DNA from: Halolamina sediminis
Lineage (GTDB): Archaea; Halobacteriota; Halobacteria; Halobacteriales; Haloferacaceae
Assembly: GCF_001282785.1 (NCBI RefSeq)
Contig: NZ_CVUA01000001.1
Coordinates: 62,001 to 126,000, forward strand
DNA length: 64,000 bases
Direction: 5' to 3'
Position 1 is the stretch's first letter. The number at the start of each line of letters is the position of its first letter. The position numbers and the translations under genes were made by a program. Below the pieces are notes generated by a model. It saw nothing but the letters and a program-made list of their open reading frames with translations, was not told the origin of the DNA and made no database searches. Positions 1-64,000 of the stretch are shown piece by piece.

Positions 1-642
1 GGTGTCGCCGCGGACGCGGAAGGTGCCCTGCGTGAAGTCGACGTCGTTGCGCTCGTAGTTCAGGTCGACGAGCCGGCCGAGCAACTCGTCGCGATCGATC
101 CGCTGGCCCTGCTCGAGTTTCAGGGACATGTCGACGTAGTTCCGCGGATCACCCAGCCCGTAGATTGCGGAGACGGAGGCGACGACGATCACGTCCTCGC
201 GAGTGAGCAGCGAGCGCGTCGCGGAGTGGCGCAGGCGGTCGATCTCGTCGTTGATCGAGGCGTCCTTCTCGATGAACGTGTCCGACTGCTCGACGTACGC
301 CTCGGGCTGGTAGTAGTCGTAGTAGGAGACGAAGTACTCGACGGCGTTGTCCGGGAACAGCTCCCGGAACTCCTCGTACAGCTGGGCCGCGAGCGTCTTG
401 TTGTGCGCGATGACGAGCGTCGGCTGCTGGATCTCCTCGATCAGCCACGAGACGGTGTTGGTCTTCCCCGAGCCGGTCACGCCCAGCAACGTCTGGCGGT
501 CCATCCCCTCGCGGAACCCCGCGGCCAACTGCTCGATGGCCTCGGGCTGGTCGCCCGCGGGGTCGAAGGGGGCGTCGACGCGGAACGGGCGCTCGGCGTC
601 GGGTCGGTCCGGCGACAGCGGACCGCTCTGGGAGTCGCTCAT
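1..642 (-). CDS. uvrB: UvrABC excision repair protein UvrB, 5' part
   Basis: This is the damage-recognition helicase-like subunit of nucleotide excision repair, which is loaded onto DNA by UvrA and nicks with UvrC. The visible 214 residues are the N-terminal ATPase domain. They contain Walker A (GVTGSGKT, about residues 54-61), the NKTLAAQLY block and the [10 protein letters not shown] segment that is the UvrB beta-hairpin signature. The ATG at 640-642 gives a short polar start followed by the family motif [11 protein letters not shown]. The gene runs off the left edge, so about two thirds of the protein (helicase domain 2 and the UvrC-binding tail) lie outside. The family assignment is certain. 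Operon partners cannot be judged. Confidence 0.97.
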
Positions 643-745
643 TGGCGAGAAACAGGTGACGAACAGACTTGAGCGGCCCGGTCGTGGGAACCGTTCGCAC
701 CGACGAACAGAACCGCTTTCCCGCCCGCGAACCGACGGGTCGGCC

Positions 746-1015
746 ATGTCCGAGGGCCGACTCCGAAGCGCGAGCGAGGCGCTCAGGCAGGCCAGCGCGG
801 CCGCCGACGACGCGGAGATCCAGCGCCGGCTGTACGACCTCTCCGACCGGCTGGCCGGATTGGCGGCCGGCGACGAGAGTCCGGACGGTGACGACTTGAT
901 GCAGCACCTCCACGCGCTCGGCGACCTGCGCGAGGCGACGAGCGGCGACGTGAGCGAACAGGTGGACGACGCGCTCGAAACCGTACGCGAGTACCGGGAG
1001 GAACTGGACGGCTGA
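746..1015 (+). CDS. Small acidic helical protein, tandem paralogue 1
   Basis: An 89-residue acidic, helix-rich protein starting [16 protein letters not shown]. It has no membrane segment, cysteine cluster or signal peptide. It is clearly paralogous to the protein encoded just downstream. Both share an N-terminal heptad-like helix, an E-x-Q-x-R/L block near residue 25, the segment [10 protein letters not shown] ([10 protein letters not shown] in the partner) near residue 55, and an E..I/V..YR end. I recognise it only as a conserved haloarchaeal family of unknown function, possibly a helical-hairpin dimer. The ATG at 746 was chosen because the longer in-frame extension runs through the uvrB promoter region and antisense to uvrB. 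Confidence 0.8.
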
Positions 1016-1086
1016 GACCCGGAACAGGAGCGCTGGCGGGGAATGCCGGCCGAACGGCTTTGGCGCTTCGCGCCGAACCACCGCAC

Positions 1087-1359
1087 ATGGCCCGAGAGAA
1101 ACTGCAGACCGCGAGCGACGAACTCCGCGAGGCGGCCGAGTGCGCGACCGACCCCGAACTGCAGGAGCGGCTCGCCGAGCAGGCCGACCAGTTCGATCGA
1201 CTGGCGACCGCCGACCGCGGGCCGGATCAGGGGCGGCTCGCGCGCCACCTGAACGCGCTGTCGGATATCCGCGAGTCGCTGGACGGGGAGGCTGCGGCCC
1301 ACATCGACGACGCCGAGGAAGCGATCACGGCGTACCGCGGGACCGTCGGCGGGGTGTGA
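1087..1359 (+). CDS. Small acidic helical protein, tandem paralogue 2
   Basis: A 90-residue acidic helical protein starting [16 protein letters not shown]. It aligns along its whole length with the product encoded 71 bases upstream, so the pair is a local tandem duplication that has diverged substantially. There is no catalytic motif. The 71-base gap includes a possible promoter (GGCTTTGGCG about 25-30 bases before the ATG), so it may be transcribed on its own. An origin-box-like motif in reverse orientation begins within the stop codon. The function is unknown. Conservation as a pair would suggest a heteromeric complex, but the sequence does not show that. Confidence 0.8.
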
Positions 1360-1384
1360 CACCCCTCCGTTTCGTCTGGAGATC
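1359..1384 (-). promoter_or_regulatory. Dispersed origin-box-like motif
   Basis: Read on the minus strand this is GATCTCCAGACGAAACGG followed by AGGGGTGT. It is nearly identical to the site at 37848-37873 and has the same layout as the boxes in the origin near 13 kb: a TCCAnnCGAAAC core followed by a G run. Whether Orc1/Cdc6 binds here or the motif serves another factor is unknown. Confidence 0.5.
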
Positions 1385-1424
1385 CTGAAAGGTAGGTCGA
1401 TCCAGGACGGGGAAACTGGTCGAC

Positions 1425-2042
1425 TCAGCAGACGTTCTTCGGTTCGACGCCCATCCCCTCCAGCGTCTCGACGTACCAGTCGTACGCGGCGTCGATCACG
1501 TCGGCGCCGACCTCGCTCGCGATCTCCCGGTCGGCGTCGTCCGTACAGTTCTCGGCGAGCAAGTCCGCCGCGTCGTCGCGGTACTCGCCCAGTTCCGAGC
1601 GGAACTCGCGGAACTCGTCGGCGCTCGTGCGGTCGGCGTCGCCGACGAAGAAGCCGACGAGCTGGCCCGCGAGCTCTTCGAGCACGAGCAGCGCGGCCGC
1701 GGCGCCGGCGAGTCGCTCGGTGTCGGTCTCACAGCCGTCGAGCGCGTCGGCGGTGATGGCCGCCGGGGAGTCGCTCGCTGCCTCGGTGTCGAAGTTCCCG
1801 GCAGACGTTGCCGCGAACACTGCGGCGTCGGCGAACAGGTCGGCCGCATCGTCCTCGCTCGTCTCTGCCCAGTCGTCGAGGACCGACGTGAGCGCGTGGA
1901 GTTCGCGTGCGGTGCCAGTCCGGACCGCGTCGCCGGTCATCTCGCCGTCGGTAAGCGCATAGACGGCTTTCGAGGAGCTCAGCCGCGAGAGTTCGGTGGC
2001 GTGGGCGTCCCGCAACTCTTGGAGAAAGGTGTCGGCGTCCAT
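1425..2042 (-). CDS. Acidic helical protein, possibly ferritin/rubrerythrin-like
   Basis: A 205-residue all-helical acidic protein. The N-terminal segment [20 protein letters not shown] and the following [13 protein letters not shown] resemble haloarchaeal proteins annotated loosely as rubrerythrin-family. The E/H metal-ligand pairs of a working ferritin-like diiron site are not obvious, so an enzymatic role is not supported. Two similar helical halves can be made out, at about residues 1-60 and 90-150. The ATG at 2040-2042 was preferred over one 36 bases further upstream because the extension (GYKPLLPLRWG) is basic and hydrophobic and unlike the rest. A single cysteine ends the protein. The fold assignment is uncertain. 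Confidence 0.7.
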
Positions 2043-2134
2043 ACCCCAGCGGAGGGGCAGGAGCGGTTTGTAGCCCACGGTCGGGGCAGTCGAACGCCGT
2101 CAACACGGCCGGAGGGGGCGGCTGGCTGCTGGCG

Positions 2135-2998
2135 TTACTCCGCGTCGCCGGTTTCGACGGGCGCGCCGACGAGGTTGCCCCACTCGGTCCAGGAGCCGTC
2201 GTAGTTCACGGTCGACTCGTAGCCGAGCAGTTCGTGGAGTGCGAACCACGCGATCGAGGAGCGCTCGCCGATGCGGCAGTACGCGACGACGGACTCGTCG
2301 CCGTCGATCCCCTTCTCCGCGTACAGCTCGCGGAGCTCGTCGGCGGACTTGAACGTCCCGTCGTCGTTGACGGTCGCGGCCCAGGAGATGTTCTGGGCGC
2401 CGGGGATGTGGCCGCCGCGCTGGGCGGTCTCGTTGAGTCCCGGGGGCGCGAGCACCTCGCCGCTGAACTCCTCGGGCGAGCGAACGTCGACGAGGGGGAC
2501 GCCGCGCTCGATGGCGTTCTCCACGTCCTCGCGGTAGGCGCGGATGTCCTCGAATGGGCCGCGGGCGGTGTACTCCTGTGCGGAGAAGTCGGGCTCCTCC
2601 GTCGTGGTCGGGTAGTCGTTCTCGACCCAGTAGTCGCGGCCGCCGTCGAGCAGGCGGACGTCCTCGTGGCCGTAGTAGTTGAACTGCCAGTAGGCGTAAG
2701 CGGCGAACCAGTTGGAGTTGTCGCCGTAGAACACGACCGTCGAGTCGTTGGCGATCCCGTGCTCGCCGAGGAGCGTCTCGAAGTCACCCTTGCTCAGGAT
2801 GTCACGGGTCGTCTGGTCCTGCATCTGTGTCTCCCAGTTGAAGCCGATCGCGCCGGGCGCGTGGCCCTCGTCGTAGGCTTCGGTGTCGACGCTGACCTCC
2901 ACCAGCCGGTAGTCGGGGTCGTCGCTCCGGAACTCGTCCAAGCGCTCCTCCACCCAGTCGGCGGAGACGAGCGCGTCGGTCGCGTACTCTGAAGACAT
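2135..2998 (-). CDS. Thiosulfate/3-mercaptopyruvate sulfurtransferase (tandem rhodanese)
   Basis: A 287-residue two-domain rhodanese that transfers sulfane sulfur from thiosulfate or mercaptopyruvate to thiol acceptors or cyanide. Domain 1 (about 1-140) is inactive and contains the HAPGAIGFNW block. Domain 2 (about 155-287) has LVDVRSPEEFSG, GHIPGAQNI and the active-site loop with Cys at about residue 241 in CRIGERSS, which matches the thiosulfate-type CRxGxR[ST] loop. The start at 2998 gives MSSEYATDALVSADWVEE, the usual family N-terminus. It is divergent from a second rhodanese at 3149 and shares a 150-base promoter region with it. The protein is cytoplasmic. Confidence 0.95.
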   Translation of the reverse strand: MSSEYATDALVSADWVEERLDEFRSDDPDYRLVEVSVDTEAYDEGHAPGAIGFNWETQMQDQTTRDILSKGDFETLLGEHGIANDSTVVFYGDNSNWFAAYAYWQFNYYGHEDVRLLDGGRDYWVENDYPTTTEEPDFSAQEYTARGPFEDIRAYREDVENAIERGVPLVDVRSPEEFSGEVLAPPGLNETAQRGGHIPGAQNISWAATVNDDGTFKSADELRELYAEKGIDGDESVVAYCRIGERSSIAWFALHELLGYESTVNYDGSWTEWGNLVGAPVETGDAE

Positions 2999-3148
2999 AT
3001 TCGCTCGGTAATGGGTCGGGGACGCACTTAAACGACAACCCACCGGCGGCGCTCGCCGGCCTCTCTGACGGCGCGTGAGCGCGTGATTTGGGCGTTCCGC
3101 GGTGTCACGATCCGGGGGGCTAAGTCCGGCCGCGCCGTTCGATCACCC

Positions 3149-3928
3149 ATGCAGCCATTCGTTCCTCCGTCGTGGGTCGAGGACGGCGACGCCCTCGTCG
3201 TCGGCGTGCGCGACCCGTGGGAGTACGACAGCATCGGCCACCTGCCGGGCGCAGTGAACGTCCCGTTCGACAGCTTCCGCTCCGACGAGGGGGAGGCCGG
3301 GAAGCTCCCGCCGCGTGCGGAGTGGGAGGCGCTGCTCTCCGACGGCGGGATCGGGACTGACGACGAGATCGTCGCCTACGACGACACGCAGGGCGTGTTC
3401 GCCGCGCGGTTCGTCGTGACCGCGCTGCTGCTCGGTCACGATCCGGAGAAGCTCCACCTGCTCGACGGCGACTTCAGTTCGTGGCAACGGGAGTACGAGA
3501 CGACGACCGACGGCGTCGACCCCGAGCCCGCCACGTACGAGAGCGACTCCGAGGCGGAGACGCCGCTAGTCGACTTCGAGACGGTCCAAGGGTTGCTGCC
3601 GGCAGCCGAATCCGGTGACGTGACGCTGGTCGACACCCGCGAGGACTGGGAGTTCGCCGAGGGGCACCTCCCGGGCGCGGTCCAGCTCGACTGGCGCGAG
3701 CTCGTCGACGAGGACAGCCGCGGGCTGGGACCCGAGAGCGAACTCCGGGCGCTACTGCGAGAGCGCGGGATCGTCCCCGAGACGCGGACGGTGCTGTACT
3801 GCAACACCGCCCGTCGAGTGAGCCACACGTACCTCGTTCTCCGGCAGTTAGGGTACGAGCAGGTCGAGCTGTACGAGGGGAGCCTGACGGAGTGGGTGGA
3901 TCGCAGCGGGGAGCTGGTGACGGAGTAG
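3149..3928 (+). CDS. Second tandem-rhodanese sulfurtransferase
   Basis: A 259-residue protein with two rhodanese domains. Domain 1 (about 5-120) carries VRDPWEYDSIGHLPGAVNVP but no catalytic cysteine (AYDDTQGVFAAR instead). Domain 2 (about 145-259) has LVDTREDWEFAEGHLPGAV and a loop CNTARRVS with the likely catalytic Cys. The loop differs from CRIGERSS of the divergent neighbour, so the acceptor or donor specificity probably differs. It is more compact than the neighbour and is not a recent duplicate. The ATG at 3149 gives a start just ahead of domain 1. A T-rich promoter box is not obvious in the shared 150-base spacer. Confidence 0.93.
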   Translation: MQPFVPPSWVEDGDALVVGVRDPWEYDSIGHLPGAVNVPFDSFRSDEGEAGKLPPRAEWEALLSDGGIGTDDEIVAYDDTQGVFAARFVVTALLLGHDPEKLHLLDGDFSSWQREYETTTDGVDPEPATYESDSEAETPLVDFETVQGLLPAAESGDVTLVDTREDWEFAEGHLPGAVQLDWRELVDEDSRGLGPESELRALLRERGIVPETRTVLYCNTARRVSHTYLVLRQLGYEQVELYEGSLTEWVDRSGELVTE

Positions 3929-3958
3929 GAATCGGCGCGCCGACCAGAGGGGAAGCAG

Positions 3959-5017
3959 CTACTCGATGCCCGCCTCACGGTCGGACTGCACCGCCTCGTC
4001 GGTCAGCGCCTCTGGCGCTGGCCCGTCCTCGATCTCCGGCACCGTCGAAAGGAGTTCGACCGTCTCCACGAGGAGGCCGACCGCCAGCGGCCCGAGCACG
4101 AACCCCAGCGGGCCGATCGTGAGCACGCCGCCGACGAACCCCACGAAATACAGCGTCGTCGGGAGCTCGCCGGTCATGGCAGCCAGCCGCGGCCGGACCA
4201 CTGCGTCCGGGAGGAAGCCGACGACGACGAGGCCGACGAGCAGCACGATCGTCGCCCGCGGCACGTTCCCGGCCAAGACATCGGTCGCCGCGAGCGCGAC
4301 GATGACGACGCTCGGGCCGACGACCGGGACGAACTGGAGCACCCCCGCGACGACCGCGAGTGTGAGGGCGGCGTCGTACCCCAGCAGCGCGAAGACGACG
4401 TAGGCGACGACCGAGGTGGCCGCCGCGGTCGCCGCCTGCACGACGTAGATCCCGACGAGCGTCGCGTGGATCCGCTCGTGGTAGCGCTCCAGCACGTCGT
4501 AGAAGTCAGTGGGGGCCAGCCCGGCCGCGACCGCCCGGACCGACCCCGGCCGCGCGAGGAGGCCGTAAACGACGATGGCGAACAGCAGCCCCTTGAGCGA
4601 GAGCACCGTCGCGGCGCTCGCGACCGACAGGGCGGCGTCCCGGAGCGCGGCGCCGACGGCCGCGATCAGCGGCGTCGTCTCGATCGTGTAGGAGAACTCG
4701 CCCACGACGATCGGGATGCGTTCCGGGAGCTCGCGGGCGATATCCAGCAACACCGATCGGCGCCGGTAGAGCACGTACACCACCGGGACGACCGCACCGA
4801 CCAGCGCCAGCCCCGCGACGCCCGTGACCACGCTCGTCGCGATCCGTCGGGAGTAGCCGCGGTCGACGATCGCCTGCCAGAACGGGAACAGGGTGTACGC
4901 GACGGTGATCGCGAACACCACAGTGTACAGCACTTCGGCGAGTACCACCGCCGACAGCGCGGTCAGAACGACCAGCGCGAGCACGAGCAGCCGGGTCTTG
5001 CCGAAGTCGCTCTCCAT
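3959..5017 (-). CDS. AI-2E transporter family (UPF0118) permease
   Basis: A 352-residue multi-pass membrane protein of the AI-2E exporter/PerM family. The order is paired N-terminal helices (LLVLALVVLTALSAVVLAEV, then a second), a periplasmic-type middle section with the basic YRRRSVLLDIARELPERI stretch, and a C-terminal half with the typical GxxxxFIPxxG-like block (LQFVPVVGPSVVIV) and the final LGPLAVGLLVETVELL helix. The start at 5017 (MESDFGKTR) places a short soluble tail before helix 1. The substrate is unknown: some relatives export autoinducer-2, others act as Na+/H+ antiporters. It is divergent from the binding-protein gene at 5111, with 93 bases between them. Confidence 0.9.
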   Translation of the reverse strand: MESDFGKTRLLVLALVVLTALSAVVLAEVLYTVVFAITVAYTLFPFWQAIVDRGYSRRIATSVVTGVAGLALVGAVVPVVYVLYRRRSVLLDIARELPERIPIVVGEFSYTIETTPLIAAVGAALRDAALSVASAATVLSLKGLLFAIVVYGLLARPGSVRAVAAGLAPTDFYDVLERYHERIHATLVGIYVVQAATAAATSVVAYVVFALLGYDAALTLAVVAGVLQFVPVVGPSVVIVALAATDVLAGNVPRATIVLLVGLVVVGFLPDAVVRPRLAAMTGELPTTLYFVGFVGGVLTIGPLGFVLGPLAVGLLVETVELLSTVPEIEDGPAPEALTDEAVQSDREAGIE

Positions 5018-5110
5018 ACCGGCGAGGGAACCCGCTGGGAGAAAACCGTTGTCCCGCCGCGGCCCGTCGGATCGCACGGCTTAACTACCACCCGGAGAAA
5101 CAACTGCGTA

Positions 5111-6265
5111 ATGAGCCGAGACCGGATCGACAGACGGCGGTTCCTCGCGGGCGCCGGGGCGGCCGGCGCGGCACTGTTAGCGGGCTGTTCGGCCGAGCAA
5201 GCTGACTCGCCGACGGCGACCACATCGTCCGGGGGAACGGAGACGACCGGCACGACCGTCGGCGAGACCGATGGCGGCGGCACGCTGGTCGTCGCGACGT
5301 ACAGTTCGTTCATCGACGCCGTCAGCTCCAGCCCGGGTGGGTGGCTCAAACAGCAGTTCGAGTCGGAGTTCGACGCCGATCTGGTGTACCAGACGCCGCC
5401 GAACGAGCTCGATCAGTACATCCAGCGGGCTAACGCGGGCGTCGAGATCGACGCCGACGTGTACGTCGGGCTGAACGTCGACGGGCTGATCCGGCTGGAC
5501 GAGAACCTCGAGAGCGACTCGCTGTTCGCCGAGGCGCCCGACCTCCCCGGCGAGTCCGACATCAAGGAGGGCCTCGGCTTCGACCCGCAGGGGCGGGCGG
5601 TGCCCTACGACACGGGGTACATCAGCCTCGTCTGGAACGCGACCGCCGACGACGGCGAGTTCGCCGCGCCGGAGACGTTCGATGGGCTGCTTGAGTCGGA
5701 GTATCGGGGCGACCTGCTCGCCCAGAACCCCTCCTCCTCGGCGACCGGGCGAGCGTTCCTGCTGCACACGATCAAGGCCCGTGGCGAGGAGAACTACCTC
5801 GACTACTGGTCACAGCTCCAGGACAACGACGTCCGAGTGCTCGGAAGCTGGGGCGACGCCTACGGCGCATACGGGGAGGACGAGGCGCCGATGGTCGTCT
5901 CCTACTCCACCGATCAGGTGTACGCCAACCGCTCGGATCAGAACATGGACCGCCACCAAATCCGGTTCCTGAACGATCAGGCGTACGCCAACCCCGAGGG
6001 GATGGCCCAGTTCGCGAGCACCGACAGCCCAGAGCTCGCGCAGTCGTTCATGGAATTCGTGCTCCGGCCCGAAGTGCAGGCCGAGATCGCGGTGCGGAAC
6101 GTCCAGTTCCCCGCGATCACAGACGCCGAGTTCGGCGAGGAGAACGCCGAGTACGAGCAGTACGCCAAGGTCCCGCCGGAGGCGGTCAGCTTCACCTACG
6201 ACGAGCTCCGGGGGAACCTCCAGGGCTGGATCGAGGAGTGGAGCCGCCAGATCGCGAGCAACTGA
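5111..6265 (+). CDS. Thiamine-type ABC transporter substrate-binding lipoprotein (ThiB-like)
   Basis: A 384-residue secreted binding protein. The N-terminus has a twin-arginine motif (RRRFLAG, residues 8-14), a short hydrophobic stretch and a lipobox LLAGC, so it is a Tat-exported, lipid-anchored protein. A Ser/Thr/Gly-rich linker follows, then a ThiB-like domain with the family start LVVATYSSF, the GGWLKQQFE motif and the VLGSWGDAYGAYG and MVVSYSTDQVYA ligand-side blocks. Thiamine or a phosphorylated form is the likely ligand. No permease or ATPase gene flanks it, which is unusual because thiB normally leads a thiBPQ operon. The partners must be elsewhere or lost. A longer upstream frame was rejected because the Tat signal fixes the ATG. 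Confidence 0.88.
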   Translation: MSRDRIDRRRFLAGAGAAGAALLAGCSAEQADSPTATTSSGGTETTGTTVGETDGGGTLVVATYSSFIDAVSSSPGGWLKQQFESEFDADLVYQTPPNELDQYIQRANAGVEIDADVYVGLNVDGLIRLDENLESDSLFAEAPDLPGESDIKEGLGFDPQGRAVPYDTGYISLVWNATADDGEFAAPETFDGLLESEYRGDLLAQNPSSSATGRAFLLHTIKARGEENYLDYWSQLQDNDVRVLGSWGDAYGAYGEDEAPMVVSYSTDQVYANRSDQNMDRHQIRFLNDQAYANPEGMAQFASTDSPELAQSFMEFVLRPEVQAEIAVRNVQFPAITDAEFGEENAEYEQYAKVPPEAVSFTYDELRGNLQGWIEEWSRQIASN

Positions 6266-6405
6266 GGCAGCGACGACCCCGACGGACCACCCCCGCTGCG
6301 GATCCTCCACCCCGCTGACTCGGCCCTCCCCCGCCCGATCAGCCGGTCGACCCGACGCCGGCCCGCTAGCCGAACCGTTTTCTCCCGCAGTCCACGAGTT
6401 CGGGT

Positions 6406-7428
6406 ATGGATCTCTCCGCCGTCGACCTCTCGCCGGTTCCCGACAACGGGAGCGCGGCCGACGCGTTCCAGCACACCGTCGACGCCGCACGACAGGCCGA
6501 GGAGCTTGGGTTCGAGCGGTTCTGGGTCGCCGAACACCACGGGATGGGGAGCCGCCTCGCCGGCGTCGCGCCGGAGGTGCTGCTGGGCCACCTTGCCGCC
6601 GAGACCGACTCCATCCGGCTGGGCTCGGGTGCGGTACTGCTGAACCACTACAGTCCGCTGAAAGTCGCCGAGCAGTTCGGGGTGCTCGACGGGCTCGCGC
6701 CCGGCCGCGTCGACGCCGGGCTGGGGCGGGCGAACGGCTCGCCCGCGGTCGACCGCGCACTCGGGACGAACCGCCGGAAGCGCAACCCCGACGAGGACCA
6801 CCGTAAGAAGGTCACCGCAGTCGTGAACCACCTCTACGACGACTTCCCGGAGGGCCACGAGTACGCCGACATCGAGGTCCCGAGTTCCGACGGCGACGGG
6901 CCCGTGCCGTGGGTGCTGGGGTCGAGCGCGTCGAGCGCGAAGATCGCCGGGCAACTCGGGCTGCGGTTCTGCTTCGCCGCGTTCATCCGGCCGGATTTCG
7001 CGGTGCCGGCATTCGAGGCGTACCGCGAGACGTTCGAGCCGTCGTCGCTGCCCGGCGGGATCGACGAGCCACAGGGGATGGTCGCGCTCAACGCCGTCGC
7101 CGCCGAGACCGACGGTGAGGCCGCTCGCCTGCGGGCGGTCGCGGAGGCGTCGTTCAAGCGGATGCAGCGCGGCGAGGTGGGGTCGACGCCCTCGGTCGAG
7201 GAGGCGATCGACGAACTCGGCGGCGTTCCCGAGCCGACGCCGGCGACGCTCGACGAGGACGAGTGGCCGCGCGCGATCTCGGGCAGCCCGGAAACGATCG
7301 CCGGCCTGTTCGAGCAGCTTGCAGACCGCGTGGGGGTCGACGAGATGATGATTCAGCACGTCGTGCCGGAGCAGGAAGCGGCGCTGCGCTCGCACGAACT
7401 GATCGCCGAGGGTGTGAACGGTGGGTAA
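6406..7428 (+). CDS. LLM-class flavin-dependent oxidoreductase
   Basis: A 340-residue luciferase-like monooxygenase of the MsnO8/YhbW type. The N-terminus LSAVDLSPVPDNGSAADAF is the usual start of this subgroup. FERFWVAEHHGM and the IRLGSGAVLLNHYSPLKVAEQF block form the flavin-binding TIM-barrel face, followed by the APGRVDAGLGRA loop. The C-terminal SGSPETIAGLFEQLAD is also typical. It binds FMN or F420, and haloarchaea make F420, but the sequence alone does not decide. The substrate is unknown. It is monocistronic: 140 bases of empty sequence precede it, and a structured repeat begins 79 bases after the stop. Confidence 0.92.
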   Translation: MDLSAVDLSPVPDNGSAADAFQHTVDAARQAEELGFERFWVAEHHGMGSRLAGVAPEVLLGHLAAETDSIRLGSGAVLLNHYSPLKVAEQFGVLDGLAPGRVDAGLGRANGSPAVDRALGTNRRKRNPDEDHRKKVTAVVNHLYDDFPEGHEYADIEVPSSDGDGPVPWVLGSSASSAKIAGQLGLRFCFAAFIRPDFAVPAFEAYRETFEPSSLPGGIDEPQGMVALNAVAAETDGEAARLRAVAEASFKRMQRGEVGSTPSVEEAIDELGGVPEPTPATLDEDEWPRAISGSPETIAGLFEQLADRVGVDEMMIQHVVPEQEAALRSHELIAEGVNGG

Positions 7429-7507
7429 GGTTATCGGCTGGAAGTAATCGACTAGGTTGCGTATTCTGCGAGGATGATGACGGCGATGCCACTGCGACAG
7501 CGAACAG

Positions 7508-7798
7508 CAACAGCATCTCGACGCTAGACCACTTGCGACCGCAGGGTGCCGGGCACGAGGCCCGGCACAGCGCCGAGTCCCCACCCCTCCCCCCGCGAGC
7601 GCCGTAATTGGCGCTCGCGAGGCGTCCACCGCGACCGCACCGCGGCCGCGGTGGCGCGTGACGTGAGCGCCTCCGTGCGCGAACGAGCGCGCGAGGGACG
7701 AGTGAACGACCGAAGGGAGTGAACGAGTCGGCTGGGGAGGAACGAGGGCTGTGCGGGGCGGTTGCGGTCACAAGTGGCCAAGCATCGAGCTGCTGTTG
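7508..7798 (+). repeat. Structured dispersed element, copy A
   Basis: Copy A occupies most of the 462-base convergent gap between the oxidoreductase and methyltransferase genes. The left end CAACAGCATCTCGACGC.. and the right end are imperfect inverted repeats of about 36 bases. Inside lie the hairpin GTGCCGGGC-acgag-GCCCGGCAC, the invariant block GAGTCCCCACCCCTCCCCCC, a hairpin GAGCGCC-gtaatt-GGCGCTC, then GCGAGGCGTCCACCGC, a short GCGCG stem and the G-rich right arm. This is the shortest copy: it lacks the two extra hairpins seen in copies B, D and E. A degraded unit similar to the right end follows to about 7840. The strand given is the arbitrary orientation with the C-rich block first. Confidence 0.85.
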
Positions 7799-7890
7799 CC
7801 GTCGGTGCCGAAGGATAGAACTGCTGTTACCGCCCTGCCGAAGAGAAGAAAGACCCCAGCCAGCGCAGTTCCTACCGAAAAGCCCGCTAA

Positions 7891-8568
7891 TCAGGGCGCG
7901 ACACCGACCGTCAGCAGCGTTCCCCACGTCCGGTAGCGCTCGACCATCGCCTCGCGACTCCCGAACCCCTCGTGGGGGAACTCGGACTCGTCGGGGATCT
8001 CCGTCTCGCGGTCCGGAACGTTGTCCTGCTCGGCGACGTGCAGGCCGGCGTCGCGGAACGCCTCGCGGTACTGCTGGCGGTCCCAGCGGGTCATCTCCAC
8101 CGAGATGTTCTCCTGCCACTCGTGGGAGGCGGTGTTCTCCTCGTAGTAGTTCACCGCACAGTAGAACGTCCCGCCGGGTTTCAGCACGCGCCGAATCTCC
8201 TCCAGCGTGCGGTGAGGGTCGTTCGCGTAGTAGAACGCCTCCATCGAGAAGACGTGGTCGATCGAGTTCGTGGCGAACGGCAGGTGGTCGAAGTCGCCGA
8301 CGAGGAAGCCGACCGCGTCGTCGTCGGTGTAGCCGTCGGCCTTCCGCGCCATCTCGGGCGAGCCGTCGAACCCGTAGGCAGCGTCGATACCGCGCTCCCG
8401 GAGGGCTCGCAGCGCGTAGCCGCTGCCCGTCCCGAGGTCGAGCACAGTGTCCGCCGCCTCGACCGGGATCCGTGCGAGGATCGGTCGCGCGGTGTGCCAG
8501 TGACGCTCCTCCATCCCCTGTTCGCGGCCCTCCGCAGCCCAGCTGTCGAACTCCTCGCGGACGCTCAT
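7891..8568 (-). CDS. SAM-dependent methyltransferase (class I)
   Basis: A 225-residue Rossmann-fold methyltransferase. Motif I is VLDLGTGSGYALRAL (about residues 42-56). The acidic ribose-binding loop follows (AYGFDGSPEM), then motif II-like GDFDHLPFATNSIDHVFSMEAFYYANDP and motif III-like RRVLKPGGTFYCAVNYYEEN. This is the UbiE/COQ5-like arrangement, and the substrate cannot be named. The C-terminus (REAMVERYRTWGTLLTVGVAP) suggests dimerisation rather than an extra domain. The ATG at 8568 is divergent from the gene at 8689, with 120 bases between them. Its stop lies 92 bases from the right end of repeat copy A. Confidence 0.9.
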   Translation of the reverse strand: MSVREEFDSWAAEGREQGMEERHWHTARPILARIPVEAADTVLDLGTGSGYALRALRERGIDAAYGFDGSPEMARKADGYTDDDAVGFLVGDFDHLPFATNSIDHVFSMEAFYYANDPHRTLEEIRRVLKPGGTFYCAVNYYEENTASHEWQENISVEMTRWDRQQYREAFRDAGLHVAEQDNVPDRETEIPDESEFPHEGFGSREAMVERYRTWGTLLTVGVAP

Positions 8569-8688
8569 GGTCGTGCTTGGAGCGTGGCGGGCAAAACGGG
8601 TTCGGCTCCGGGCTGGGCGCTCCGGGACCAGTCGACGCTGTGGGGCAGGCGCCGCGAGTTTGAAGTCGTCGCCGCGCTACTACCGGAT

Positions 8689-9273
8689 ATGGAGTACGAC
8701 CTCGCCATCGACGGCGCGCCCGAGAGCGTCTCGGCCGGGACCGCGCTACTGCTGCTACACCCCAGCATCGGGGAGACCGACCGCGTCGACACCGACTTCC
8801 TCAGCGTCGACACCGACCGCTTCCTAGTCGTCTCGACCCGAACCACCGCTCGCGAGGTCGAACAGAAACTCGACTACTACGAGGTCGAGGAGTCGCGGGC
8901 GGAGATCCTCGACACGCTCTCGATCGAGCGGGGCTACTCCCGGCGCTCGGCGCCGCACGTCCACTACGCTGCCGGCCCGGACGACGTGGAGGGGATCGTC
9001 GAGCAGGTCGAGGCGTTCCTCACCGAGAACGACGGGAAGCGCCGGATCACGCTCGACTCGCTCAGCGAACTGGCGTACTACGGCGACGAGGCGGCCGCGC
9101 TGGAGACTGCCGAACGACTGATCGAACTGGTACGCGAACACGACGCCGTCTGCCTGTTTCACCTTTCCAGCGAGGTCCACGACGACGAGACCGTCGCCGC
9201 GTTCGCGGAACTGTTCGACGCGACGGTCCGCCTCCACGACGACGGGACCGTGAGCTACGAACCGCAGGAGTAG
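8689..9273 (+). CDS. Degenerate RecA/KaiC-fold protein of haloarchaea
   Basis: A 194-residue protein with alternating beta and helical segments like the RecA/KaiC core. The site of the P-loop reads ALLLLHPSIGETDRVDTDF, which lacks GxxxxGK[TS]. It therefore probably cannot hydrolyse ATP. A FLVVSTRTTAREVEQKLDYY segment resembles the strand-helix after Walker A in KaiC-like proteins, and CLFHLSSEVHDDETVAAFAELFD resembles the late core strands. I recall related haloarchaeal proteins named HTR-like. The role is unknown; binding partners among working KaiC-like ATPases would fit. The ATG at 8689 starts EYDLAIDGAPESV. Confidence 0.72.
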   Translation: MEYDLAIDGAPESVSAGTALLLLHPSIGETDRVDTDFLSVDTDRFLVVSTRTTAREVEQKLDYYEVEESRAEILDTLSIERGYSRRSAPHVHYAAGPDDVEGIVEQVEAFLTENDGKRRITLDSLSELAYYGDEAAALETAERLIELVREHDAVCLFHLSSEVHDDETVAAFAELFDATVRLHDDGTVSYEPQE

Positions 9274-9318
9274 GGCAGGGACGGCGTTCTCGCCGTCGTC
9301 GGTTAGTCGTTTCCACTC

Positions 9319-9628
9319 GAGACACCGAGACAGCGGTGTGGCTTCCGTTCCAGTCGAAACGAAGAGTGGAGTCGAAAGAGCCGAAACGGTTCGTGCAGTC
9401 GAAACGGATGGTAGAGTCGAAACGGGAGAGTGCAGTGGAAACGGAGAGTGCAGTGGAAACGGATGATAGAGTCGAAACGGGAGAGTGCAGTGGAAACGGG
9501 GGAAACAGTCGAAGAGGGACGCACAGTCGAAAGAGAGGGAGCAGTCGAAACGCAGCCTCCACTCGAAACAGTGAGTGTACTCGAAACACCGAGCGCACTC
9601 GAAGCACCAAGTGGACCCGAAACGCTCC
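9319..9628. repeat. 18/9-bp minisatellite with CGAAAC core
   Basis: This fills the 359-base gap between two genes. The tetramer GAAA/GAAG of an [A/C]GTCGAAACnG-like unit occurs at 9356, 9374, 9383, 9401, 9419, 9438, 9456, 9474, 9493, 9502, 9511, 9529, 9547, 9565, 9583, 9601 and 9619. Spacing is thus almost always 18 or 9 bases, with three 19-base steps. A first unit with GAGA sits at 9319. Because of the 19-base steps no reading frame is kept through the array, so it is not coding. The core resembles the TCGAAAC centre of the origin boxes 3 kb away but lacks their G run. Confidence 0.85.
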
Positions 9629-9632
9629 GCCG

Positions 9633-10415
9633 CTACTCGGCGAGCGAGTCGATCGTCTTCTCCGCCCACTGGACCGCGTACTCGGCGCCGTGATCCCGGT
9701 AGGCAAGCGTATCAAGCGCCGCGAACGGCGCGGGTAGATCGAGGCCGTGTTTCAGCGCCGAACACGCCAGCTCCGTCGCCGCCGGGAACTCCGTCTCCCC
9801 GCGGGCGACCTCGCCCGGGAGGTCGTCGATCCGGCCGACGAGGCGGTCGCCGGCGTCCTCCCACGCGGCGTGGAGTTCGTCGTGATCGCCTTCCCACGCG
9901 CGGAACCGCTCGCGGGTGTGCAGGCCGACCCACGCGTCGAACAGCGCGGCCGCGATCTGGTACGTCGCGGTGCCGCCGAGCCCGAGTGCGTCGTCGAGTT
10001 CGGCGTACTGCTCGCCAAAGAAGGGGAGGAAGCTCTCCGGAACCCCCTCCTCGATCTCCACCAGCGCCTCGGCGACGAGGAAGTCGCGGAACGACGCCGG
10101 GGTCGTCTCGGCGCGGGCCTTGACGAGCACCGTCGGCGGCTGGGTCTGCTGTGTCCGGACGACCGTGCCGTCACCCGGAAGGCCGATGGTGAACTGCTCG
10201 GAGGCGTACGCTTCGAGCTGTGCGGGCGTGTTTTCGGGCAGCCACGTCTCGGGGTAGCTGGCGGGATCGAGCGACTCCACGAGGAGGCCCAACTCCTCCG
10301 CGACCGCCGGCGGGAGCGTCTCGAAGTCCCGCTCGGTGTCGAGAACGAGCACGTCGGGCGTGATCTCGCTGTGCAGTCGCTCGACCGCCGGCGAGAGCGT
10401 CCGCTCGGCGAACAT
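9633..10415 (-). CDS. Uncharacterised haloarchaeal protein (DUF7089-like)
   Basis: A 260-residue acidic cytoplasmic protein that I cannot assign to a known enzyme. Residues 1-60 (FAERTLSPAVERLHSEITPDVLVLDT) look like a small alpha/beta segment. The rest is helical, with blocks SFLPFFGEQYAELDDAL and AAALFDAWVGLHTRERFRAW that look like a buried helical bundle. Start and stop overlap by one base with the 30-residue membrane peptide gene upstream (ATGA), so the two are probably translationally coupled. The closeness to the origin cluster may be chance. It ends next to the minisatellite. Confidence 0.75.
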   Translation of the reverse strand: MFAERTLSPAVERLHSEITPDVLVLDTERDFETLPPAVAEELGLLVESLDPASYPETWLPENTPAQLEAYASEQFTIGLPGDGTVVRTQQTQPPTVLVKARAETTPASFRDFLVAEALVEIEEGVPESFLPFFGEQYAELDDALGLGGTATYQIAAALFDAWVGLHTRERFRAWEGDHDELHAAWEDAGDRLVGRIDDLPGEVARGETEFPAATELACSALKHGLDLPAPFAALDTLAYRDHGAEYAVQWAEKTIDSLAE

Positions 10416-10507
10416 CAGGCCGAGAGGACGATCTGGAAGACGAACGCGAACGCCAGAAGCGCCGACAGGCCGACTGTGCTGGTGACGATCTTCGTCGCCG
10501 TGCTCAT
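10415..10507 (-). CDS. 30-residue single-pass membrane peptide
   Basis: ATG at 10505-10507 and TGA overlapping the ATG of the next gene. The product begins MSTATKIVTSTVG and then has a hydrophobic stretch SALLAFAFVFQIVL ending S-A, one predicted transmembrane helix. The one-base overlap with the downstream gene and the clean hydrophobic profile argue that it is real. No enzymatic motif is possible at this size. It may anchor or regulate the product of the coupled gene. Confidence 0.7.
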   Translation of the reverse strand: MSTATKIVTSTVGLSALLAFAFVFQIVLSA

Positions 10508-10594
10508 AGCACCATCTGCGACCGCGTGGCTGTTAACGGTTGCTGAAGCGGTCGGGGTGGGAGAAAGGGATGGGGAGGGTCGGGGGACGGACAC

Positions 10595-11389
10595 CTACTC
10601 GTCGATACCGTAGTCGTCGGCCATCTCGATCACGTATCGGCCGTCCTCCTGGAGCGAGATGATGTACTCTTTCCGGTCGTACAGCTCCATGAGGTTGAGT
10701 TCGTACTGGCCAGGAGCGGTGATCTTGATGCTCTCGAACTGGTCGTTCAGCTCCTCGCGCAGCGCGCCGAGATCGGCGTCGTCGTCGGTCTCCGGCTCCT
10801 CGTGTTCGGGGGCCGAGCCCGCGACGGGTTGTTTCTCGACCGGGTCGTCGTCCTCGGGCCCGACCGCGCCCGAGATATCGAACTCGTCGGGAGAGACGTC
10901 CGAAGGAGTCTCCGTCGGGGGACCCTGCGGCGTCCCACGGGCGGGGGAGTTGGCCTCCGAGGATTCCGCCTCAGCCTCGGTCATCGTCCGGCGAGCCTCG
11001 TCGATCTCGTCGACGCTGGCCGACGAGGAGCGAGCGTCGGTCTGTGCGCGGTCCTCCGAACCGCCGGGGTCGACCTCAGCGCCGAGATCGCCCTCGGGTT
11101 CTGGGGGCTCCGGCTCGGCTGATTCCGCTGGCTCGGCGGATTCAGCAGATCGGGGATCAGCAGGTTCGGGGTCTGGCGACTCGGTGTCAGCCGGAGTGGC
11201 GTCGCTACTCGTCGCGGACGGCTCGGCATCGGCCGGAGTGGCGTCGCTGCGCGTCGCGGACGCCTCGGCGGTGTCGCGGCCGGCCGGCTGGAACTGGAAC
11301 TTGTTCCCGCCGCAGTTCGGACAGCCCGACAGCATCTCCTTGGAGCCGTCGTCGAACTGCCGGCCGCAGGTGGTACACTCGTGGGGCAC
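10595..11389 (-). CDS. oapC: Origin-associated zinc-ribbon protein OapC
   Basis: A 264-residue protein with an N-terminal zinc ribbon (CTTCGRQF ... GCPNCGG, about residues 5-27). It is followed by a long low-complexity acidic, Pro/Ser/Glu-rich linker (about 40-190) and a conserved C-terminal domain (ELNDQFESIKITAPGQYELNLMELYDRKEYIISLQEDGRYVIE split by turns). The start codon is GTG at 11387-11389, fixed by PHECTTCG and by the four-base gap to oapB. The oapC-oapB-oapA order beside orc1 and an origin is a conserved haloarchaeal arrangement, hence the name origin-associated protein. The biochemical role is not established. The linker DNA contains tandem imperfect repeats (encoding AxxSDATPAD units). 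Confidence 0.85.
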   Translation of the reverse strand: MPHECTTCGRQFDDGSKEMLSGCPNCGGNKFQFQPAGRDTAEASATRSDATPADAEPSATSSDATPADTESPDPEPADPRSAESAEPAESAEPEPPEPEGDLGAEVDPGGSEDRAQTDARSSSASVDEIDEARRTMTEAEAESSEANSPARGTPQGPPTETPSDVSPDEFDISGAVGPEDDDPVEKQPVAGSAPEHEEPETDDDADLGALREELNDQFESIKITAPGQYELNLMELYDRKEYIISLQEDGRYVIEMADDYGIDE

Positions 11390-11393
11390 GGGA

Positions 11394-11783
11394 CTACTTG
11401 CGCGAGACGAGCGCGCTGATCAGGTTCTCGTCCTTGTGGAGCGTCTGGATCTGGTTCGCCGGGCCGATCACGGTGAGCTTCTGGGTCTGCTCTTCTTTCC
11501 CCATCAGCCGGTCGAACAGCCCAGGGTTGCTCGAACTCGACTTGGGGTAGGTCTCGATCTCGATGCCGCTGAACTCGTCGGGGCTGATCTCGGTCATCGT
11601 CACCTCGATCAGCTTCGACTCCTCGTCGGGGGTGAGCCCCTCCTCTAAGATCACGATGTTGCCGTCGCGGACGCCGTCGAGGATGAGGCGGATCTTCTCC
11701 ATGCTGGTGAGTCCCTCCATCCGGGCGCCGCTGATCATGTCGACCCGGACCCCGTCGCCGTCGCCGCTGGTTACTTCGGGCAT
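11394..11783 (-). CDS. oapB: Origin-associated protein OapB (DUF2073)
   Basis: A 129-residue DUF2073 protein. The conserved start is VRVDMISGARMEGLTSMEK, followed by KIRLILDGVRDGNIVILEEGLTPDEE. The C-terminal part is LTVIGPANQIQTLHKDE. The family is found in euryarchaea next to an Era-like GTPase and, in haloarchaea, beside the orc1-linked origin. Its function is unproven; roles in replication and in RNA metabolism have both been considered. It lies two bases downstream of oapA and four bases upstream of oapC, so it is the middle gene of a three-gene operon read away from the origin. Confidence 0.9.
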   Translation of the reverse strand: MPEVTSGDGDGVRVDMISGARMEGLTSMEKIRLILDGVRDGNIVILEEGLTPDEESKLIEVTMTEISPDEFSGIEIETYPKSSSSNPGLFDRLMGKEEQTQKLTVIGPANQIQTLHKDENLISALVSRK

Positions 11784-11785
11784 TG

Positions 11786-12427
11786 TTAGGAGAAGTACTC
11801 CGCGATTTTCTCGTACACTTCGTCCATGTTCTGTCCCTCCAGTGCCGACAGGGGAATCGTCTCGTGCTGGGGGAACGCGTTCGCGATGCGCTGGATGTCC
11901 GACTCCTCTTTGTCGATCTTGTTCGCGAGGATCAGCACCGGGAGCTCCTGACTCTCGATGATGCCGATCAGCATCGTGTTCACCTGCGTGAACGGGTCCT
12001 CGGTGCTGTCGAGCACGTAGATCACGCCGTCGACGTCCTCCCGGAGCCAGTGCATGGCTTCGGCCACGCCCTCGGTGGCCTCGCGGGAGCGCCGGACGGC
12101 GTCCTCTTTCTCCATGTCGTGGTCGAGGAACTCCTCGTAGTCGACCTTCGTCGCGACGCCGGGCGTGTCGACGATGTCGATCGTAACCTCTCGGCCGTCA
12201 CGCTCGATCGTCACGTCCTCCTTCCGGCGTGCACGCCGGGTCTCGTGGGGGATGTGACTCTCCGGGCCCACCGCGTCGCCGGTCCAGTCGCGGGCGATCC
12301 GGTTCGCCAGCGTGGTCTTCCCGGCGTTCGGCGGGCCGTATATCCCGATCCGTTTCGGCTCCTCCGATGCGAACAGGCCGTCCGTGACCCGCGTAATGCT
12401 TTGTTTCAGATTCGTGAGCAGACCCAT
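11786..12427 (-). CDS. oapA: Origin-associated Era-like GTPase OapA
   Basis: A 213-residue GTPase of the TRAFAC/Era type. G1 is GPPNAGKT at residues 31-38, G3 is DTPG near residue 88, and G4 is NKID near residue 175. An amphipathic N-terminal helix (LLTNLKQSITRVTDGLF) may mediate membrane or partner contact. No KH domain follows, unlike bacterial Era. It is the first gene of the oapABC operon and faces away from the replication origin. Its promoter has TTAAGTATATC at about 12484-12494 and the mRNA would have a short leader with a hairpin (12439-12460) and a purine-rich GGAGATAAGG just before the ATG. Confidence 0.93.
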   Translation of the reverse strand: MGLLTNLKQSITRVTDGLFASEEPKRIGIYGPPNAGKTTLANRIARDWTGDAVGPESHIPHETRRARRKEDVTIERDGREVTIDIVDTPGVATKVDYEEFLDHDMEKEDAVRRSREATEGVAEAMHWLREDVDGVIYVLDSTEDPFTQVNTMLIGIIESQELPVLILANKIDKEESDIQRIANAFPQHETIPLSALEGQNMDEVYEKIAEYFS

Positions 12428-12438
12428 CCTTATCTCCT

Positions 12439-12460
12439 GCTCCCTGTGGCGGTAGGGAGC
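12439..12460 (-). promoter_or_regulatory. Hairpin in the oapA leader, with upstream TATA box
   Basis: GCTCCCT and AGGGAGC are separated by eight bases and form a 7-bp stem that ends about 12 bases before the oapA start. It lies downstream of the TATA-like element at 12484-12494, so it would be in the mRNA. Haloarchaeal genes are often leaderless, which makes a leader with a stem and ribosome-binding purines (GGAGATAAGG) notable. Translational control is possible but unproven. Confidence 0.5.
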
Positions 12461-12663
12461 GGTTACACCGAGTTCCGCCGGCGATATACTTAAGAATGGC
12501 GTCGAGCAGGGTGAGGCGTTCCGACCGCAGACGACGCCCTCCCCGATCGAAAACCGCGTTCCGAACCGTCGAGAGGAAACGGAGGGTCGACGGGAGGAAC
12601 CGGAGGCGCACTGACGTAGCGGGGGGCGACGAACCGAGACTCGCTCAGTATCAGTAAGTGGGC

Positions 12664-12690
12664 GTTTCCAGTCGAAACAGTGGTGTGGGG
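12664..12690 (+). promoter_or_regulatory. Origin recognition box, left cluster, forward
   Basis: GTTTCCAGTCGAAACAGTGG followed by TGTGGGG. The core plus G run points toward the AT-rich region. It is the initiator binding site furthest from orc1. Confidence 0.75.
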
Positions 12691-12784
12691 TTAGCGAAAC
12701 GGGCTTCGGTTGAGATGATCGTCAGGTGAGAACGGCTGAACCTACCGTTCGGCGGGGTTCGGCTCTCGAGAGAGACACCGAGCA

Positions 12785-12812
12785 ACCCCCTCCCCATCGT
12801 TTCCCGTGGAAC
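12785..12812 (-). promoter_or_regulatory. Origin recognition box, left cluster, reverse
   Basis: On the minus strand GTTCCACGGGAAACGATGGGG followed by AGGGGGT (quoted in two parts). It faces the first box, so the left cluster is an inverted pair about 95 bases apart. Confidence 0.75.
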
Positions 12813-12852
12813 AACGAGACAGTCCGGGGTGGGGGTAGCGAGCTGGCCGACA

Positions 12853-12950
12853 GAAACACAACTAACCACACAACTCCACGTCTAAATAAAGAAGATAGAT
12901 TGCAGTACGGACTAATCTATCGTCGTATGATGTAAAACTACTGCTCGACA
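12853..12950. other. AT-rich duplex unwinding region of the origin
   Basis: This is the only strongly AT-rich stretch in the first 40 kb. It includes TCTAAATAAAGAAGATAG and, further on, CTAATCTATCGTC and ATGATGTAAAAC. It lies between the left (12664-12812) and right (12975-13051) box clusters, as expected for the site of initial strand opening. Confidence 0.8.
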
Positions 12951-12974
12951 GAGGGCAGTATCTGCCGGTTCTTA

Positions 12975-13051
12975 CCCCCCACCCCCACTGTTTCCGCGTT
13001 CCACCCGAAACGAGGGGGTGGGGGGGGGTCACGACCCCACCTCCGTTTCAC
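12975..13051. promoter_or_regulatory. Overlapping inverted origin boxes with long G runs
   Basis: Three boxes are packed together: reverse at 12975-13003, forward at 12998-13028 with a run of five then nine G interrupted by T, and reverse at 13034-13051. The first two overlap through GTTCCACCC, so their G runs point outward in opposite directions. These are the longest G runs in the window. Confidence 0.8.
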
Positions 13052-13252
13052 GTCGACCGCGGATCGACCCCGCACATCGATCGGCGCCATCACCCACTTC
13101 CACACTCAGTTGACCTCTCTGCACCCGAAGCGATGGCTGCGTGTAAGTCGCTCGGTAGCACCCCCAGTTTCACGTGCATCGACGCCCGGCGATCCTCGGT
13201 GGCCAGCTCCACGAACTGGGCACTCCTCGTCGAACTTCCCACCTGGGGCTGA

Positions 13253-13272
13253 TCCACTCGAAACAGTGGGGT
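13253..13272 (+). promoter_or_regulatory. Origin recognition box, right cluster
   Basis: TCCACTCGAAACAGTGGGGT, forward. It shares CGAAACAGTGG with the leftmost box and lies 235 bases before orc1. Confidence 0.7.
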
Positions 13273-13479
13273 ACGGAGGCAGCGATACACTGACTGAAAA
13301 CGACTCGGGACGACAATCGTCGACACAACTCCCCAGCAGATCGAGCCGACAGGGACAGGTTTTTGGTACCCCTATTCATTTGGTTCGAGTGCATCAACTG
13401 GACGGCGCTCCGGAACGTCTCCCGTGAGATCGCGTCTTGCAGCGGGTCACGTGCCGGATATACCGGTCCCGAGTGCCGT

Positions 13480-13501
13480 TCTCCACACGAAACGTAGGGG
13501 T
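13480..13501 (+). promoter_or_regulatory. Origin-box-like site over the orc1 start
   Basis: TCTCCACACGAAACGTAGGGG ends seven bases before the orc1 ATG and lies just downstream of a TATA-like palindrome (GGATATACC, about 13457-13465). It would cover the transcription start, so binding by Orc1 would give autorepression. It also matches the dispersed motif seen at 1359-1384 and 37848-37873. Confidence 0.55.
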
Positions 13502-13507
13502 ATCCAA

Positions 13508-15163
13508 ATGAACGACACCGACGACGATACGGACGGAGAAGGCGATCCGAACGACGGCTGGCCGATCACCGACGACGACGCCTTCGACGAAGCGGACAGT
13601 GCCGAGGATACCGATCCGGACGGGACCGAGGAGACGCCCGATGCCGACGAGTCGGAGCCGACCGACGATCTTCCGGATGGGATCGACTCCTCGCTAGACA
13701 CGGAGGGGACCGACTCTTCCGTCGATCTCGACACCGGCGGCGTCGATATCGACCGAATGCTGGAGGACGACGGCGACAGTCAGGGGCTGTTCGACGACCT
13801 GATGGCCGGGGAACCGATCTTCAGCAACAAGGAGGTGCTCAGACCCTCCTACACGCCCCACGAGCTCCCCCACCGGACGGACCAGATCAACCAGATGGCC
13901 ACCATCCTGGTGTCGGCGCTGCGCGGGGACACGCCGTCGAACATCCTGATCTACGGGAAGACGGGGACGGGGAAGACCGCGAGCGCGAAGTTCGTGAGCC
14001 AGGAGCTCGAGTCCACCTCCGAGAAGTACGACGTCCCCTGTGAGGTGGAGTATATCAACTGCGAGATCACGGACACGCAGTACCGCGTGCTCGCCCAACT
14101 CGCGAACAAGTTCATCGAGAAGAACCGCGAGATCGTCGGCGACCGCCTCGACGAGCTTCGCGAGCTCCGCTCGGCGGCGGCCGACGGCGACGAGGACGCG
14201 CTCGCCGACACCGAGTTCGACAGCGTCGAGGCGGTCGACGAGGAGATCGCCGACCTCGAGGACGACCGCGAGGAGATGGAGGAGGTGCCGATGACCGGCT
14301 GGCCGACCGACCGGGTGTACACCAAGTTCTTCGACGCGATCGACTACCACGAGCGCGTGGTCGTCATCATGCTCGACGAGATCGACAAGCTCGTCGAGAA
14401 GTCCGGCGACGACACGCTGTACAACCTCTCCCGGATGAACTCCGAACTGGAGACCTCCCGGATTTCGATCATGGGAATCTCGAACGACCTGAAGTTCACC
14501 GACTTCCTCGACCCCCGGGTCAAGTCGAGTCTGGGCGAGGAAGAGATCGTGTTCCCGCCGTACGACGCGAATCAGCTTCGGGACATCCTCCAGCACCGCT
14601 CGGACGTGGCGTTCAAGGAGGACGCACTGACTGACGACGTGATCCCGCTCTGTGCCGCCTTCGCCGCACAGGAGCACGGGGACGCCCGCCGAGCCCTGGA
14701 CCTCCTCCGGACCGCCGGCGAACTCGCCGAGCGCAGTCAGGCCGAGACTGTCGAGGAGCAGCACGTCCGGCAGGCACAGGACAAGATCGAGCTTGACCGC
14801 GTCGTCGAGGTCGTCCGCACCCTCCCCACTCAGAGCAAGATCGTCCTGTTTGCGACGATCCTGCTGGAGAAAAACGGCGTCCACAACATCAACACCGGCG
14901 AGGTGTTCAACATCTACAAGCGGCTCTGTGAGGAGATCGACGCCGACGTGCTCACCCAGCGCCGCGTCACGGATCTGATCAGCGAACTCGACATGCTGGG
15001 GATCGTCAACGCCGTCGTCGTCTCGAAAGGTCGCTACGGCCGCACGAAGGAGATCTCGCTGTCGGTCCCGATCGAGGAGACCGAACACGTCCTCCTCTCG
15101 GACTCCCGGCTCGGCGACATCGAGAACGCCCAGCCGTTCGTGCAGGCCCGGTTCGACAACTGA
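13508..15163 (+). CDS. orc1: Replication initiator Orc1/Cdc6
   Basis: A 551-residue AAA+ initiator that binds the origin boxes beside it and loads MCM. About 100 acidic residues of low complexity come first, and the AAA+ fold starts near IFSNKEVLRPSYTPHELPHR (103-122). Walker A is GKTGTGKT (150-157) and Walker B is VVIMLDEIDK. Sensor 1 is the ISIMGISNDLKF block, and a C-terminal winged helix ends in the RVTDLISELDMLGI region. A charged insertion of about 45 residues (ELRSAAADGDEDALADTEFD region) lies between Walker A and B. The ATG at 13508 follows the origin-box-like site directly. The long acidic N-terminus is typical of haloarchaeal Orc1 and may be a partner-binding tail. Confidence 0.97.
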   Translation: MNDTDDDTDGEGDPNDGWPITDDDAFDEADSAEDTDPDGTEETPDADESEPTDDLPDGIDSSLDTEGTDSSVDLDTGGVDIDRMLEDDGDSQGLFDDLMAGEPIFSNKEVLRPSYTPHELPHRTDQINQMATILVSALRGDTPSNILIYGKTGTGKTASAKFVSQELESTSEKYDVPCEVEYINCEITDTQYRVLAQLANKFIEKNREIVGDRLDELRELRSAAADGDEDALADTEFDSVEAVDEEIADLEDDREEMEEVPMTGWPTDRVYTKFFDAIDYHERVVVIMLDEIDKLVEKSGDDTLYNLSRMNSELETSRISIMGISNDLKFTDFLDPRVKSSLGEEEIVFPPYDANQLRDILQHRSDVAFKEDALTDDVIPLCAAFAAQEHGDARRALDLLRTAGELAERSQAETVEEQHVRQAQDKIELDRVVEVVRTLPTQSKIVLFATILLEKNGVHNINTGEVFNIYKRLCEEIDADVLTQRRVTDLISELDMLGIVNAVVVSKGRYGRTKEISLSVPIEETEHVLLSDSRLGDIENAQPFVQARFDN

Positions 15164-15221
15164 TCGGTTCGGGCAGCGTTCCCTTTTGCCGACGTAGAGA
15201 ACTTCTTCGACAGCTACCGTC

Positions 15222-16037
15222 TCACGCTGCAGCGATCCGGTTCGAGGACAGCCCCGGACTCGAAACCCCCTCGACCGACGCCGGCATTTCGACTCCAGTC
15301 GAAGCGGTGGCGTTCACCGTCGCGGCGCCGTCGGTCGTCGCGCTCGCGATGCCCGAATCGACGGGGCCGGCCGTCGCCGCGCCCGAGAACCCCAGCCGGA
15401 CCCAGCCGAGGTAGGGGATCCGGAGTCGCGCGGTGCCGACCACCCACTCGGGCTTCACCGGCTCACGGATGTTGCCAGTCTGGTCGTAGTAGGCGTTGTT
15501 GTCGCCCTTCGTGATGAAGCCGTCGTGGGGGGCTGGACAGTTGTCCATCTCGGCGCAGTTGTCGGCGCCACGGACCCACGCCTTGTTTGCCTCGTCGTAC
15601 CAGTTCTCGCCCTCCTCGACCCAGAACCGGGCGCGGTGGATGATCGGCGGGCCCGTCCCGCTGCTCTGGTAGACGACGACGGTGCCGAAGTCGTTGAACG
15701 TCTCGTAGCCGACCTCCTCGCCGACGCGGTGGGTGACGACGCCAGTGTCCCCGCGGGCGGCGTCGGGCGCGAAGCGGCCGGGTTCGGTGACGAAGATCAG
15801 GTCGCCCTTCTGCATGTTGGGGTCCATGCTCCCGCTCTCGACGGCGACCATCGGCGGCCAGATGCCGCTGATCCCGAACAGCAACAGCCCGACGAGCGCG
15901 ACCGTCGCCATGCTGGTCAGCATCTCGCGAGCGAACATCAGCGGGCCGCTCTCGGCGTGGAGGAACCGCTGGATCAGCCCGTCCGGTTCGTCGTCGCCGG
16001 CGGACGGCTTCGGCGGGGAACCCTCGCCAGCACTCAT
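15222..16037 (-). CDS. Signal peptidase I, archaeal/ER type
   Basis: A 271-residue membrane serine protease that removes signal peptides on the outer face. An N-terminal cytoplasmic part is followed by a transmembrane helix (MATVALVGLLLFGISGIW, about 43-60) and then box B with catalytic Ser70 in ESGSMDPNM. The box D equivalent is PIIHRARF with His134 in place of the bacterial Lys, and box E is ITKGDNN. This Ser-His-Asp layout is the Sec11/ER-type family. A segment of about 45 residues with two Cys (WVRGADNCAEMDNC) is inserted between the boxes, and a Ser/Ala/Thr-rich tail of about 45 residues follows VVGTARLRIPYLGWVRL. The ATG at 16037 (MSAGEGSPPK) is preferred because the upstream extension is Arg-rich and reaches into the next promoter. 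Confidence 0.93.
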   Translation of the reverse strand: MSAGEGSPPKPSAGDDEPDGLIQRFLHAESGPLMFAREMLTSMATVALVGLLLFGISGIWPPMVAVESGSMDPNMQKGDLIFVTEPGRFAPDAARGDTGVVTHRVGEEVGYETFNDFGTVVVYQSSGTGPPIIHRARFWVEEGENWYDEANKAWVRGADNCAEMDNCPAPHDGFITKGDNNAYYDQTGNIREPVKPEWVVGTARLRIPYLGWVRLGFSGAATAGPVDSGIASATTDGAATVNATASTGVEMPASVEGVSSPGLSSNRIAAA

Positions 16038-16164
16038 CTGGTCACCGCTTGACGGGGGGCCGCCATAGGCCTTCTGACTACTCCGCCTCCGCCGGCGTCG
16101 CCGCTCTCGCACGTTTTTGGCCGCAACCGACACCCTTTCGGCCCGTAGGTCCGCGCGTCACCCC

Positions 16165-18294
16165 ATGGCACGAATCGAGGCCGCGGATTTCCACGAGATC
16201 ACCAAACCCGGCGACGTTCGGCTCTCACCGGACGGCGAGCAGGTCGCGTTCGTCCGGCAGACCCCCGACGACGACGAGAGCTACGAGTCGACGATCTACC
16301 TCGTCCCCAGCGACGGGAGCGACGATCCCCGGCAGTTCACCGTCAGCGAGGGCGGCGACAGCCAGCCCCGCTGGTCGCCGTCCGGCGACCGTCTCGCGTT
16401 CGTCTCGAACCGCGGGAAGGACGACGATCGCCCGCAGCTCTGGCTGATCCCCGTCGACGGCGGCGAGGCCCGGCAGGTCACGGAGGTCCCCGCCGGCGTA
16501 CAGGGGATCAGCTGGTCGCCCGACGGCACCCGGATCGCGTTCACCCAGTCCACCACCGAGGACGAGCGCGAGGAGGGGCTCGACGTCGACATCTCCGAGG
16601 AGCCGGAGTACGAGCGCGAGGAGCCCGATCCCCGGGTGATCGACCGCACCGTCTACCGCACGGGCCAGTCGTACTTCGACGGGACGCGCTCGCACGTCTA
16701 CGTCGCCCACGTCGGTGACGGCCTCGCGAGCGCCGAGGACGTGGACGTCGAACGGATCACGGACGGCGACGTCGACTTCGGCGGCCCCGAGTGGGGCGAC
16801 GCGTCGACGCTGTACTACACCGCACAGGACGTGGGCGAGGACCCCGACGACTCACACCGCTACTCGATCTACGCCTACGACACCGACCCCGACGAGGCCG
16901 AGAAGCTTCACGAGTCGAGTGGCTGGGGCGCCGGCCTCGCCGCCAACGGCGAGGGCGAGATCGCCTTCCTCTACAGCGAGGAGGAGCAGGCCAGCATCCA
17001 GCCGACCGAACTCAAAGTGCTCGACGCCGAGAGCGGCGACGTGGCGTGGATCACCGAGGCGCTCGACCGCGGGCTGGGGTACGAGTCCGCGCCGGAGTGG
17101 GGCCCGGACGACGTGCGCGTCTACTTCTCGACGCCCGACGAGGGGAAGACCAGCGTTTGGTCGGCACCCGGCGACGCGAGCGAGGCGCCCAGCCGCGTGA
17201 TCCGTCCCGGCGCCGTCAGCACGGGCCACGTCGGCGAGGAGCGTTTCGCGTTCGCGATGAGCGAGTGGGACCACCCCGGCGACGTGTTCGTCTGTAGCCG
17301 CCAGCACCCCGACGAGCCCGGCCTCGACGGCGGTGTCGGCGTCGAACGCGAAGACTGCGTTCGGCTCACCGAACTCAACGCCGACTACCTCGACGACGTG
17401 TCGGTTCAGGAGCCCGAAGAGCTCCACTTCGACTCCGAGCAGGGCGAGGTCCACGGCTGGACGATCACGCCGCCAGAGTTCGACCCCGACGAGGAGTACC
17501 CCCTCGCGGTCGAGGTCCACGGCGGCCCCCACGCGATGTGGACTACCGCCGGGACGATGTGGCACGAGTTCCAGACGCTCGCGGCCCGCGGCTACGTCGT
17601 GTTCTGGTCGAACCCCCGCGGCTCGACGGGCTACGGGAAGGAGTACATGCAGGCGATCGAACGCGACTGGGGCGACGTCACGCTGACCGACGTGCTGGCC
17701 GGCGTCGACCTGCTGGCGGACCGCGAGTACGTCGACGGCGACGACGTCCACCTCACGGGCGGCTCCTTCGGCGGCTTCATGACCTCGTGGACGGTCGGCC
17801 AGACCGATTTCTTCAGCTCCGCGGTCTCCCAGCGCGGCGTCTACGACCTCACGAGCTTCTATGGCTCGACCGACGGCGCCTACAGCCTGGTCGAGGGCGA
17901 CTTCGACACGACGCCGTGGGAGGAGCCCGAGTTCCTCTGGGAGAAGTCGCCTGCGGGCCACGCCCACGAGGTAGAAACCCCGACGCTGGTGATCCACTCC
18001 GAGGACGACTACCGGACCCCGGCCTGCACGGCCGAGCTCTGGTACCGCATGGTCCGCAAGCAGGGCACCGACACGCGGTTCGTCCGCTACCCGCGAGAGG
18101 GCCACGAGCTCTCGCGCTCGGGCGAGCCGGGCCACATCGTCGACCGCATCGAGCGCATCGCGCGGTGGTTCGACGGCTACAGCGACCACCACGACGTGCC
18201 GCGCGCGCTCGACCGCGAGCCCGACGACGGCCTCTCCGCGGATGAGGACGAGAACGGTAACGACGGGAACGACGACGACGAGAACGACGAGTAG
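16165..18294 (+). CDS. S9 family prolyl-oligopeptidase-like serine peptidase
   Basis: A 709-residue acylaminoacyl-peptidase-like enzyme. The N-terminal two thirds is a beta-propeller with TolB/PD40 repeats (RLSPDGEQVAFV, RWSPSGDRLAFVS, SWSPDGTRIAFTQ). The alpha/beta hydrolase domain starts near residue 430 and has catalytic Ser in GGSFGGFM, Asp in SEDDYRTP and His in REGHELSRSG. No signal peptide is present, so it acts in the cytoplasm and probably trims short peptides. The tail (about 25 residues of Asp/Glu/Asn after EPDDG) is low complexity. The ATG at 16165 matches the family start ARIEAADFHEI. Confidence 0.96.
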   Translation: MARIEAADFHEITKPGDVRLSPDGEQVAFVRQTPDDDESYESTIYLVPSDGSDDPRQFTVSEGGDSQPRWSPSGDRLAFVSNRGKDDDRPQLWLIPVDGGEARQVTEVPAGVQGISWSPDGTRIAFTQSTTEDEREEGLDVDISEEPEYEREEPDPRVIDRTVYRTGQSYFDGTRSHVYVAHVGDGLASAEDVDVERITDGDVDFGGPEWGDASTLYYTAQDVGEDPDDSHRYSIYAYDTDPDEAEKLHESSGWGAGLAANGEGEIAFLYSEEEQASIQPTELKVLDAESGDVAWITEALDRGLGYESAPEWGPDDVRVYFSTPDEGKTSVWSAPGDASEAPSRVIRPGAVSTGHVGEERFAFAMSEWDHPGDVFVCSRQHPDEPGLDGGVGVEREDCVRLTELNADYLDDVSVQEPEELHFDSEQGEVHGWTITPPEFDPDEEYPLAVEVHGGPHAMWTTAGTMWHEFQTLAARGYVVFWSNPRGSTGYGKEYMQAIERDWGDVTLTDVLAGVDLLADREYVDGDDVHLTGGSFGGFMTSWTVGQTDFFSSAVSQRGVYDLTSFYGSTDGAYSLVEGDFDTTPWEEPEFLWEKSPAGHAHEVETPTLVIHSEDDYRTPACTAELWYRMVRKQGTDTRFVRYPREGHELSRSGEPGHIVDRIERIARWFDGYSDHHDVPRALDREPDDGLSADEDENGNDGNDDDENDE

Positions 18295-18428
18295 CGCTCC
18301 CGACGGCTCCGGAGCGCTACTGGGGGCAGCTTCACCTGCTCGTCAGACGCGCTCCCCGGGTGCGGTCTCGATCCGAAGCGAAGGGGTTCCGCCGTAACGC
18401 CCATCGGCGCCGATCCCGAAAATTCCGT

Positions 18429-18596
18429 ATGGACTGCGAGTACTGCGACTCGACTGTCGAGGAGCACGATCCGGTGTACGTCGCCGAGGGCACGATCGAC
18501 GCCGAGCCGATGGCGTTCTGCAACTACGCCTGTCTCACCACCTACGTCGACGAGCACGGGCTGGCCGACGGCGCCGCCTGTCACTGGTCGCCCTGA
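18429..18596 (+). CDS. Small zinc-binding protein
   Basis: A 55-residue protein with CEYC near the N-terminus and CNYACLTTYVDEHG near the middle, giving four Cys suited to one zinc (a TRASH/MYM-like arrangement), plus a C-terminal CHW. Proteins of this kind are common in haloarchaea, but individual functions are mostly unknown; nucleic-acid binding or metal sensing is plausible. An AAAATTCC element directly upstream of GTATGG suggests a leaderless transcript. No neighbour gives a functional hint. Confidence 0.85.
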   Translation: MDCEYCDSTVEEHDPVYVAEGTIDAEPMAFCNYACLTTYVDEHGLADGAACHWSP

Positions 18597-18639
18597 GGCC
18601 CCAGAAGGCACTTATCCGAAACGCCGGGAATTTCGAGCG

Positions 18640-19419
18640 ATGGATCCCCGCCGCGTCGCCCTCCTGCTCGCCGTCGTCGGGCTCCTCTGCCTCCCGGCGC
18701 CGATGTATCTCGGCTGGGCAGCGGAGGCCACGTCCCCGCCCGCACAGACCTCCCAAATCTACCTCGCCGAGCCGGTCGACCTCGACAACACGTCCGACCG
18801 GAAGCGGCTCGTCGACGCCCACGATCACGATGTCGCGCTCCCGGACTACCGACTCACGGCGCGGTACGGCAGCGACTATCGCGCGCCGAACGCCACGCTC
18901 GACGCGCTGGTGACCGCGATGCGCGAGGGCTCGGCGACCGTCGACGACCCGGACGCCCGCGCGGATCTGCGCGAGATCGACCGCGAGTACGCGTTCGTGC
19001 GTGACACCAACGAGAACACCGAATCGGACGGCTACTACCGGCTCACGGTCGAGGAGAACGGCTCGCTCGTCCGCGCGGAGAACGTCTCGCTGCGCCCCGT
19101 CGCGGACGCCGTCGCCGAGCAGGCACCGCGCTACGCCAGCCTCACCGCCGGCGAACAGCGCACGATCGACCGGCTCATCGACAACTCCACGGGCGACGAT
19201 CTGGGCTACCGCCCGTCCGTGAACGAGCCGTACGTCGACCAGCTGCCGACCGTGATCCAGAAGGAGGGAACGCTGTACAGTATCTCCGTCTACGGCCACG
19301 TCGACGACTTCGGCTCGGGCTTCGCCGGCTTCGTCGTCGGCCTCGGGGTGGCGGCGCTGGGGATCGTACTGCTACTGGCCGCCGCCGGGATCTACGCCTA
19401 CGACCGCTGGCGTTCGTAG
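18640..19419 (+). CDS. Membrane-anchored protein with external domain
   Basis: A 259-residue protein with an N-terminal signal-anchor helix (VALLLAVVGLLCLPAPMYLGW), an acidic external region of about 195 residues with Asn-Xaa-Ser/Thr sequons (NTS, NAT, NGS, NVS, NST) and a C-terminal transmembrane helix (GFVVGLGVAALGIVLLLAAAGIYAY) with a short basic cytoplasmic tail. The sequons would be exposed to haloarchaeal N-glycosylation. No catalytic motif is recognised. The tail end of the neighbouring upp gene faces it convergently. Function unknown. Confidence 0.8.
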   Translation: MDPRRVALLLAVVGLLCLPAPMYLGWAAEATSPPAQTSQIYLAEPVDLDNTSDRKRLVDAHDHDVALPDYRLTARYGSDYRAPNATLDALVTAMREGSATVDDPDARADLREIDREYAFVRDTNENTESDGYYRLTVEENGSLVRAENVSLRPVADAVAEQAPRYASLTAGEQRTIDRLIDNSTGDDLGYRPSVNEPYVDQLPTVIQKEGTLYSISVYGHVDDFGSGFAGFVVGLGVAALGIVLLLAAAGIYAYDRWRS

Positions 19420-19442
19420 TCAGTTCGCGAGCCCCCCACTGC

Positions 19443-20123
19443 TCAGTTCGTCCGGAACGACCGATCCCCCGCGTCGCCGAGCCCGGGGACGATGAACCCC
19501 TCCTCGTTGAGTTCGTCGTCGATCGACACCGTCAGCAGGTCGGCCTCGGGGAACGCCTCGTCGACCCGGACGAGTCCTTCCGGCGCCGACACCGCCGACA
19601 ACACGAACAGGTCCTCGGGCTCCTCGACGGCGGCGTCGAGGACGTGCTCCAGCACGGTACACATCGTCGACCCGGTCGCGAGCATCGGGTCCGCGACGAC
19701 GACCGTGTCGTCGGCGGTGATCTCGGGCAGCTTCTTGTAGTCGACGCTGATGGGGAACGTGCCGTCCTCCCCCATCCCGGCCTCCTCGTCGCGGCCGGCG
19801 GAGATGACTCCCTGCTTGGCGCGGGGGAACGCCTTGAGCAGCCCCTCGACAAAGGGCGTCGCGGCCCGGAGGACGTTGATGATCACCACGTCGTCGAGCC
19901 CCTTGACGCGCTCGCCGGTGGTCTCCGTCAGCGGGGTTTCGACGGGGACGTACTCCGTCTCCATCGCGCCGTCGATGATCTCGTAGCCGCAGATCCGGCC
20001 GAGTTTGACGAGTCCCTTGCGGAAGCCGACCTGTTCGGTCTCCACGTCCCGGATCTGTGAGAGGGTGTCTTTCGCCAGCGCGTGCGTGACCAGCTTGGCC
20101 TGGTCGCGATCCTCGATGGGCAT
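19443..20123 (-). CDS. upp: Uracil phosphoribosyltransferase
   Basis: A 226-residue enzyme of pyrimidine salvage that makes UMP from uracil and PRPP. The PRPP-binding loop is [14 protein letters not shown], and the uracil-side C-terminal segment reads [15 protein letters not shown], matching the family ending [12 protein letters not shown]. The [15 protein letters not shown] block is also typical. The start at 20123 ([16 protein letters not shown]) fits the family; an extension of nine residues upstream (PLPTRQPT) is not typical and includes the promoter region. Confidence 0.97.
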
Positions 20124-20183
20124 TGTCGGCTGTCGGGTCGGGAGCGGCATAAACGCGGGCGGTTCAGTTCCTCCGTGTGTGGC

Positions 20184-21956
20184 TTACACGAACTTCCGCA
20201 CCGTCATGTCGAGCGTATCCAGATCGAGGATCGGCGCGTGGCCGTAGTCGGGGTCGATGTTTACCGACTTCTGGAACTCGGTCTGCTCCTGCCAGCAGCC
20301 CGAGTTGACCGCGAGGACGTTATGGTACTTCCCCCAGCCGAGCTTGTGGACGTGGCCGGTGTGGAACACGTCGGGCACCTCGTCGATCACGAGGTAGTCC
20401 TTCTCCTCGGGCGCGACGCGGGTGTGGCCGCCGTACTGCGGGGCGACGTGGCGCTTCTTGAGGAGTTGGTACATCGCCTTGTGGGGATCGTCGTAGCTGG
20501 CTTTCTCCTCGGGCAGTTCGGCGATCACCTCGTCCAGCGAGACGCCGTGGTACATCAGCACCGAGACGCCTTCGACGGTGACGGTCGAGGGGTTCCCCGT
20601 GAATCGGGCGTCGTGGGCGCTCATGATCTCCCGGAGCTCTTCGGTGAAGGCGGGCTGGGGCTCCGCGAGTCGGACGGCGTCGTGGTTCCCGGGGATCATC
20701 ACGATCTCCATGTCGCCGGGCACCTTCTTGAGTTGCTCTGAGAACGCCTCGTACTGCTCGTAGATGTCGACGACGTCCAGTTCCTCGTCCTGATCCGGGT
20801 AGACGCCGACGCCCTCGACCATGTCACCGCCGATCAGGAGGTACTCCACGGCCTCGGCCTCGGGCGTGTGGAGCCAGTCGGCGAAGCGGTCCCACGCCTC
20901 CTGTGCGAACTCCTGACTGCCGACGTGCACGTCGGAGATCAGCGCCGCCTGCACGTGCCTGTCGGCGGTGTTGGGCTTGTGCGTCCGGGGCACGTCCGGG
21001 AAGTGGAGTGAGTCGACGAACAGGATGCCCCCGTCGTCGGCCAGCGTCCCCTGCACCGCGAGACACTCGTCGAGTAGTAGATCGTCGACGAGCGGGGCGA
21101 ACGCCCGGTCCTTCATGATCAGGCAGGGGAACGTTCCCGTCGTGTCCTCCAGTTCGACGATCCAGTGACCCGACGCCGTCGAGCGGATGTCGTCGACGAG
21201 CCCGATCATCTCCGCGTCGCTCCCGCCGGGCATCGACTGGATCGCCTCCGCCGGGCGGTGGTTCACGCGCCCGCGAAGCAGCCCCGAGAGCCGCTCGTAG
21301 CGGTCCTGAAACGTCCCGACGAACTCATCGTACTCGCCGGTGCCCGTCGAGCGCCCGGTCACGTCGTTGCGGATGTCGGGAGCGGGCGGGGAGCGGTCGC
21401 CGACGGCGTCGGCGGTGGTCGTCGACTGTCTCCCGGCGTCGCCGCCAGCGGTGGTCGGCGATGCTTTCCCGGCGTCGCCGGTCGTCCCGTCGTCGTCCAC
21501 CCTTCCTGCTTCGCCCGCGTGAGACCCCTCTGTTTCGACTCCGTACCCTGATTCAGTCTGTCGATTTTTAGAATATTTGTCTCCAGTTGAAACGTCGGAA
21601 TTCTCGCTTCCGTCCTCGCCGGTGAGCAGTTCGTCCGCGGGTGTCGGCTCGTTCCCGGCGTTCACGTCCGTCGGCGCCTGTTGGCCGAGGTCGGGGGCGC
21701 CCTCGCTGGACTCGGGCGGGGTGGGTTCGTCGGGAGTCGCCTCGCTGTCGGGGGCGGGATCGAGCAGCGCGCTGTCGAGCGCCTCGCGGGCGTGCTCGAC
21801 GGTGACGACGAACGCGTCGCCGGCCGCGTCGGCGGCGGCCTCGGCGGCGAGTTCGGGCTCGCCGGCGTTCGCGAGCAGCGTCACCGCCTCGCGCTCGGCG
21901 TTGTACCCCCGGCTCGTGAGCTCCTCCACGAGCCGTCGATGGGACTCCTGTGGCAC
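20184..21956 (-). CDS. polD1: DNA polymerase D small subunit DP1 (3'-5' exonuclease)
   Basis: A 590-residue small subunit of archaeal polymerase D. An N-terminal helical domain (RRLVEELTSRGYNAEREAVTLLA, about 5-28) is followed by a poorly conserved acidic, Ser/Gly-rich linker (about 60-200), an OB-type domain and the calcineurin-like exonuclease domain. The latter has SDVHVGSQEF, GGDMVEG, IPGNHDAVR and the late HTGHVHKLGWG metal-binding motifs. GTG at 21954-21956 is the start, giving PQESHRRLVEEL as in relatives. Linker DNA at 21520-21600 is unusually AT-rich and holds two origin-box-like sequences. The large subunit is encoded 6 kb away. Confidence 0.96.
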   Translation of the reverse strand: MPQESHRRLVEELTSRGYNAEREAVTLLANAGEPELAAEAAADAAGDAFVVTVEHAREALDSALLDPAPDSEATPDEPTPPESSEGAPDLGQQAPTDVNAGNEPTPADELLTGEDGSENSDVSTGDKYSKNRQTESGYGVETEGSHAGEAGRVDDDGTTGDAGKASPTTAGGDAGRQSTTTADAVGDRSPPAPDIRNDVTGRSTGTGEYDEFVGTFQDRYERLSGLLRGRVNHRPAEAIQSMPGGSDAEMIGLVDDIRSTASGHWIVELEDTTGTFPCLIMKDRAFAPLVDDLLLDECLAVQGTLADDGGILFVDSLHFPDVPRTHKPNTADRHVQAALISDVHVGSQEFAQEAWDRFADWLHTPEAEAVEYLLIGGDMVEGVGVYPDQDEELDVVDIYEQYEAFSEQLKKVPGDMEIVMIPGNHDAVRLAEPQPAFTEELREIMSAHDARFTGNPSTVTVEGVSVLMYHGVSLDEVIAELPEEKASYDDPHKAMYQLLKKRHVAPQYGGHTRVAPEEKDYLVIDEVPDVFHTGHVHKLGWGKYHNVLAVNSGCWQEQTEFQKSVNIDPDYGHAPILDLDTLDMTVRKFV

Positions 21957-22046
21957 GGGGCTCTCTCGGCGAGGGGGGCGGAAAAGCGTACCGACCGCCC
22001 CCCGGTTCCGGCACGGCTAAGCGAGCGGCGGCCCCAGTCCCCGGTC

Positions 22047-22775
22047 GTGAGCCAGTTTCCGACGTTCGAGGTGATCCCCGCGGTGGACGTACAGGACGGC
22101 GAGGCGGTCCAGCTCGTCGCCGGCGAGCGCGACTCGGGGAAACGCTACGGTGACCCCGTCGCCGCCGCGGAGCGCTGGCTGGACGAGGGGGCGGAGACGC
22201 TCCACCTCGTCGATCTCGACGGCGCGTTCGAGGGTGAGCGCGCGAACGCCGACGCGATCGAAGCGATCGTCGACGCGACGGGCGAGGACGTGGACGTCCA
22301 GGTCGGCGGCGGGATTCGGACCGTCGAGGACGCCACGTCGCTGCTCGATGCCGGCGTCGATCGCGTGATCCTCGGCACTGCGGCGGTCGAGAACCCCGAG
22401 ATCGTCGAAGAGATATCCGAGACGCATCCGGAGAGCGTGATGGTCAGCCTCGACGCGAAGGAGGGGGAGGTCGTCGTCTCGGGCTGGACCGAGGGGACCG
22501 GGCTCGATCCGGCCGAAGCCGCAGCGCGCTACGAGGAACTGGGCGCGGGCTCGGTGCTGTTCACGAACGTCGATGTGGAGGGACAGCTCTCGGGGATCGA
22601 CCGCGAGGCGGTTGAGCGAGTGGTGGACGCGGTGGAGATTCCGGTGGTCGCGAGTGGTGGCGTGACGGATTTGGAGCACGTCTCGGCGTTGCGGGAGTCG
22701 GGGTCGGCGGCGGTGGTCGTGGGGACGGCGCTGTACGAGGGTCGGTTCTCCTTGTCGGAAGCGATGGGGGTCTGA
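22047..22775 (+). CDS. hisA: ProFAR isomerase HisA
   Basis: A 242-residue (beta-alpha)8 isomerase of histidine biosynthesis that converts ProFAR to PRFAR. Phosphate-binding and catalytic features are visible: VIPAVDVQDGEAVQL with the N-terminal catalytic Asp, GGGIRTVEDATSLLDAGVDRVILGT, and VVASGGVTDLEHV near the C-terminus. The start is GTG at 22047, which gives SQFPTFEVIPAVDVQ; the alternative upstream frame is antisense to polD1. hisB follows on the same strand, but repeat copy B separates them, so they may no longer share a transcript. Confidence 0.96.
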   Translation: MSQFPTFEVIPAVDVQDGEAVQLVAGERDSGKRYGDPVAAAERWLDEGAETLHLVDLDGAFEGERANADAIEAIVDATGEDVDVQVGGGIRTVEDATSLLDAGVDRVILGTAAVENPEIVEEISETHPESVMVSLDAKEGEVVVSGWTEGTGLDPAEAAARYEELGAGSVLFTNVDVEGQLSGIDREAVERVVDAVEIPVVASGGVTDLEHVSALRESGSAAVVVGTALYEGRFSLSEAMGV

Positions 22776-22805
22776 TTCTGGGGTTGGTTCGTCGGTGTTT
22801 CGTTC

Positions 22806-22867
22806 GTTGGCTACTGGGACAGCAACCGCGACAGCAGCTCGATCGTTGACTACTGGGACAGCAACCG
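22806..22867 (+). repeat. 39-bp tandem units leading into repeat copy B
   Basis: GTTGGCTACTGGGACAGCAA (22806) and GTTGACTACTGGGACAGCAA (22845) begin two 39-base units. A third period starts at 22884 with CTAGACCACTTGTGACC, which is already inside copy B. The units resemble the element's own left end (ACCACTTG.GACC then CAGCAnCTCGAT), so the end has been iterated head to tail. Confidence 0.75.
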
Positions 22868-23216
22868 CAACAGCATCTCGATGCTAGACCACTTGTGACC
22901 GCAGTGCGCCGGATATGGAGTCCGGCGCAGCATCAAGTCCCCACCCCTCCCCCCGCGGCGGCCGACTGTCGGCCGCCGCGAGGCGTCCACCGCCACCGCA
23001 CCGCGGCGGCGGTTGGCGCGCGACGTGAGCAGGGCGGGACCGGCGGTCCCGCTGGCAGTGCGGGCGACGCGTGGGTCGCCCGCACGACGCCTCCGTGCGC
23101 GAACGAGCGCGCGAGGGACGAACGACCGCAGGGAGTGAGTCGGCTGGGGAGGCCTGAGGGCTGTGCGGGGCGGTGCGGTCGCAAGTGGTCTAGCTCACTC
23201 CGCGGTCCTGTTCGCA
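22868..23216 (+). repeat. Structured dispersed element, copy B
   Basis: It lies in the 567-base gap between hisA and hisB. The left end CAACAGCATCTCGATGCTAG is complementary to the right end through GCTAGACCACTTG. Internal hairpins are GCGCCGGA-tatggag-TCCGGCGC, a 12-bp palindromic stem GCGGCGGCCGAC/GTCGGCCGCCGC, GCGGGACC-ggc-GGTCCCGC and GTGCGGGCGAC-gcgtgg-GTCGCCCGCAC. The core blocks are as in copy A. The right flank AGCTCACTCCGCGGTC is shared with copy E but not with A, C or D. Nothing else is recognised between the element and hisB. Confidence 0.85.
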
Positions 23217-23342
23217 GTCATGCCACCGAACTCGCGGTTGCCGTGATAGTCGCGACTACGTCGTGACGCCAACAGCACGTAGCCTCCTACTACACCCAGT
23301 CCTTCCACAATCGCTTTGCCCCCGCGGAACACCCTCTCAACC

Positions 23343-23930
23343 ATGACCGACCGGCACGCGACCGTCGCCCGGGAGACGGCCGAGACCGAGATCGACTGCA
23401 CGCTCACGCTCGACGGGAGCGGCGACAGCGAGGTCGACACGGGTATCGGCTTCCTCGACCACATGCTCGACGCCTTCGCCCGGCACGGCCTGTTCGACCT
23501 CGAACTGACCTGCGACGGCGACCTCGAGATCGACGACCACCACTCCGTCGAGGACGTGGCGATCGTCCTCGGGCAGGCGTTCGACGAGGCGCTCGCGGAT
23601 CGCTCGGGCATCCGCCGGTTCGCCGATCGCCGCGTCCCCATGGACGAGGCACAGGCGGGCGTCGTCGTCGACGTCTCCGGCCGCCCGTACTTCCGGTTCG
23701 ACGGCGAGTTCTCCCAGGAGGAGGTCGGCGAGTTCACCAGCGTGCTCGCCCGCCACTTCGCGCGCTCGCTGGGCCAGCACGCCGGCCTCACGCTCCACTG
23801 CGAGATCGAGGGCGACAACGCCCACCACGAGGTCGAGGCGCTGTTCAAGGGACTCGCCCGCGCGCTCGACGACGCGACCCGACTCGACGAGCGCCGAGGC
23901 GACACCCCGAGCACGAAGGAGACGCTCTAA
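23343..23930 (+). CDS. hisB: Imidazoleglycerol-phosphate dehydratase HisB
   Basis: A 195-residue Mn-dependent dehydratase of histidine biosynthesis. The two repeated metal-binding motifs are visible: [16 protein letters not shown] with [16 protein letters not shown], and the second half [17 protein letters not shown] with [19 protein letters not shown]. It is the monofunctional form with no phosphatase domain. Its 3' end overlaps the zinc-ribbon gene on the other strand by four bases. The distance to hisA is filled by repeat copy B. Confidence 0.97.
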
Positions 23931-24529
23931 GCTTCCCGGATCTCCCCGTCCTCGACGACGAGTCGCCCCTCCAACGCCGCGTGTGAGAGCACCCCGTCGA
24001 TCTCCTCGCGTTCGAGGTCGTAGGCGTTCGCGAGCATCGACTCCGCCTCGCTGCGATCGATCGGGAACGGTCGGTTCGAGAGCATCCGCATTGCCCGGCG
24101 GTAGCTCGGCGGCGTCTCCGCCCCGTCGCCGGGTCTCGACCCCGAACCGGCGCCTCCTGTACTGTCGCCTCCCGCTCCGCTGCCTCCCGTACCGTCGCCC
24201 TCCGCCCCGCCACCCACCTCACCGCTACTGCCGCCGCTCGGTTCTGAACTCCCGCCCGCGCTCATCGTGATTCCGTCCGTCGCGGGACCGGGATCACCGT
24301 GTGCATCCGTCGAGGACTGTGCGGCGGTCGAGCCGTCCGTCTCCGCACTCCCACCGTCGCCGGCCTCGGCCCGCTCGATCAGCGGCTCCATCACGCGCAG
24401 CAGTTTGGTCTTGCAGTCCGAACAGAGTACCACCGAGCGGTCGCCGCCGCCGAGGCGGGGCGGGACCACCGCGTACTCCCCGATGTCGTCGGGCGCGCCA
24501 CAGAAGTAACACGACTGGAGGTCGGCCAT
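23927..24529 (-). CDS. Zinc-ribbon protein with glycine-rich linker and C-terminal helical domain
   Basis: A 200-residue protein. Residues 1-45 form a zinc ribbon (CYFCGA ... LCSDCKTKL). Residues 55-140 are a Gly/Ser-rich linker, and residues 140-200 form a conserved C-terminal domain ([20 protein letters not shown], then [21 protein letters not shown]) that looks like a winged-helix or UBA-like hairpin. Nucleic-acid binding is plausible. It is convergent with hisB, sharing the four bases of the two stop codons. The ATG at 24529 fits [13 protein letters not shown]. Function unknown. Confidence 0.8.
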
Positions 24530-24630
24530 GGTCGAGTGTCGCTCCCTCCGGGGAAAAACCTGTGTCGTGTGGGTCGACCCGCCGCTTAAGGCCGGCGAGG
24601 CCCGAAGTGGGACGCCACCAGCCGCCCACC

Positions 24631-25002
24631 ATGGACACCCAACCCACCGAGACGACCGGCCGCTCGATCGTCGTCAAACTGTTCCGCCGCCACGGCGTCG
24701 AGAGCGAATCGGTGGCGTCGATCGCCGACGCCGTCGCGACCGTGAAAGTCGCCAGCGAGTTCGACGAGGCGAAGATCCTCCAGGACGACGAGGTCGTCTA
24801 TCACTCCGAGCGCAACGGGTCGATCGAGGGCTGGGAACGAGCGTGGGAACGAGAGAAGCGACGACTCTCCGCGGAGGAATCGGCGTGGGACTGCCCACAC
24901 GGCGTCGAGCAGTGCTACGAGGACGACCGCTGCATCGACTGCCAGATCGACCGCGCGGCCGGGAACACGCCCGCGGAGTCGGCCGCCGAGCGAGGAGAGT
25001 GA
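24631..25002 (+). CDS. Small protein with C-terminal cysteine cluster
   Basis: A 123-residue protein. The N-terminal half (SIVVKLFRRHGVESESVASIADAVATVKVASEF) looks like a mixed alpha/beta domain. The C-terminal part has Cys/His ligands CPHGVEQCYEDDRCIDCQ that could bind zinc. It is haloarchaeal, with no function known to me. It lies 33 bases upstream of the ACT-domain regulator on the same strand and may be co-transcribed with it. A TTAAGGCCGG element at about 24585 could be its promoter. Confidence 0.75.
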   Translation: MDTQPTETTGRSIVVKLFRRHGVESESVASIADAVATVKVASEFDEAKILQDDEVVYHSERNGSIEGWERAWEREKRRLSAEESAWDCPHGVEQCYEDDRCIDCQIDRAAGNTPAESAAERGE

Positions 25003-25035
25003 CTTTAAACCCGGCCGCCCGCCTTTTCCGGTAAC

Positions 25036-25536
25036 GTGTTCGACGAGATCATGGAGAAGTTCGAGGGGTCGCCCTCCCAGCAGGCGGTGGTCCGTCTGCT
25101 GCTGGAGCGCGGCTTCTCGATCAACGACGAGGGGCGGGTCGTCTCCGGCGGTATCGAGATCCCCGACACGCAGATCGCCCGCGAGATCGGCGTCGACCGG
25201 CGGGTCGTCGACTCCACCACGGAGGCGCTACTGGAAGACGACGAACTCCGGGACATCTTCCGGAACATCTCCGCGGTGCCGAGCCTGATGGATCTCGCGC
25301 CCGTGCTCGACTTCACCGTCGTCCGAGTCAAACCCACCGACGCCGACGCCGCGGGCATCGTCGCCCGCGTCACCGACGTCGTCGCCGAGGATGGTCACTC
25401 GATCCGGCAGGTGCTCTCGGACGACCCGGAGTTCGCCGACGAACCGATGCTGTACCTGATCCTCGACGACGAGCCGTCCGGCGAGCTCCTGAAGCGGGTC
25501 CACGACCTGCCGCACGTCCGGGAAGTGAGCTTCTGA
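25036..25536 (+). CDS. HTH-ACT domain regulator of amino-acid metabolism
   Basis: A 166-residue protein with an N-terminal helix-turn-helix (QQAVVRLLLERGFSINDEG then IAREIGVDRRVVDSTTEALL, about 15-70) and a C-terminal ACT-like ligand-binding domain (LDFTVVRVKPTDADAAGIVARVTDVVAEDG and onward). This arrangement suits an amino-acid-responsive transcription factor. The start is GTG at 25036. The stop codon abuts the ATG of the next gene (TGAATG), so the two are translated from one message. The proximity to hisB makes a histidine or related effector worth considering but is not evidence. Confidence 0.85.
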   Translation: MFDEIMEKFEGSPSQQAVVRLLLERGFSINDEGRVVSGGIEIPDTQIAREIGVDRRVVDSTTEALLEDDELRDIFRNISAVPSLMDLAPVLDFTVVRVKPTDADAAGIVARVTDVVAEDGHSIRQVLSDDPEFADEPMLYLILDDEPSGELLKRVHDLPHVREVSF

Positions 25537-26166
25537 ATGGCGCCCGAGCCGTTCCGCACCGTCGCCGGCCGCGGGGAGGCCCGCTTCGAGATCCGCGGCT
25601 CGGAGTTCATCGGCCACGTCGACCGCGTCGACTCCGTCGAGGCCGCGGAGGCGTTCGTCGACGCCGTCCGCGCGGAGTACGACGATGCCACCCACAACGT
25701 CCCGGCGTACCGCGTCCCGGCGGGCGAGACCTCGCCCGAGCGCGTGAACGAGGTCATGATCCGGGAGTACCAGAGCGACGACGGCGAGCCCACGGGCTCC
25801 TCGGGCAAGCCCGCGCTGAACGTGCTCCAGCAACGGGAAATCCGGAACGTCGTCGCGGTCGTGACGCGGTACTACGGCGGGACGAACCTCGGCGTCGGGG
25901 GGCTCGCCCGGGCCTACTCCCGCGCGGTGAAGGAGGCCGTCGACGACGCCGGCGTCGCGGAGGTCCAGCCACGGCACCGCTTTACCGTCACCGTCGACTA
26001 CGACGACTCCGGGACGGTTCGGGGGCTGCTCGAAGGCGCCGACTGCGAGTTCGACGCCGCCTACGAGGCCGAGGTCAGCTTCGAGGTGTCGGTGCCGGTC
26101 ACCGAGAGCGACGAGCTACGCGACCGGATCCAGTCCGCGACCAGCGGGCGGGCACGCGTCGAGTAG
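25537..26166 (+). CDS. IMPACT/YigZ family protein
   Basis: A 209-residue UPF0029 protein. The N-terminal domain has the family signature: KPALNVLQQREIRNVVAVVTR split by turns, then YYGGTNLGVGGLARAYS. The C-terminal domain (about 135-209) is the ferredoxin-like DUF1949 type. Relatives in eukaryotes (IMPACT) act on the Gcn1-Gcn2 stress pathway; the archaeal and bacterial function is unknown. It begins immediately after the stop of the ACT-domain regulator, so the two are co-transcribed. Confidence 0.93.
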   Translation: MAPEPFRTVAGRGEARFEIRGSEFIGHVDRVDSVEAAEAFVDAVRAEYDDATHNVPAYRVPAGETSPERVNEVMIREYQSDDGEPTGSSGKPALNVLQQREIRNVVAVVTRYYGGTNLGVGGLARAYSRAVKEAVDDAGVAEVQPRHRFTVTVDYDDSGTVRGLLEGADCEFDAAYEAEVSFEVSVPVTESDELRDRIQSATSGRARVE

Positions 26167-26205
26167 GCCGCGGTCGGGGGAGGGCGGTCGACGCGGAACA
26201 GGAAA

Positions 26206-26222
26206 CTTATCCGCCCTACAGT
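26206..26222 (+). promoter_or_regulatory. Promoter of the sulfatase gene
   Basis: CTTATCCGCCCTACAGT lies 14-30 bases before the ATG at 26236, placing the TATA-like CTTAT about 28 bases ahead of a leaderless start. Nearly the same string (TTATCCGCCCTATAGT) recurs at about 40393, where no gene starts. Confidence 0.6.
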
Positions 26223-26235
26223 CACTACTCGGGGT

Positions 26236-27798
26236 ATGACCAGCGGCTCGCCCGAGAACGTCCTCTTCGTGGTGATGGACACGGTCCGAAAGGACTACCT
26301 CGGCCCGTACGGCTACGACCGTGACACGACGCCCGGGCTCGACGCGTTCGCCGAGGAGGCGACCGTGTTCGACAACGCCGTCGCGCCCGCGCCGTGGACG
26401 CTCCCCGTCCACGCATCGATCTTCACGGGGATGTACCCCTCCCGCCACGGCGCCGACCAGGAGAACCCCTACCTCGAAGGGGCGACGACGCTCGCCCAGT
26501 CGCTCTCGGCGGCGGGCCACGACACCGCCTGCTACTCCTCGAACGCCTGGATCACCCCCTACACCCACCTCACCGACGGGTTCGACGATCAGGACAACTT
26601 CTTCGAGGTGATGCCGGGCGACCTGCTTTCGGGCCCGCTCGCGCGGATGTGGCAGGTGCTCAACGACAACCCCCGGCTCCGCAAGCTGGCGGACATGATC
26701 GTCAGCGCGGGCAACACCGCCCACGAGTACCTGAGTTCGGGCGAGGGCGCCGACTCCAAGACCCCGCGGGTGATCGACCGCACGAAGCAGTTCGTCGAGG
26801 AGGCCGAATCGGGCGACAGCGACGGGTGGTTCTCCTTCATCAACCTCATGGACGCCCACCTGCCGTACCACCCGCCCGCGGAGTTCCGCGAGGAGTTCGC
26901 CCCCGGCGTCGACTCCACGGAGGTCTGCCAGAACTCGAAACTGTACAACTCCGGCGCGCGGGAGATCGACGACGAGGAGTGGGACGACATCCGCGGGCTG
27001 TACGACGCCGAGGTCGCCCACATCGACAGCCAGCTCACCCGGCTGTTCGACTGGCTGAAAGAGACCGACCGCTGGGACGACACCGCGATCGTGGTCTGTG
27101 CAGACCACGGCGAACTCCACGGCGAGCACGGTCTCTACGGCCACGAGTTCGGGCTGTACGACCCCCTCGTGAACGTCCCGCTGCTGGTGAAACACCCCGA
27201 ACTGGACGCCGACCGCCGCGAGGACACGGTCGAACTGCTCGACCTCTATCACACCGTGCTCGACACGTTCGACGCCGACGCGACGCCGACCCCGGGATCG
27301 AACGAGGAGGCGGTCGCGCTCGACCCCACGCGCTCGCTGCTCTCGGAGCAGTACCGCGAGTTCGACGGCGCCGACGACCCGGACCCGGCCCAGCAGGCCG
27401 CGCCGTCGGGCGAGACTGGCTTCGTCGAGTACTCCCGTCCCGTGGTCGAACTCAAGCAGTTGGAGGAGAAGGCTGCCGACGCCGGGATCGAACTCGACGA
27501 GGACTCGCGGTTCTACGCGCGGATGCGTGCGGCGCGCAGCGCGGACGCGAAGTACGTCCGGATCGACCGCATCGAGGACGAGGCGTACCGGCTCGACGAG
27601 GACCCCGGCGAGGAGGAGAACCTCGCGGGTGAAGGGGACGAGGCGATCGACACGGTGGAAGGCGAGCTGGCGATCTTCGAGAACGAGATCGGCGGCGCGT
27701 GGACGAGTGCTGCCGCGGGTGAGGTGAGCGACGATTCGGTGGAGGAGATGGACGAGGAGATCCAAGAGCGGTTGCAGGATCTTGGGTATATGGAGTAG
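26236..27798 (+). CDS. Sulfatase/alkaline phosphatase superfamily hydrolase
   Basis: A 520-residue cytoplasmic hydrolase. The N-terminus has NVLFVVMDTVRKDYLGPYG with metal-binding Asp15. The nucleophile position reads APWTLPVHAS with Thr55, so the formylglycine motif [CS]xPxR of true sulfatases is absent. A Thr nucleophile suits phosphodiester, phosphomonoester or phosphonate substrates. Later metal ligands are in VVCADHGELHGEHGLYGH. The C-terminal 40 residues are an acidic helix ending EEIQERLQDLGYME. No signal peptide. Relatives in haloarchaea often sit in surface-glycan loci, but not here. Repeat copy C begins 64 bases after the stop. Confidence 0.92.
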   Translation: MTSGSPENVLFVVMDTVRKDYLGPYGYDRDTTPGLDAFAEEATVFDNAVAPAPWTLPVHASIFTGMYPSRHGADQENPYLEGATTLAQSLSAAGHDTACYSSNAWITPYTHLTDGFDDQDNFFEVMPGDLLSGPLARMWQVLNDNPRLRKLADMIVSAGNTAHEYLSSGEGADSKTPRVIDRTKQFVEEAESGDSDGWFSFINLMDAHLPYHPPAEFREEFAPGVDSTEVCQNSKLYNSGAREIDDEEWDDIRGLYDAEVAHIDSQLTRLFDWLKETDRWDDTAIVVCADHGELHGEHGLYGHEFGLYDPLVNVPLLVKHPELDADRREDTVELLDLYHTVLDTFDADATPTPGSNEEAVALDPTRSLLSEQYREFDGADDPDPAQQAAPSGETGFVEYSRPVVELKQLEEKAADAGIELDEDSRFYARMRAARSADAKYVRIDRIEDEAYRLDEDPGEEENLAGEGDEAIDTVEGELAIFENEIGGAWTSAAAGEVSDDSVEEMDEEIQERLQDLGYME

Positions 27799-27862
27799 TC
27801 TGAGTTGACGGATTTGCTGTGGATCGGTGTTCTACGCGAGGTCGGTTTGTCCCTGCTACCAG

Positions 27863-28154
27863 CAACCGCATCTCGTTCGTAGACCGCTTGTAACCGCAGT
27901 GTGCCGGACACCAGGTCCGGCACAGCCCCGAGTCCCCACCCCTCCCCCCGCCGGCCCCGACCGATGGGGCCGGCGAGGCGTCCACCGCTACCGCACCGCG
28001 GCCGGCGGTGGCGCGAAGCGCACGCGGCATCGTGCCGCGTGTCAGCGCGAGGGATGAGCGAGTGAGCGGAGCGAACGAGCGAATCGGTTGGGGGAGGCCT
28101 GAGGGCTGTGCCGGGCGGTGCGGTTACAAGAGGTCTAGCGTCGAGACGCCGTTG
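27863..28154 (+). repeat. Structured dispersed element, copy C
   Basis: It fills the 409-base convergent gap between the sulfatase and polymerase D genes. The terminal stem shows a compensated change: TTGTAACCGCA on the left pairs with TGCGGTTACAA on the right, where other copies have GTGACC/GGTCAC. Internal hairpins are GTGCCGGAC-accag-GTCCGGCAC, GCCGGCCCC-gaccgat-GGGGCCGGC and a copy-specific CACGCGGCA-tcg-TGCCGCGTG. The C-rich block, GCGAGGCGTCCACCGC and CCGCACCGC are invariant. The right arm has CCGGGCGGTGCGG where others have CGGGGCGG. No other feature was found in the gap. Confidence 0.85.
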
Positions 28155-28207
28155 CCGTCGCGGAAAGCAGAAAGGGGACGGAAAGACGAGGATCTCCTCG
28201 CCGTAGC

Positions 28208-31200
28208 CTACATGAAGTCCGCAATCCCGCTCTGTTTGTTCTTGTCGTTCTCGAAGATCGACTCCAGCGACCGCTCCAGCACCTCCAGCCGCTGTTTCGT
28301 GTAGTCCCGGCAGCCGTACTCCTCGGCGACCTCGATGGCGATGTCCATGTACTTGTTCACGGAGCCGCGGTGGACCGTCAGCGTCATCCGGCCGCCACAC
28401 TCCCGGCAGTCGCCGGTCAGCGGCACCCGGCGGTACTTCTCACCGCAGTCGAGACAGCGCGTCTCCTGCCGGGAGAACGCCCGGAGGTTCCCGATCAGGT
28501 CCGGCAGGAAGTGGTTCTCGATCACCCGCTCGGCCACGTCGGTCTGATCGACGGCCCGTAGCTTGCGGGAGAGTTCGAGTTGGGCGTCCATCTTCGTCTC
28601 CATGTCGCCGAGGGTCTTGTACGCCGAGAGGTCCGGTCCGAGCGCGAGGTCGGTGGTGTCGTGGGTGTGGTCGAACCCGTGGTACTCCTCCTCGGTGCCG
28701 AGCGTGTCATCCCCGATCTGGATCAGCTCCTCCACCTCTTCGGGGTCGGCCATCTCGAGGCTGGCCTCGTAGAACTCCGTGGGGTACTGCCGGACGATGT
28801 CCATGTTGTGTGCCTCGTCGTCGATCTCGGAGGGGTCGATCCGGGAGGACATCACCAGCGGGGCGTCCATCCGGCCGCCGCGCTGGTCGGGCAGGAACTC
28901 CTTCGAGAAATTGAGGAGGCCGTCGAGCAGGAGCATGACGCAGTCCTCGTCGCCGTCGCACTGCTTTTGGGAGGTATCGTTTGCGATCAGTGAGTGGGTG
29001 TCCTCGACGGTGAGGCAGTACGTGTTCTCGGTGTCGCTCTCGACGTACTCCACCGACGCGACAGACTCGACGAGGTAGTCCCCGTCGCCGCCGTCGAATG
29101 CACGTCGCTTTTGCGTGTCCCGTGCCGCCAACTGCGCTTCGAGAGTCTCGGTCTTTCGTGTGAGGTGGAACCCGACCGTTTCCGAGAACGCAACTGCGTC
29201 TTCCGAACTGATCGAGAGGACGTAGCTCCGTGCGGATTCGCGTGGGTCGTCGATGTCGTAGTAGCCCGGGAAGTACTCGTGGAGCGGTGACGGCTCAGTC
29301 GTCTTGACGCTCGAAACGATTCCTAGCCGCGTCAGAAGCGCAAGCAAGTCTTCTTTGAGTTCACGACTGACTGTCGTCGCTGAGATGACAGCGGCGTTCG
29401 TTGACGCTGCCCCGTCACCGCTGAAGTAGCCTCGGAGGTACGCGGCGACGATCGCGTCCGGAGCATCGAACACGGGCTGGGGCACACGCTTCGACTCTGC
29501 GAGTACGCCAGCATCCAGAACGGTGTCGAAGAACGTCCGCAGGAGTCTCCCTGACGCCGTCACTTTCGCCTCGTTCTCGCGATACGGTTCGACGCCGAAC
29601 TCCTCTCGAAGCACTTCGACGAAGAAACCGCGTGCTTCCGTTTCCGTCCCGCAGATCGTCGTCTGGTGGATCGTTCCTTTCGGGGTTTCCTGCTCTCGGG
29701 CGAAGCCTTCAGCGGCGTAGTACCCGAGAAGGGTAGCGACTCGCTCGTTCAGTTCGACAAAGCGGTCCATGTCGGGACCATCTCGCTTCATCCCGAGCCG
29801 AACGTCGGTGGGGAGTCGGTCAAGCAACGCCTCCGTGGAGTCGAACAGTTCGAGAAGCAGGTCTACGGGGATACTCTCCCGGTAGATGTAGTTACTCAAC
29901 CCCTTCTTGTTCAGCCCGAGCACCTCAGCAGTACTCTTGAGGGGGTAGAACGTGCCCTCGTAATCATCAGCGAGCTGCTCCGTGAAGAGGTCGTACAGCC
30001 ACTCTTTCTCCAGACCCTTGACCGTCAGTCGGCTGTTGTCGATCTCTTCAGTCTGCAGGAACTCCTCTAAGAGGTCGAACTTCGTCGTCTGATCCGGAGA
30101 AACCGTATCCAGACCGTCTGGCTTCACGATGCTGTCGTCCTCGGTCAGTTCGGACGCCTTCTTCGACTCGATCTCCCCGTCGAACACCTGCATCTCGTGA
30201 TCCGGCGTCACCGTGATCTCCCGGCCGCTCCGGGTCTCGACTCGGACCATGTGCTCCGGCGACGGGTGTTTGCTCACCGCCTCGACGGGCTTGACGACCT
30301 CGTTGCCGTCGGCGTCGATGGAGGGAACGAACACGTCGCCGTCAAGTTCCTGCACGAGCGTCCCGAAGTCGTCCTCCTCGGCCGTCTCGGGGTCGAGTCG
30401 GTCCTCGACGAGCGTCTGAATCTCCTCGTGGTGCCACGACTCCTTCTCGTCGCGGAACCACACCTTCGTCTCGGGGTGGAAACAGTTCCGACGCTTCGCC
30501 GCGTGGAAGTACGGATGCGCGTACCCCACGGCTGCGCTGGTGAAGCCGACCACCCGACCCACGACCGCCGCGGAGGTGTGCGGCGCCATCCCGAACACGA
30601 GTTCGCCCACCAGGTCGTCGCGTTCCTCGACCTCGTAGAAGGGCTCGAGCCCGTAGAACCGTTCGAGCAGGTCGTCGACGAAGTCCGCCGTGCGCATCAT
30701 GTGTTCGGCGGCGCCGTCGGGGAGCACGATGTCCTGCACCTTCAGTTCGATCAGCTGATCGTCGTGCTCCAGCGGCTCGCCGTCGATGTCGGTCTCGTAG
30801 CCGAGCCGCCGGAACTCCGCGGCGGTGGTGTCCAGCTCCTCGGGCCGGACCGAGGTGACCGGCAGGTCGGTCATGTCGTAGCGTACGGTGCCGTCCTTGA
30901 ACGACGAGACGCCGTGTTTGGCCCGAAGAATCCCTTTCTCCATCGGCTCGGGGGTCTCGTTCGCCGACATCAGCCCCTGCACGCCCTTCAGGATGGAGAA
31001 GCTCCCTTCGCGCTCACCGATGGAGTCGAGCGCGTCGTGGTACACCGAGTTGAGGTCGATGGTGCGCTCCTCGGGGCTCTCGACTTCCCACTCACAGCGC
31101 GGGCAGACGACGCGGCCGGACTCGTCCGGCTCGACTTCGACGCCGCAGTCGTCGCACTCGTAGTACGGCTCGGTGTGGCTCTCACACTCCTGACAGCGGT

Positions 31201-33400
31201 TCTCGTAGGTGTGTTCGCCGCAGTTCGGGCACTCCCGCTCGCCGAGGCTGACCTCGATCTGGCCACGGCCGGCGTCGGTGCGATCCTTCGCGGCCTTGGC
31301 CACGTCGCGCTGGCTGCCGCCGGCCTCGCCGATCGGGAACATCGTGTGCACCGCCGGCGAGAGGTCCCGGCTCTCGGACTTCTCGGGGCGGCCCATCCGG
31401 TTCCCGATCCGGGTGGGGGCACGCTCCCGAATCGTGAAGGGGGCGATCTCGTTCACCGCCTCGATCGCGTTCGTGCCGGGTAGCGAGGGCGACTCGACGG
31501 ACGTGTCGGCAGCCGAGTCCGCGGCGGCCGAGTCGGTAGCGTCGTCCCGAACCGCCATCCCGCCGTCAGCCTCGGCGGGCGGCGGCGACTGTCGGCCGCC
31601 GTCGGCGACTGCGGCGTCCTCCGCGTCGGCGCCCCACGTCCGCGCGCGCTCGCTCAGGTCCGCGGGGGTCCACTGCCGATCCAGTTCCGTCGTCACGCCC
31701 AGCGAGCGCAGCAGCGGGCGGTACTCCGGCACGACCAGCGTCCCCTCGGTCGCGGTGTGCTCGACGAGCAGCCGTTCCAGCGCGCGCTGCACGTCGTCGC
31801 TGCGTGCCAGGCGGAGCTCGTCGTCCACGATCTCGCCGTCGGCCGCCGCGGCCGCGAGCGCGTCGAACTCCGCGACAGAGATGTCGTGCCAGAGGTAGGT
31901 GTACTCGGGATGGAGGGGACAGTCGTAGCGGTCTGCCCAGTCCAGCGCGGTGCGCGGGTCGGGCTCGTCGAGGTCGACGTGAGGGTCGTCCCGGAGCGCC
32001 TGCACGTCCGCGCCGGCGTCGTCGAACTCCTGCTCCCACCACTCGACGGCGTAGGAGGCCGGCGAGAGCGGGTGGTTGTTCTCGACGTACTCCCCGAAGT
32101 TGACCAGGTACTCGCCGAGGTCGAGGATCTCGTCGACGCCGTTGCGGATCTCCAGGGCCTCCTCGGGGTCGTCGATGCGCCGCACGTCGCCGTTCGCGAG
32201 GCGGACGGTCGGCCCCTCGATCGAGTCGACGGGGATGATCCCGGCGGCCTTCCCCGGCCGCTCGGTCTTGATCTGGGTCCCCGTCGCGAGGAAATCGTCG
32301 ACCAGATGCATCGTCGCGGGGTGGATCCCGGCGGTCGCGAACCCGTGGTTGCGGGCCCGACCGTACCGGAGCCTGAACCCGCCGGACTCGGAGGGGTGGC
32401 TGAACACCGGTCGACCGGCGATCAGGTCCCGGAGATACTTCGTCGCGGGCTCGTGCCGGACCGGACCTTCGGACTCGTTCACCTCTTCGTCGCTCTCGGT
32501 CTCGGCTTCCTCCTCGTCGTCCGCGTCCTCGTCGTCCGCCCCGTCGTCGCCGCCCTCGCCGTAGTACGTCCCGTCGATGAGGTCCTGCAGCCACGGCCAG
32601 TCGACCTCGTCGAGCTGGCGAGTGTAGCGCTGAATCTTCGGCGCCTTGAGGGCGATCCCCTCGGCCATGACGAGACACATCCCGCCGCGGGCGGAGTTGG
32701 TGTCGACGCGCTCGAGGTCGCGGAAGCCGGAGACCTCCTCGTCGCCGGTGGCCTCCCCGTCGAGCATGATCGGCATGTGCTCGGCGATGAACTTCGTCTC
32801 CTTGTCCTTCGGCGTGTACTGGAGGCCGGTCTCCTTCTCGTACAGCTGGATCTCCTCGGCGTAGCGTTCGACCTCGTCGTCGCGGGCGTGGAACTCCTCG
32901 ATCCCGAGCAGCGAGCGGGCGTAGTCGGCGACGAGCACCGACAGCGCCTGTGCGGTCCCACCTGCCGAGCGGATCGGGCCGGCGTAGTAGACGTTCACGA
33001 ACTCGGTCCCGTCGTCGTTCTCCAGTAGTTCCGCGCGGTCGATCCCCTCGATCGGCGCGGCGACGACACCCTCGGTCAGGAGTGCAACGGCGGTCCGGAC
33101 CGCGCCCTCGATCTTCCCCTCGCGGCTGTCGTAGTCGCCGACGTTGCCGTCGACGAAGTCCTCGACGAGTTCGAGCGCGGCCTCCTCGCGGCTCATCTCC
33201 CCTTCGAGCTCCCGGACGCGCTCAGCGACGCCGGGGATGCCGAGGATGTTCTCGACGCGGTCGGCCATGTCTTTCGCGACCGGGATCTCGATCTCGGTCT
33301 GGGGGTCCCGCCCCTGCTCGCGGGCGGCCTCGGCTCGGTCGAACGCGTCGTCGAGCTGGCCCTCCAGCCGCTCGAAGTACCGCTCGTCGTCGTCTCTCAC
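28208..33400 (-). CDS. polD2: DNA polymerase D large subunit DP2 with intein
   Basis: A 1730-residue precursor of the catalytic large subunit of polymerase D, which pairs with DP1 to replicate the chromosome. Removing the intein (residues 973-1480) leaves 1222 residues, the usual DP2 size. Visible blocks include NVYYAGPIRSAGGTAQALSV (about 128-147), an internal Asp/Glu-rich insertion near residue 290, zinc ribbons (CPNCGEHTYENRCQECESH; CDDCGVEVEP ... CPRCEWEVE) and the active-site section around HAAKRRN|CDGDEDCVMLLLDGLLNFS. A C-terminal zinc site (CLDCGEKYRRVP ... CRECGGRM) and a tail GIADFM follow. The start is GTG at 33398-33400. It lies 25 bases downstream of the PPC-domain gene, in one operon. 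Confidence 0.98.
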   Translation of the reverse strand: MRDDDERYFERLEGQLDDAFDRAEAAREQGRDPQTEIEIPVAKDMADRVENILGIPGVAERVRELEGEMSREEAALELVEDFVDGNVGDYDSREGKIEGAVRTAVALLTEGVVAAPIEGIDRAELLENDDGTEFVNVYYAGPIRSAGGTAQALSVLVADYARSLLGIEEFHARDDEVERYAEEIQLYEKETGLQYTPKDKETKFIAEHMPIMLDGEATGDEEVSGFRDLERVDTNSARGGMCLVMAEGIALKAPKIQRYTRQLDEVDWPWLQDLIDGTYYGEGGDDGADDEDADDEEEAETESDEEVNESEGPVRHEPATKYLRDLIAGRPVFSHPSESGGFRLRYGRARNHGFATAGIHPATMHLVDDFLATGTQIKTERPGKAAGIIPVDSIEGPTVRLANGDVRRIDDPEEALEIRNGVDEILDLGEYLVNFGEYVENNHPLSPASYAVEWWEQEFDDAGADVQALRDDPHVDLDEPDPRTALDWADRYDCPLHPEYTYLWHDISVAEFDALAAAAADGEIVDDELRLARSDDVQRALERLLVEHTATEGTLVVPEYRPLLRSLGVTTELDRQWTPADLSERARTWGADAEDAAVADGGRQSPPPAEADGGMAVRDDATDSAAADSAADTSVESPSLPGTNAIEAVNEIAPFTIRERAPTRIGNRMGRPEKSESRDLSPAVHTMFPIGEAGGSQRDVAKAAKDRTDAGRGQIEVSLGERECPNCGEHTYENRCQECESHTEPYYECDDCGVEVEPDESGRVVCPRCEWEVESPEERTIDLNSVYHDALDSIGEREGSFSILKGVQGLMSANETPEPMEKGILRAKHGVSSFKDGTVRYDMTDLPVTSVRPEELDTTAAEFRRLGYETDIDGEPLEHDDQLIELKVQDIVLPDGAAEHMMRTADFVDDLLERFYGLEPFYEVEERDDLVGELVFGMAPHTSAAVVGRVVGFTSAAVGYAHPYFHAAKRRNCFHPETKVWFRDEKESWHHEEIQTLVEDRLDPETAEEDDFGTLVQELDGDVFVPSIDADGNEVVKPVEAVSKHPSPEHMVRVETRSGREITVTPDHEMQVFDGEIESKKASELTEDDSIVKPDGLDTVSPDQTTKFDLLEEFLQTEEIDNSRLTVKGLEKEWLYDLFTEQLADDYEGTFYPLKSTAEVLGLNKKGLSNYIYRESIPVDLLLELFDSTEALLDRLPTDVRLGMKRDGPDMDRFVELNERVATLLGYYAAEGFAREQETPKGTIHQTTICGTETEARGFFVEVLREEFGVEPYRENEAKVTASGRLLRTFFDTVLDAGVLAESKRVPQPVFDAPDAIVAAYLRGYFSGDGAASTNAAVISATTVSRELKEDLLALLTRLGIVSSVKTTEPSPLHEYFPGYYDIDDPRESARSYVLSISSEDAVAFSETVGFHLTRKTETLEAQLAARDTQKRRAFDGGDGDYLVESVASVEYVESDTENTYCLTVEDTHSLIANDTSQKQCDGDEDCVMLLLDGLLNFSKEFLPDQRGGRMDAPLVMSSRIDPSEIDDEAHNMDIVRQYPTEFYEASLEMADPEEVEELIQIGDDTLGTEEEYHGFDHTHDTTDLALGPDLSAYKTLGDMETKMDAQLELSRKLRAVDQTDVAERVIENHFLPDLIGNLRAFSRQETRCLDCGEKYRRVPLTGDCRECGGRMTLTVHRGSVNKYMDIAIEVAEEYGCRDYTKQRLEVLERSLESIFENDKNKQSGIADFM
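28961..30484 (-). mobile_element. Intein with LAGLIDADG endonuclease in DP2
   Basis: 508 residues inserted after AAKRRN and before CDGDEDC in the polymerase active site, the position used by other archaeal Pol II inteins. Block A is CFHPETKVWF with Cys1 and block B is ITVTPDHEM. Two LAGLIDADG-type motifs, LLGYYAAEGFA and YLRGYFSGDGA, mark a homing endonuclease. The C-terminal blocks are VEDTHSLIAND then TSQKQ|C. The last residue is Gln rather than Asn and the residue before it is Lys rather than His, a rare but known variation for Pol II inteins. Codons here are visibly less GC-rich than in the flanking exteins, which fits horizontal homing. Confidence 0.93.
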
Positions 33401-33425
33401 CGCTTCTCACCTCGGGGGGCCGGGG

Positions 33426-33890
33426 TCACAGCCAGAGATCCAGATCGGTCTCCTCGTCGTGTTCGCGCTCCAGCGGTTCCTCGAACGTCCGCATGTACAC
33501 CTCGCCCGCGAACACCGTGCCGGCGTCGAGGTGGCCCGCGAGTGCCTGCCCGCTCGGCCGCGAGAGCACGGCGTGTGTGTGCGCGAACCGCTCGCCGTGA
33601 CCGGACTGCGTCCGGTCGCCAGAGGGACTCTGTCCCTCCCTGTCGAGGTAGGAGACGTTGCCCATGCAGGCGGCGACCTCCAGCGGCTCCTCGAACTCGA
33701 CGGACTCGTACTCGCCCTCCTGCTGGTCGTAGAACCAGACGACGGCGTCTTGCACCGCGCCCATGGCGTTGAACCACGCCGCGTCGACGTCCTCCTCGAC
33801 CGCCAGCGACTCGATCTCCTCGCGCCAGTCGGCGCCGGTTTCGAGCCGTGCGAGGAACTCGCGGTCGGGCGAGAGTTCGCGGTAATCCAT
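33426..33890 (-). CDS. PPC/DUF296 domain protein
   Basis: A 154-residue single-domain protein of the PPC (plant and prokaryote conserved) family. Typical parts are DAAWFNAMGAVQDAVVWFYD, the strand FEEPLEVAACMGNVSYLD, then FAHTHAVLSRPSGQALAGHLDAG (quoted across a turn) with the family's H-x-H and G-H pairs, and TVFAGEVYMRTFEEPL. In plants the domain helps DNA-binding AT-hook proteins trimerise; prokaryotic versions are of unknown function and may bind metal through the His cluster. It is the first gene of the operon with DP2. The start at 33890 (MDYRELSPDREFL) follows a T-rich box about 25 bases upstream. Confidence 0.9.
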   Translation of the reverse strand: MDYRELSPDREFLARLETGADWREEIESLAVEEDVDAAWFNAMGAVQDAVVWFYDQQEGEYESVEFEEPLEVAACMGNVSYLDREGQSPSGDRTQSGHGERFAHTHAVLSRPSGQALAGHLDAGTVFAGEVYMRTFEEPLEREHDEETDLDLWL

Positions 33891-34074
33891 ACTGGAGTAC
33901 AGCAGCGACGAGAACAAAAACCTCACCCCTGCCGCGTCGTCGCGGCTCGAACGCCCTCGTTCGGCGCTCCCGCTCACGATCGAGCGACGGGAGGGAGAGA
34001 GCGGTCCCGCGACTGCTCGACGTTCGAGACGGGCGGAAAAACGGCGAATCGACGGTCGAGAACGGGCGTGACCG

Positions 34075-34218
34075 CTACGCCCACTCCTCGACGACCGGCG
34101 CGTCGGCCTCGGCTACCGAGATCCAGGCCTCCTCCCGGCCGAGATCCGCGATAACGAACTCGGCGTCGTCCAGCGAGCCCATCACGTCGTCGCCGCCGTG
34201 AACCGTGCCCGGTGCCAT
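34075..34218 (-). CDS. 47-residue haloarchaeal protein (DUF7556-like)
   Basis: ATG at 34216-34218 and TAG at 34075-34077. The product starts MAPGTVHGGDDVMGSLDD, continues EFVIADLGREEAWISV and ends VVEEWA. I recall this small family as widespread in haloarchaea with the same VMGSIDD and FVIADI.RE.AW pattern. A TATA box (TTTATATC on the minus strand at 34240-34248) sits about 27 bases upstream, fitting a leaderless message. Function unknown; it may be a small regulator. The 184 bases between it and the PPC gene hold only promoter sequence. Confidence 0.8.
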   Translation of the reverse strand: MAPGTVHGGDDVMGSLDDAEFVIADLGREEAWISVAEADAPVVEEWA

Positions 34219-34403
34219 GGTACACTATCCCACGCACAGCGATATAAACCCGTCGAAACATTGAGGCGCGTTCACACGGATCCGGGCATCGCTTCTGAGG
34301 GGGTTCGTGTCCGCCAGTGTCGGACATACCTTCGGAGTACGCGCCTGCCATCGCCGCGCACACCTTCGCAGAGTACAAGAGGGGCCCAAGAGAAGGGAAC
34401 TGC

Positions 34404-35261
34404 ATGAAGGTTGCCGACGCCATGACGCCCGCGGAAGACCTCGTGACCGTCTCGCTCCCGGGCTCGCGCGACGACGCCCTCGAGTACCTGCAGGAGCGGA
34501 AGTTCTCCTCCGTTCCCGTCGTCCGCGAGACCGAGGAGGGCGAGCGCTACCGCGGGCTCGTCTCCCGGGACGACCTGATCGAACACCCCGACGAAGACGA
34601 CCTCGCGCTGCTGATGCGCGAGGTACCGACCACGACCGCGGACGCGACGCTCCACGAGCTCGCGGCGCTGATGCTCTCGGCGGGCACGCGCCGCGTCCCG
34701 GTCGTCGACGCCACCGACGACGGAACGCTCGTCGGTATCGTCACCATCACGGACCTGATCCACGCGCTCGCCCGCGAGGAGGTCGGCACCGACGCCGACG
34801 TGGGTGACCTCTGTAACGGGACGGTCAACACGACCTACGCCGGGACGCCGCTCCCGGTCGCCGAGCGCGAGATCGGCCTCGCGGACGTGCCCTACACGGT
34901 CGTGCTCGGCGACGACACGGAGATGACGGGGATGCTCACCGAGGTCGACATCGTCGCCGTCGCCGAGGTCGTCGAGGGCGAGGAGGACGCCGGCGCCTCG
35001 ATGGCCGGCGACGACGAGGACTGGAAGTGGGAGAGCGTCCAGTCGGTCGGCAACCGCTACGTCCCCACGCGCAACGTCGAGTTCCCCGACGAGCCGGTCT
35101 CGACGTTCATGACCGAGGACGTCGTGACTGTCTCGAAGCGCAAGTCCGCCGTCGAGGCCGCACAGCTGATGATCACGAACGACATCGAACAGATCCCGGT
35201 CGTCAGCGGCGGCGAGATCGCCGGCGTGCTCCGGGACGTCCACCTGCTGGAGGCGGTCTGA
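34404..35261 (+). CDS. Four-CBS-domain protein
   Basis: A 285-residue protein built of two CBS pairs (Bateman modules) and nothing else. CBS1 starts at the N-terminus (MKVADAMTPAEDLVTVSLPG), CBS2 ends near GIVTITDLIHALAREEVG, a third region ends TGMLTEVDIVAVAEVVEGEED, and CBS4 runs FMTEDVVTVSKRKSAVEAAQLM to AGVLRDVHLLEAV. Such proteins bind adenine nucleotides or S-adenosyl compounds and regulate partners. The ATG at 34404 is preferred to one 87 bases upstream because MKVADAMTP is the usual first strand and a GAAGGGAA purine run precedes it. It overlaps glyS by one base (TGATG), so the two are translationally coupled. Confidence 0.93.
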   Translation: MKVADAMTPAEDLVTVSLPGSRDDALEYLQERKFSSVPVVRETEEGERYRGLVSRDDLIEHPDEDDLALLMREVPTTTADATLHELAALMLSAGTRRVPVVDATDDGTLVGIVTITDLIHALAREEVGTDADVGDLCNGTVNTTYAGTPLPVAEREIGLADVPYTVVLGDDTEMTGMLTEVDIVAVAEVVEGEEDAGASMAGDDEDWKWESVQSVGNRYVPTRNVEFPDEPVSTFMTEDVVTVSKRKSAVEAAQLMITNDIEQIPVVSGGEIAGVLRDVHLLEAV

Positions 35262-37060
35262 TGAGCGAGCACGCCGACGTCACCGAGCTCGCCAAGCGCC
35301 GCGGCTTCTTCTTCGCCTCGGCGGCGGCGTACGGCGGCGCCGCGGGCTTCTACACGTTCGGCCCGGAGGGCGCGGCGCTCAAGCGCAACGTCGAGGCTGC
35401 CTGGCGCGACCGCTTCGCGCTCAAGGAGGACAACGAGGAGATCGCGGCGCCGACGATCATGCCCGAGCCGGTCTTCGAGGCGTCGGGCCACCTCGACACG
35501 TTCGACGACATGCTCGTCGAGTGTGCGGAGTGCGGCGAGTCCCACCGTGCGGACCACCTCGTCGAGGACGCGACCGACCTCGAGGACGCCGAGGCGCTCG
35601 ACCCCGAAGAAGTCGCGGAGTTGATCGCCGAGCACGAGCTCGCCTGCCCGGCCTGTGGTGCCGCCCTCGGCGGCCAGTCGGTCGAGGAGTTCAACCTCAT
35701 GTTCGAGACGAGCATCGGCCCCGGTTCGGGCCAGCCGGGCTACCTCCGCCCCGAGACCGCCCAGGGCATCTTCGTGGAGTTCCCGCGGCTGAAGGAGTAC
35801 GCCCGCGGGAAGCTCCCCTTCGGCGTCACCCAGATCGGCCCGGCGTACCGCAACGAGATCTCGCCCCGCCGGGGCCTGATCCGCGTACGCGAACTCACGC
35901 AGGCCGAACTGGAGACGTTTATCGACCCCGAGACCGACGAGCCCGACCTCGAGAAGGTCGCGGACGTGGAGCTCCGACTCTACCCGGCGCCCGAACAGGC
36001 CGAGGACGCGCCGGCCGAGGACGGCTACCGGGAACTCACCGTCGGCGAAGCGGTCGAGCAGAACGTGATCGCCTCGGACTGGATCGCCTACTACCTCGGC
36101 GTCGCTCAGGAGTGGTACGAGCGGATCGGCGTCGACACCGAGCAGCTGCGCTTCCGCCAGCACCTCCCGGGCGAGCGCGCCCACTACGCCGCGGACTGCT
36201 GGGACGCCGAGGCGAAAGTCGAGAGCGCCGGCGGCGACTGGATCGAGATCGCGGGCTTCTCGACCCGGAGCGACTACGACCTCTCGAAACACGCCGAGGC
36301 CAGCGACGACAACTTCACCGTGTTCAAGCAGTACGACGAGCCGCGCACTGTCGAACGGCCCAGCGTCGACCCCGATATGTCGACGCTCGGCCCCGAGTTC
36401 GGCGGCGACGCCGGCGCGGTCGCCGCGGCGCTCGAAGAGCTGGCCGAGCGCGACCCCGACGCGTTCGAGGGGGACGAGGTGACCGTCGCCGTCGACGGCG
36501 AAGAGTACACCGTCGACACCGCGGTCGCGAACTTCGAGGTCGTCGAGGAGACCGAGGCGGGCGAGCACATCGTCCCGCACGTCATCGAACCCTCTTTCGG
36601 CGTGGACCGCACCGTCTACACCCTGATCGACCACGGGCTCCAGCGCGACGAGCTCGGCGGCGAACCGCGGGACTACCTCTCGCTCGCGCCCGAGATGGCG
36701 CCGACGGACGTGGCGGTGTTCCCGCTGGTCAGCAACCACGAGCCGCTGCTGGACACCGCGAGCGACGTGGTCTCGACGCTGCGTGGCGCCGGCTTCGACG
36801 CGACCCGCGACGACTCGGGCTCGATCGGCCGGCGCTACCGTCGGCAGGACGAGGTCGGCACGCCGTTCTGTGTCACCGTCGACCGCGACGGGCTGGAGGA
36901 CGACCCCACGACCGTCACGCTCCGGGACCGTGACACGGGCGCGCAGGCCCGGATTCCGGTCGGCGAACTGGTCGGCCAGCTCGAAGCGCTGCGCGACGGC
37001 GAGGCCGACTTCGAGGCCGTCCTGAGCCGGTACGAGACGGTCGAGACCGCCAGCGAATGA
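35261..37060 (+). CDS. glyS: Glycine--tRNA ligase
   Basis: A 599-residue class II synthetase of the dimeric archaeal/eukaryotic type. Motif 1 is in the segment EEIAAPTIMPEPVFEASGH, and an inserted zinc ribbon has CAECGE ... CPACGA. Motif 2 is GPAYRNEISPRRGLIRVREL and motif 3 is HVIEPSFGVDRTVYTL. The C-terminal anticodon-binding domain starts near LAPEMAPTDVAVFPL. The ATG shares its A with the stop of the CBS protein, and the stop overlaps the next ATG by four bases (ATGA), so a three-gene coupled operon is clear. Confidence 0.98.
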   Translation: MSEHADVTELAKRRGFFFASAAAYGGAAGFYTFGPEGAALKRNVEAAWRDRFALKEDNEEIAAPTIMPEPVFEASGHLDTFDDMLVECAECGESHRADHLVEDATDLEDAEALDPEEVAELIAEHELACPACGAALGGQSVEEFNLMFETSIGPGSGQPGYLRPETAQGIFVEFPRLKEYARGKLPFGVTQIGPAYRNEISPRRGLIRVRELTQAELETFIDPETDEPDLEKVADVELRLYPAPEQAEDAPAEDGYRELTVGEAVEQNVIASDWIAYYLGVAQEWYERIGVDTEQLRFRQHLPGERAHYAADCWDAEAKVESAGGDWIEIAGFSTRSDYDLSKHAEASDDNFTVFKQYDEPRTVERPSVDPDMSTLGPEFGGDAGAVAAALEELAERDPDAFEGDEVTVAVDGEEYTVDTAVANFEVVEETEAGEHIVPHVIEPSFGVDRTVYTLIDHGLQRDELGGEPRDYLSLAPEMAPTDVAVFPLVSNHEPLLDTASDVVSTLRGAGFDATRDDSGSIGRRYRRQDEVGTPFCVTVDRDGLEDDPTTVTLRDRDTGAQARIPVGELVGQLEALRDGEADFEAVLSRYETVETASE

Positions 37061-37671
37061 GCGAACTCGGGCGCCGTGGCGTCCACGCATCCGGGGTAGG
37101 GATTCCCGCGCTGTACCTGCTCGGCGTGGTGGACTGGCCCGAAGTGCGCCTCCTGCTCGTCGCGCTGTCAGTCGCCGTCTCGGCGCTCGAGTTCGTCCGA
37201 CTCGTGCTCGACTACGAGTGGCCGCTGTTCGACACGCTCGCCCGCGAGTACGAACGCGACAACGTCGCGGGCTACGCGCTGTACGCCTACTCCCAGACGC
37301 TCGTGGCGTTCGTCTTCGCCCCGGCGGTGGCGCTCCCGGGGATGCTGATGCTGATCGTCGGCGACCCCGTCTCGGGCTATCTGGGCGACAACGACGCGGG
37401 CAGCGCCAAACAGGCGGGCGTCCTCGGCGTGATGTTCCTCGTCTGCTTCGCACTGGCAGCGCCCTTTACGACCGCCGTCACGCCACTCCCGGTCGGGCTC
37501 GCGGCCGCGGTCGCGGGCGCCGCGGGGGCGACGCTGGCCGACGGCCTGAAGCCGGTCGTCGCGGGCTACGTCGTCGACGACAACGCCACCATTCCCCCGG
37601 CGGCCGCGGCCGGAATCACGCTCGTGTTCGTCGCCGCCGGCCCGGGGCTCTCCGGCGCGCTCGGGCTCTGA
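37057..37671 (+). CDS. Dolichol kinase-like membrane protein
   Basis: A 204-residue integral membrane protein with about six hydrophobic segments, starting ELGRRGVHASGVGIPALYLLG. The conserved motif MLIVGDPVSGYLG resembles the CTP-dependent dolichol/phytol kinase signature (GDP/GDA-x-A-A-x-x-G) but is altered. In archaea this family is expected to phosphorylate dolichol or geranylgeraniol for lipid and glycan synthesis. It is translationally coupled to glyS by a four-base overlap. Assignment at family level is good; activity is less sure. Confidence 0.8.
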   Translation: MSELGRRGVHASGVGIPALYLLGVVDWPEVRLLLVALSVAVSALEFVRLVLDYEWPLFDTLAREYERDNVAGYALYAYSQTLVAFVFAPAVALPGMLMLIVGDPVSGYLGDNDAGSAKQAGVLGVMFLVCFALAAPFTTAVTPLPVGLAAAVAGAAGATLADGLKPVVAGYVVDDNATIPPAAAAGITLVFVAAGPGLSGALGL

Positions 37672-37717
37672 ACCGGCCACCACGTCCTTCAGGCTCGACG
37701 GCGAACCACGCCCCGCC

Positions 37718-37849
37718 ATGGAGATCGGACTGGTCGAGATACTGATCGCCGCGATCGTGCTGTTCGTGGTGCTCGGCATCCTCTACTACCTCCTCCGGAG
37801 GGAGGGCGACGGAGAGATGCTCGAACTCGCGCTCGAACTGGTCGGCTGA
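37718..37849 (+). CDS. 43-residue single-pass membrane protein
   Basis: ATG at 37718-37720 and TGA at 37847-37849. The product starts MEIGLVEILI, has a transmembrane stretch AAIVLFVVLGILYYLL and a basic stop-transfer RREG, then an acidic helix EMLELALELVG. It lies 46 bases after the dolichol kinase-like gene and may be the last gene of the glyS operon. An origin-box-like motif begins at its stop codon. Function unknown. Confidence 0.7.
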   Translation: MEIGLVEILIAAIVLFVVLGILYYLLRREGDGEMLELALELVG

Positions 37850-37873
37850 TCTCCAGTCGAAACGGAGGGGTGT
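37848..37873 (+). promoter_or_regulatory. Dispersed origin-box-like motif
   Basis: GATCTCCAGTCGAAACGG followed by AGGGGTGT. It matches the site at 1359-1384 (other strand) at all but one position over 26 bases. It lies in the 334-base gap ahead of the helicase gene. Confidence 0.5.
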
Positions 37874-37959
37874 GAGAACGGCGCCCACGGGGAGTTCTCG
37901 CTCGCGCTTTTTGACAGTCGAACGCTCGGAGTGGATCCGTAGTCGTTCGTTTTTCGGCG

Positions 37960-38110
37960 GATGTTCGCGTTTCCTCATCGTCTCCCGGCTCACTCCGTTC
38001 GCCGCTCGATTCTGGAGACGGTTTCCCGCTCGCTCCCGTTTCCCTAGCCACCCGGCTCGCGGGTCGCTTCGCTCCCCGCTCGCTTCCGAGGTGGTTTGCC
38101 TCCGCTCAGT
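37960..38110. repeat. GC-rich short-hairpin repeat, second family
   Basis: The gap before the helicase gene (37850-38183) is filled with short imperfect palindromes such as CGCTCG/CGAGCG units and GGTTTCCCGCTCGCTCC. On the minus strand CCTCGGAAGCGAGCGGGGAG is identical to 51973-51992, and the homology extends over about 40 bases. It is unrelated to the large five-copy element. The remaining part of the gap holds only the helicase promoter. Confidence 0.6.
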
Positions 38111-38153
38111 CGTTTCACTCCTTCGCGGAGTTTCCCCACCTCCCGACCGAGAG

Positions 38154-38158
38154 TTTTT
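38154..38158 (+). promoter_or_regulatory. T-rich promoter box of the helicase gene
   Basis: GAGTTTTTGAC is centred 28 bases before the GTG at 38184, the spacing of an archaeal TATA box and a leaderless start. This supports the GTG start over the much longer upstream frame. Confidence 0.6.
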
Positions 38159-38183
38159 GACCGAGAACGCCCCACTCCCGATA

Positions 38184-40373
38184 GTGGCAGAGACGACGCG
38201 ACGGTTCTTCCCGTACGACAGCCCCTACCCCAACCAGGGCGAGGCGATGACTCGCATCGCCGCCGCGCTGGACGACGGCGACGACGTGCTGTTCGAGGGT
38301 GCACCAGGAACGGGGAAGACGCTCTCGGCGCTCGTGCCCGCGCTCGAGCACGCCCGCGAGGAGGACCGCACCGTCGTCATCACGACCAACGTCCACCAGC
38401 AGATGCGCCAGTTCGTCGAGGAGGCCCGCGCGATCAACGACGAGGAGGACATCCGCGCGGTGGTGTTCAAGGGGAAGTCCTCGATGTGTCACATTGGCGT
38501 CGACTACCAGGAGTGTCAGACCCTGCGGGACACCACCCGCGAACTGGTCGAGGACGAGGCCGAGAAGCGGGAACTCGAGGCCCAGCAGCGCGAACTGCTC
38601 GATGCCAGCCGTGAGGGTGACGCCGCGGCCGCCCAGCGCCGCGAGGCGGTGATGGAGGAGTTGGAGGAGGTCGAGGACCGCATCGAGGACGTCGAGAGCG
38701 CCAACGTCTGCGAACACTACCGCAACAACCTGCTCGGTGACAACGAGGAGTTCTACGAGTGGCTGTACGACGGCGTTCGGACGCCCGAGGAGATCTACGA
38801 GTACGCCGACCGGAACCAGCTCTGTGGCTACGAACTGCTGAAGGAGGGGATGGAGGCGGTCGATCTCGTGGTCTGTAACTACCACCACCTGCTCGACCCC
38901 AACATCCGCGAGCAGTTCTTCCGGTGGCTCGACCGCGAGCCCGAGCGCGTGGTCACGGTGTTCGACGAAGCCCACAACATCGAGTCAGCGGCGCGGGACC
39001 ACGCCAGCCGCAGTCTCACAGAGAACACCCTCGACAGCGCGCTGGACGAGCTCGACGACCGGGAGGACTCCCGGGCCGACGCCGCCGAGAACGTGATCGG
39101 CGCGTTCCGGGACGCGCTGGTCGACGCCTACGAAGACGGGTTCGAGTACGGCGAACGCGAGGGGATCGACGAGCACTGGCACGACGTGCCGATCGCCAAC
39201 GACGACGCCCGCGACGACCTCACGCTCGCGTTCCTCCGAAACTACGAGGGCCGCGGGATCGATACGGAGACCGAGCTCGCGGTCCAGTTGGGCGAGGCGA
39301 TCGACGAGGAGTACGAGGAGGCGTACAAGAACGGCGAGGCGACCTCCCGCGCCGAGAGCTCGACGCTCGCGGCCGCCCGCTTCCTCGCGACGTGGATGGA
39401 GGAGAACGCCGAACTCGGCCAGTACCCCGTGGTCTCGGTCCGCCGAGACGAGGGCACCGACGAAATCTACGGTCGCGCCGAACTGTACACCTGCATCCCC
39501 CGCCGCGTGACTGAGGCGCTGTTCGACGAGGTGTACGCGAGCGTGCTGATGTCTGCGACGCTCCGGCCGTTCGACGTGGCCGCCGATGTGCTCGGCCTCG
39601 ACGACCCCGTGACGATGGCCTACGGGCTTGAGTACCCCGAGGAGCACCGCCGGACGTACGCCGCCGGGACGCCGGCGCTGTTCGCCAGCGACCGCGGCGA
39701 CCCCGAGGTACAGGAGTCGGTGTCGGGGCTCGTCTCGGACGTGGTGGAGTTCACGCCCGGGAACACGCTGCTCTTTTTCCCCTCCTACAGCGAGGCTGAG
39801 CGCTACTACCAGCGTCTCGGCGGCGGCGGGGGACGAGCCGTCGGCGATGCCGACGCCGGCGACGCGGAGCTGTTGCTCGACGGGTCAGACGTGGACACCG
39901 AACAGCTCCGCGAACGGTTCGTCGACGGCGAGCACGCGGCGCTGTTCACCTCGCTGTGGGGGACGCTCGCGGAGGGGGTGAGCTTCGACGGCGACGACGC
40001 CCGGGCGGTGGTGGTCGTCGGCGTCCCCTACCCCCACATCGACGACCGGCTGGAGGCCGTCCAGGACGCCTACGACCGCGCCTACGGCGACAGAAACAAC
40101 GCCGGCTGGCGCTACGCGGTCGAGATCCCGACGGTCCGCAAGACCCGACAGGCGCTGGGGCGAGTGATCCGCTCGCCCGAGGATTTCGGTGTCCGCGTGC
40201 TCGCGGACAAGCGATACACCCGCGCGGACATGGGCCGGTTCTCGGTCCGGGACACGTTCCCCGAGGAGGAGCGCGACGAGCTCATCGACATGAACCCGGA
40301 GAAGCTGAAGTTCGGGATACTGAACTTCTACGCCGACCGCGACGCGTACGACGGTGCGCCGCCACAGCCTTGA
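38184..40373 (+). CDS. XPD/Rad3-type iron-sulfur DNA helicase
   Basis: A 729-residue superfamily 2 helicase moving 5' to 3'. Walker A is GAPGTGKT (39-46). Four cysteines at about 102, 111, 176 and 214 (SSMC, YQEC, ANVC, NQLC) lie between Walker A and the DEAH box (VTVFDEAHNIES) and should hold the [4Fe-4S] cluster of XPD. An arch-like helical insertion of about 55 residues rich in Glu/Arg falls between the second and third Cys. Helicase domain 2 has SATLRPFD, LLFFPSYSEAERYY, LFTSLWGTLAEGVSF and QALGRVIRSPEDFG. It is used in repair or general helicase work; haloarchaea carry several such paralogues. Confidence 0.95.
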   Translation: MAETTRRFFPYDSPYPNQGEAMTRIAAALDDGDDVLFEGAPGTGKTLSALVPALEHAREEDRTVVITTNVHQQMRQFVEEARAINDEEDIRAVVFKGKSSMCHIGVDYQECQTLRDTTRELVEDEAEKRELEAQQRELLDASREGDAAAAQRREAVMEELEEVEDRIEDVESANVCEHYRNNLLGDNEEFYEWLYDGVRTPEEIYEYADRNQLCGYELLKEGMEAVDLVVCNYHHLLDPNIREQFFRWLDREPERVVTVFDEAHNIESAARDHASRSLTENTLDSALDELDDREDSRADAAENVIGAFRDALVDAYEDGFEYGEREGIDEHWHDVPIANDDARDDLTLAFLRNYEGRGIDTETELAVQLGEAIDEEYEEAYKNGEATSRAESSTLAAARFLATWMEENAELGQYPVVSVRRDEGTDEIYGRAELYTCIPRRVTEALFDEVYASVLMSATLRPFDVAADVLGLDDPVTMAYGLEYPEEHRRTYAAGTPALFASDRGDPEVQESVSGLVSDVVEFTPGNTLLFFPSYSEAERYYQRLGGGGGRAVGDADAGDAELLLDGSDVDTEQLRERFVDGEHAALFTSLWGTLAEGVSFDGDDARAVVVVGVPYPHIDDRLEAVQDAYDRAYGDRNNAGWRYAVEIPTVRKTRQALGRVIRSPEDFGVRVLADKRYTRADMGRFSVRDTFPEEERDELIDMNPEKLKFGILNFYADRDAYDGAPPQP

Positions 40374-40390
40374 CCCGGCTGCCGTAACGT

Positions 40391-40408
40391 ATTTATCCGC
40401 CCTATAGT
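40391..40408 (+). promoter_or_regulatory. Promoter-like sequence without a gene
   Basis: ATTTATCCGCCCTATAGT matches the sulfatase promoter at 26206-26222 almost exactly, but no reading frame starts about 27 bases later. It could drive a small RNA or a long leader for the zinc-ribbon gene at 40583, which has its own box (GCTTTATCC, about 40549-40557). Confidence 0.4.
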
Positions 40409-40582
40409 ACTGTCGAACACAGTCGATCGCCACGCGACAGGCAGAGCGCCCGCCGGACCGCACGACTGTCGAGATGACGCGCTTCGACGGCCGAGCGAGC
40501 CGTTCTCGGGCACTCTCGCCGCCGTCCTGTCGAGTACGACCAGCGCCGGCTTTATCCGGCTCCTCCGAATAGTAGGTGGCGC

Positions 40583-40783
40583 ATGGCCACTCAACCCTCC
40601 GACCCTGACAGCGTTCAGGAGAACTGTGCGGACTGTGGCGGGGAGACGCTCCACGACGTCCGGGTCGAAATCCGGACCGAGAGCGATCAAGAGGAGAACT
40701 CGGAGTTCTCCAGAGAGCCCTACCGCGTGGCTGTCTGTCAGACCTGTGACTCTGAGACGGCGACGCGGATGAACAACGCCTAA
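40583..40783 (+). CDS. Small zinc-ribbon protein
   Basis: A 66-residue protein with CADCGG near residue 15 and CQTCDSETATR near residue 52. The spacing suits a single zinc ribbon with a strand-rich middle (LHDVRVEIRTESD). I recall haloarchaeal homologues of the same length starting with an acidic N-terminus. It is likely to bind nucleic acid, perhaps as a transcription or translation accessory, but the function is unknown. TATA-like GCTTTATCC lies about 28 bases before the ATG. Confidence 0.85.
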   Translation: MATQPSDPDSVQENCADCGGETLHDVRVEIRTESDQEENSEFSREPYRVAVCQTCDSETATRMNNA

Positions 40784-40903
40784 CTACCGGCTGAGTGGCT
40801 TTCCGGCGGGCGTGGGGGCCCGTCGACGTTGCATCATGCCGGTCTGCGTCGGAACGGCGCCGCTGGCGCCGTCGGTTTTGCGTAAAACCCGGAACCCGAC
40901 GGC

Positions 40904-41809
40904 TTACTTGAACAGCCCGTCGGTCAGCAGTTCGTACCCGTCCTCGGTCACGATCAGACTGTGCTCGGCCTGTGAGATCAGCCGTCCTTCGTCCTCCTGC
41001 AGGACTGGGTAGCCCGTGATCGCGCCGTCGGCTTTCAGCCGGCGCAGCGCCATCGCCGGTCGCGGACTGTCGAGCCAGCGCTGGGCGAACGGGAGCCCGT
41101 CGAACTCGCCCGTGATCTGCTCCATCGCCTGCCGCGCCGCGCGGTCACGCACCGAGCGTTCCTCTTGGAGCTCGAAGATCTGCTCGTGGCTCCCCTCGCC
41201 GACCTTCCCGCTGCCGTCGGTCGCGAACGGCTCGATGGCGATTACCTGCCCGGCCTGCAGTTCGGCGGAGCGATCCATCCCCCGGTTCGGGATCGTCGGC
41301 CCGGTGTGGGCGTCGTAGCGCTCCAGCCCGTGGCCCGAGAGATTGAGCACCGGCGAGTAGCCGTAGCCGTCGATCACGTCCTCGATGGCCTGCCCGACGA
41401 CGCCGACTTCGGCGCCGGCTTCGACCTCGTCCAGCGCCGCGTCGAGCGCCTGCTCGGCGGCCTCGACCAGTTCGTCGCTGCCCGAGAAGTCGACGGTGAC
41501 GGCCGCGTCGGCGATGTAGCCGTCGACGTGGACGCCGATATCGAGACAGACCATGTCGTCCTCGCCGAACACCGTCTCGTCGTCGGCCTCCGGGGTCGCG
41601 TGAGAGGCCTCGTGGTCGACGCTGATGTTGACGGGGAACGCCGCCTCGCCGCCCAGCTCCACGATCCGCTCCTCGGCGGACTCGGCGACTTCGAGGTGGG
41701 TCGTCCCCGGCTCGACCAGCTCCTTGGCCTCGGTCATCACCTCGACCAGGATCTCGCCGGCCTCGTGGTGCTTCTCGACGGCTTCGTCGCGCAGATCGCC
41801 GTAGCTCAT
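40904..41809 (-). CDS. map: Methionine aminopeptidase, type II
   Basis: A 301-residue metallopeptidase that removes the initiator Met. The pita-bread core has metal ligands Asp in CLDIGVHVDGYIADAAVT (two Asp), His in LNLSGHGLERYDAH, Glu in IAIEPFAT and the last Glu near ISQAEHSLIV. The helical insertion of about 60 residues between the last two ligand regions (RAARQAMEQITGEFDGLPFAQ) marks type II. The start at 41809 (MSYGDLRDEAVEK) leaves 73 bases to the next gene upstream on the same strand. The gap to the plus-strand zinc-ribbon gene is convergent and has a GTTTTGCGTAAAAC inverted repeat (40873-40886) that could end transcription. Confidence 0.97.
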   Translation of the reverse strand: MSYGDLRDEAVEKHHEAGEILVEVMTEAKELVEPGTTHLEVAESAEERIVELGGEAAFPVNISVDHEASHATPEADDETVFGEDDMVCLDIGVHVDGYIADAAVTVDFSGSDELVEAAEQALDAALDEVEAGAEVGVVGQAIEDVIDGYGYSPVLNLSGHGLERYDAHTGPTIPNRGMDRSAELQAGQVIAIEPFATDGSGKVGEGSHEQIFELQEERSVRDRAARQAMEQITGEFDGLPFAQRWLDSPRPAMALRRLKADGAITGYPVLQEDEGRLISQAEHSLIVTEDGYELLTDGLFK

Positions 41810-41882
41810 GACTGTTCTGTTGGTCTGTTCGCGGCAAAGAGGTTCCGGCACGCGCATGGACCCGCGGGGCGGCTCCGAACGC

Positions 41883-42731
41883 CTACCGTGTCGCCGTGCT
41901 GGTCTGCATCCCCTCGGAGTTGAACGCCGCGCCCGTCCGCTCCTCGCCGCAGACGATCACGCCGGCGGAGGAGCCCGTGAGCTCGTCGAACTCCGCGATG
42001 GCGTCCTCTGCCGCGGTCTGTGCGTCGGCCCCCGCCTCGAGCTTGTCGACCGCGCGCTGGCTCAGCGTCACCTTCGCGATGTCCTCGCCGGCGCCCGTCG
42101 CGGAGGCGCCGCCGGCGGGGGTGCAGTAGAACCCCGAGCCGACCTGTGGCACGTCGCCCACCCGCCCCGCGAGCGCCCACGACCGCCCGCCCGTGGAGGT
42201 CGCGGCGGCGAACTCCCCGTCCTCGAACGCGACGGCGCCGACGGTGTCGTGGCCGCCGAAGCGCTCTTCGAGCCACTCGAGGTGAGCTTTCGGCCCCGCT
42301 TCCGGTGGGTCCTCGTCCTCGTACGATTTGCGGTTCTCCGGGGTGAGCAGTTCTACGTCGGTGTCGACGCCGAACTCCGCAGCGAGATCGACGGCGTGCT
42401 CGCCGCTGACGAAGATGTGTGGCGTCTCCTCCAGCACGACCCGGGCGGCCGAGACCGCCTCCCGCACGCCGTCCATGCTCGCGACGGCGCCGGTCTCGCG
42501 GTCGGAGGTCATCAGCCCGGCGTCGGTCCGCACCCGGCCGTCGGACTGGACCGCGCCGCCGTAGCCGGCGTTGAAGCGGTCCGACGCTTCGAGCACGTTC
42601 ACCGCGGCCTCGACGGCGTCGACGGGGTCGGACTCGGCCGCGCCCGTCTCGGCGGCGTCGTCGAGCACCGCCTGTCGGGGTTCGGGTTCGTCGGGCTGGC
42701 TGCCGGCGCCGCCGTGGACGATAATGCGCAT
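41883..42731 (-). CDS. Isoaspartyl peptidase/L-asparaginase (Ntn hydrolase)
   Basis: A 282-residue plant-type asparaginase. The N-terminus MRIIVHGGAGS is the family start. NAGYGGAVQSDGRVRTDAGLM carries substrate-side residues. The autocatalytic cleavage site is GHDT with Thr163 as the new N-terminal nucleophile, followed by VGAVAFEDGEFAAATSTGG. The substrate-binding loop GRVGDVPQVGSGFYCTP follows. It hydrolyses isoaspartyl peptides formed by protein ageing and L-asparagine. The upstream region (42732-42960) is shared with divergent icd and holds no recognisable gene. Confidence 0.96.
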   Translation of the reverse strand: MRIIVHGGAGSQPDEPEPRQAVLDDAAETGAAESDPVDAVEAAVNVLEASDRFNAGYGGAVQSDGRVRTDAGLMTSDRETGAVASMDGVREAVSAARVVLEETPHIFVSGEHAVDLAAEFGVDTDVELLTPENRKSYEDEDPPEAGPKAHLEWLEERFGGHDTVGAVAFEDGEFAAATSTGGRSWALAGRVGDVPQVGSGFYCTPAGGASATGAGEDIAKVTLSQRAVDKLEAGADAQTAAEDAIAEFDELTGSSAGVIVCGEERTGAAFNSEGMQTSTATR

Positions 42732-42960
42732 GGGGCAGTCAGCGGCGGCGCGACCCATCAATCCACGGGAAACGGCCGCGGACGCCGGAACGCCGAGCGT
42801 CGGTCGGCCCACTTCCTGTCCCGGAGCGACGCGGTGCGGTCGGTGACAGGCATCCCGTCGGTAGCAGCGACCGGACCGACAAAAAGCCGGCCCCGGAATC
42901 GACCACCGTGACAGCTGAAACGGCAGGCATTTGGGCTCGCTCTGAGACGGTAATCGTGCT

Positions 42961-44232
42961 ATGAGCTACGAGCACATCGAACCCCCCGAGTCGGGGTCGA
43001 AAATCACGCTCGCCGACGAGGAGTCCGGCGAACTCGACGTACCGAACGACCCAGTCATCCCGATCATCCACGGCGACGGGATCGGCAAGGACGTGGGGCC
43101 GGCCGCACAGGACGTGCTGACTGCCGCCGCCGAGGCGACGGGCCACGACGTGAACTGGATGGAAGTGTACGCCGGCGAGACCGCCCGCGAGAAGTACGAC
43201 GAGAACCTCCCCGAGGAGACAGTCGAGGCGATCGAGGAGCATCGCGTCGCGATCAAGGGGCCGCTGACGACGCCGGTCGGCGCCGGCTTCCGCAGTCTCA
43301 ACGTCGCGCTGCGGCAGACGCTCGACCTGTACGCGAACGTCCGACCGACCTACTACCTCGACGGCGTCCCGTCGCCGATGAAGGCCCCCGAGGAGATGGA
43401 CATGGTGACGTTCCGGGAGAACACCGAGGACGTGTACGCCGGCATCGAGTGGGAGGCCGGCACCGACGAGGCCGAGCAGGTCCGCGAGTTCGTCGAGGAG
43501 GAGATGGGCTTCGACGACGTGATGCACGAGGGGCCGATCGGCCTCGGCCTCAAGCCGATCTCGGAGAAGGGCTCGAAGCGCCTCGTCCGCGAGGCGATCG
43601 ACTACGCCATCGAGAACGACCGCGACAAGGTCACACTGGTCCACAAGGGGAACATCATGAAGTTCACCGAGGGCCAGTTCGGTACCTGGGGCATGGAGGT
43701 CGCCGACGAGGAGTACCCCGACGACGAAGTGTTCGCCGCCCCCGACTCCCTGTGGGAGGAGCAAGACGAGGTCGACATCCCGGAGGACGCCGTCATGGTC
43801 GAGGAGCGCCTCGCCGACGCGATGCTGCAGTGGATGCAGCTCCGCACCGACGAGTTCGACGTGCTCGCGATGCCGAACCTCAACGGCGACTACCTCTCCG
43901 ACGCCGCGGGCGCCCAGATCGGCGGCCTCGGCATCGCGCCGGGCGCCAACTTCGGCTTCGGCCGCTGTCTCGCCGAACCCGTCCACGGCTCCGCGCCCAA
44001 GCGCGCCGGCCAGGACAAGGCGAACCCGACCGCGCTGATCCTCTCGGGCCGACTGATGTTCGAGTACCTCGGCTGGGAGGACGCCGGCCAGCTGATCCGC
44101 GACGCCGTCGAGAAGACGATCGACGAGGGGACGGTCACCTACGACCTCGCGCGCCAGCGCGAGGACGCCGAGGAGGTTTCGACGACGGCGTACGCCGAGA
44201 CCGTGATCGACAACATTCAGGACCTGGCGTAA
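42961..44232 (+). CDS. icd: Isocitrate dehydrogenase (NADP+)
   Basis: A 423-residue decarboxylating dehydrogenase of the citric acid cycle. Substrate-side motifs are GPLTTPVGAGFRSLNVALRQ and ANVRPTYYLDGVPSPMK. The metal-binding segment is MPNLNGDYLSDAAGAQIGG, followed by LGIAPGANFG and AEPVHGSAPKRAGQDKANP. This set and the length match the bacterial/archaeal homodimeric NADP enzyme. The ATG at 42961 gives SYEHIEPPESGSKITL. Downstream is the convergent cupin gene, 53 bases away. Confidence 0.97.
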   Translation: MSYEHIEPPESGSKITLADEESGELDVPNDPVIPIIHGDGIGKDVGPAAQDVLTAAAEATGHDVNWMEVYAGETAREKYDENLPEETVEAIEEHRVAIKGPLTTPVGAGFRSLNVALRQTLDLYANVRPTYYLDGVPSPMKAPEEMDMVTFRENTEDVYAGIEWEAGTDEAEQVREFVEEEMGFDDVMHEGPIGLGLKPISEKGSKRLVREAIDYAIENDRDKVTLVHKGNIMKFTEGQFGTWGMEVADEEYPDDEVFAAPDSLWEEQDEVDIPEDAVMVEERLADAMLQWMQLRTDEFDVLAMPNLNGDYLSDAAGAQIGGLGIAPGANFGFGRCLAEPVHGSAPKRAGQDKANPTALILSGRLMFEYLGWEDAGQLIRDAVEKTIDEGTVTYDLARQREDAEEVSTTAYAETVIDNIQDLA

Positions 44233-44285
44233 GCCAGTCTCTGCGGCTCTCCGCTCTGCTTTCTTTTGCGACTGCCCGCCAGTCG

Positions 44286-44627
44286 CTACTCCGCCCAGTC
44301 GGGGTTCGTACGTGGCGGCGCGAACACGTCGATTCCCACGACCGGCTCGTCGCCGCGGTTCTCGGCAGCGTGGACCTCGTCGCCCAGCAGGGTGTAGGAC
44401 TCGCCGGCGCCGACGGTGATCTCCTCGCCGTCCTCGAGGACGAACGTGAGTTCGCCCTCCGTGATCAGGCCGGCCTGTTCGTGGTGGTGGCTGTGGGAGG
44501 GGACTTCGGCGCCGGGCTCGATGCGGAAGTGTTGGACGCTGGTTTCGTCGCCGCTCGCGCCGACCGTGAGATGGACGTCGTCGACGGCCTCGACGAAGTC
44601 GGCGTCGTTCGGTGTGTACTGATCCAT
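44286..44627 (-). CDS. Cupin domain protein
   Basis: A 113-residue single cupin barrel. Motif 1 is PGAEVPSHSHHHEQAGLITEG, with three His and a Glu as metal ligands, and motif 2 is LLGDEVHAAENRGDEP with the last His. Small cupins like this can be sensors, isomerases or dioxygenases; the sequence does not say which. The ATG at 44627 is in the flank of repeat copy D; a weak TATA-like GGAACTATACGCC on the minus strand (about 44650-44662) is at the right distance. Confidence 0.92.
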   Translation of the reverse strand: MDQYTPNDADFVEAVDDVHLTVGASGDETSVQHFRIEPGAEVPSHSHHHEQAGLITEGELTFVLEDGEEITVGAGESYTLLGDEVHAAENRGDEPVVGIDVFAPPRTNPDWAE

Positions 44628-44714
44628 GTGGGTGTGTGACGGGGCGAGGCGTATAGTTCCTGAGTTCCCGGCTATTTGGTTGTGGTACGTCTCGTCGGTC
44701 GGTCGGCAGGAGTG

Positions 44715-44779
44715 GTTTTCGACCACTCGGACGGCGACAGCATCTCGACCGTTGGCCACTGGAACCGCGACTGCGACAG
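44715..44779 (+). repeat. Iterated end units before repeat copy D
   Basis: TTCGACCACTCGGACGGCGA (44719) and GTTGGCCACTGGAACCGCGA (44751) begin two units like the element's left end. The next period starts at 44796 with GTCGACCACTTGCGACC, inside copy D. The last spacing is 45, which is 39 plus a six-base insertion. The same 39-base period occurs before copy B. Confidence 0.65.
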
Positions 44780-45127
44780 CAACCTCATCTCGTTCGTCGA
44801 CCACTTGCGACCGCAGTGTGCCGGACACGAGGTCCGGCACGGCACCGAGTCCCCACCCCTCCCCCCGCGAGCGCCAAGGTGGCGCTCGCGAGGCGTCCAC
44901 CGCCTCCGCACCGCTGCCGGCGGTGGCGCGCGACGTGAGCAGGGCGAGACCGAAGGTCTCGCTGGCCGTGCGGGCGACGCGTGGGTCGCCCGCACGACGC
45001 CTCCGTGCGCGAACGAGCGCGCGAGGGACGACCGACTGAGCGGAGCGAAGGAGGAAGTCGGCTGGGGAGGTGTGTGGGCTGTGCGGGACGGTGCGGTCAC
45101 AAGGTGCCAACGATCGAGATGCTGTCG
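44780..45127 (+). repeat. Structured dispersed element, copy D
   Basis: It lies in the 573-base gap between the cupin start and the epimerase stop. The terminal inverted repeats run CAACCTCATCTCGTTCGTCG.. against ..ATCGAGATGCTGTCG. Hairpins are GTGCCGGAC-acgag-GTCCGGCAC, GAGCGCC-aaggt-GGCGCTC, GCGAGACC-gaa-GGTCTCGC and GTGCGGGCGAC-gcgtgg-GTCGCCCGCAC. The third has A/T pairs where copy B has G/C, a compensated change. Core blocks are as in the other copies; the right arm has GTGCGGGACGGTGCGG. The short remainder up to 45200 holds a T-rich stretch only. Confidence 0.87.
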
Positions 45128-45200
45128 CCGGAGCGGTTGCTGTGTCGCCGTAAAAAAGAATCACTCAAGGGAACTCAAAAACCAAACCGCCCGAACCCAC

Positions 45201-46034
45201 TCACTCCAACAACTCCGACGGCGGCGACTGCCAATCACTCGCCGAATCCTGCGGCTCGTACCCAAGTAGCTCCTTCGTGTGCTCCAGATCGAACCAACTC
45301 CGGGGGTTGTCGCTGGTCGCGAAGAAGATCCCGAACTCGGTGTCCTCGTCCGTCAAACAGAGCTCGACCAACTGCGCCCAGTCCCGCAGCGAGAGCCACG
45401 TCCCCTTCAGCCGCTTCACCTGCTCGGTGTACGCCTCGCTCCTGCGCTCCCACCGCCCCTCCTCGACGCCACGCTCCGCGTCGCCGTACGGGTGGTCGTA
45501 GTCGCCCCCACGAACGCTCGCGATCCGGGCGGCGTAGAACCGTTTTGGATACTCCCGCTGCTCGACGTAGTACCGCCCCAGATCCTCGCCGTACGCTTTC
45601 GAGACGCCGTAGTAGGAGTCCGGTCGCTCGTCGTCGTCGACGGTGACGGTCGTGTCGTCGTCGAGTTCGTACACGTCCGGTTTCCCCTCCTCCTCCCACA
45701 TCCCGGCGGCGTGGATCGAGGAGGCGAACACGAACCGCTCGACCTCGGCGTCTGCGGCGGCTTCGAGCACGTTCCGCGTCCCGACGAGGTTGCTCCGCTC
45801 GACGGACTCCCACGACGCCGAAACCGCGGGGTTCGCGGCGAGATGAACGACCGCGTCGACGCCGTCGAACGCCGGCCGGATCGCGTCGTACTCCGAGATA
45901 TCGGCGACGACGTCCACGTCCGGGGCGTCCTCGCGATCGAGGTAGACGAACTCGTGGGGCGAGTCGTCGGTATCGAGGTGTTGCTTGATTCCCGAAGCGA
46001 CCTGACCTTCCGATCCGGTGACCAGCACGCGCAT
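45201..46034 (-). CDS. NAD-dependent epimerase/dehydratase (extended SDR)
   Basis: A 277-residue Rossmann-fold protein. The nucleotide-binding loop is VTGSEGQVASG, followed by Asp of YLDRED that favours NAD, AVVHLAANPAVSASW, and the catalytic SYYGVSKAYGEDL (YxxxK) with FASSIHAAG as the Ser strand. A conserved substrate-side segment is FYAARIASVRGGDYDHPYGD. It resembles uronate dehydrogenase-like and haloarchaeal glucose-6-phosphate dehydrogenase-like proteins; the substrate cannot be named with confidence. Its stop lies 73 bases from repeat copy D. Confidence 0.88.
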   Translation of the reverse strand: MRVLVTGSEGQVASGIKQHLDTDDSPHEFVYLDREDAPDVDVVADISEYDAIRPAFDGVDAVVHLAANPAVSASWESVERSNLVGTRNVLEAAADAEVERFVFASSIHAAGMWEEEGKPDVYELDDDTTVTVDDDERPDSYYGVSKAYGEDLGRYYVEQREYPKRFYAARIASVRGGDYDHPYGDAERGVEEGRWERRSEAYTEQVKRLKGTWLSLRDWAQLVELCLTDEDTEFGIFFATSDNPRSWFDLEHTKELLGYEPQDSASDWQSPPSELLE

Positions 46035-46126
46035 ACCCGGAGGTGGGCGGAGGCCGAGAAAAACGCCGGGATGGCCGGATGACTATGAGCGGAGGATTCA
46101 TACCCGATAGCGTACCACTCCCGGGC

Positions 46127-46642
46127 ATGTACGCGGTCGTCGGCTGTACCGAGTGTGGCACCTACTGGCTGCTCACGGACCCCCGGGAGAGCGACTCCGC
46201 GACCTGCCCCAAATGCGGCCGGCGCCACCAGACGAAGAAGCTCAATCGTTTCTTCGAGTCGGAGGACCGCGAGGCCGCCCGCGAGGCTCGCGCTGCCCTG
46301 CTGGCGAAGAAACACGGCGACAGCGCCGCGTTCGACGACGTGGCGCACGTCTCCGAACTGGAGGAGCGCATCGAGGAGAGCGGGCTCTCCGAGGAAGCGT
46401 ACCTCGAACAGTCGGGCATCGACGCCGACGAGGTGCAGGCGGCGGGCGACACGTCGAAATCGGCCTCACGCAGCCGCGACGAGAAAGTTCGCGATGCCGT
46501 CCGGGAGGGGGGAACCGAGGCCGAAATCGTCGAGCGTGTGGTTGAGGACGGCGTTCCCCGCGGCGCCGCGGAGAAGCTGTTGGAGAAGCTCCGGCGACAG
46601 GGGGAAGTGATCGAGTCCGGCGGTGAGTTGCGGTTGGTGTAG
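46127..46642 (+). CDS. Zinc-ribbon and coiled-coil protein (DUF5817-like)
   Basis: A 171-residue protein. The N-terminal zinc ribbon reads VVGCTECGTYWLL ... CPKCGRRHQ, followed by a basic helix KKLNRFFESEDREAAREARAALLAKKHGD. A middle helical section and a C-terminal winged-helix-like domain (DGVPRGAAEKLLEKLRRQGEV, then EL RLV) follow. Nucleic-acid binding is likely. The ATG at 46127 (MYAVVGCTEC) matches the family start; an ATG 42 bases upstream is possible. The gene is convergent with the toxin gene, three bases apart. Confidence 0.82.
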   Translation: MYAVVGCTECGTYWLLTDPRESDSATCPKCGRRHQTKKLNRFFESEDREAAREARAALLAKKHGDSAAFDDVAHVSELEERIEESGLSEEAYLEQSGIDADEVQAAGDTSKSASRSRDEKVRDAVREGGTEAEIVERVVEDGVPRGAAEKLLEKLRRQGEVIESGGELRLV

Positions 46643-46645
46643 CGT

Positions 46646-46909
46646 TCAGGGCGGAAGGTGTCGGTCGTAGACGTTCCGTCGGTGGCCGACAGCTTCGACG
46701 ACGATGGTGCCGTCACTACGGTCCCAACTCACTACTACCCGATAGTCACCGACTCGGAGCTTGTAGTACGGATATCCCGAAAGCGGTTCCAGTCGGTGTT
46801 CGGTCCACTCGGTCGCTTCTTCGACTTTGTTCAGTACGCGGTCGGCGACCTGTGGATCGAGCCCGTCGAGATGGTCGAGTGCCTGTTCGGTGTACTCGAC
46901 CTCAGTCAT
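46646..46909 (-). CDS. RelE/ParE-type toxin
   Basis: An 87-residue protein with the RelE fold pattern: EYTEQALDHLDGLDPQVADRV, then LEPLSGYPYYKLRVGDYRVVVSWD (quoted across a turn) and VEAVGHRRNVYDR at the end. The Arg/Tyr of RVGDYRV and the terminal H-R-R...Y match residues used by RelE-like ribonucleases to cut mRNA in the ribosome. It overlaps the antitoxin gene by eight bases, so the antitoxin is made first. A mild RelE homologue could also be a gyrase-type ParE toxin. Confidence 0.9.
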   Translation of the reverse strand: MTEVEYTEQALDHLDGLDPQVADRVLNKVEEATEWTEHRLEPLSGYPYYKLRVGDYRVVVSWDRSDGTIVVEAVGHRRNVYDRHLPP

Positions 46910-47177
46910 CGAGTCCGAGCCGTTCGCGCGCCTCTTCCTCCGACACCGTCTCACCCTGTTCTCGCTGCTCACGACTCTCCTCGAGGTCGTCGAGCGTTTC
47001 GTCGCTCAGTTTCGTGGACGGGTCGACCCAGTCACGGAGCGCGTCCCGAATCGCTTCGGACTTGCTCGAGTATCCGCGGCGCTCCCACTCGTCTTCGATC
47101 TGTTCGAGCAGCGTCTCGGGCACACGAACGTTGATTTTCCGCATTCGGTCGTCCCCACTTTCGGCGTCGGTGCTCAT
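46902..47177 (-). CDS. Ribbon-helix-helix antitoxin
   Basis: A 91-residue protein. After about ten polar residues comes the RHH domain: MRKINVRVPETLLEQIEDEW, then SSKSEAIRDALRDWV. The acidic C-terminal tail (LSDETLDDLEESREQREQG) would wrap the toxin. MRKINVRV is a possible internal start, but the ATG at 47177 is just four bases from a perfect palindrome that probably is its operator. The gene precedes and overlaps the RelE-type toxin gene, the usual order for such modules. Confidence 0.9.
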   Translation of the reverse strand: MSTDAESGDDRMRKINVRVPETLLEQIEDEWERRGYSSKSEAIRDALRDWVDPSTKLSDETLDDLEESREQREQGETVSEEEARERLGLDD

Positions 47178-47181
47178 ACTG

Positions 47182-47201
47182 TGTGATACAGCTGTATCAC
47201 A
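47182..47201. promoter_or_regulatory. Palindromic operator of the toxin-antitoxin pair
   Basis: A perfect 20-base inverted repeat made of TGTGATACAG and its reverse complement. It starts five bases upstream of the antitoxin ATG, so it would cover the transcription start of a leaderless message. RHH antitoxins commonly autoregulate through such sites. It is the only perfect palindrome of this length upstream of a gene in the window. Confidence 0.8.
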
Positions 47202-47229
47202 GAAAAACCTTCGCCGCCGTCGACGCGCC

Positions 47230-48462
47230 TTACCGACCCAGTTCCGCGTGCGCACTCGACAGGTTCCGCGACGCAAGCGCCGAGAGCAGCGAGAGCTCCC
47301 CTGCCAGCGCACCCGTCGCGACACACTCCGCGAGCGCGTCGGCGTTCGAGCCCGCAGGATCGCCGCCGCCGCGGATCCCCAGCACGTCCAGCCCCTCGGC
47401 CTGCGTCGGGAGCTTCGTCCCGCCGCCGACGGTGCCCACTTCGATCGACGCGAGCGAGACGGCGGCGTACAGCCCCTCCTCCCGCGCTTCGACGGAGACG
47501 ATCCCGTTACTGCCCTCGACGACCTGTGCGGCGTCCTGCCCGGTCGCGAGGTACATCGCGGCGACGACGTTCGCGACCTGTGCGTTGAACCCGAGACTCC
47601 CCGCCTTCGCGCTGCCGATCAGGTTCTTCCGGGTGTTGACCTCCGCGATCGCTTCGGGCGTGGTCTTCAGCGTCTCCTCGACGAACTCCCGGGGAAGCGT
47701 CGCCTCGGCGGTGACGCTGCGGCCCCGCCCCTCGACGGCGTTGATCGCGGCGGGCTTCTTGTCGGTACAGAGGTTCCCCGAGAGCGCGACCAGCGAGGCG
47801 TCGGTCTCGCGCTCGATCACGTCGCAGGCCTCCCCGGTCGCGATCGTGACCATGTTCATCCCCATCGCGTCCGCGGTGTCGTAGCGGAACCGCAGGAAGA
47901 CGTTGTCGCCGACGACGTAGGGCGTCACGTCGAGCAGCTTCCCGTGGCTCGTGGTCGACTCCGCAGCCTCTCGAAGCTTCTCGGTGTTCTCCCGGACCCA
48001 CTCCGCCAGCGCCTGCGACTCCGCGATCCCGCTCGTCCGGAACACCGGCGCGCGGGTCATTCCCGTCTTCGTCACCCGCGCGGTCGCGCCACCGGCATCG
48101 TCGATGACGGAGAGCCCGCGGTTGACGGAGGCCAGCAGCGCGCCCTCGGTGGTCGCGAGCGGGAGGTACGTCTCCCCCTCGAACGCGCCGCCGTCGATGG
48201 TGACGGGGCCGGCGACGCCCATCGGGATCTGAGCGGCGCCGACCATGTTCTCGATGTTGCTGCCCGCCGCCTGCTCGGCCGGGAAGGCGTACTCGCCGGT
48301 CGTTTCCAGTTCGGCGCCGGAGTCGCGCTCGACCACCAGCCGCCGGGCCGCGGCGGCGGTGTCAGCGTCGGCGTGGTCCTCGAGCTCGTACAGCCGCAGG
48401 TCGCCGCTCTCGACCCGGTCGGCCAGCTCCTCGGCGGCGTCGGCGTCGACGCGGTCGGTCAT
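47230..48462 (-). CDS. hmgA: HMG-CoA reductase (NADPH), class I
   Basis: A 410-residue enzyme that makes mevalonate for archaeal isoprenoid lipids and is the target of statins in haloarchaea. Motifs: SNIENMVGAAQIPMGVAGP, LATTEGALLASVNRG (catalytic Glu), the nucleotide-side DAMGMNMVTIATGEA, SGNLCTDKKPAAIN (catalytic Lys), GFNAQVANVVAAMYLATGQD (catalytic Asp), and the C-terminal SRNLSSAHAELGR with the catalytic His. There is no membrane anchor, as usual in archaea. The start at 48462 gives TDRVDADAAEELADRV. It is divergent from the amidohydrolase gene, 134 bases away. Confidence 0.98.
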   Translation of the reverse strand: MTDRVDADAAEELADRVESGDLRLYELEDHADADTAAAARRLVVERDSGAELETTGEYAFPAEQAAGSNIENMVGAAQIPMGVAGPVTIDGGAFEGETYLPLATTEGALLASVNRGLSVIDDAGGATARVTKTGMTRAPVFRTSGIAESQALAEWVRENTEKLREAAESTTSHGKLLDVTPYVVGDNVFLRFRYDTADAMGMNMVTIATGEACDVIERETDASLVALSGNLCTDKKPAAINAVEGRGRSVTAEATLPREFVEETLKTTPEAIAEVNTRKNLIGSAKAGSLGFNAQVANVVAAMYLATGQDAAQVVEGSNGIVSVEAREEGLYAAVSLASIEVGTVGGGTKLPTQAEGLDVLGIRGGGDPAGSNADALAECVATGALAGELSLLSALASRNLSSAHAELGR

Positions 48463-48596
48463 GCCCCCGGGTTCCGTCGGCGCGGGCAAACCGTTACCGA
48501 TCCGGGGCGGTCGGCTCGCCCCGTCCTACGGTGACCGCGCCCGCGGGACCGCCCGCTTCCCGAACGGTTTTGCCCGATCCGGCCCGTCCTCCGGCA

Positions 48597-50141
48597 ATGA
48601 CCGAGGCCGCCGACACCGTCTTCCTCGACGGCGAGATCCACACGCTGACCGACCCCGACGAGACGTACGAGGCCGTCGCGGTCCGCGACGGCGAGATCGT
48701 CCGGCTGGGGAGCAGCTACGACGTGGAGTTCCTCGCGGGCACCGACACCGACACCATCGACCTCGACGGCCGCGTGCTGCTCCCGGGGTTCATCGACGCC
48801 CACACGCACCTGACGACCGTCGGGGAGTACCTCGTCCACGCCGACCTCTCGGCGGCCGACGACCTCGACGAGGCGGTGTCGCTGCTCCGTGAGCGCGCCG
48901 CGGAGACCGACCACGCGGAGGATCCGGAGTGGATCCGCGGCTACGGCTACGACGAGAGCACGTGGCCCGAGGACCGCTACCTCGACCGCGAGGACCTCGA
49001 CGCCGTCAGCGAGGAACGTCCCGTCGTCGCGTTCCGGGAGGACATGCACGTCGCCTCCGTCAACAGCGTCGTCCTCGATCGCTACGCCGAGGAGATGGCC
49101 GCGGAGAACGTCCACTACGAGGGGACCGAGCCGACGGGCGTGCTCGTCGAGGAGGCGGTCGACGTGCTGTACGACGCGGTCGCGCCCGACGCCGCGGAGA
49201 CTGGCCGGCTTGCCGCGGCCGCACAGGCTCGCGCGAACGAACTCGGTGTTACCGGCGTCCACGACATGGTCCGCGGGTCGTACGCTCCCGAGGTGTATCG
49301 CGACATGGATCTCGCCGACGAGCTCTCGTTGCGGGTGCGCATCAACTACTGGTCGGACCACCTCGATGCGCTTATCGAGACCGGCCTGCGGACGAACCAC
49401 GGCTCCGAGATGGTGCGCGTCGGCGGGGTCAAGTCCTTCACCGACGGCAGCTTCGGCGGCCGGACCGCGAAGCTCTCCGAACCCTACCACGACGACACCG
49501 ACGAGTACGGCTCGTGGGTCGTCGAGCCCGAGGAGCTTCGCGAAATCGTTCAGAAGGCCGACGACGCGGGGCTCCAGATGACGGTCCACGCGATCGGCGA
49601 CGAGGCGATCGACGAGACGCTCGACGCGTTCGAGCAGACCGACGACCCCGGCGGCATGCGCCACCGCGTCGAGCACGTCGAACTGGCCTCCGAGGAAGCG
49701 ATCGAACGCTTCGGCGAGATGGGCGTGATCGCGTCGGTCCAGCCGAACTTCCTCAAGTGGGCCAAGGAGGGCGGGCTCTACGAGTCCCGGCTCGGCGCGC
49801 GCCGGGCGGAGACTAACCGCTACGCGCTGCTTGACGGCGCGGGCGCCCCGATCGCGTTCGGCTCGGACTGCATGCCGCTGGATCCACTGCTCGGCGTCCA
49901 CCACGCCGTCAACACCGAGGTCGACGCCCAACGGCTCGCCGTCACCGAGGCCCTCCGGGCGTACACGCTGGGCGCGGCCTACGCGGGCTTCGACGAGGGG
50001 CGACTCGGCACCGTCGAGACGGGGAAGCTCGCGGACTTCACGGTGCTCGAGGAGTCGCCGTGGGACAACGAGGGATCGATCGAGGATATCGACGTGGCGA
50101 TGACCGTCGTCGACGGCGAGGTCGTGTACGACGGGCGCTGA
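48597..50141 (+). CDS. YtcJ-like amidohydrolase
   Basis: A 514-residue metal-dependent hydrolase. The beta-sandwich segment DTVFLDGEIHTLTDPDETYEAVAVRDG is followed by LLPGFIDAHTHL with the HxH metal pair. VKSFTDGSFGGRTA carries the carboxylated-Lys position, then TVHAIGDEAID and RHRVEHVELAS provide further His ligands, and FGSDCMPLDP the final Asp. The C-terminal return to the sandwich is GTVETGKLADFTVLEESPW. Relatives hydrolyse exocyclic amide or ester bonds, and the substrate is unknown. No signal peptide. Confidence 0.93.
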   Translation: MTEAADTVFLDGEIHTLTDPDETYEAVAVRDGEIVRLGSSYDVEFLAGTDTDTIDLDGRVLLPGFIDAHTHLTTVGEYLVHADLSAADDLDEAVSLLRERAAETDHAEDPEWIRGYGYDESTWPEDRYLDREDLDAVSEERPVVAFREDMHVASVNSVVLDRYAEEMAAENVHYEGTEPTGVLVEEAVDVLYDAVAPDAAETGRLAAAAQARANELGVTGVHDMVRGSYAPEVYRDMDLADELSLRVRINYWSDHLDALIETGLRTNHGSEMVRVGGVKSFTDGSFGGRTAKLSEPYHDDTDEYGSWVVEPEELREIVQKADDAGLQMTVHAIGDEAIDETLDAFEQTDDPGGMRHRVEHVELASEEAIERFGEMGVIASVQPNFLKWAKEGGLYESRLGARRAETNRYALLDGAGAPIAFGSDCMPLDPLLGVHHAVNTEVDAQRLAVTEALRAYTLGAAYAGFDEGRLGTVETGKLADFTVLEESPWDNEGSIEDIDVAMTVVDGEVVYDGR

Positions 50142-50142
50142 C

Positions 50143-50553
50143 TCAGCGTTCGAACGCCGGCTCGCGTTCCTCACGCTCCGCAGTACCGCCACTGTCGCTC
50201 TCCATCAGCCGCTCCATCCGTCGCTCGAACTCCTCGTCGGTGAGTTCACCCTCGGCGTAACGCTGCTGGAGAGTCGTGATCGGGTCGGCGGTCTCCTCGA
50301 CTGCCGACGGCTCACTCGCGGCGGGGTTCGCCTCCTCGGGTGCGGCGTCGGCCTGCTCGACGAGCCCGCGGCCGAGCGAGACGGCCAGCCCGGCGGTCGC
50401 GACGGTGAAAAGCACCGCGAGCACAATCGCCGCGGTAGAGCCCGCCATCGTCGTCGAGAGCACGCCGATCATCGCCGCGACGAGCAGGGCGCCGGTCAGG
50501 AACATCCGTGCACGGGCGCTGGAGGGAGCGACGCGATGGACCAGATCGCTCAT
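50143..50553 (-). CDS. Membrane protein with C-terminal SHOCT domain
   Basis: A 136-residue protein. Two hydrophobic stretches (MFLTGALLVAAMIGVLSTTMAG and AIVLAVLFTVATAGLAVSL, each one helix) form a hairpin in the membrane. An acidic linker follows, then a SHOCT motif (DPITTLQQRYAEGELTDEEFERRMERL). SHOCT is a short oligomerisation domain found at the ends of many prokaryotic membrane proteins. The ATG at 50553 (MSDLVHRVAPSS) is preferred; another nine codons upstream is possible. The stop overlaps the end of the amidohydrolase region convergently. Confidence 0.85.
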   Translation of the reverse strand: MSDLVHRVAPSSARARMFLTGALLVAAMIGVLSTTMAGSTAAIVLAVLFTVATAGLAVSLGRGLVEQADAAPEEANPAASEPSAVEETADPITTLQQRYAEGELTDEEFERRMERLMESDSGGTAEREEREPAFER

Positions 50554-50601
50554 ACCACACGGCTGTCGCTGTCGGCTCATATTACTGTCGCTGCGTGGAC
50601 A

Positions 50602-51666
50602 TCAGGACCCGGCGGCGCCGGCCCGCGTCGAGAGCAGCGTCGTCGCCGTCCCGCCGAGCAGCAGCACGAACCAGTAGGTGCAGAGCCGGACACAGAACGC
50701 GATCACGGCGGCGGCCGCGAGGTCGATCCCCGCAAGCGCGACGAGCGCGCCGGCGAGCACCACCTCGACACCGCCGACCCCGCCGGGAACCGGGAGGAGA
50801 TTCAGGAAGTCGCTCACCGGGACGGCGACACAAGCGACCGCCAGTGCGACCGGCGTCCCCAGCGCCACGCCCGTCGTCACCGCCGGCAGGGAGAGCAGCG
50901 TCCAGCCCAGTATCGACAGCCCGGCCGCGACGACGATCCGGCTGGGTTCCGCCCGGATCAGCTGTCGCGCCTCGTCGAACTCCCCCAGCCCTCGCCCGAT
51001 CGCTTCCCTGCTCGTCCTCGTCGCGATGCGTCCGGAGAGCCGGCCGAGCGTTCGATTGACCGCTGCCGCGGTGGCGTGGACGATCCTGTCGAGGTCGACC
51101 CCGGTCACGAGCGCCCCGACGAGCGCGATCCAGCCGACGGCGACGACCGCGAGCACGCCGGCGACCGGGAGCAGCCCGGTCCGGCCTCCCGCGACGAGGG
51201 CGATCGTCCCCCCGAGTGCGACGACGGTCGAGCCGAGGAACGTCGACGCCTGCGCGATGATCGTCGCCGGGAGCGCCCGGTCGGTCGGGATCCCCGTCGC
51301 CGAGCGCATCGAGTAGGCGATCAGCACCGGCCCCGCGACGTTGCCGACCGGGAGGAGCTGGCGGCCGTAGACCCCGCGGAGGTACGCCAGCGCGCCGTCG
51401 ACGGAGGGGCGCACGCCGAGCAGCGCCGCCAGCGCGAGGAACTGCGCGCCCACCCCGCCGACGGCCGCGACGAGCCCCAGCGCGAACGGCATCGGGTCGA
51501 GCGACGCGAGGGTCGAGACGACCTGCTCGACGCCGACGAGCCAGCCGAACAGCGCCAGCGCGAGCAGTCCCGCGGCGAGACCGGCGGCAACGGAGAGACG
51601 CTGACGGGCGCGGGACACGCTCCGACGTGGTGCGGCACGCGTAAATCGTTCGGGGGAAAGAGCCAT
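50602..51666 (-). CDS. Lysylphosphatidylglycerol synthase TM-region (UPF0104) protein
   Basis: A 354-residue integral membrane protein with about eight hydrophobic segments, resembling the flippase-like TM domain of MprF/AglD. Typical spots are LRGVYGRQLLPVGNVAGPVLIAY (quoted as one loop-to-helix region across two segments), VPVSDFLNLLPVPGGVGGVEVVL and the final LCTYWFVLLLGG. There is no aminoacyl-transferase domain. In archaea such proteins occur in glycan and lipid modification. The ATG at 51666 (MALSPERFTRAAPRR) gives a basic N-terminus before the first helix; it is divergent from the small membrane protein gene 25 bases away. Confidence 0.88.
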   Translation of the reverse strand: MALSPERFTRAAPRRSVSRARQRLSVAAGLAAGLLALALFGWLVGVEQVVSTLASLDPMPFALGLVAAVGGVGAQFLALAALLGVRPSVDGALAYLRGVYGRQLLPVGNVAGPVLIAYSMRSATGIPTDRALPATIIAQASTFLGSTVVALGGTIALVAGGRTGLLPVAGVLAVVAVGWIALVGALVTGVDLDRIVHATAAAVNRTLGRLSGRIATRTSREAIGRGLGEFDEARQLIRAEPSRIVVAAGLSILGWTLLSLPAVTTGVALGTPVALAVACVAVPVSDFLNLLPVPGGVGGVEVVLAGALVALAGIDLAAAAVIAFCVRLCTYWFVLLLGGTATTLLSTRAGAAGS

Positions 51667-51691
51667 GCCCCGTCCGGCCCACGCTCCCGCC

Positions 51692-52033
51692 ATGCTCCTC
51701 CAAATCCCCGGCGGCCCGGAACTGCTGATCATCCTCCTCGTGATGGCGCTGTTGGTCGGCGTCCCGGTCGTCCTCGCGGCGCTGTTCCTGTTCGTCCGGT
51801 TCGTCGGCGGCAGCGACGACAGCGACGAGATCGCCGAGCTCAAAGGCCGGATCGAGGAGCTGGAAGCGGAGGTCGCGGCGGGCAGGGAGGCCGCCAGCAA
51901 CGATGTCTCCGTCGAGGACGAGCGTAGCGAGGCGGGAAAACGGCGCGAACGAAGTGAACGGCGGGAAACCGCCTCGGAAGCGAGCGGGGAGGAACGACCT
52001 GCGAGCAGCGTCGACTCCGACGGCGAGGACTGA
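51692..52033 (+). CDS. Small membrane protein with coiled coil and repeat-derived tail
   Basis: A 113-residue protein with a short N-terminal LLQIPGGPELLI, a transmembrane helix (ILLVMALLVGVPVVLAALFLFV), a coiled coil DEIAELKGRIEELEAEVA and a polar Arg/Glu/Ser-rich tail. The tail (about residues 75-105) is encoded by a GC-rich short-hairpin repeat also present at 37960-38110, so it is likely to be an insertion that extended the frame. A Sec/Tat-like role has been guessed for related small proteins, but nothing here proves it. Confidence 0.75.
   Translation: MLLQIPGGPELLIILLVMALLVGVPVVLAALFLFVRFVGGSDDSDEIAELKGRIEELEAEVAAGREAASNDVSVEDERSEAGKRRERSERRETASEASGEERPASSVDSDGED
51915..52015. repeat. 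GC-rich short-hairpin repeat inside a coding tail
   Basis: Series of small palindromic units (GCGAACGAAGTGAACGGCG, CTCGGAAGCGAGCGGGGAG). CCTCGGAAGCGAGCGGGGAG is identical to the minus strand in the helicase upstream region, with further similarity on both sides. It encodes the last third of the membrane protein at 51692-52033. Confidence 0.6.
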
Positions 52034-52076
52034 CCGAAACGGCAGGCTTCTTGCCCCGCCAGTGCGCGCTCCCGAT

Positions 52077-52937
52077 ATGTCCTTCTTCGACGACCTCGCC
52101 GCTCGCATCGACGACGCCGACAGCGTAGTCTCCGTGGGGCTGGACGCCGACCCCGACCGCATCCCGGAGTTCCTCGACGACCACGACCTGCCTCGCTGGG
52201 CGTTCAACCGTCGGATCATCGACGCGACCCACGAGCACGCCGCCTGCTACAAACCGAACGCCGCGTTCTACGAGGACGCCGACGGCTGGCGTGCGCTCCG
52301 AGAGACGGTGGCCTACGCCCACGGGAAAGGTGTGCCCGTCCTGCTCGACGCGAAACGCGGGGATATCGGCAACACCGCACGACAGTACGCCGAGGTGCTC
52401 GACGAGGTGGACGCGATCACCGTCAACCCCTACATGGGCGGCGACTCGCTCCAACCGTTCCTCGCCGAGGCCGACGCGGGGGTGTTCGTGCTCTGTCGGA
52501 CCTCAAACCCCGGCGGCGCCGACCTGCAGGACCTCGAACTCGCCTCCGGCGAACCCCTCTACGAGCGCGTCGCCGCGCTCGCGGACACCTGGAACGAACA
52601 CGGCAACGTCGGTCTCGTCGTCGGCGCGACTGCGCCCGAGGAGCTCGAAACCGTCCGGGAGGTCGTCCCCGAAATCCCGTTCCTCGTCCCCGGCGTGGGG
52701 GCACAGGGCGGCGACGCCGAGGCCGCGGTCGAACACGGCCTCGCGTCGAGCGACGCGTGGCCCGTCGACGTCGGGCTCGTGAACTCCTCGCGCGGGATCA
52801 TTTTCGCCGGCGAGGATGTGGGCCGGAACACCGTCTCCGGGGCCTCGGGCGGGCGGGACCCCGACGAGGACGCGTACTTCGCGGCGGCGGGCGACGCCGC
52901 CGCGCGGCTCAAAAAGCGCCTGAACCAGTACCGCTGA
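52077..52937 (+). CDS. pyrF: Orotidine 5'-phosphate decarboxylase
   Basis: A 286-residue TIM-barrel enzyme that makes UMP from OMP, the last step of pyrimidine synthesis. This is the longer type-2 form. Motifs: VVSVGLDADPDRIPEF, AACYKPNAAFYE with the first catalytic Lys, LLDAKRGDIGNTARQYAE with the Lys-Asp pair, TVNPYMGGDSLQPFL and VPGVGAQGGD with the phosphate gripper. NSSRGIIFAGED completes the site. The ATG at 52077 follows CGATATG in the usual leaderless context. It is the classical selectable marker gene in haloarchaea. Confidence 0.97.
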   Translation: MSFFDDLAARIDDADSVVSVGLDADPDRIPEFLDDHDLPRWAFNRRIIDATHEHAACYKPNAAFYEDADGWRALRETVAYAHGKGVPVLLDAKRGDIGNTARQYAEVLDEVDAITVNPYMGGDSLQPFLAEADAGVFVLCRTSNPGGADLQDLELASGEPLYERVAALADTWNEHGNVGLVVGATAPEELETVREVVPEIPFLVPGVGAQGGDAEAAVEHGLASSDAWPVDVGLVNSSRGIIFAGEDVGRNTVSGASGGRDPDEDAYFAAAGDAAARLKKRLNQYR

Positions 52938-52994
52938 GGCGGCAGACTGCTCCCCCGGCGAGGGGCTTAGGTGGCTCACGCCCCAAAATCAGCT

Positions 52995-53537
52995 ATGGTC
53001 CGTGACACGGTCGGCGTCGTGCTCGCGGCCGTGCTGACCGGGCTCGCGTCGGTGTTGCTGATCGCCGCGATCGCGGTCCAGCCGTTCCTCGTCGTCGCCG
53101 CCCTCCCCTTTGCGGCCGGCGCCTACCTCCTCTGGGAGGGCTCCCTCGGCGAATACGGCCGGCTGGGCCCCTCCGGCACATGCCGAGCGCGGGCGGCAAA
53201 CGGACGAACCACGAGCGAGGGAGCCCGCCCCGAGAGTGATGGAACCGGCCACGCCGACGCGGCGGGGCGCCGCCGACGGGACCGGACGCGTGACTCCGAG
53301 CGTGCCCGGCGGAAGGGACGACGGCGCGCGAGCGGCCGCGAGCGCTCCCGCGGCGCGGACAGCCTCGCCCGTCGGGAGGCCGCGGCGGTACTCGGTGTCG
53401 ACGCCGACGCCGAGCCGGCGGTAGTGCGGTCGGCCTACCGCGACCGCGTGAAGGAGGTCCATCCCGACACCGAGGATGGCGACGCCGAGACGTTTCAGGA
53501 AGTGAACGACGCGTACGAACGCCTGCGGGAGGACTGA
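52995..53537 (+). CDS. Membrane-anchored J-domain protein
   Basis: A 180-residue protein with two N-terminal hydrophobic segments (VGVVLAAVLTGLASVLLIAAIA and FLVVAALPFAAGAYLLWEG), a very basic, Arg-rich linker (about 60-125) and a C-terminal J domain. The J domain starts near EAAAVLGVDADAEPAVVRSAYR and has HPD at 156-158 and a helix IV-like EVNDAYERLRED. The J domain would stimulate a DnaK-type chaperone at the membrane. The basic linker is unusual for a haloarchaeal protein and may bind nucleic acid or lipid head groups. One base separates its stop from that of convergent thrB. Confidence 0.9.
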   Translation: MVRDTVGVVLAAVLTGLASVLLIAAIAVQPFLVVAALPFAAGAYLLWEGSLGEYGRLGPSGTCRARAANGRTTSEGARPESDGTGHADAAGRRRRDRTRDSERARRKGRRRASGRERSRGADSLARREAAAVLGVDADAEPAVVRSAYRDRVKEVHPDTEDGDAETFQEVNDAYERLRED

Positions 53538-53538
53538 C

Positions 53539-54414
53539 TCAGACGAACTCCGCGCCGTTTCCGGTCCACGTCCGGTAGGCCCGGGCGTCCTCGCCGTTGT
53601 CCGCGAACGCCTCGACCATCGCGCTCGCGACGGCGCGCCGGCGCTGTGGCGGACAGACCGCCAGCACCCCCGGGCCGGAGCCGCTGACGGTGACGCCGTG
53701 GGCGCCGGCCTCGCGAGCCGCTTCGACGGCATCGTCGTAGCCGGTGATCAGCGCCGCGCGGTTGGGCGTGACCACTTCGTCGGCCATCCCCGCCCCCACG
53801 AGCTCGGGGTCGGAGCGACACATCCCGACCGAGAGCGTCGCAGCGTTGCCGACGGTGGTAACGAGCTCCTCGATCGTGAGGTGGGTCGGCACGACTTCGC
53901 GGGCTTTGCGGGTGGAGATGGGCTCCTCGGGGAGACACGCGACGAGCGGGACGTCCGTCCCGACCGAGCGGACACCGTGTTCGGTCGCGATCGTGAAGCC
54001 GCCCAACAGCGCGGGGGCGACGTTGTCGGCGTGGGCGGCGCCGGAGACGACCGCCTCGCCCTCGGCGGCGATCGGGACGAGTTCTTTGCGGGAGTAGCCG
54101 CGGTCGTAGAGGTCGTTGAGCGCGAGCGCCGCGCCCGCGGCGGAGGCCGCCGAGGACCCGAGCCCCGAGGCGGGCCTGACGCCTTTGTCGATCTCGATGT
54201 GGGCGGGGGCGTCGAGTGCGTCGGCGACGGCGCCGACGGTGTTCTTCTCGGGGTCCTCGGGGATGAACTGGGCGCCGGCGCCGGTCACCTCGATGGTGGT
54301 GCGGTCGGCGCGCTCGACCCGGACGATATCCGCCGGGTGGGAGAGCGCGACGCCGAACGTGTCGTAGCCGCTACCGAGATTCGCGCTGGTTGCCGGCGCG
54401 CGGACTGTTCGCAT
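53539..54414 (-). CDS. thrB: Homoserine kinase
   Basis: A 291-residue GHMP kinase of threonine biosynthesis. Motif 1 is RAPATSANLGSGYDTFG. Motif 2, the ATP-phosphate loop, is GVRPASGLGSSAASAAGAAL. Motif 3 is GVTVSGSGPGVLAV. HADNVAPALLGGF lies between, as in homoserine kinases. The start at 54414 (MRTVRAPATS) is the family norm. It is convergent with the J-domain gene and shares no operon with thrC or hom in this window. Confidence 0.97.
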   Translation of the reverse strand: MRTVRAPATSANLGSGYDTFGVALSHPADIVRVERADRTTIEVTGAGAQFIPEDPEKNTVGAVADALDAPAHIEIDKGVRPASGLGSSAASAAGAALALNDLYDRGYSRKELVPIAAEGEAVVSGAAHADNVAPALLGGFTIATEHGVRSVGTDVPLVACLPEEPISTRKAREVVPTHLTIEELVTTVGNAATLSVGMCRSDPELVGAGMADEVVTPNRAALITGYDDAVEAAREAGAHGVTVSGSGPGVLAVCPPQRRRAVASAMVEAFADNGEDARAYRTWTGNGAEFV

Positions 54415-54459
54415 GGGCAGTCGTACCGTGGTTCGCGCGAAAAAGCTGGCGCTCGGTGG

Positions 54460-54711
54460 CTACTCGTCGGCGGTGGCGAACAGCATCGGCGCGATCACGA
54501 CCAGCCCCAGCCCGAGGAACAGGTAGAGCTTGGGGTTGATCGCCTGCGGGGTCAACAGGAAGATCAGGCCGAACGCACCGAAGTGCAGCCCGAGCACCTT
54601 CTTCGACCCGAGGCCGAGCAGGCCGAGCGTTCCCAGGGCGAACACGAGCAACAGTATCTGCCCAATGTTGTAGTTGAGCAGGAAACTGTCGATGACCTGG
54701 AGCGGGAGCAT
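54460..54711 (-). CDS. Small membrane protein, three helices
   Basis: An 83-residue hydrophobic protein with segments IGQILLLVFALGTLGLLGLG, VLGLHFGAFGLIFLLTPQAI and LYLFLGLGLVVIAPMLFATA, so three membrane spans with a basic loop SKK after the first. Conserved in haloarchaea as far as I recall; function unknown. It lies 45 bases upstream of thrB on the same strand and may be co-transcribed with it. A TTTAAAC element at about 54744 (54739-54745 read on the minus strand as GTTTAAA) lies about 28 bases upstream of its ATG. Confidence 0.78.
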   Translation of the reverse strand: MLPLQVIDSFLLNYNIGQILLLVFALGTLGLLGLGSKKVLGLHFGAFGLIFLLTPQAINPKLYLFLGLGLVVIAPMLFATADE

Positions 54712-54857
54712 TCCTTACGGCTACTCGGTCCGAACGGCGCTTTAAACTTCTGCTCTCGGGCGGCGCTCGGCGGTGGCTGCCGACGCCGCGGGAGACTGGG
54801 TCGCGGGCGAGCGGAGCGCGCGCCACATACATACGCTCGCGTACGCTACGGACGGGT

Positions 54858-55391
54858 ATGACCGAGACAGCGACAGTCGGTGGCGGCTGCTTCTGGTGTG
54901 TCGAGGCGGCGTTCGAGGAGCTTTCCGGCGTCGAGGACGTGACCGCCGGCTACGCCGGCGGCCACACCGATGACCCCACGTACCGCCAGGTCTGTTCCGG
55001 GGACACCGGCCACGCCGAAGTCGTGCAGATCGAGTACGACGAGACCGTCCTGCGCTACGAGGACGTGCTGGAGGTGTTCTTCACGATCCACGACCCGACC
55101 CAACTGAACCGACAGGGACCGGACGTGGGCAGCCAGTACCGCTCGATCGTCCTGCCCCACGACGAGCAGCAGCGCGAGGTCGCCGAGGCGTACGTTGAGG
55201 CGCTGGAGGAAGAGGGCGGCTACGACGACGAGGTTGTGACGGAGATTCAGCCGCTCTCGACGTTCTACCACGCCGAGGAGAAACACCAGAACTACTTCGA
55301 GAAGAACCCGAACGACGCCTACTGCTCGATGCACGCGACGCCGAAGATCGAGAAGGTCCGCGAGAAGTTCGAGCAGGAAGTCGAGGCCTAA
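54858..55391 (+). CDS. msrA: Peptide methionine (S)-S-oxide reductase MsrA
   Basis: A 177-residue enzyme that repairs methionine sulfoxide. The catalytic motif GGGCFWCVEAAFEEL has the nucleophilic Cys near residue 11. GVEDVTAGYAGGHTDDPTYRQVCSGDTGHAEVVQ is represented here by its parts AGYAGG, YRQVCSGDTGHAE, both family hallmarks. HDPTQLNRQGPDVGSQYRS and FYHAEEKHQNYF follow. It is a single MsrA domain with no MsrB fusion. The ATG at 54858 lies in GGTATGACC. Confidence 0.97.
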   Translation: MTETATVGGGCFWCVEAAFEELSGVEDVTAGYAGGHTDDPTYRQVCSGDTGHAEVVQIEYDETVLRYEDVLEVFFTIHDPTQLNRQGPDVGSQYRSIVLPHDEQQREVAEAYVEALEEEGGYDDEVVTEIQPLSTFYHAEEKHQNYFEKNPNDAYCSMHATPKIEKVREKFEQEVEA

Positions 55392-55456
55392 GAAAGCGGT
55401 TCTGCCGAGATCTGTGGCTGGCGGAAGATCTGCTGTGCGTCGACAAGTATCGGCGG

Positions 55457-55464
55457 TATATTTA
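55457..55464 (+). promoter_or_regulatory. TATA box of the small AT-richer gene
   Basis: GGTATATTTACG has TATATTTA 28-35 bases before the ATG at 55492. It is one of the clearest TATA boxes in the window and supports that start. Confidence 0.65.
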
Positions 55465-55491
55465 CGCCGATATTGTTCGATTAGACGACTA

Positions 55492-55833
55492 ATGACCGAT
55501 TGGGAAGGTGTGAGACAGGAGCTCGAAGAGGCGGGCTATTCTGGATTCGAGTTCGATAGCGGCGATACGGCCGTGCCGGGACTGTCCGGTGAGTGGGTAT
55601 CCGGAAACATCCCACGCGAGGGAGGATTGAAACACGAGAACCAATCGCTTTTGATACGGGTTCTCGACGGGCTACCGAGGGGTGGTGCCGTGGATGCTGC
55701 TCCAGAAAACGCCCCGGAAAGCATACGCAACATCGCTACTCAACACGGGCTGGAAGTCATCATCATTGGCGTCTCTGCCGACGAGGCACGTATCGCACTT
55801 TGTGAGTCCTCGGAGCGAAGCGCATCTGCGTAA
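55492..55833 (+). CDS. Uncharacterised 113-residue protein, AT-richer
   Basis: Starts TDWEGVRQELEEAGYSGFEF and has an alpha/beta pattern ending LEVIIIGVSADEARIAL. No Cys cluster, membrane span or catalytic motif is visible. Codon use is clearly less GC-biased than in msrA or the downstream hydrolase (many A/T third positions), which suggests recent transfer together with the next gene. A strong TATA box supports expression. Function unknown; the small size and the second gene being a membrane protein make a two-gene cassette possible. Confidence 0.75.
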   Translation: MTDWEGVRQELEEAGYSGFEFDSGDTAVPGLSGEWVSGNIPREGGLKHENQSLLIRVLDGLPRGGAVDAAPENAPESIRNIATQHGLEVIIIGVSADEARIALCESSERSASA

Positions 55834-55882
55834 CGGTAAGTTCAGCCGAACGGTTTAATTGGTCAAACGTCTGTTAGTACGT

Positions 55883-56176
55883 GTGAACTCAGTTCGCCGG
55901 ATACTGTTTCGTGAGCCAGATGGACGGCGAAAGGCGCTCCTTTTCTCACTCCTCTCCGTCGTTTGCCTCCTCGGCTGGGCGTATTTCGGCATTGTACTCG
56001 ACGGCCCTCACAATATGCTCTTTTTGGGTATCGCGTTCGCATTCACCGGGGTAGCCGAATCTCTTCCGCCGACCCGACAGCGTTCAGCAGGCGTACTTCG
56101 AATAGTTGGCCTCGGTGTCCTGATCGTCTTCCTCGGTCTCCTCATACTGGCTCCTGAAGTAATCTGGGCTGAGTGA
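55883..56176 (+). CDS. Small membrane protein, AT-richer island
   Basis: A hydrophobic protein of 97 residues from a GTG at 55883, or 105 residues from a TTG at 55859. The GTG is preferred because TTTAATT at 55854-55860 lies about 26 bases upstream, the spacing for a leaderless start. After a basic N-terminus (RRILFREPDGRRK) come three hydrophobic segments: ALLFSLLSVVCLLGWAYFGI, MLFLGIAFAFTGVAES and IVGLGVLIVFLGLLILA. Function unknown. Codon use matches the AT-richer gene just upstream. The region 56177-56271 holds nothing recognisable. Confidence 0.68.
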   Translation: MNSVRRILFREPDGRRKALLFSLLSVVCLLGWAYFGIVLDGPHNMLFLGIAFAFTGVAESLPPTRQRSAGVLRIVGLGVLIVFLGLLILAPEVIWAE

Positions 56177-56271
56177 GTAGAGTCTGTTTTGGGAAGTACG
56201 CAATCCTCCCTACCGGCTGTTTCACTACAGATGGTCTCGAACAGACTTGGAGTTGAATATAGCCAAGATGG

Positions 56272-56919
56272 CTACTGTTCTAGCCGCCTCAACAGCTCTT
56301 CCCGCAGTTCCTCGCTCCCGACACAGATCACGTCACACGCCGAGAGATCGGTCCCCGCGTTGTGGTCGACACGGTACCCGACGACGACCATCCCCGCCCG
56401 TTCGGCCGCGAGCGTGCCGTTCCGTGAGTCCTCGACGGCGACGCAGTCCGCCGGATCGACACCCAGCCGTTCGGCGGCCGTCTCGTAGATGTCGGGTTCG
56501 GGCTTCCCCGGAGCGTCGATTTCGTCGTTCGAGAGGACGAGGTCGAACTCCAGACCGAACCGATCGAGCACGTACCTCATCCACGTCGGCGGCGACGAGG
56601 AGACGAGCCCGACCGGAACGCCGGCGTCGCGGGCGCCGTCCCGAACCGCCGCGAAGCAGTCGAGCAGTTCCACTTTCTCCCGGTAGACGGTCTCGGCGGT
56701 CTCGTCGTACAGGTCGACGAACTCGGCCTTCGACACCCGCGTCTCGTAGTTCGCGTCGAGGTAGTCGTAGATCTCGCGGTACGGCATCCCCGTGATCTCG
56801 TCGAGGTCGGGCAGTTCCCCGTCGAGTACCTGCGGGAGTAGCTCCTCCCGCTCGGCGGGGTGCCAGTAGTCCTCGGAGTCGACGACGACCCCGTCCATGT
56901 CGAACAGCAGCGCGTCCAT
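56272..56919 (-). CDS. HAD superfamily hydrolase (phosphoglycolate phosphatase/beta-PGM-like)
   Basis: A 215-residue HAD hydrolase. Motif I is LLFDMDGVVVDSEDYWHPAE with nucleophile Asp and acid/base Asp. Motif II is VGLVSSSPP, motif III the Lys of GKPEPDIYETAAERLG, and motif IV is VAVEDSRNGTLAAERAGM. The cap between motifs I and II (EITGMPYREIYDYLDANYE) is the helical subtype I form. The substrate is a small phosphometabolite that cannot be specified. The start at 56919 gives MDALLFDMDG. Confidence 0.92.
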   Translation of the reverse strand: MDALLFDMDGVVVDSEDYWHPAEREELLPQVLDGELPDLDEITGMPYREIYDYLDANYETRVSKAEFVDLYDETAETVYREKVELLDCFAAVRDGARDAGVPVGLVSSSPPTWMRYVLDRFGLEFDLVLSNDEIDAPGKPEPDIYETAAERLGVDPADCVAVEDSRNGTLAAERAGMVVVGYRVDHNAGTDLSACDVICVGSEELREELLRRLEQ

Positions 56920-57000
56920 GATCGCCGTACTGGTGCCCGCGTCATCGTGTTTGGGGTTTCGCGCCGACGCTCAAGGCCGATGCCGGGACCACTCCCGCGC

Positions 57001-57768
57001 GTGACCGACCGGATCCGACTGTTCGCGGGCGACTGCACGATCGAGTTCGAGGGCGAGCGCGAGCGGACCCAGCGCGGCTACGTGGTCGTGGTGGTGAAGC
57101 CGGACCGAACCGTGCTGGTCCACGACGCCGGCGGCTATCAGCCCGTGGCGTGGCTCACCCGCGCCGACGAACTGACGACCGAGACCGAGGGCGACTCCTT
57201 CGCGATCACGGCCCGGAGCGGCGAGCAGGAACTTCGTGTGGTCTCGGAGGCACCGACGGGCCGTCGGGAGTACCCCGCGAGCGAGGCGGGCGTGCCGCTT
57301 GGCGACTGTCCTGACTGCGGCGACGCGCTCGTCCGATCGAGCGGGGAGGTGACCTGTCTGGGCTGTGACGCGGCCTACGGGCTCCCCGCGGGGGCGACGG
57401 TGCTCGACGAGACCTGCGACGACTGTGGGCTGCCGCGGATGTGCGTCGAGCGCGGCGAGACGTTCGAGCTCTGTGTGGACTGGCGGTGTGACTCGCTGGC
57501 CGACATCGTCGCCGACGCGCTCGACGGCCGGTGGGACTGCCCCGACTGCGGCGCGGCGCTCTCGGTGGTGAACCGCGGGAACCGCCCGTTCCTCGGCTGT
57601 GACGCCTACCCCGACTGCGAGACGACGTTCTCGATCCCGGCGGGCGAGGCGGTTGGGGAGTGTCCCTGCGGGCTGCCGGTGTTCGAGACGGCCACGGGGC
57701 GGCGGTGTCTGGACGGGACGTGCGATCGCTACCGGGAGGGGGTGGTCGACGGCTGCGCCGGCCCGTGA
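57001..57768 (+). CDS. DUF91 (NucS N-terminal-like) protein with zinc fingers
   Basis: A 255-residue protein. The N-terminal half (IRLFAGDCTIEFEGERERTQRGYVVVVV.., broken here) resembles the N-terminal beta domain of the NucS/EndoMS DNA endonuclease, but the nuclease half is absent. In its place are several Cys-rich segments: CPDCGDALVRSSGEVTCLGC, CDDCGLPRMC and then CPDCGAALSVVNRGNRPFLGC, the last like a topoisomerase C4 zinc finger. It should bind DNA, perhaps branched or single-stranded. The start is GTG at 57001, matching TDRIRLFAGDC in relatives; an ATG 21 bases upstream is less likely. Catalysis is not expected. Confidence 0.85.
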   Translation: MTDRIRLFAGDCTIEFEGERERTQRGYVVVVVKPDRTVLVHDAGGYQPVAWLTRADELTTETEGDSFAITARSGEQELRVVSEAPTGRREYPASEAGVPLGDCPDCGDALVRSSGEVTCLGCDAAYGLPAGATVLDETCDDCGLPRMCVERGETFELCVDWRCDSLADIVADALDGRWDCPDCGAALSVVNRGNRPFLGCDAYPDCETTFSIPAGEAVGECPCGLPVFETATGRRCLDGTCDRYREGVVDGCAGP

Positions 57769-57816
57769 TCGGGGGCGATCACAGCCCCTATACCCGCCGC
57801 CCCGGGACGTAGCCCC

Positions 57817-58851
57817 ATGGACGGGACGCTTCGCGACGGCGTGGTCCGACTCTCGGGCGACGCCAAACAGCGGTTCTACGACTCCGGGGGGTACGGCCGC
57901 CCGGCCGGCGGGAGCGACATCGAACTCGCGCCGGTCGAGGCCGCCCACCTGCTCTACCGCGGCGATCTCGACGCGGTCACGGGGGAGGACGGCACCTCGA
58001 TGGGGTTCCGCGAGTTCCTCACCCGGACCGACGCGGTGCTCTCCTTCGTCGTCTACAAGGACCTCCGCGATCGCGGCTTCTACCTCTCGCCGGCCCGCGA
58101 GGGCTGGGTCGACGACTCGGTCGACGACGCGACGGACTTCGTCGTCTACCCGCGCGGGAAGGGCCCCGCGGACGACGAGATCGCCCACCGGCTCCGGGTC
58201 GTCGGCGAGCGTGCGCCGCTGTTGGCGGCGAGCGTCGACGAGCACGTGCTCGCAATCGTCGACGAGGACGGCGAACTCACCTACTTCGGCACGGAGTGGC
58301 TCTCCCCGTCGGGCACTGCGGACCCGCCGCTGCCCGACTCCCTCGACGCGACGCTGATGGACGACCGGCTGCTGGTCTGGGAGCCGCCAGAGGAACTGTA
58401 CGAGGGCGGCTTCTTCGGGCAGCGACTGGCGGGGCGAAACGCCGACTCGGGCCCGCTCCAACTCTCGCTGCTGGAGGCGGCGTACCTCGCGGATCGGGGT
58501 TCGCTGGAACTGGATCTCGCGACGGTGCAGGGCCACGCCGAGGCGATCGAGGGCGAGCGGTTCCGCCGGCGCTACGCGGCGTACGAGTCGCTGCGGGCGG
58601 CGGGCGCGGTGCCCAAGTCCGGGTTCAAGTTCGGCGCGGACTTCCGGGTGTACGAATCGTTCGACGGCCTCTCGGATCTGGGCCACTCGGACAAGCTGGT
58701 CCGGGTCGTGGAGCCGGACCACGAGTTCCTCCCCCGGGAGCTGTCACTCGACGTACGGCTGGCCGGCGGGGTTCGCAAGCGAATGGTTTTTGCGCTGACC
58801 GAGCCGACTGGGGAGATAGATTGGCTCTGCGTCGAGCGAATCACGCCGTGA
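57817..58851 (+). CDS. endA: tRNA-splicing endonuclease EndA
   Basis: A 344-residue protein of the fused homodimeric (alpha-2) type, in which two endonuclease repeats lie in one chain. The catalytic repeat is C-terminal: SGFKFGADFRVYESFDG with the general-base Tyr, GHSDKLVRVVE with His, and VRKRMVFAL with Lys. The N-terminal repeat (residues 1-170) keeps the fold (FVVYKDLRDRGFYLSPAREG) but lacks the triad. The enzyme cuts bulge-helix-bulge introns from pre-tRNA and rRNA. trpS follows after 19 bases, so they are co-transcribed; the haloarchaeal trpS partner is fitting, because tRNA-Trp is the classical intron-bearing tRNA. Confidence 0.97.
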   Translation: MDGTLRDGVVRLSGDAKQRFYDSGGYGRPAGGSDIELAPVEAAHLLYRGDLDAVTGEDGTSMGFREFLTRTDAVLSFVVYKDLRDRGFYLSPAREGWVDDSVDDATDFVVYPRGKGPADDEIAHRLRVVGERAPLLAASVDEHVLAIVDEDGELTYFGTEWLSPSGTADPPLPDSLDATLMDDRLLVWEPPEELYEGGFFGQRLAGRNADSGPLQLSLLEAAYLADRGSLELDLATVQGHAEAIEGERFRRRYAAYESLRAAGAVPKSGFKFGADFRVYESFDGLSDLGHSDKLVRVVEPDHEFLPRELSLDVRLAGGVRKRMVFALTEPTGEIDWLCVERITP

Positions 58852-58870
58852 GCAGCGGCGAGGACCACCG

Positions 58871-60472
58871 ATGACCGAGGACCAACCCACACCGAAGACA
58901 GACGGGGGCACCGATAGCGTATCGAGCGACGACGTCGCCCTCGACCCGTGGGGCTCCTCGACCATCGAAGACTACCCGAAGCTGTTCGAGCAGTTCGGGA
59001 TCGAGGAGTTCGACGCCGAGGAGGTGCCGGAGCCGCACTACCTGATGCGCCGCGGGGCGATCTTCGGCCACCGTGAGTACGAGCGCGTGGCGGAGGCGAT
59101 GGCCAACGACGAGCCGTTCGCGGCGCTGTCGGGGTTCATGCCGACGGGCGATCCCCACATCGGCCACAAGATGGTGTTCGACGAGCTCATCTGGCACCAG
59201 CAGCAGGGCGGCGAGGTGTACGGCCTGATCGCCGACCTCGAAGCCCACTCCGCCCGGGGGATGTCCTGGGACGAGATCGACGAGCACGCCCGGAGCTACC
59301 TGCTCTCCTTCATCGCGCTGGGGTTCGACCCCGAGGCGGGGGAGCTCTACCGCCAGTCGGACAACCGTGTGCTGCAGGATCTCGCGTTCGAGATCGGCTC
59401 GACCACGAACTTCTCGGAGTTCGAGGCGATCTACGGCTTCGGCGGCGAGACGAACGTCAGCCACATGCAGTCGGTCGTGACGCAGTTGGCGGACATCCTC
59501 TACCCCCAACTGGACGAGCCGATGCCGACGGTGATCCCGGTCGGGCCGGATCAGGACCCGCACGTCCGCTTCGCCCGCGACGCCGCCGCGCGGATGCGCT
59601 ACTTCAAAGTGACCGAGGCGTTCGCGAGCTTCGAACTCGACGACGAGGAGCGTGCGCTGTTTCGCGACCTGTACGACGCGCTGCAGGCGACCGACGACGT
59701 GGACACCGACGACCTGCGGTGTGAGGACGCCGCGGAGCGCCTCCTCGCGTTCGTCAACGATCCCGCGGCGCCCGTCGACGCCGACCCCGCGACCCGAGAC
59801 TCGCTGGTCGAGAAGCTGGAGAACGGCGGGAAGGAGCCGATCCGCCCCCGCGTGCGCTTCCTCGACCGCAACGCGAACGCGGCGGCGTTCGACGCGCTGA
59901 TAGAAGAGATCCCGGGCGAGAAGCGGCGCTACGACGCCCACATCGACAGTTTCGACCTCGACCCCGAGGCGGCCCAGGAGATCGCCCGCGAGGTCGAGAT
60001 CGAGCACGACGGCTACGGGTTCGAGGCGCCGTCGTCGATCTACCACCGCTTCATGACCGGCCTGACCGGCGGGAAGATGTCCTCCTCGATCCCTGCCTCC
60101 CACATCTCGCTGCTCGACGACCCCGAGGACGGCTACGACAAGGTGAAGTCCGCCGCGACGGGCGGCCGGACGACCGCCGAGGAGCAGCGCGAACTCGGTG
60201 GGAAGCCCGACGAGTGCCCGGTGTACGAGCTGTACGCCTACCTGCTCGCGGAGGGCGACGACGAGTTCGCGACCCGGGTGTACGAGGAGTGTGCCGAGGG
60301 CGAGCGCCTCTGTGGCGGCTGCAAGGAGCAGGCCGCCGAGTTGATGGCGGAGTTCCTCGAAGACCACCAGGAGAAGCGGGAAGAGGCGAAGGAGCTGCTC
60401 GAGGACGTGGACATCGACTTGAGCAGTGATCGGCGCGGGCTGGGCGGGCGGGAGGAAGAGGACGCGGTTTAG
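58871..60472 (+). CDS. trpS: Tryptophan--tRNA ligase
   Basis: A 533-residue class I synthetase. The HIGH motif is GDPHIGHKMVFDE and KMSKS is GGKMSSSIPAS. The Trp-binding side includes the VIPVGPDQDPHVRFARD block. Between the two signatures is a charged insertion of about 85 residues (LDDEERALFRDLYDALQ onward) typical of haloarchaeal forms. A C-terminal Cys set (CAEGERLCGGC) may hold a metal. Haloarchaea often carry two trpS genes; this is the one linked to endA. Repeat copy E begins 84 bases after the stop. Confidence 0.97.
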   Translation: MTEDQPTPKTDGGTDSVSSDDVALDPWGSSTIEDYPKLFEQFGIEEFDAEEVPEPHYLMRRGAIFGHREYERVAEAMANDEPFAALSGFMPTGDPHIGHKMVFDELIWHQQQGGEVYGLIADLEAHSARGMSWDEIDEHARSYLLSFIALGFDPEAGELYRQSDNRVLQDLAFEIGSTTNFSEFEAIYGFGGETNVSHMQSVVTQLADILYPQLDEPMPTVIPVGPDQDPHVRFARDAAARMRYFKVTEAFASFELDDEERALFRDLYDALQATDDVDTDDLRCEDAAERLLAFVNDPAAPVDADPATRDSLVEKLENGGKEPIRPRVRFLDRNANAAAFDALIEEIPGEKRRYDAHIDSFDLDPEAAQEIAREVEIEHDGYGFEAPSSIYHRFMTGLTGGKMSSSIPASHISLLDDPEDGYDKVKSAATGGRTTAEEQRELGGKPDECPVYELYAYLLAEGDDEFATRVYEECAEGERLCGGCKEQAAELMAEFLEDHQEKREEAKELLEDVDIDLSSDRRGLGGREEEDAV

Positions 60473-60556
60473 GTCGGAGTTTCGTTCGTCTCGTTTTTCG
60501 TCGGTATCGCCGACGGCACGGCTACGAACAGTACTGCGGGGTTCGGTGCTTGGGTC

Positions 60557-61011
60557 GCGAACACGACCGCGGAGTGAGCTCGACCACTTGTGACCGCACC
60601 GCCCCGCACAGCCCTCAGACCTCCCCAGCCGACTCACTCCCTGCGGTCGTTCGTCCTCCGAGGGAGCGGAGCTCCCTCGTGCCCTCGTTCGGTTCACTCA
60701 CGAGGACCTCGCGCGCTCGTTCGCGCACGGAGGCGTCGTGCGGGCGACCCACGCGTCGCCCGCACTGCCAGCGAGACCGCCGGTCTCGCCCTGCTCACGT
60801 CGCGCGCCAACAGCCTCAGCGGTGCGGTGGCGGTGGACGCCTCGCCGGCGCCAATCGCCGGCGTCACCAGAACGCAAAGCGTTCTGGTTGGCAGCCGAGA
60901 GTCGAAGACTCTCGGCGACGCCCGCGGGGGAGGGGTGGGGACTCGGTACTGTGCCGGACCTCGTGTCCGGCACCCTGCGGTCGCAAGTGGCCAAGCATCG
61001 AGATGCTGTTG
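60557..61011 (-). repeat. Structured dispersed element, copy E (expanded)
   Basis: The largest copy (455 bases), inverted relative to A-D, between trpS and the pheST leader. Read on the minus strand it begins CAACAGCATCTCGATGCTTG and ends with AGCTCACTCCGCGGTC, like copy B. The variable site holds a multibranch set: GCCGAGAGTC-ttc-GACTCTCGGC, CCAGAACGC-ttt-GCGTTCTGG and GCCGGCG-attgg-CGCCGGC, with GGCGTC and GACGCC able to close the first two. It also has GCGAGACC-ggc-GGTCTCGC, GTGCGGGCGAC-gcgtgg-GTCGCCCGCAC and an extra CGAGGGAG-ctccg-CTCCCTCG near the right end. Core blocks are conserved. Bases 61012-61126 hold a degraded end unit and no gene. Confidence 0.87.
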
Positions 61012-61126
61012 CTGTCGCGGTCGCTGTCTCGCTGACCGAAATTCGTCTCGCCGTCGCAGTAGCCCTCCCACTCCACACTGGGACGTCCGCTACCGATGAC
61101 ACAACCACCGAATCCGGCCCACTCAC

Positions 61127-61155
61127 GGAACCTTTTTGCGCGCTCGGGAGGTTCC
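61127..61155 (+). promoter_or_regulatory. Promoter of the pheST leader within an inverted repeat
   Basis: CCTTTTTGCG (T run 61133-61137) is centred about 28 bases before the leader ATG at 61163. It is flanked by GGAACCT (61127-61133) and AGGTTCC (61149-61155), a 7-base inverted repeat that brackets the TATA region. The layout fits an operator at which a repressor could block TBP or TFB. Confidence 0.55.
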
Positions 61156-61162
61156 TCCGCGT

Positions 61163-61237
61163 ATGGCGCCCGACACCGCCGCCCGGACGCACCGCCACGC
61201 AGCCGACGGTCGCGGGGTCGGGTTCTTCTTCGCCTGA
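61163..61237 (+). CDS. Putative Phe-rich leader peptide of pheST
   Basis: ATG at 61163 and TGA at 61235-61237 encode 24 residues: MAPDTAARTHRHAADG, then RGVGFFFA. Three consecutive Phe codons (TTC TTC TTC) directly precede the last Ala and the stop. A promoter box at the right distance makes the peptide the first thing translated on the pheS message, and a strong hairpin starts at the base after the stop. This is the layout of bacterial attenuation leaders such as pheL. A chance short frame cannot be excluded, and no such archaeal mechanism is established to my knowledge. Confidence 0.5.
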   Translation: MAPDTAARTHRHAADGRGVGFFFA

Positions 61238-61285
61238 TCGGTCGGCGGAGCCCGGCGCGGGGCGGCCCGGGCGAAACCGACCGAG
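61238..61285 (+). promoter_or_regulatory. Hairpin after the Phe leader peptide
   Basis: TCGGTCGG pairs with CCGACCGA, and an inner GCCCGG pairs with CCGGGC. The outer stem starts at the base right after the leader stop codon, so a ribosome stalled on the Phe codons or released at the stop would change its folding. No U run follows, so it would act on translation or on antitermination of another kind. It lies about 60 bases before pheS. Confidence 0.5.
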
Positions 61286-61342
61286 CGGGCAGCACCGTTC
61301 CCCAGCGACGCCGGGGCGACCACCAAACCACACACTCACCAC

Positions 61343-62848
61343 ATGCGACTCCCCGAACGACAGGTCGCGGCCCTGCAGGCCGCGAGCGCGACCGACGCAC
61401 AGCCGATCCCCGAGCTCGCCGCCGAGGCGGGGATCGACGAGGCGGCAGCCCGGACTGCCGTCTTCGAACTGGAAGACGAGGGGCTGCTCTCCGTCGAGAG
61501 CGAGACCGAGGAGACGGTCTCGATCACCGACGAGGCCGAAACGTACCTCACCGAGGGCCTCCCGGAGGTCCGGCTCTACCGCACGGCCGTCGAGGCCGGC
61601 GCCCGCGACGAGCCGATCTCGATGGGGCAGGTCATCGGCGCCGCCGGCCTCGAAGGGCCCGAGGTCGACATCGCGCTGTCGAACTTCGCCCGCAAAGGCT
61701 ACGGCGAGATCGAGAGCGGCGAGGTGACCGCCGACCCCGACGCCGATCCCGACGCCGACCCCGAACTCGCTGCACTCGAACGGATCGACACCGGCGAGAC
61801 AGTCGAGGACGAGGGGCTGCTCGACCGGCTCGCGGAGCGCGGGCTGATCGAGCGCGAGGAACACACCGTACGCTCGGTGCTGCTGACCGACGACGGCGTC
61901 GACGCGCTGATGGCCGGCGTCGAGGCCGCCGAGACCGCCGACCGGCTCACCCCCGAGATGCTCACCTCCGGCGAGTGGCAGGAGGTGGAGTTCACCGACT
62001 ACAACGTCGAGGCCGACGCGACCGAGGCAGGCGCGGGGAAGGTTCACGTGCTCCGGCAGGCTGCCGAGCGCGTGAAGGACGTCCTCGTCGGGATGGGGTT
62101 TCAGGAGATGGACGGCCCCCACGCCGACGCCGACTTCTGGATCAACGACGCGCTGTTCATGCCCCAGGACCATCCTGCACGAACGCACTGGGACCGCTTT
62201 GCCCTGGACGTTGACCCCGTCGAGGACCTGCCCGAGGATCTCGTTCGCGCGGTCGAGAACGCCCACCGCGAGGGCGTCGGCTCGGATGGCGACGGCTACC
62301 ACTCGCCGTGGAGTGAAGATTTCGCGCGCGAGGTCGCGCTCCGCGGGCACACGACGTCGCTCTCGATGCGGTACCTCTCCGGGGAGGCCGAGGGCGAACT
62401 CGAACCGCCACAGCGCTACTTCTCGGTGCAGAAGGCGTACCGCAACGACACGATCGACGCCACGCACCTGCTGGAGTTCTTCCAGATCGAGGGCTGGGTG
62501 ATGGCCGAGGAGCTCTCGGTACGCGACCTGATGGGGACGTTCGAGGAGTTCTACGCACAGTTCGGGATTACGGACGTACAGTTCAAGCCCCACTACAACC
62601 CCTACACTGAGCCGAGCTTCGAACTGTTCGGCCGGCACCCCGAGACCGGCGAACTGATCGAGATCGGCAACAGCGGCATCTTCCGCGAGGAGGTCCTCTC
62701 GCCGCTGGGCGTCGAGTGTGACGTGATGGCTTGGGGGCTCGCGTTGGAGCGACTGGCGATGCTGTACACCGGCGCCGACGACATCCGCGACCTGCACGGC
62801 ACGCTCGCGGACCTTGAGTTCCTGCGGAACGCGGAGGTGATCTACTGA
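61343..62848 (+). CDS. pheS: Phenylalanine--tRNA ligase alpha subunit
   Basis: A 501-residue class II catalytic subunit. The N-terminal 170 residues are winged-helix tRNA-binding modules (ERQVAALQAASATD, IPELAAEAGIDEAAARTAVFEL). The catalytic core has motif 1 near GFQEMDGPHADADFWINDALFMP, motif 2 YFSVQKAYRNDTIDATHLLEFFQ (shown in parts) and motif 3 VMAWGLALERLAMLYTG. A DPDADPDADP low-complexity insert lies near residue 133. The ATG at 61343 follows CACCACATGCG. It overlaps pheT by one base (TGATG). Confidence 0.97.
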   Translation: MRLPERQVAALQAASATDAQPIPELAAEAGIDEAAARTAVFELEDEGLLSVESETEETVSITDEAETYLTEGLPEVRLYRTAVEAGARDEPISMGQVIGAAGLEGPEVDIALSNFARKGYGEIESGEVTADPDADPDADPELAALERIDTGETVEDEGLLDRLAERGLIEREEHTVRSVLLTDDGVDALMAGVEAAETADRLTPEMLTSGEWQEVEFTDYNVEADATEAGAGKVHVLRQAAERVKDVLVGMGFQEMDGPHADADFWINDALFMPQDHPARTHWDRFALDVDPVEDLPEDLVRAVENAHREGVGSDGDGYHSPWSEDFAREVALRGHTTSLSMRYLSGEAEGELEPPQRYFSVQKAYRNDTIDATHLLEFFQIEGWVMAEELSVRDLMGTFEEFYAQFGITDVQFKPHYNPYTEPSFELFGRHPETGELIEIGNSGIFREEVLSPLGVECDVMAWGLALERLAMLYTGADDIRDLHGTLADLEFLRNAEVIY

Positions 62849-64000
62849 TGCCCGTCGTCGATATCGACACCGACGAACTGCGCCGACTGACCGGCCACGA
62901 GGAGAAAGAGGACGACCAACTGAAGGAGGACCTGTTCGGCCTCGGCCTGGAGTTCGAGGGCGAGACCGAGGACGGCGATCTCCAGTTCGAGTTCGCGCCC
63001 GATCGGCTCGACCGGCTCTCCGTCGAGGGCGTCGCCCGGTCGCTGCGCTACCAGTACGGCGACGACCGCGGCGTGACCGTCCCGGACACCAACGATTCCG
63101 ACTGGACGATCGAGGTCGACCCCTCGGTCCCGGGCGAGCGCCCGTACGTCGCAGGCGCGGTCGCACGCGGGGTGGACTTGGACGAGGACGCGCTGGACTC
63201 GCTGATCCAGCTCCAAGAGAAGCTCCACGCGACGATGGGGCGCAAGCGCGCGAAAGGCGCGATCGGGATCCACGACCTCGCGATGCTCAAAGGCGAGCGC
63301 ATCGAGCAGCGCGAGATCGGCGAGGACAACGAGCTCGAACCGCCCGAGGACCTGACGCCCGTGGCCGGCGACGAGGGGCCGACCGACGTGGGCGGCCCGA
63401 CGATCACCTACCGCGGGATCGAGCCCGACGGCGACGAGTTCGTCCCGCTGGACGCCGACCGCGGGATGACCCCCGCCGAGGTGCTGACCGACCACTCGAC
63501 GGGCGAGGAGTACGCCGATCTCGTGAGCGAGTACGAGCGCTACCCCGCGATCTACGACGAGCTGGGGCTGTTTTCGTTCCCGCCGGTGATCAACGGGCAG
63601 CGGACCGAGGTCTCCACGGAGTCCCGGGAGCTGCTGATCGAGCTCACCGGTACCGACCAGTGGACGATCGACCGGATGCTCGCGATCATCTGCTACGCGC
63701 TGGACGCCCGCGGCGCGACCCTCGAAGACGTCGACGTGGTGTACGAGGACGGCGCCGCCGGCGAGCACGCGGGCGACCACCTCGTCCGGCCGGAGCTCGA
63801 CACCCGTGAGAAGACGGTCTCCCACGAGCAGATCGAAACCACACTCGGGATCGAACTGGAGATGGAGGAGGCCGTGGATCTATTCGAGCGTTCGGGGCTG
63901 GAGGCGACGACAAATCTGGGTGACGAGACGACGTACGAGGTCTCGATCCCGCCGTACCGGACCGACGTGCTCCACTCCATGGACCTCGTCGACGACGTGG
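62848..64000 (+). CDS. pheT: Phenylalanine--tRNA ligase beta subunit, 5' part
   Basis: 384 residues of the archaeal-type beta subunit are visible before the window ends. It starts MPVVDIDTDELRRLTG; then LQFEFAPDRLDRLSVEGVARSLR, an N-terminal motif, and the B3/B4 editing domain with HATMGRKRAKGAIGIHDLAM and FSFPPVINGQRTEVS. The B5 domain has just begun (TREKTVSHEQIETTLGIELEME). The start codon shares its A with the pheS stop, so the subunits are translationally coupled for equal amounts. About a third of the protein lies beyond the edge. Confidence 0.96.
   Translation, partial: MPVVDIDTDELRRLTGHEEKEDDQLKEDLFGLGLEFEGETEDGDLQFEFAPDRLDRLSVEGVARSLRYQYGDDRGVTVPDTNDSDWTIEVDPSVPGERPYVAGAVARGVDLDEDALDSLIQLQEKLHATMGRKRAKGAIGIHDLAMLKGERIEQREIGEDNELEPPEDLTPVAGDEGPTDVGGPTITYRGIEPDGDEFVPLDADRGMTPAEVLTDHSTGEEYADLVSEYERYPAIYDELGLFSFPPVINGQRTEVSTESRELLIELTGTDQWTIDRMLAIICYALDARGATLEDVDVVYEDGAAGEHAGDHLVRPELDTREKTVSHEQIETTLGIELEMEEAVDLFERSGLEATTNLGDETTYEVSIPPYRTDVLHSMDLVDDV

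What the first reader, a model, noticed from the sequence alone, without database searches (positions are those of the whole stretch)
61163..61285. Possible Phe-codon leader peptide and hairpin controlling archaeal pheST
A 24-codon frame with a promoter box 28 bases before its ATG ends in three Phe codons, one Ala and a stop, and is followed at the next base by a two-part GC hairpin, about 60 bases before the second hairpin arm ends and pheS begins. In bacteria the same layout (pheL, pheM) controls Phe-tRNA synthetase through ribosome stalling. I know of no established case in haloarchaea. Three adjacent rare-in-context Phe codons in so short a frame at exactly this gene are unlikely by chance, though one example proves nothing.
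Basis: partly seen in the sequence, partly recalled or inferred. Interest (0 to 1): 0.8.

Follow-up and report, generated by a model that had tools for sequence, protein, structure and literature searches.

The report
Phenylalanine-sensing leader peptide in haloarchaea
Salt-loving archaea carry, just before the gene for the enzyme that loads phenylalanine onto tRNA, a tiny gene ending in a run of phenylalanine codons followed by a conserved RNA hairpin, which looks like a built-in phenylalanine sensor of a kind until now described in bacteria but not, as far as we could find, in archaea.

Summary
In a Halolamina genome, ORF 61163-61237 (MAPDTAARTHRHAADGRGVGFFFA*) starts 28 nt after a TATA box. 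It is followed at the next base by a hairpin (61238-61284), 58 nt before pheS. Of 85 non-duplicate haloarchaeal pheS loci, 64 carry an orthologous 24-29 aa leader ending in (G)FGFFF plus 1-4 residues, in all six families sampled. Phe is otherwise almost absent from it (0.1%). No other short frame in 529 kb meets the criterion, and the leader is the best hit in each of 10 genomes searched. The hairpin covaries strongly, has an almost invariant YGGA/GAAA internal loop, and is lost with the ORF. Haloferax volcanii pheS has a published mapped start site with a 26-aa uORF in its 5'-UTR and no second start; the Phe codons were not remarked on. A divergent second trpS carries an analogous Trp-codon leader (25 of 30 loci), so codon identity matches the synthetase. 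Best reading: ribosome-mediated attenuation sensing Phe-tRNA charging from a leaderless leader ORF. The output step is unproven: no U-tract terminator exists, and predicted pheS start accessibility does not change. I found no published archaeal case.

The parts
61127..61138 (+). BRE/TATA promoter box (GGAACCTTTTTG) of the leader transcript
   Evidence: in 64 leaders T frequency is 0.98 at -28 and the box centre is -28 in 50 of 64
61163..61237 (+). leaderless leader-peptide ORF MAPDTAARTHRHAADGRGVGFFFA* (stop included)
   Evidence: orthologues in 64 of 85 non-duplicate pheS loci; best HMM hit of genome G000, E 1.1e-4
61223..61231 (+). three Phe codons (TTC TTC TTC), proposed stalling site
   Evidence: Phe 13.5% of leader residues but 0.1% outside the last nine; TTC 178, TTT 46
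61238..61245 (+). P1 5' arm of the post-stop hairpin
   Evidence: model R1 best hit of genome at exactly 61238-61284
61246..61249 (+). internal loop 5' side, CGGA (YGGA in relatives)
   Evidence: GGA invariant in 37 distinct sequences
61250..61255 (+). P2 5' arm
61267..61272 (+). P2 3' arm
61273..61276 (+). internal loop 3' side, GAAA
   Evidence: GAA invariant, fourth A over 90%
61277..61284 (+). P1 3' arm of the post-stop hairpin
61285..61342 (+). rest of the pheS 5' UTR; relatives show ATG depletion and an A/C-rich last 30 nt
61343..62848 (+). pheS, phenylalanyl-tRNA synthetase alpha subunit (regulated gene)
62848..64000 (+). pheT, beta subunit (runs off the window)
   Evidence: ORF starting at 62848, open at the window end

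Best explanation
61163-61284 is an amino-acid-specific leader-peptide regulator of pheST. Transcription starts at the leader ATG, so the first ribosome loads on a leaderless mRNA and translates 20 codons nearly free of Phe before meeting the Phe run. When Phe-tRNA is charged the ribosome finishes, ends at the adjacent stop and leaves; the P1-P2 hairpin folds and expression of pheST is reduced. When charged Phe-tRNA is short the ribosome stalls on the Phe codons, its leading edge covers the stop and the outer P1 5' arm, the hairpin cannot form and pheST is expressed. Shown here: conserved frame, Phe codons, promoter spacing, hairpin, spacing and joint loss. Inferred: translation, stalling, the direction of the response, and that the hairpin acts by pausing or terminating RNA polymerase (perhaps with FttA/aCPSF1) rather than by hiding the pheS start.
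For: Orthologous leaders in 64/85 loci with 0 background hits; best hit in each of 10 genomes. Phe concentrated in the last nine residues, with synonymous TTC/TTT variation. TATA box fixed at -28. Hairpin: 83.5% of cells paired against 64.3 +/- 1.5 shuffled and 30-50% when slid, 11 of 12 pairs with compensatory changes; best R1 hit in all 12 genomes searched is this site. Distance from last Phe codon to the YGGA loop 13-19 nt, with ORF tail and stop-to-hairpin gap compensating (r = -0.60). Leader and hairpin are lost together, at least eight changes on the PheS tree. A ribosome mask lowers median P1 probability from 0.37 to 0.04. H. volcanii pheS: mapped start, 26-aa uORF, no second start (PMC4983044). 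A parallel Trp leader precedes trpS2. Hairpin-only termination (59%) was seen in vivo in H. volcanii at another site (PMC7237163).
Against: No spacer has even TTTT, so the standard archaeal terminator is missing. Predicted accessibility of the pheS start is unchanged by the mask (0.60 against 0.62) and P1 is not the predicted dominant state in every species. About a quarter of loci lack the module altogether, so it is dispensable. No expression, ribosome-profiling or starvation data were examined.
Confidence: 0.72

Rival explanations
1. Translational control: the leader and hairpin govern how ribosomes reach the pheS start (reinitiation or scanning across the 5' UTR), with Phe stalling changing the flow, not transcription.
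For: ATG is depleted between leader stop and pheS (7 observed, 27.1 +/- 4.5 expected) while GTG is not; no U-tract; last 30 nt A/C-rich.
Against: pheS start accessibility is not predicted to change on stalling; ATG depletion would also arise merely to avoid stray starts.
Confidence: 0.3
2. The frame encodes a small functional protein; its place before pheS is secondary.
For: Conserved N-terminal start M-x-(S/P)-E in many leaders.
Against: Middle of the peptide is variable in sequence and length; the conserved part is the Phe run just before the stop; Phe elsewhere 0.1%; always at pheS; coupled to a covarying RNA hairpin.
Confidence: 0.05
3. The hairpin is the regulator by itself, bound by a protein or small molecule at the conserved YGGA/GAAA internal loop, and the leader only modulates it.
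For: Almost invariant internal loop; hairpin persists in three loci with frameshifted or eroded leaders (L056, L073, L084).
Against: No Rfam match; in the other loci without leader the hairpin is absent too; spacing to the Phe codons is held within a few bases.
Confidence: 0.12
4. Chance: a GC-rich intergenic stretch with an accidental Phe run.
For: None after comparison.
Against: 0 background hits in 529 kb, 64 orthologues.
Confidence: 0.01

Closest known systems
pheM leader of the E. coli pheST operon (ribosome-mediated transcription attenuation; from general knowledge)
   Same: Short leader ORF with clustered Phe codons near its end, directly before a hairpin, upstream of pheST.
   Different: Archaeal; leaderless start from a TATA promoter; one hairpin right after the stop with no U-tract and no alternative pairing found; conserved YGGA/GAAA internal loop; peptide sequence not recognisably related, so probably convergent.
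pheL leader of E. coli pheA (general knowledge)
   Same: Phe-run leader peptide as sensor of Phe-tRNA charging.
   Different: Controls biosynthesis; no comparable leader was found before haloarchaeal prephenate dehydratase in 16 genomes.
uORFs in long 5' UTRs of H. volcanii (Babski et al. 2016, PMC4983044, Table 2)
   Same: Lists a 26-aa uORF before pheS HVO_2948 and a 23-aa uORF before a tryptophan--tRNA ligase HVO_A0127, matching in length the leaders found here.
   Different: That section and table do not mention Phe or Trp codons, a hairpin or attenuation.
T-box riboswitches of bacterial aaRS genes (general knowledge)
   Same: Sense tRNA charging upstream of synthetase genes.
   Different: No Rfam T-box match; here sensing would need translation.

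Membership tests
Ribosome-mediated attenuation by an amino-acid leader peptide (pheM/pheL/trpL type) | Short ORF upstream in the same transcript, rich in codons for the amino acid of the regulated gene | tested here: met
   same-transcript evidence for H. volcanii from PMC4983044
Ribosome-mediated attenuation by an amino-acid leader peptide (pheM/pheL/trpL type) | Conserved RNA structure overlapping the stalled ribosome's footprint | tested here: met
Ribosome-mediated attenuation by an amino-acid leader peptide (pheM/pheL/trpL type) | Intrinsic terminator (hairpin plus U-tract) between leader and gene | tested here: not met
   no TTTT in any of 64 spacers; a U-less hairpin terminator is still possible (PMC7237163)
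Ribosome-mediated attenuation by an amino-acid leader peptide (pheM/pheL/trpL type) | Mutually exclusive antiterminator/terminator pairings | tested here: inconclusive
   No conserved alternative found for pheS; outer pairing P0 only marginal
Ribosome-mediated attenuation by an amino-acid leader peptide (pheM/pheL/trpL type) | Expression rises when the cognate charged tRNA falls | not testable with these tools
   needs experiment
T-box riboswitch | Rfam T-box covariance model match | tested here: not met

The most novel reading that the evidence does not exclude
Haloarchaea possess their own, convergently evolved system of leader-peptide control of aminoacyl-tRNA synthetase genes, in which leaderless leader ORFs sense charging of the cognate tRNA (Phe at pheST, Trp at trpS2) and act through U-tract-free hairpins, implying functional transcription-translation coupling and an as yet undescribed output step in archaea.
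Probability: 0.65. Interest if true: 0.9.

Novelty: new variant of a known kind. Interest (0 to 1): 0.83.

Why it matters
Leader-peptide attenuation is a textbook bacterial mechanism. I found no archaeal case in the literature available here. A conserved Phe leader before pheST, with a Trp leader before trpS2, would show that ribosome stalling on amino-acid codons was recruited independently in archaea, on leaderless mRNA and without the usual terminator. It makes the question whether archaeal ribosomes control RNA polymerase in vivo directly testable in H. volcanii, where genetics, start-site and ribosome-profiling data exist.

Tried and rejected
U-tract terminator: none. Hiding of the pheS start by the hairpin: not predicted. 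Alternative pairing of P1 arms with the conserved GGAACNGNTAAC block near pheS: rejected, because the block is kept in loci with no leader and reads as a proximal promoter; it was not found in Halolamina. Extension P0 pairing the stop region with sequence after P1: marginal, -11.9 against -11.2 +/- 0.3 kcal/mol. Rfam families and T-box: no match. Other R1 hits (E about 0.004): inside coding genes. Leaders at trpC, prephenate dehydratase and hisS in 16 genomes: none. Leader outside Halobacteriales: none in 247 genomes of the phylum, though the first look was limited. The window genome was not available as a file and was not rebuilt from pieces. Gelsinger 2020 and Hadjeras 2023 (H. volcanii ribosome profiling) were not held; supplements could not be read.

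Full report
What is there. The window lies in a Halolamina-type genome (the nearest named loci are H. pelagica and H. salifodinae). Reading + strand 61127-61342: a BRE/TATA box GGAACCTTTTTG; an ATG at 61163, 28 nt after the box centre; 24 codons ending Gly-Phe-Phe-Phe-Ala-stop; from the very next base a hairpin TCGGTCGG-CGGA-GCCCGG...CCGGGC-GAAA-CCGACCGA (61238-61284); then 58 nt to the pheS ATG at 61343. trpS (58871-60472) lies upstream and pheT starts at 62848.

Conservation. pheS with flanks was fetched from 7 Halolamina genomes and 80 loci of a species collection; without duplicates, 85 pheS loci. Sixty-four have a 24-29 aa ATG frame upstream that ends in Phe-rich codons shortly before the stop: GFGFFFAR in Natrialbaceae, GFGFFFLTA in Haloferax, GFGFFFAA in Halorussus, DAFGFFFA or eroded forms in Halorubrum, GVGFFFA in Halolamina. 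The majority consensus is M-x-x-E-...-GFGFFFA. The same criterion (at least 3 Phe including FF in the last nine residues of an 18-36 codon ATG frame) met 57 leaders and nothing else in 529 kb on both strands. A profile of the peptide has the pheS leader as best hit in each of 10 whole genomes (E 4e-4 to 8e-10), the next hit anywhere being E 0.027. Phe makes up 13.5% of leader residues but 0.1% outside the last nine, with both TTC (178) and TTT (46) used: selection is on Phe itself and its place.

Promoter. T frequency is 0.98 at -28 and the box centre is at -28 in 50 of 64, the spacing of a leaderless haloarchaeal mRNA. Independent data agree: Babski et al. 2016 (PMC4983044, Table 2) list H. 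volcanii pheS (HVO_2948) among genes with a 150-250 nt 5' UTR holding a uORF, 26 aa, pI 5.9, 2772 Da, with no additional start site at pheS. The close-relative leader MASEPKRGARASEPTTDGFGFFFLTA has 26 aa, pI 5.94, 2792 Da; the H. volcanii sequence itself was not at hand. The cited section does not mention the Phe run.

Hairpin. With anchors chosen by sequence only, 62 of 66 leaders (two of them duplicates) have P1, an internal loop YGGA/GAAA, and P2. Own arms pair better than arms swapped between species: P1 343 against 282 +/- 7, P2 262 against 172 +/- 7. On 37 distinct aligned elements 83.5% of cells pair, shuffles 64.3 +/- 1.5, slid structures 30-50%; 11 of 12 pairs show changes on both sides. 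Shuffles do not remove relatedness, but the slide control keeps it. A covariance model has this element as best hit in all 12 genomes tested; two weaker hits looked up are inside coding genes.

Linkage of frame and hairpin. From the last Phe codon to YGGA is 13-19 nt, and the two parts of that distance compensate each other (r = -0.60). That is about the distance at which a ribosome with a Phe codon in its A site would cover the outer 5' arm of P1. Loci without leader mostly lack promoter, frame and hairpin altogether; L084 has a one-base frameshift and L056 and L073 have eroded leaders with the hairpin still present. On a PheS tree the pattern needs about 10 changes (at least 8), with carriers in Haloferacaceae, Natrialbaceae, Haladaptataceae, Natronomonadaceae, Haloarculaceae and Halobacteriaceae: ancestral presence with repeated loss is the simplest reading.

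A second case. Babski's table also lists a 23-aa uORF before a tryptophan--tRNA ligase (HVO_A0127). The divergent second trpS occurs in 110 of 293 Halobacteriales genomes. In 25 of the 30 best loci a short frame with two or more Trp codons precedes it, usually behind a TATA-like box: MTTAPWRWWSPASGADSPAVVVAAA, MRSALRTWRWQTPGERTVS, MVSTSRATCWRWRSTWEVDSIAV. In most of those folded the Trp codons lie inside a strong hairpin. The amino acid matches the synthetase in both cases. trpC, prephenate dehydratase and hisS have no such leader in 16 genomes.

Mechanism. Shown: conserved open frame, cognate codons, conserved structure in the ribosome's path, conserved spacing, joint loss. Inferred: stalling when Phe-tRNA is uncharged, P1 prevented, pheST switched on. 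In folding predictions a stalled ribosome lowers the median P1 probability from 0.37 to 0.04, though P1 is not dominant in all species, and pheS start accessibility stays the same (0.60, 0.62). So the simplest output is on transcription, but there is no U-tract in any of 64 spacers. A hairpin without T stretch terminated 59% in vivo in H. volcanii (PMC7237163), so a U-less terminator or pause is possible. ATG depletion in the spacer (7 against 27.1 +/- 4.5) keeps a translational route open. Another block, GGAACNGNTAAC, mostly 25-55 nt before pheS, is kept in most loci including those without leader, but was not found in Halolamina; it is most likely a proximal promoter, so many species may have a basal and a Phe-controlled promoter. 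No start was mapped there in H. volcanii.

Limits. Loci were chosen by similarity to Halolamina PheS, so the frequency is not that of all Halobacteria. Full-text searches cover open-licence papers only, and two relevant ribosome-profiling papers were not held. Absence of a published archaeal case is absence in this library and in my own knowledge.

Noticed in passing
L099:1322, L100:1346, L180-L209 upstream of trpS2: A second, divergent trpS (110 of 293 Halobacteriales genomes) is preceded in 25 of 30 loci by a short frame with Trp codons (WRWW/WRWQ/CWRW) set inside a strong hairpin; a conserved downstream GCTCACTCGCTTTCT could pair alternatively with the hairpin's 3' arm, as in classical attenuators.
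   Followed up: partly
about 25-55 nt upstream of pheS in most loci (e.g. L035, L067, L071): Conserved GGAACNGNTAAC or GAAACGATAAAC block, kept where the leader is lost; probably a proximal pheS promoter. Not found in Halolamina.
   Followed up: partly
spacers between leader stop and pheS (64 loci): ATG strongly depleted (7 against 27 expected) while GTG is not, and the last 30 nt are A/C-rich.
   Followed up: partly
leader N-termini, alignment A1: Start M-x-(S/P)-E-(P/S) is conserved in many leaders although the middle is variable; reason unknown (perhaps leaderless initiation).
   Followed up: no
61246-61249 / 61273-61276: Nearly invariant YGGA/GAAA 4x4 internal loop; possible tandem G-A pairs or protein site; no Rfam match.
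   Followed up: no
60860-60935: Palindromic stretches (GAACGCAAAGCGTTC, CCGAGAGTCGAAGACTCTCGG) in the long trpS-leader intergenic region.
   Followed up: no
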